Both the position numbers and the translations under genes were made by a program. DNA of 9,819 bases from an uncultured Clostridia bacterium (GTDB lineage Bacteria > Bacillota > Clostridia > Christensenellales > Borkfalkiaceae): positions 1-9,819 of the forward strand of contig CAMWQK010000018.1 in the NCBI GenBank assembly GCA_947176445.1. Reading direction: 5' to 3'. Position 1 is the first letter of the stretch, and each line of letters starts with the position of its first letter. The notes below the pieces were generated by a model. That model made no database searches and had not been told where the DNA came from. It was given only the letters and a program-made list of their open reading frames with translations. Positions 1-9,819 of the stretch are shown in pieces.

Positions 1-34
1 TTTCTTATTTTGGTTGGCGCGTTTTTGTGTATAA

Positions 35-346
35 TATACAGGTTTCTCTTCGTCCCTCGGTTCCAACTTTTTTAACAATATTCCCATGAGCGTTCTGTTC
101 TCCTCGATCATCGGCTCGGGCGGGGCGGGGAGTATTTCCGCCGTGTTCGCAACGGTGATCGGCTCCAACGTGGGCGCGTTCTTTACGCCGATCGGCGCGC
201 TTGCGGGCATCATGTGGGGGAATATCATCGGCAAGCACGACGTGAAGTTTACCTATCTCGACTTTCTGAAAATCGGCGTGACGGTGGCATTGCCCACCTT
301 GCTCGCTTCGCTCGGCGGGCTCTGGCTTGCAGTGGCGGTCTTCTGA
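35..346 (+). CDS. C-terminal end of an ArsB/NhaD-type (SLC13-like) membrane transporter, partial or broken
   Basis: The reading frame carries the C-terminal end of an ion-transporter-superfamily permease (ArsB/NhaD/SLC13 type). The conserved membrane-hairpin segment SNFFNNIPMSVLFSSII is followed by ATVIGSNVGAFFTPIGALAG and a last hydrophobic helix ending in AVAVF, as in this family. Homology clearly begins before the first ATG at 86 (SNFFNN is encoded at 62-79), so 86 is not a biological start. The frame is closed by TAA at 32-34. Immediately upstream, frame 1 (1-39) reads as a hydrophobic stretch (ILVGAFLCIIY) that would join smoothly to TGFSSSLGSNFF, suggesting a one-base indel near 30-42, either real (pseudogene) or a sequence-edge error. 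Substrate cannot be told from this fragment: arsenite, Na+/H+ exchange or dicarboxylate are all possible. No convincing terminator follows. Family assignment is fairly sure; intactness is not. Confidence 0.7.
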   Translation, partial: YTGFSSSLGSNFFNNIPMSVLFSSIIGSGGAGSISAVFATVIGSNVGAFFTPIGALAGIMWGNIIGKHDVKFTYLDFLKIGVTVALPTLLASLGGLWLAVAVF

Positions 347-405
347 TAAGAAAACACAAACCGCTTTTATAGGATAGTTTTGATAAAAAATGAGATATTT
401 TCTTG

Positions 406-434
406 TTGAATCGGGGCTTTTCTTATGCTAACAT
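406..434 (+). promoter_or_regulatory. Probable sigma-A promoter of the esterase gene
   Basis: TTGAAT (406-411), a 17-base spacer and an extended -10, TG-C-TAACAT (426-434), lie just before the AGGAGG ribosome-binding site at 444-449. The implied leader would be very short. An alternative -10 (CATAAT, 432-437) is less well spaced. This is a pattern match only. Confidence 0.4.
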
Positions 435-455
435 AATAATGGTAGGAGGAAAGTT

Positions 456-2027
456 ATGGGAAAGACAAGAGGAAAGTTTTTCATCGCGGTTCTGGTTGCG
501 GTATTCATCTTTTTGCTACTGCCGTTTGCGCCTTTTAGCGCAAAGGCGGCGGAGAAGTCCATCGACGTATATCTCATCGCGGGGCAGAGCAATGCCGCGG
601 GGTACAGCGCAAAGGGGCGGCTGAACGAGACCTTTCAGAATGTGTACTATGCGGGCGAGGTCGACCTTTGGCGGCAGGGTGCAAGAAAGGGCACGGCGAC
701 GCAGAAGTGGCTGACAAACTATAAAAAATCGGTCACCGCGGGGTACGGCAGAACGTCCGATTATATCGGTCCCGAGTACGGGATCGCGAAAGTTCTGAAC
801 GAATCCTATTCGGCGCAGTCTCCCGCGCTCATCTTCAAATCGGCGGCGGGCGGCACGTCGCTCCGCAACGAGTCCGCGGGGCAGTCTGCCGATTACGGAA
901 ACTGGTATCCGCGCTCCCTGTGGACGAGAGAGGTAAATGCCGATACTTCGCCCATGGGCGTGCAGTATAACAACTTTGTAGAAAACTTCAAGACGGTGTA
1001 TAATCAGCTAAAAAGCGACGGCTTCGCGGTTCACGTCAAGGGCATGGCGTGGATGCAGGGCGAGGCGGATCTGGGTCGCGACAGCGAGTATGAGACGCTG
1101 TTAAAGACGTTTATTGCCGATATGCGCGCCGATTTGCAAAACATTACGGGCGACGATACACTGACGAAAATGCCCTTCGTCATCGGCGAGATCGCAACGA
1201 CGTTCGAAACGTACAACAATGAAAAAGTTCCCTCGTTTATCGGCGTACAGCGGCGGATTGCCTTGGATACGGAAAACGTCTATTCGGTGAGAACGGACGA
1301 TCTGACGATCGTCAATGCAAGCGGGGCTGTCGTCGGGACGGACAAATATCACTTCAATACGCAGGACGCGGTGACGCTCGGGAGCAAGTTCGGGAAGGCG
1401 CTCGCAGTTGCGGCGGGCAAGTCGGACGAGACGCTCGGCTCCTTCAAGGACGGCTTAAAACAGCCTGCCAACGGCGCGATTTCCTACACTGTCGGCGAGG
1501 ATCAGCGGACGGTCGAATTTACGGTGACGCCGAACGACGGATATCAGATTTCGCGCTTTTACGTGGACGGCAACGACGTAATTGGGGGCATGAACGGCGA
1601 CAAATATCTCACGACGTGGCGGGAAAACATGACCGTGAGCGTTGTGACGGTCGCAAAGCCGAAGCCTGTTTACACCCTCTCTCTGGACTTCGATAAGACG
1701 AAGGGAAAGGCGTTTTTGAGCGTATACTCCGTTGCGGAGGGCAATCCGCTTACCGTAACGGTCACTCCCGATGACGCGTATGAAGTAGAGAGCGTGACGT
1801 TTAACGGCGAAGCGCTCCGCTATGACGGGGAGAGCGGGCGCTACGTGCTGGACGCAGTCACCGCATCGGGCGCGGTCAAGGTCACGTTCAAAGGCGTTGT
1901 TCCAAAAGAGGACGGCGACGAAAGCGGCTGGATCGTTCCCGTCTGCGTCGTGGGCGGCGTGGTCGTTTTGGCAGGCGTGGCGGCGGCGATTGCGATCCCG
2001 CTCGTGAAGAAGCGCAGACAAAAGTAA
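456..2027 (+). CDS. Secreted, membrane-anchored sialate O-acetylesterase-like carbohydrate esterase (SASA/DUF303)
   Basis: A 523-residue protein with an N-terminal signal peptide (basic start, hydrophobic core about 8-28, cleavage likely after AKA at 29-31). The SASA/SGNH-like esterase domain covers roughly 35-320. It has the nucleophile motif AGQSNAAGY with Ser45, the block WMQGEAD at 199-205, and the DxxH motif DKYH at 296-299, giving a plausible Ser-His-Asp triad. Two beta-rich repeats follow (about 335-400 and 405-478; each contains a 'TVTPxDxYxxxxxxxxG' pattern), resembling InlB B-repeat/bacterial-repeat stalks. The end is a transmembrane helix (about 492-516) and KKRRQK. The family removes acetyl groups from sialic acid or from plant or host glycans, so the enzyme probably works at the cell surface with the catalytic domain outside; the real substrate is unknown. 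The start is fixed by AGGAGG (444-449), six bases ahead of ATG. It appears to be a single-gene unit with its own terminator. Confidence 0.88.
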   Translation: MGKTRGKFFIAVLVAVFIFLLLPFAPFSAKAAEKSIDVYLIAGQSNAAGYSAKGRLNETFQNVYYAGEVDLWRQGARKGTATQKWLTNYKKSVTAGYGRTSDYIGPEYGIAKVLNESYSAQSPALIFKSAAGGTSLRNESAGQSADYGNWYPRSLWTREVNADTSPMGVQYNNFVENFKTVYNQLKSDGFAVHVKGMAWMQGEADLGRDSEYETLLKTFIADMRADLQNITGDDTLTKMPFVIGEIATTFETYNNEKVPSFIGVQRRIALDTENVYSVRTDDLTIVNASGAVVGTDKYHFNTQDAVTLGSKFGKALAVAAGKSDETLGSFKDGLKQPANGAISYTVGEDQRTVEFTVTPNDGYQISRFYVDGNDVIGGMNGDKYLTTWRENMTVSVVTVAKPKPVYTLSLDFDKTKGKAFLSVYSVAEGNPLTVTVTPDDAYEVESVTFNGEALRYDGESGRYVLDAVTASGAVKVTFKGVVPKEDGDESGWIVPVCVVGGVVVLAGVAAAIAIPLVKKRRQK

Positions 2028-2040
2028 ATAAAAAATACCG

Positions 2041-2074
2041 TGAGCCGTCCTCTGCGAGGGCGGCTCATTCTTTA
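2041..2074 (+). terminator. Intrinsic terminator of the esterase gene
   Basis: An inverted repeat starts 14 bases after the stop: TGAGCCGTCCT / AGGGCGGCTCA (2041-2067) with a five-base loop and one T-G wobble pair. The following tract is only moderately T-rich (ATTCTTTA), so termination may be partial. Confidence 0.7.
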
Positions 2075-2094
2075 CAGAAATTGGGCGAGAGAGA

Positions 2095-2123
2095 TTGTCT
2101 TTTACGCGGCGGTGTGATATAAT
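2095..2123 (+). promoter_or_regulatory. Strong sigma-A promoter of the RyR-like membrane protein gene
   Basis: TTGTCT (2095-2100), a 17-base spacer and a perfect TATAAT (2118-2123) with an extended -10 TGA (2115-2117). The start codon is 34 bases downstream and a GGGAGAAG ribosome-binding site lies at 2143-2150. The preceding terminator at 2041-2067 supports an independent transcript. Confidence 0.75.
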
Positions 2124-2156
2124 ACATTCGGAAACACGGTACGGGAGAAGATCATC

Positions 2157-4325
2157 ATGTATTTGGCGCTTGGAATTGTATTCTTATTGGCAATCGCTTT
2201 GGGGGGAGTGGGGATCACGGTGACGCTTGTTCGGGCGTCGAAGGACGGTGCGGTTCTGCTCTCGAAGAAGAATTTGTTTTACCTTGCGCCCGTCTTTCTC
2301 GTTCTCTACTTCCTTCATCTGACCGCCGCCCTCTATAACGGCGAAGAGATCGACTTTTTCTATTGCTTTTCGCTTGTCAATTCGACGCTCGACGTGTTTG
2401 CGTTCAAATCGCAGCGCGCGCTCGTCCTGCCCCTGTGCACGGCGCAGCCCATCTTCTATGCGGACTTCATTCTCGCGTACCTCATCGGCATCATCGCCGC
2501 CATTTTAAGCGTTGCAAGTTTCTTCAATCAGCGTATCCGCAACTTTATTGCGGTGCGGCGGCTGCTTCGGAAAAGCTGCGACATCGTGCTCGGCACGTCG
2601 CCCGACGCGATCAGATACGTAAAGAACAACAAAAACAGTTTGGTGCTGGGTGCGGGCGTCTCCCGCAAGGCGTATGCGGAACTCCTCAAAGACGGCACGC
2701 CTGTTTTAAGACTTGCCTTCGAGGCAAAGCCGCTCCTGCGCAAACTCAAACGGCGGGAGCACAACCTGATCGCCTTCCGCGACAGTCGGTTTTCCTACAC
2801 GAAGATTATCGACGTCATCACGGCGATCACGGACGGCGGCGGCAGAGCGAGCGTGCATCTCGAAGCCAATCAGGACGAGATGAAGATCTTGAAGGAGAAG
2901 TTCATCTCGAGCGCGAGCAGCGGAGCGGCGCATATCTACGGGTTCAGCAAGTACGAGTTGATGGCACGCAGATTTGTCGTCGATCATCCGATCACGAAGT
3001 ACATTCCGCGCGATTTCTATAACGAAAATCTCACCTTGAAGAAGGATAAGGAGATCCGCGTCGTATTCGTCGGATTCGGCAAGGTCAACTATCAGCTCTT
3101 CCGCATGTGCGCCATGCAGTTCCAGTTTGCGAAGGAGAAGGGAAAGGGGCTGGTTGCCGCGCCCGTGCAGTATTATGTGTTCGACCACAGCGATACGGCA
3201 CTCCACAACGAATTTTTCTCCCGCATTCTCTTTGAGGCGGACGAGGAGTTCCGCGATTGCGACTTCCCTGAGCCCGAAGAGATCTGCAAGATCAAGACGC
3301 AGCACGTGGATATCAACTCGATCGAGGTGAAAAAGCAGTTCAAATCGCTCGTCGGGAAAGACGCATACACCTACTTTATCGTCTCGCTCGAAAGCGATCT
3401 CGAAGACGCATCGTACGCGCAGACGATCAGGCGGCTACTTCCGGAGAACGGGAACTATAAGATCTTCGTCCGTGCGAAGAACGCCTCGAAGGAGCGGCTG
3501 AACGGCGAGGACGACGAGCTCATCTACTTCGGCGAGGAGCGCGCGCTCTACACGCACGAGAACATCGTCAACAACGATCTTGCGGAGCTTGCCAAGCGGA
3601 TCAACCTCATGTACAACGGCATTAAGGATAAGCCGAAGTGGCTCACAGATCTCCGCGGGGACAGCGCGCTGACGCCGAAAGAGCGGGAAGCAGCACTTCG
3701 GGCGCATATGGCGGACCCGAAGAAGCGTGCGTATATGGATGGGCTGTGGAATAACCTCATCTATATCAAGCAGGCGTCCAACCTGTATCACGCGCTTAAT
3801 CTTCCCTTCAAGCTGAACATGCTGGGCTTCGATATGGTCAAGAACGTCACGGCGGCGGATAAACTTGTCTCCGAAGCCGACTTCAATAAGGTCTATCGGA
3901 ACAGCGGCAGGGGGAGCGGTTACAACAACTATTCGTTCTACTTCGGGCTGGAATCGAGTAACGTGCTCGCATTCATCGAACATCTGCGCTGGAATGCGCT
4001 CTACATTCTTTGCGACTATCGGCAGATGAAAAAAGCCGATATGACCGAGGTCGAGGAACTGGGCGAGGGGATCAGAAATCTCAACCATCAGAACAACGAT
4101 AAAAAACAGCACGCGTGCATTACGACGTATAGCGGGCTGGACGAGCTCGTAAGGTTCAAGTATAGCTATCTGTGTTCGGGCAAGAAGTTCGACGCATCGC
4201 GGTTCGGCTCGGACAAACAGATGCAGGAGCTTGCGAAGATTTACACGTACGACTACATGGACCTCGACCGTCTTTACAGCGAGGTCATCACGATGGGCTA
4301 CGAAATCATAGAGCTCAAAAATTAA
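2157..4325 (+). CDS. Membrane protein with two Rossmann/TrkA-N-like regions and a RyR-domain-like C-terminus, function unknown
   Basis: A 722-residue protein. Three hydrophobic helices occupy about 3-25, 40-60 and 102-123; the rest is soluble. Two segments look like nucleotide-binding Rossmann folds: SLVLGAGVSRKAY (161-173), and IRVVFVGFGKVNYQLFR (300-316) with a GxGxxN glycine loop and following beta/alpha pattern, including YYVFDHSD (339-346). The C-terminal part has EHLRWNALYILCDYRQM (608-624) and, further on, KKQHACITTYSGLDEL (649-664). That EHxRWN ... KxHxCLxxYxxL arrangement is typical of RyR-like segments in bacterial NAD-binding/TrkA-N proteins. By analogy it may sense a nucleotide or couple an ion or ligand signal at the membrane, but no reaction can be assigned. 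Own promoter upstream, own terminator downstream, no operon partner. The domain reading rests on motif recall, so the gene boundaries are far surer than the function. Confidence 0.8.
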   Translation: MYLALGIVFLLAIALGGVGITVTLVRASKDGAVLLSKKNLFYLAPVFLVLYFLHLTAALYNGEEIDFFYCFSLVNSTLDVFAFKSQRALVLPLCTAQPIFYADFILAYLIGIIAAILSVASFFNQRIRNFIAVRRLLRKSCDIVLGTSPDAIRYVKNNKNSLVLGAGVSRKAYAELLKDGTPVLRLAFEAKPLLRKLKRREHNLIAFRDSRFSYTKIIDVITAITDGGGRASVHLEANQDEMKILKEKFISSASSGAAHIYGFSKYELMARRFVVDHPITKYIPRDFYNENLTLKKDKEIRVVFVGFGKVNYQLFRMCAMQFQFAKEKGKGLVAAPVQYYVFDHSDTALHNEFFSRILFEADEEFRDCDFPEPEEICKIKTQHVDINSIEVKKQFKSLVGKDAYTYFIVSLESDLEDASYAQTIRRLLPENGNYKIFVRAKNASKERLNGEDDELIYFGEERALYTHENIVNNDLAELAKRINLMYNGIKDKPKWLTDLRGDSALTPKEREAALRAHMADPKKRAYMDGLWNNLIYIKQASNLYHALNLPFKLNMLGFDMVKNVTAADKLVSEADFNKVYRNSGRGSGYNNYSFYFGLESSNVLAFIEHLRWNALYILCDYRQMKKADMTEVEELGEGIRNLNHQNNDKKQHACITTYSGLDELVRFKYSYLCSGKKFDASRFGSDKQMQELAKIYTYDYMDLDRLYSEVITMGYEIIELKN

Positions 4326-4367
4326 AAAGAGCCCCCGCGCGGCGAATGCCTTGCGGGGGTGTTTTTT
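4323..4367. terminator. Bidirectional terminator between the convergent RyR-like gene and spoIIE
   Basis: CCCCCGC (4332-4338) pairs with GCGGGGG (4353-4359). A T-run (4362-4367) follows on the + strand and an A-run (4325-4329) precedes it, which is a T-run on the - strand. It therefore serves both convergent genes and directly abuts both stop codons. Confidence 0.88.
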
Positions 4368-6684
4368 ATGCACATTCTTTATTCAGCTTTACCGTCAGAA
4401 CGGTCATGTCGTCTGCGGCAAGATTGCCGTAGCGTTTGAGCGCGTCCGCCAGAATCTCCTCGGCGAGCGACTGCGGGTTGAGCGGGCGCAGCGTGCTCAG
4501 ATAGGCACACAGTTCGGAAGTGGAGCCGTATGCGCCCGATACGCCGTCGCTCATGAAGATGAGAAAGTCGTTCTCCTTCATATTGACGCGCATGGTCGCG
4601 GGGTGCACGGCTTCGAGCATGCCGATGGGCAGCGATTCGCCCTCGAGGACGCGGAGCTCCTCGCCCGAGAGAATAAACCCCGCGGGCGATCCGATTTTTA
4701 CGATATCCGCACAGCCCGTGTCGAGGTTGACGGCGGCGAGATCGAGGCAGGCGAACATCTCCTCGGCGGAGTAGGCAATCAGCCGATTGAAGGTGGAGAG
4801 GATCGTCTCGGAGGGCATTTTCGCCTTATAGAAACTCTCAATGAGGGAGAGGGCATTGTCGGAGACGGCGCGCGCGTCGCTCCCGCTCCCCATGCCGTCG
4901 GAGAGCGCGACGAGGAACCGCCGCTCGTCGATCTTCATGAGCGAATGCGTATCCCCGCTCGCAAACTCGCCCGTCTTGGGAGTGGAGGCAATTCCGAATG
5001 CCGCGTCGAAGTTCGCCTTGCGGCGGAAGATATAGGCAAAGCTGTTTCCGGTGAGGGGCAGTTTTTCGGAGAGGGTGAGGGGCACGCCGAGCGCGTCGCT
5101 TGCGATTTGGCACAGTTTCTTCGTCTCCGTATCTTGCAAAAGGGTCATGCTCACGGTGAAGCGGTCGCCCTCGCCGTAGAGGAAGAGTTCGCTGCTGAGA
5201 ATTCCCTCGGCGGCAAGCGCGCGGGAGAGCGTCTCTTCCTCGTCGGAGAAGGCGAATTCCTCGCTCTGTTCGAGGGCGAGATCTTTGAGGATCTCGCTCA
5301 CGCCCCGCGCCTGTTCCGCGAGCATGTGCCGCCCCGCCCGTGCGCTCTCCATCTCCTCGTATACCCGCCGATATTCCGCGAGCTGTTTGTTGAGTGCGAA
5401 CAGCAGCCCCGCGGAGTTGGAGCAGACGGCGCTGATGTCGGCGGGCAGGTCGATGAGGTTCACCCGCCCCTTGGCACAGCCGACGGCGATGAGCTTATCG
5501 AGGCTCTCCTGCACATCGCTACCCGCGCACTTGCGGCGGTTGGGACACAGCGCGCACAGCGTATTCGTAAGTTTATTGCGAATTTCTGTTTGGGAGATAT
5601 TTTCCCGCTCGCCCGCCTCGAAAGCGCATTCGATCTCGCGGAAGAGCGCGGAGACCTCATACAGCCGTTCGCCTACGGCGCGGCGGTTGCGGTTCACGGC
5701 AATGCGCGGCAGCGTGCGCTCGCGGTAGAAGAGGAGATTGCGCTTGAACTTGCGGTAGACCTTTTCGGGGATGCACACGGAGAGGAGCGCGGGGAGCGCA
5801 AACGCGAGCAGGGTGAGCGCGACGTTGACCCAAGAAGTTTCGTACAGTCCGTAGAAATACTGTGCGGCAAGATACCCAAGTCCCGCCGCAAGCGCGCTCG
5901 CGCCCCGCCCGTACGGACACAGGAGCAGGGCAAGGCAGGCGTATACGGCGAACTCCGCAATGGGCACGACGCTTAGGGTTGCAAGCGCCAAGGGTGCGGA
6001 GAGGACGATGGTGAATACCACGGCGGCGGGGCTTTTTAAGAGCGACGTGAGAGAGAGCAGGAGCAAAATCACGATCGCGGAGAACGCCGTCCCGCCGAAC
6101 GCGCCGACAAGCCCCAGCCCGAGGCAGATCCACATGAGCGAGAGCTCGGCGAGCGCACCCGCGGAGAGCCGACAGCGGAACGCGCGGCTGAGGAGTGCGT
6201 CGAGCCCGCTCTCGAAGAGGAGAGAAAAGAGGAATAAGAAGGCGGAGATGACTGCCTTTTGTAAAACGGGCGAAAAGGCGAGAAAGGCGTATCCGTCGTG
6301 CGGGAAGAGGAAGATGAAGGGGATCTGCGCAGCCGCGGCGAGGAACGCGCCCTCGATGCCGATCTTTTTGCGCAACCTGCGGTAGATGACGGCGACGAGC
6401 ACGACGAGCGTCGCCTGCAATGCGTACGAGAGCGTCGCATAGGCAGAGAGCGACGCAACAGAAGAGAGCAGATATCCCGCGCCGAGTACGAGCGGATCGA
6501 GCCCGCTGAGGACGGCGGCGTAGAAGAGCGCAAACGAGAGCGGTTCGCGGCGGGGAAGCGTAAAGTTGAGTAGCACCATACATGCGACGACGGCGATATG
6601 GAGAGCTACGGACGCGGGCTTGATCGCGGGCAGCCGCCGAATGATCCTGCGGGCGGGTTTGGCTTTTACGGCTTTTTTGTTCAT
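4366..6684 (-). CDS. spoIIE: Stage II sporulation protein E, PP2C-type phosphatase that activates sigma-F
   Basis: SpoIIE dephosphorylates the anti-anti-sigma factor SpoIIAA-P, releasing sigma-F in the forespore, and associates with the polar septum through FtsZ. Counting from ATG 6684 the protein has 772 residues (Bacillus subtilis about 827). Many hydrophobic helices fill roughly residues 25-290 as in the ten-helix membrane part. A central linker carries a cysteine cluster CALCPNRRKC, and the C-terminal PP2C domain shows LSDGMGSG (metal-binding Asp about residue 596), MSDGVSGA and ADDMTVL. The frame is open 35 codons further upstream, but 6684 is the right start: GAGGT (6691-6695) sits six bases before it, and the TATAAT box at 6713-6718 lies between the upstream ATG and this one. 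Expression is probably under Spo0A~P with sigma-A (see the upstream sites). Transcribed leftward behind veg but separated from it by a terminator. Confidence 0.96.
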   Translation of the reverse strand: MNKKAVKAKPARRIIRRLPAIKPASVALHIAVVACMVLLNFTLPRREPLSFALFYAAVLSGLDPLVLGAGYLLSSVASLSAYATLSYALQATLVVLVAVIYRRLRKKIGIEGAFLAAAAQIPFIFLFPHDGYAFLAFSPVLQKAVISAFLFLFSLLFESGLDALLSRAFRCRLSAGALAELSLMWICLGLGLVGAFGGTAFSAIVILLLLSLTSLLKSPAAVVFTIVLSAPLALATLSVVPIAEFAVYACLALLLCPYGRGASALAAGLGYLAAQYFYGLYETSWVNVALTLLAFALPALLSVCIPEKVYRKFKRNLLFYRERTLPRIAVNRNRRAVGERLYEVSALFREIECAFEAGERENISQTEIRNKLTNTLCALCPNRRKCAGSDVQESLDKLIAVGCAKGRVNLIDLPADISAVCSNSAGLLFALNKQLAEYRRVYEEMESARAGRHMLAEQARGVSEILKDLALEQSEEFAFSDEEETLSRALAAEGILSSELFLYGEGDRFTVSMTLLQDTETKKLCQIASDALGVPLTLSEKLPLTGNSFAYIFRRKANFDAAFGIASTPKTGEFASGDTHSLMKIDERRFLVALSDGMGSGSDARAVSDNALSLIESFYKAKMPSETILSTFNRLIAYSAEEMFACLDLAAVNLDTGCADIVKIGSPAGFILSGEELRVLEGESLPIGMLEAVHPATMRVNMKENDFLIFMSDGVSGAYGSTSELCAYLSTLRPLNPQSLAEEILADALKRYGNLAADDMTVLTVKLNKECA

Positions 6685-6712
6685 GACAGTACCTCGTGTG
6701 TGTTTTTCCACT

Positions 6713-6718
6713 ATTATA
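6713..6718 (-). promoter_or_regulatory. -10 box of the spoIIE promoter, without a recognisable -35
   Basis: A perfect TATAAT on the - strand, 28 bases upstream of the spoIIE start codon. At normal spacing (16-18 bases), and also at 21 bases, no TTGACA-like hexamer is seen. That is what an activator-dependent promoter would look like, and fits the Spo0A-dependent, sigma-A-read spoIIE promoter known in Bacillus. Confidence 0.6.
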
Positions 6719-6750
6719 ATGGAACGCGAGGGACGGACGGGGTAGGGATA

Positions 6751-6769
6751 TGCCGATATTCGTCGAATA
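6751..6769. promoter_or_regulatory. Candidate Spo0A boxes upstream of spoIIE
   Basis: Two heptamers each match the 0A-box consensus TGNCGAA at six of seven positions on the + strand: TGCCGAT (6751-6757) and CGTCGAA (6761-6767). They are ten bases apart, one helical turn, and lie about 33-54 bases upstream of the -10, where Spo0A~P acts on sigma-A promoters. The same stretch also holds a perfect inverted repeat TATTCG-T-CGAATA (6757-6769), which could instead be a dimer operator. Confidence 0.45.
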
Positions 6770-6794
6770 CCGTCGGTTAAAAACAGCATAAAAT

Positions 6795-6821
6795 AAAAAC
6801 CGCGGGTTGTCCGCGGTTTTT
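6795..6821 (-). terminator. Terminator of veg
   Basis: A perfect 11-base inverted repeat, AAAAACCGCGG / CCGCGGTTTTT, with loop GTTGT, begins 26 bases after the veg stop. Because A and T runs flank both sides it could work in both directions, but only veg reads into it. It isolates veg transcription from spoIIE. Confidence 0.88.
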
Positions 6822-6846
6822 ACTTGTTCTTCGCCCGACAGGGCGC

Positions 6847-7095
6847 TTACGCTTTTTTTGCGGGGCGGATTTTCACGCTGCCGCAGAGCACCTCCGCATA
6901 CGAATAGGCGGTCTTGCCGAGGAAGTTCTTGTCGTTCGGCTCTACCGTAAACAGGGCGGGATACACGCCCGAAAGTTCCCCGCAGAATTTGAGAATTTTA
7001 TTTCTGCCGAGGTTGACGGTCACGTCCACTTGCTGTTTGAAGCAGTCCGCGATCGTCTTTTTTACCGTTACAATGTCGTTATTGCGCTTGATCAT
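6847..7095 (-). CDS. veg: Veg protein (DUF1021 family)
   Basis: An 82-residue protein close to the usual Veg length (about 86). The family pattern is clear: a helical start (TVKKTIADCFKQQVDVTV), then NLGRNKILKFCGELSGVYPALFTVE and the ending TAYSYAEVLCGSVKI, matching the 'G-R-K ... G ... YPs-F-V ... SYSYaDiLT' layout of Bacillus Veg. In B. subtilis Veg stimulates biofilm matrix genes by interfering with SinR; whether that holds here is unknown. The ATG has no Shine-Dalgarno sequence in the bases just upstream (CCTAAAATAAATAC), so initiation must be unusual: either coupled to a short leader ORF whose stop overlaps this ATG, or from a very short leader. Divergent from the sipL-like gene. Confidence 0.93.
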   Translation of the reverse strand: MIKRNNDIVTVKKTIADCFKQQVDVTVNLGRNKILKFCGELSGVYPALFTVEPNDKNFLGKTAYSYAEVLCGSVKIRPAKKA

Positions 7096-7121
7096 GTATT
7101 TATTTTAGGCAAAATTTCCAT
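7092..7121 (-). CDS. Possible nine-codon leader peptide overlapping the veg start
   Basis: AGGAAG (7130-7135, - strand) lies eight bases before an ATG at 7121. It opens MEILPKINT and stops at TGA (7094-7092), which overlaps the veg ATG as ATGA. This would give veg a ribosome supply by translational coupling, explaining why veg lacks its own ribosome-binding site. The alternative is that TATATT (7124-7129, - strand) is a -10 box, so that the leader is not on the transcript. Confidence 0.3.
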   Translation of the reverse strand: MEILPKINT

Positions 7122-7153
7122 AAAATATACTTCCTGCCAAATGATGGAAAATC

Positions 7154-7183
7154 GGCATATTTCTGCCGTTTTGCGCATACGAT
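7154..7183 (+). promoter_or_regulatory. Sigma-E promoter of the SipL-like gene
   Basis: GGCATATT (7154-7161) fits the sigma-E -35 consensus GKMATATT exactly. After a 14-base spacer, CATACGAT (7176-7183) fits the -10 consensus CATACAMT at seven of eight positions. Transcription would start near 7190, ahead of the ribosome-binding site at 7200-7205. It fits the mother-cell role of the gene and excludes the earlier ATG at 7182, which lies inside the -10. Confidence 0.72.
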
Positions 7184-7214
7184 GAGAGGAAAACAAATCG
7201 GGGAGTATCATCAA

Positions 7215-8702
7215 ATGGCAATTAAAACGCAAATGGAAACCTTCCGCACACTCGGAAAAGTGTGCGAGCTCAATCCGCAGACGGCCGTCGAATGCAAGTT
7301 CGGGCAGGATGCGGTCACCGTACTCTCGGCGAATGCGACCGCCGCGCTCTCGGGTGCGGAGGCGGGCAACGGCGAGGTGCGCTACTTCGGCAAGGCGCTC
7401 TTCTCGCTCGTCTACGAGGATGCGGAAAAGCACGTCTGCCGTGCGGAAAAGGGGGTGGAGTTCACCGCCAAGGTGCAGGATGAGCACGTATATCCCGCCA
7501 TGACCGCCCGCGCAAACATTGCGGTGGAGAACGTCTCCGTGCGCCGCGAGGGCGCGAGCGTGTATCTCACGGCGCTCCTCGGGGCAGACATCTCCCTCTT
7601 CGGCGATTGCAATATCGACTATCTCGCAGACGGGGAGATCATCGTCAAGCACGAGCCGTTTACCGCCGTGACTGCGCACCTTTGCGGCGGCGCGACGGAG
7701 GCGGAGGACGAGTTCGAGACCGACTGTATCGGCGATATCCTGCTCCACAGCGAGTCGGTGAACGTGACGGACGTCGTATGCGAGACGGGAACGCTCCGCG
7801 CCGAGGGTGAGATCAATCTCGGCATCCTCGCCTTAAAGGGCGAAAACGATCTCGTGTCGTTCGAGCGGCTCGTACCCTTCCGCGTGGAGATCCCCTGCGA
7901 AGAGGCGGCGTTCAATATGAGCGGCGAGGCGCACGTCTCCGTGGGCGGGGTTGCGCTCCGCGCCGAGGCGGACGAGGCGCGCGGCAAGTGCAAGATCACG
8001 GCGGAATTTTCTCTGAACGTAGAGGGGTGCGTGTATGAAGAGGTGTCGGTCGACGGCATCGTGGACGCATACTCCAAGGAATGTAAATTAAAGGTACTGC
8101 GCGGCGAGCTCAATAGCTGCGGCGCGGGCGAGATCGTGCGGCTGACCGAGCGCATTTCGGGCAGAGCGGCGCTCTCGGGCACGGTGGATTTCTCCGACGT
8201 GTTGCAGGCGGTGACGTTGCAGCGCGCCGAGGCAAACATCGTCAACGGCGAAGACGGCAAGCGCCTCGAAGGCGTGGAGCTTGCAACGCTGCTCGTGCGC
8301 GGCTCGGACGGCTCGCACCGCGGGATCGAGATGAGTTTGCCCTTCTCCATCCCCGTACAGGTGGAAGGGGATTGCACGGTAAGCGTGTTTGCGTGCGGCA
8401 CGGCGGCGCGCCAGAAGCAGGAGGGCGAGATCGAAGTCGAAGCGACGCTGAAAATCACGGTGCAGAAGAGCAAGCACATTCATGCCGAATTCGTAACGGG
8501 CGTTGAGGAAGGCGAGCCGATCGTCGAGAGCGACAGCGCGATCAGCGTATTCATTCCGCGCGCGGGCGACGGGCTGTGGGAGCTTTCAAAACAGCTGAAC
8601 AAGTCCCCCGAAGAGGTCGCCGAGAACAATCCGGACATCGAGTTCCCCGTCAAAGAGGGGCAGCGCGTGATCATCTACCGCAAGAAGAGCCTGAACAAAT
8701 AA
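7215..8702 (+). CDS. sipL: SPOCS-domain (DUF3794) and LysM spore-coat morphogenesis protein, SipL/SpoVID-like
   Basis: A 495-residue protein made of three consecutive beta-rich SPOCS-like regions (about 10-130, 155-290 and 310-430) and a C-terminal LysM domain (about 444-491: VFIPRAGDGLWELSKQLN ... NNPDIEFPVKEGQRVIIY). This is the architecture of Clostridioides difficile SipL, the functional counterpart of Bacillus SpoVID. It binds the ATPase SpoIVA and anchors the coat base layer on the mother-cell side of the forespore, with LysM contributing to envelope attachment and SpoIVA binding. There is no signal peptide, as expected for a mother-cell cytoplasmic protein. The start at 7215 is chosen over the in-frame ATG at 7182 because GGGGAG (7200-7205) precedes it at nine bases and because 7182 falls inside the sigma-E -10. 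Divergent from veg; convergent with the RNA-like unit to the right. The symbol rests on architecture, so orthology is likely but not proven. Confidence 0.88.
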   Translation: MAIKTQMETFRTLGKVCELNPQTAVECKFGQDAVTVLSANATAALSGAEAGNGEVRYFGKALFSLVYEDAEKHVCRAEKGVEFTAKVQDEHVYPAMTARANIAVENVSVRREGASVYLTALLGADISLFGDCNIDYLADGEIIVKHEPFTAVTAHLCGGATEAEDEFETDCIGDILLHSESVNVTDVVCETGTLRAEGEINLGILALKGENDLVSFERLVPFRVEIPCEEAAFNMSGEAHVSVGGVALRAEADEARGKCKITAEFSLNVEGCVYEEVSVDGIVDAYSKECKLKVLRGELNSCGAGEIVRLTERISGRAALSGTVDFSDVLQAVTLQRAEANIVNGEDGKRLEGVELATLLVRGSDGSHRGIEMSLPFSIPVQVEGDCTVSVFACGTAARQKQEGEIEVEATLKITVQKSKHIHAEFVTGVEEGEPIVESDSAISVFIPRAGDGLWELSKQLNKSPEEVAENNPDIEFPVKEGQRVIIYRKKSLNK

Positions 8703-8718
8703 TATCGCGAAAATATGA

Positions 8719-8755
8719 AAACCCTCCCCCGTCGCCGACGGGGGAGGGGATTTTT
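8719..8755. terminator. Strong bidirectional terminator behind the SipL-like gene
   Basis: A perfect 12-base stem, CCCTCCCCCGTC (8722-8733) / GACGGGGGAGGG (8737-8748), with loop GCC. TTTTT (8751-8755) follows on the + strand, and on the - strand the stem is followed by TTTTCATATTTT. It can end both the sipL message and leftward transcription from the promoter at 9186-9213. Confidence 0.9.
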
Positions 8756-8898
8756 CTATTCAGTTGTCGGAGTGGAGTTCGCTTCGACTTTTTGAGTTTT
8801 CCGATTGATACCGTGCGCGCGGTCACACTTCGGCGCGCCATGTTACTCAGCCGTTATTTTGCCACCCTTGTCAAATGGTACGTTGGTCTGTCCTCCTT

Positions 8899-8937
8899 TT
8901 ATCCGAGCTTCACGCTCTGCAAAGAGATGATTTTCAT
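8899..8937 (-). CDS. Possible 12-codon micro-ORF within the RNA-like unit
   Basis: GGAGGT (8946-8951, - strand) sits eight bases before ATG 8937, which opens MKIISLQSVKLG and stops at TAA (8901-8899). The ribosome-binding site lies in the loop of the CATATCG/CGATATG stem (8935-8957), and the start codon is in its 3' arm, so initiation could be controlled by structure. A second AAGGAGG follows the stop directly (8892-8898) but no ATG, GTG or TTG occurs at a useful distance. This looks like a leader peptide without its gene, or a chance match. Confidence 0.25.
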   Translation of the reverse strand: MKIISLQSVKLG

Positions 8938-9048
8938 ATCGCTGTACCTCCGATATGATAGATTGTCTGAAGACCGTACGACCTTCCGCAGTCTCCCTGT
9001 GAGGGCGGACGTTCCGTCCGCATTTCAGTCCGTTGCCCGAAAGAACAC

Positions 9049-9081
9049 TTTCTTAGTACATCGGAGTAAACCTACCTTTTT
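9049..9081. repeat. 33-bp direct repeat, copy 1
   Basis: TTTCTTAGTACATCGGAGTA at the left end, running on through AACCTACC to a T-run. It is identical to the copy at 9106-9138 except for two A/G differences, and offset by 57 bases. Weaker similarity extends about 20 bases to the left in both copies, so the repeated unit is about 52-57 bases and includes a CCGA...TCGG stem. Confidence 0.85.
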
Positions 9082-9105
9082 GAGTTTTTCTGTCCGATAG
9101 AGCGT

Positions 9106-9138
9106 TTTCTTAGTGCATCGGAGTAAACCTGCCTTTTT
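9106..9138. repeat. 33-bp direct repeat, copy 2
   Basis: Second copy of the repeat at 9049-9081, with G instead of A at two places (TTAGTGCA, CCTGCC). It lies nearer the leftward promoter, so in RNA terms it is the first copy. Confidence 0.85.
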
Positions 9139-9146
9139 TGTTTAGG

Positions 9147-9169
9147 AATAACATTTCATGAAAGTTATT
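9147..9169. promoter_or_regulatory. Palindrome just downstream of the leftward promoter: 5' hairpin or operator
   Basis: AATAAC-A-TTTCATGAAA-GTTATT: outer six-base arms around a perfect ten-base palindrome, about 10-32 bases into the predicted leftward transcript. In RNA it would form a 5' stem-loop; in DNA it has the form of a repressor operator. Confidence 0.4.
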
Positions 9170-9185
9170 TTCTTTTTGTACCCTT

Positions 9186-9213
9186 ATTATAGCACAGGAT
9201 TTTCATTTGTCAA
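9186..9213 (-). promoter_or_regulatory. Consensus leftward sigma-A promoter with no protein gene behind it
   Basis: On the - strand: perfect TTGACA (9213-9208), a 16-base spacer, and perfect TATAAT (9191-9186) with an extended TGC just ahead. The start would be near 9179. It lies beyond the end of the germination gene and points away from it into 9179-8756. Confidence 0.8.
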
Positions 9214-9299
9214 GGGGTTTTTCGAAATTTTTTCGGCTTTTCGCAAAATTTTTTTCGACACGGCGCGACAAGGCGGAAGGAAAAGAATTTCGTGAACTT

Positions 9300-9819
9300 T
9301 TATGCTACACCGTTTACTTCGACTTTGAACTCTGGTGTGACCGCCGTAAGAAGGGTCTCTTCCCATTCGTTGTATTTCTTAACGGACGAGCGGTACAGAC
9401 TGCGTTTTAAGAGGAACACGTCGCAACCGCTCTCCACGCTCTTTTGCATGAGCGATTGAAGCCCCGCGGTGAGATAGTTCTTCGCGTTTTCGAGGTCTTC
9501 CGGGGTAGGAATGGGGGTGGAGAGATCTTCCACGGGCGAGGCGGCGCAGCGGTTATACAGCCGTACGCGCACCTCGACGGAGAGCGTCGCCTTGGGCGCG
9601 CCGTCCATATTCAGCTCGATCGAGCCGTCGTCCTCGATGACGGTCATCGAAGTGGACTTGCCGTCCTTCTGCACGGTAAACGTGCCGGCGGTGATGTTGC
9701 TTTCGAGGAGACTGAACGCAAACGTCTCTTCCTCGGTGAGGAGCGCGACCATCCGTTTGTCCTGAAAGAGCGCCGTCTCCTGCGCGGAATAGACCTTCTC
9801 CTTTTCCTCTCCCCCCGAG
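9300..9819 (-). CDS. Ger(x)C-type spore germination protein, C-terminal part (continues past the window edge)
   Basis: About 172 residues of an open frame that runs off the right edge; the ATG at 9752 is internal. The residues upstream of it (SAQETALFQDKR) continue straight into MVALLTEEETFAFSLLE, the family's 'aiFkddKlvG.L...et....L' block. The C-terminal third (ENAKNYLTAGLQSLMQKSVE, then CDVFLLKRSLYRS and KKYNEWEETLL) matches the Ger(x)C end with its 'sDvfgfg..lyr..pk.W' signature. GerC subunits are lipoproteins of nutrient germinant receptors, working with GerA and GerB proteins in the spore inner membrane. The lipobox end lies outside the window, as would partner genes, so the subtype cannot be told. 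No clear terminator follows the stop; 9214-9299 is AT-rich with several TTTTCG-like runs. Confidence 0.88.
   Translation of the reverse strand, partial: SGGEEKEKVYSAQETALFQDKRMVALLTEEETFAFSLLESNITAGTFTVQKDGKSTSMTVIEDDGSIELNMDGAPKATLSVEVRVRLYNRCAASPVEDLSTPIPTPEDLENAKNYLTAGLQSLMQKSVESGCDVFLLKRSLYRSSVKKYNEWEETLLTAVTPEFKVEVNGVA

Follow-up and report, generated by a model that had tools for sequence, protein, structure and literature searches.

A predicted stand-alone RNA gene with a row of conserved tiny reading frames in one clostridial family

The window, i. e. the whole stretch of 9,819 nucleotides that was analysed, is contig C18 of an uncultured clostridial genome of 1.07 Mb which is 64% complete. 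Its genes are, in this order, a SASA-type esterase (+ strand), a 722-aa protein without a Pfam match (2157-4325, +), SpoIIE (-), Veg (-), a SipL/SPOCS-domain protein (+) and the C-terminal part of a GerAC-like protein (-). The locus described here lies between the SipL/SPOCS-domain gene and the GerAC-like gene, and a DNA search found one copy of it in this genome. Its features are:

9186..9213, minus strand: promoter, with TTGACA at 9213-9208, a 16-nt spacer, TATAAT at 9191-9186 and an extended -10 TG; 12 of 12 positions match the consensus
9147..9169, minus strand: 5' hairpin P1 (AATAAC...GTTATT), just downstream of the predicted start; weak when folded alone in the window (z -0.6)
9091..9138, minus strand: copy 1 of a 48-nt direct repeat, containing ORF1a
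9110..9118, minus strand: ORF1a, ATG CAC TAA (Met-His-stop), preceded by a weak AGG-type Shine-Dalgarno sequence
9034..9081, minus strand: copy 2 of the direct repeat, containing ORF1b; 85% identical to copy 1 and 57 nt apart from it
9053..9061, minus strand: ORF1b, ATG TAC TAA (Met-Tyr-stop), read from the sequence
8936..8956, minus strand: ORF2 hairpin ATATCG-(GAGGTACAG)-CGATAT, with the ORF2 Shine-Dalgarno sequence in its loop and part of the ORF2 ATG paired (z -1.2)
8899..8937, minus strand: ORF2, 12 codons, MKIISLQSVKLG, with the Shine-Dalgarno sequence GGAGG at 8951-8947
8892..8896, minus strand: GGAGG Shine-Dalgarno sequence of ORF3, directly behind the ORF2 stop; its four G columns are invariant in 43 loci (alignment A3)
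8854..8883, minus strand: ORF3, ACG TAC CAT TTG ACA AGG GTG GCA AAA TAA; frame and stop are kept, and the start is ACG here and ATG in most relatives
8758..8767, minus strand: conserved 3' motif ACAACTGAAT
8722..8748, both strands: two-way intrinsic terminator, a 12-bp stem with T-rich tails on both strands

An initial annotation had proposed that a perfect TTGACA-16-TATAAT promoter with an extended -10 fires leftward into a stretch without a protein gene, and that the transcript ends at a strong bidirectional terminator. These elements were all found: The promoter is the best of eight promoter-like sites in the window, where 3.8 were expected, and gives a predicted transcription start near 9179 on the minus strand; the sense strand is free of ORFs of at least 60 aa between 8749 and 9185; and the terminator has the stem and tails listed above. 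The only listed ORF crossing the gap is a plus-strand frame (8576-9100), whose start is inside the SipL gene. In the relatives described below, the three antisense frames within 250 nt around ORF3 are stop-free in 13, 1 and 7 of 78 loci, and a protein gene on the opposite strand was rejected, as none of these frames is open throughout. We attributed 503 pairs of similar ORFs of at least 40 aa among the loci to similar DNA and did not take them as genes. A further two-way terminator-like inverted repeat lies at 6791-6825, between SpoIIE and Veg.

The region had also been described as full of stems and as containing a repeated stem-loop unit. The repeat exists, but the stability of its stem-loop is no better than that of shuffles (z 0.0 and +0.7 for the two copies); what is repeated is a two-codon reading frame together with its surroundings (ATGCACTAA, ATGTACTAA). 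With its terminator, the minus-strand RNA does have a more stable fold than its shuffles, of which 1 in 100 was as good (z -2.5), but that of the plus strand is more stable still (z -4.7).

A BLAST search at the DNA level found relatives in 57 of 301 genomes of the window's family. The model R1, which covers the promoter and about 70 nt, gave hits at E <= 1e-5 in 163 of these 301 genomes and in 7 of 18 genera, a count that includes hits in g5, g6 and g10, genera not counted as members. R1 was built from 68 loci and uses sequence only; the RNAalifold consensus of the mixed 68-sequence alignment contained no base pair. Members were determined by reading loci of g1, g3, g6, g8, g10 and g11, and true relatives were seen in g1, g3, g8 and g11. 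The R1 hits read in g6 and g10 were rejected: In g6, the locus L179 leads into a membrane-protein-like frame, and the g10 loci L149 and L191 contain another RNA-like unit. The comparison of the loci thus argues convincingly for conservation in at least four genera of one clostridial family, and the unit extends far beyond the strain, whereas the initial annotation had named a restriction to the strain as a refutation. In 396 genomes of the order, the best R1 hit outside the family had E = 1.1e-4; because many hits of similar size followed it, these hits were taken as chance. A 25-base pattern of the 5' end was found in 59 stretches of named species genomes, including Candidatus Gallimonas, Candidatus Coproplasma and many unnamed Clostridia, lineages which we take to belong to the GTDB family Borkfalkiaceae; one of the 59, from Moraniibacteriota, is a likely chance hit. 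The 5' pattern had no hit in viral contigs, and a phage or virus origin was rejected. One genome of genus g11 (G029) contains two such loci, L176 and L177, on different contigs.

The unit seen in g10 was encountered in six loci (L172, L173, L174, L175, L191, L149) of the genera g1, g8 and g10. It has the same promoter type, TTGACA-16-TATAAT, followed by GGYACAAC or GGTACAAAC and by AAGG or CAGG, and leads into a long stretch. Five of these loci, L149 not among them, were scanned with Rfam and gave no match; the unit may be a further unknown RNA of the family. In the g3 locus L190, which comes from a genome (G252) with 6% contamination, the same promoter type precedes a short frame with ACTCCAATGAAC as start context and then a lipoprotein-like gene. 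The 5' part may be a unit that this protein gene has borrowed, or an ancestral one.

The RNA could be placed with a pattern in 95 of 116 loci, 68 of them distinct; the 21 unplaced loci were omitted, among them L019, where the RNA is present by eye. The loci follow a common plan. Behind the promoter and the 5' hairpin comes a tiny first frame, then RNA with predicted stems, a second frame that has a strong Shine-Dalgarno sequence, a third frame directly behind it, a folded 3' part, usually a motif of AACTGAAT type, and a terminator-like hairpin. The spacer of the promoter is 16 nt long in all 79 placed loci and the extended -10 TG is present in 78 of them; since the placing pattern fixes the two hexamers loosely and allows spacers of 15-19 nt, the spacer is informative, the hexamers less so. 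At the other end, the AACTGAAT-type motif occurs in 84 of 92 loci, and its combination with a terminator-like hairpin within 55 nt in 75 of 92, as compared to 2 of 460 mononucleotide-shuffled controls. In these 75 loci, the distance from the predicted start to the 3' motif is 282-847 nt with a median of 399.

Covariation was assessed in alignments (A2-A4) that do not contain the g8-type locus L048; A4 is also without L015 and L096. In 43 loci of the type of the window's genus (g1-type), P1 has 7 cells changed on both sides, a count reached by none of 500 shuffles, which do not keep relatedness, and its covariation score is higher than in every shuffle and each of the six slid pairings. The +2 slide has as many pairs with double changes (3), however, and the +3 slide has a higher cell count (8). 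The 3' domain, analysed in 41 loci, is formed by an outer helix TCGRCTT/AAGYCGA plus GCGG/CCGC. Changes on both sides are seen in 20 cells, a count that no shuffle out of 500 reaches, and the covariation score is reached by 2 of 500; both values are higher than in any slide. The number of pair types does not exceed that of the shuffles (112 of 500). A second small hairpin (GGG...CCC), which is out of register in the alignment, is omitted from this count. The ORF2 hairpin is kept in most of the 43 g1-type loci (82% of cells paired) and has no covariation above shuffles there; it is conserved sequence with a predicted stem only. Covarying stems, which the initial annotation had named as support for its reading, are hence present in P1 and the 3' domain, but not in the ORF2 hairpin.

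The 5' region of g8-type loci carries AATGTTR-NNNNNN-AACATT or a similar sequence about 30-50 nt after the -10 (e.g. L025, L027, L038, L042). Among 50 loci caught by the pattern, 27, all of g8-type, contain a perfect 6-nt palindrome (GGTACC 11, GCGCGC 8, GACGTC 3, GCTAGC 3, GGCGCC 1, ACGCGT 1); no palindrome is found in two g8-type loci (L026, L077) and in 21 g1-type loci. Because its inner four bases are unable to pair within one hairpin, this covarying palindrome points to pairing between two RNAs, possibly by a kissing loop in RNA dimers, or to a DNA operator.

With respect to its coding content, the locus differs from the non-coding sequence that had been assumed initially: Its relatives have tiny frames in rows, often behind a Shine-Dalgarno sequence, and it is as frames that these are conserved. 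In 92 loci, the number of Shine-Dalgarno-ATG starts per RNA is 2.38, as compared to 0.24 after dinucleotide shuffling; at most 16 codons are found in 199 of 219 frames, as compared to 218 of 446 in the shuffles. In the window itself, the strict Shine-Dalgarno-start pattern finds one start only, that of ORF2. The first ORF has 2-6 codons in 65 of 68 loci, where it stands behind a Shine-Dalgarno-like motif (loosely defined) and thus has the make-up of a minigene, i. e. a Shine-Dalgarno sequence, a start, a few codons and a stop. ORF2 was called in 60 of 68 loci; its length is 8-16 codons except for three fusions of 29 codons, its peptide has the recurring endings LKIS/LKIK or KGR, and in L005, L088 and L101 it begins with ATGTAC. 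The ORF3 start follows the ORF2 stop after 15 nt in most g1-type and after 6 nt in most g8-type loci (exceptions are L024, L033, L026, L031, L061 and L079), distances at which the two stay in frame with each other. The spacing between Shine-Dalgarno sequence and ATG is conserved in the alignment as well. ORF3 is present in 78 of 79 loci with 8-13 codons and starts with ATG in 70, GTG in 4 and ACG in 4 cases; it was found by means of ATG, GTG or ACG, a second codon TAC or AAC, and its length, so that the second codon, and in part also the length, are given by the search itself. We dropped the idea that NAC second codons are a queuosine signal, as many first frames have AAR or ACN at this position.

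The 41 ten-codon copies of ORF3 always have a stop as eleventh codon (28 TAA, 7 TGA, 6 TAG). In L015 and L140, the stop at codon eleven is lost and ORF3 runs on to 13 codons. Nearest-neighbour comparison of ORF3 gave 20 synonymous and 59 other codon changes, i. e. 25% synonymous (28% for all pairs), as compared to 21% expected without selection. The ORF3 peptide thus appears nearly free to change, while start, length and stop are kept. For ORF2, the corresponding numbers are 41 and 75, i. e. 35% versus about 22% expected, which suggests a mild constraint on the peptide. Ribosomes probably use most of the frames.

A further indication comes from nine sites, three in g1 loci (L018, L020, L021) and six in g3 loci, at which an upstream frame with its own Shine-Dalgarno sequence runs in frame through the start motif of the next. 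All nine fused sites carry ACG, AAG or CAG in the position of the ATG, and all 65 ATG sites are unfused; the loose motif used for this count also caught 37 unfused sites without ATG, mostly by chance and including one GTG start (L014), and did not catch the ACG of the window. The nine fusions come from few clades and represent perhaps two or three events. Loss of the ATG upon fusion would be expected if this start codon is in use and its stop is the end that matters. ORF3 of the window is the exception, as it has ACG without a fusion. Its use is doubtful because it starts with ACG although ORF2 stops before it; ACG may be a weak start, or the frame may be decaying here.

The first frames can be multiplied. 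The window has two of them (MH and MY), the g8 locus L136 contains three near-identical units, each consisting of ATGACTTTTAAG or ATGACTTATACT, a stop and then the stem CCGCGAAAGCGG, and the g11 locus L177 has three near-identical units (M-I-A, M-F-A, M-T-A) with a CCTCC...GGAGG stem within a few bases of each stop. In L177, judged by eye, GGAAC...GTTCC could form a pseudoknot with the CCTCC...GGAGG stem; more units were read by eye in g3 and g11 loci. Number and length of the frames vary between genera, and the rest of the plan is constant. The 36 nt after the stop of the first frame have a mean folding energy of -6.9 kcal/mol; random places in these RNAs give -5.2 and shuffles -5.1. The values are based on the 85 of 92 loci that have a first frame by rule, which is mis-assigned in L025 and perhaps in some more. 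The RNA after first stops is somewhat more stable than random, a modest excess. In the window, the 36-nt fold test found no stem behind the stop of ORF1a.

No known family accounts for the locus. Rfam 15 gave no match in the window at the gathering threshold, and a relaxed search of the region (E <= 5) gave chance-level matches only, the best having 20.4 bits where 65 are needed. In 19 further loci (14 relatives and five of the second RNA-like unit), the only match was a tRNA gene at L177, on the same strand as the RNA and about 0.84 kb after the promoter. The initial annotation, which did not recognise a family, is borne out by the window and the 14 relatives. The raiA motif RNA (RF03072) had no match in the window or in the further loci scanned. 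It was found in 0 of 61 genomes of the window's family and in 51 of 151 genomes of the order, with no control genome matching in the scan of the family; we make no claim that the RNA replaces raiA, as 100 of 151 order genomes are also without a raiA match. Neither ARAGORN nor Rfam found tmRNA (RF00023) in the window, ARAGORN found no tRNA there either, and the covariance model of 6S RNA (RF00013) had no match in it. Within the family, tmRNA is above cut-off in 38 of 41 genomes (not in the window's own, incomplete genome) and 6S RNA in 21 of 41, including the window's own genome, where it is on contig C20. A replacement of tmRNA or 6S RNA was rejected, as both are found in the family.

Several known systems share single traits with this RNA. 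tmRNA and 6S RNA are abundant RNAs that likewise stand alone, and tmRNA also offers ribosomes a short frame. The lambda bar minigenes are very short start-stop frames in which translation rather than the product is active. RNAIII and SgrS are dual-function sRNAs, and the orphan RNAs OLE, ROOL and GOLLD have Rfam entries, whereas the present RNA has no Rfam match. For the axe-txe minigene mg2, the relevant passages of PMC8708949 describe higher expression upon translation of a two-codon mini-ORF in cis, possibly because the mRNA is protected; the likeness consists in a very short start-stop frame whose translation and not whose product is active. In contrast to mg2, which acts in cis within a transcript of protein genes (PMC8708949, same passages), the row of frames constitutes here a whole stand-alone unit without a protein gene. 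Among the matches listed, this two-codon minigene is the nearest published idea. The raiA motif RNA, or ModT, is a structured RNA of Bacillota like the present one; according to the main text of PMC11706538, where the term "open reading frame" does not occur, it affects sporulation in C. difficile and has a role in the transition from growth to sporulation. The dual-function sRNA VcdRP combines a regulatory part with a reading frame, and as far as the passages on it in PMC8672173 go, this is one frame for a small protein of 29 aa; the present RNA has several frames of mostly 2-16 codons, the last being nearly free in peptide sequence. OLE, ROOL and GOLLD are structured RNAs that form kissing loops and homo-oligomers, which recalls the covarying 6-nt palindromes near the 5' end of the g8 RNA, and their description in the pertinent part of PMC12286853 contains no array of reading frames. 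No such RNA was among the matches listed in open-licence PubMed Central papers; a candidate list such as that of PMC8040213 could hold it unnamed.

We explain these findings tentatively as follows. The window contains at 8722-9213 (minus strand) one copy of a predicted RNA gene that may act by attracting ribosomes to frames which mostly have 2-16 codons, a reading to which we give somewhat less than an even chance. After firing of the promoter, ribosomes would initiate at the mini-frames and terminate a few codons on, beside or within structured RNA. Each initiation and termination would melt or hold the neighbouring stem, so that the fold of the RNA, and hence its stability or the binding of partners, would be set by the translation-start activity of the cell; the RNA would serve the growing cell as a regulator that acts in trans and is gated by translation. 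What sequence comparison demonstrates is the predicted framework, namely a fixed promoter, a 5' hairpin, a row of mini-frames, a covarying 3' domain, the 3' motif and a terminator. We regard it as nearly certain that the locus is a gene-like unit and that both it and its tiny frames are conserved. If the reading above is right, translation and its stop are likely of more weight than the peptides; the proposal that translation itself is what counts, and that the RNA is a translation-gated regulator acting in trans, is tentative and at best as probable as the reading of the window given above. Of the independent non-coding RNA gene that had been proposed initially, the separate, conserved unit with covarying helices and without an Rfam family stands, and "non-coding" has to be given up on account of the conserved tiny frames.

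The genomic context bears on the alternative that the RNA is a cis-acting leader or attenuator of a downstream gene, which would be SpoIIE at some of the g1-type loci. Attenuators typically have short leader frames, and among the 39 g1-type loci, SpoIIE follows on the same strand in 16, GerAC lies upstream on the same strand in 17, and both are found in 6. The sporulation neighbourhood noted initially is a mark of the window's genus type: A GerAC or SpoIIE match is present in the flanks of 31 of 39 g1-type loci, but of 0 of 29 g8-type loci, the scanned flanks being about 1-7 kb long and many of those of g1-type only 1.5 kb. Moreover, SipL and Veg separate the RNA from SpoIIE in the window, where SipL is the next gene and convergent, and the RNA is inverted relative to SpoIIE or GerAC in four g1-type loci (L010, L088, L101, L110). 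The RNA is therefore its own unit. No single conserved protein gene, as a leader-peptide attenuator has it in cis and as the initial annotation had considered as a counter-argument, lies downstream, since the neighbours vary in identity and strand, and 75 of 92 loci have the terminator-like hairpin behind the 3' motif. A leader of SpoIIE was rejected on synteny, and a role as cis-acting leader or attenuator is very improbable.

The three other alternatives retain a stand-alone RNA and differ in what the frames are for. If they only loaded ribosomes for protection of the RNA against nucleases, a role suggested for the axe-txe minigene, the functional part would be the structured 3' domain, which is indeed conserved here, and the effect of the two-codon mini-ORF in cis (reported in the passages of PMC8708949 cited above) is a precedent; several frames in fixed order and spacing exceed, however, the needs of simple protection, and we consider this explanation rather unlikely. 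A structured RNA acting in trans, similar in kind to 6S, raiA or sponge RNAs, with GGAGG sequences as binding sites for protein or RNA and short frames as by-products of GGA-rich loops bearing AUG, would fit the strong consensus promoter, the covarying 5' and 3' domains and the repeated GGAGG motifs. Yet a plain binding motif is not expected to keep stops as a class of three triplets, to maintain the spacing to the ATG and to lose the ATG where an upstream frame takes over, which makes this alternative unlikely and a little more so than the former. Lowest among the three we place a messenger for several very small working peptides, an operon of products of 2-16 residues in which folds only tune translation: The mild purifying selection on ORF2, its recurring endings and the preservation of frames and stops argue for it, but ORF1 has merely 2-6 codons, ORF3 drifts almost neutrally, and number and length of the frames differ between genera while the rest of the plan is unchanged.

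The translation-gated regulator has to be held against several findings, too. In the window, ORF3 starts with ACG, ORF1a has a weak Shine-Dalgarno sequence and no stem, and only the ORF2 start conforms to the strict pattern. In the family, the peptide constraint on ORF2, with which a peptide role stays conceivable, the small number of clades with fusions, the ORF2 hairpin without covariation, the measures of P1 and the 3' domain that are not above controls, and the loss of the stop in L015 and L140 were likewise counted against it.

If the translation-gated regulator exists, it could represent a class of RNA that is new in bacteria, a "polycistron" that stands alone and consists of start-stop mini-frames, each of them positioned at or within a stem, with ribosomes as moving parts by which the RNA reads the capacity for translation initiation and sets its own fold; in g8, the RNA would additionally pair with itself via a palindromic loop. 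We regard this generalisation as speculative but conceivable. With 92 loci for comparison, direct tests are possible. It is customary to classify RNA genes as coding or non-coding; here, the frames are too short for a protein and at least the last peptide drifts, yet starts, lengths and stops are kept across genera. If true, the proposed mode of action would explain how such a gene can escape both protein annotation and screens for non-coding RNAs. If ribosomes really act on the RNA, it would receive translation as a mechanical input, and this without being the leader of a protein gene.
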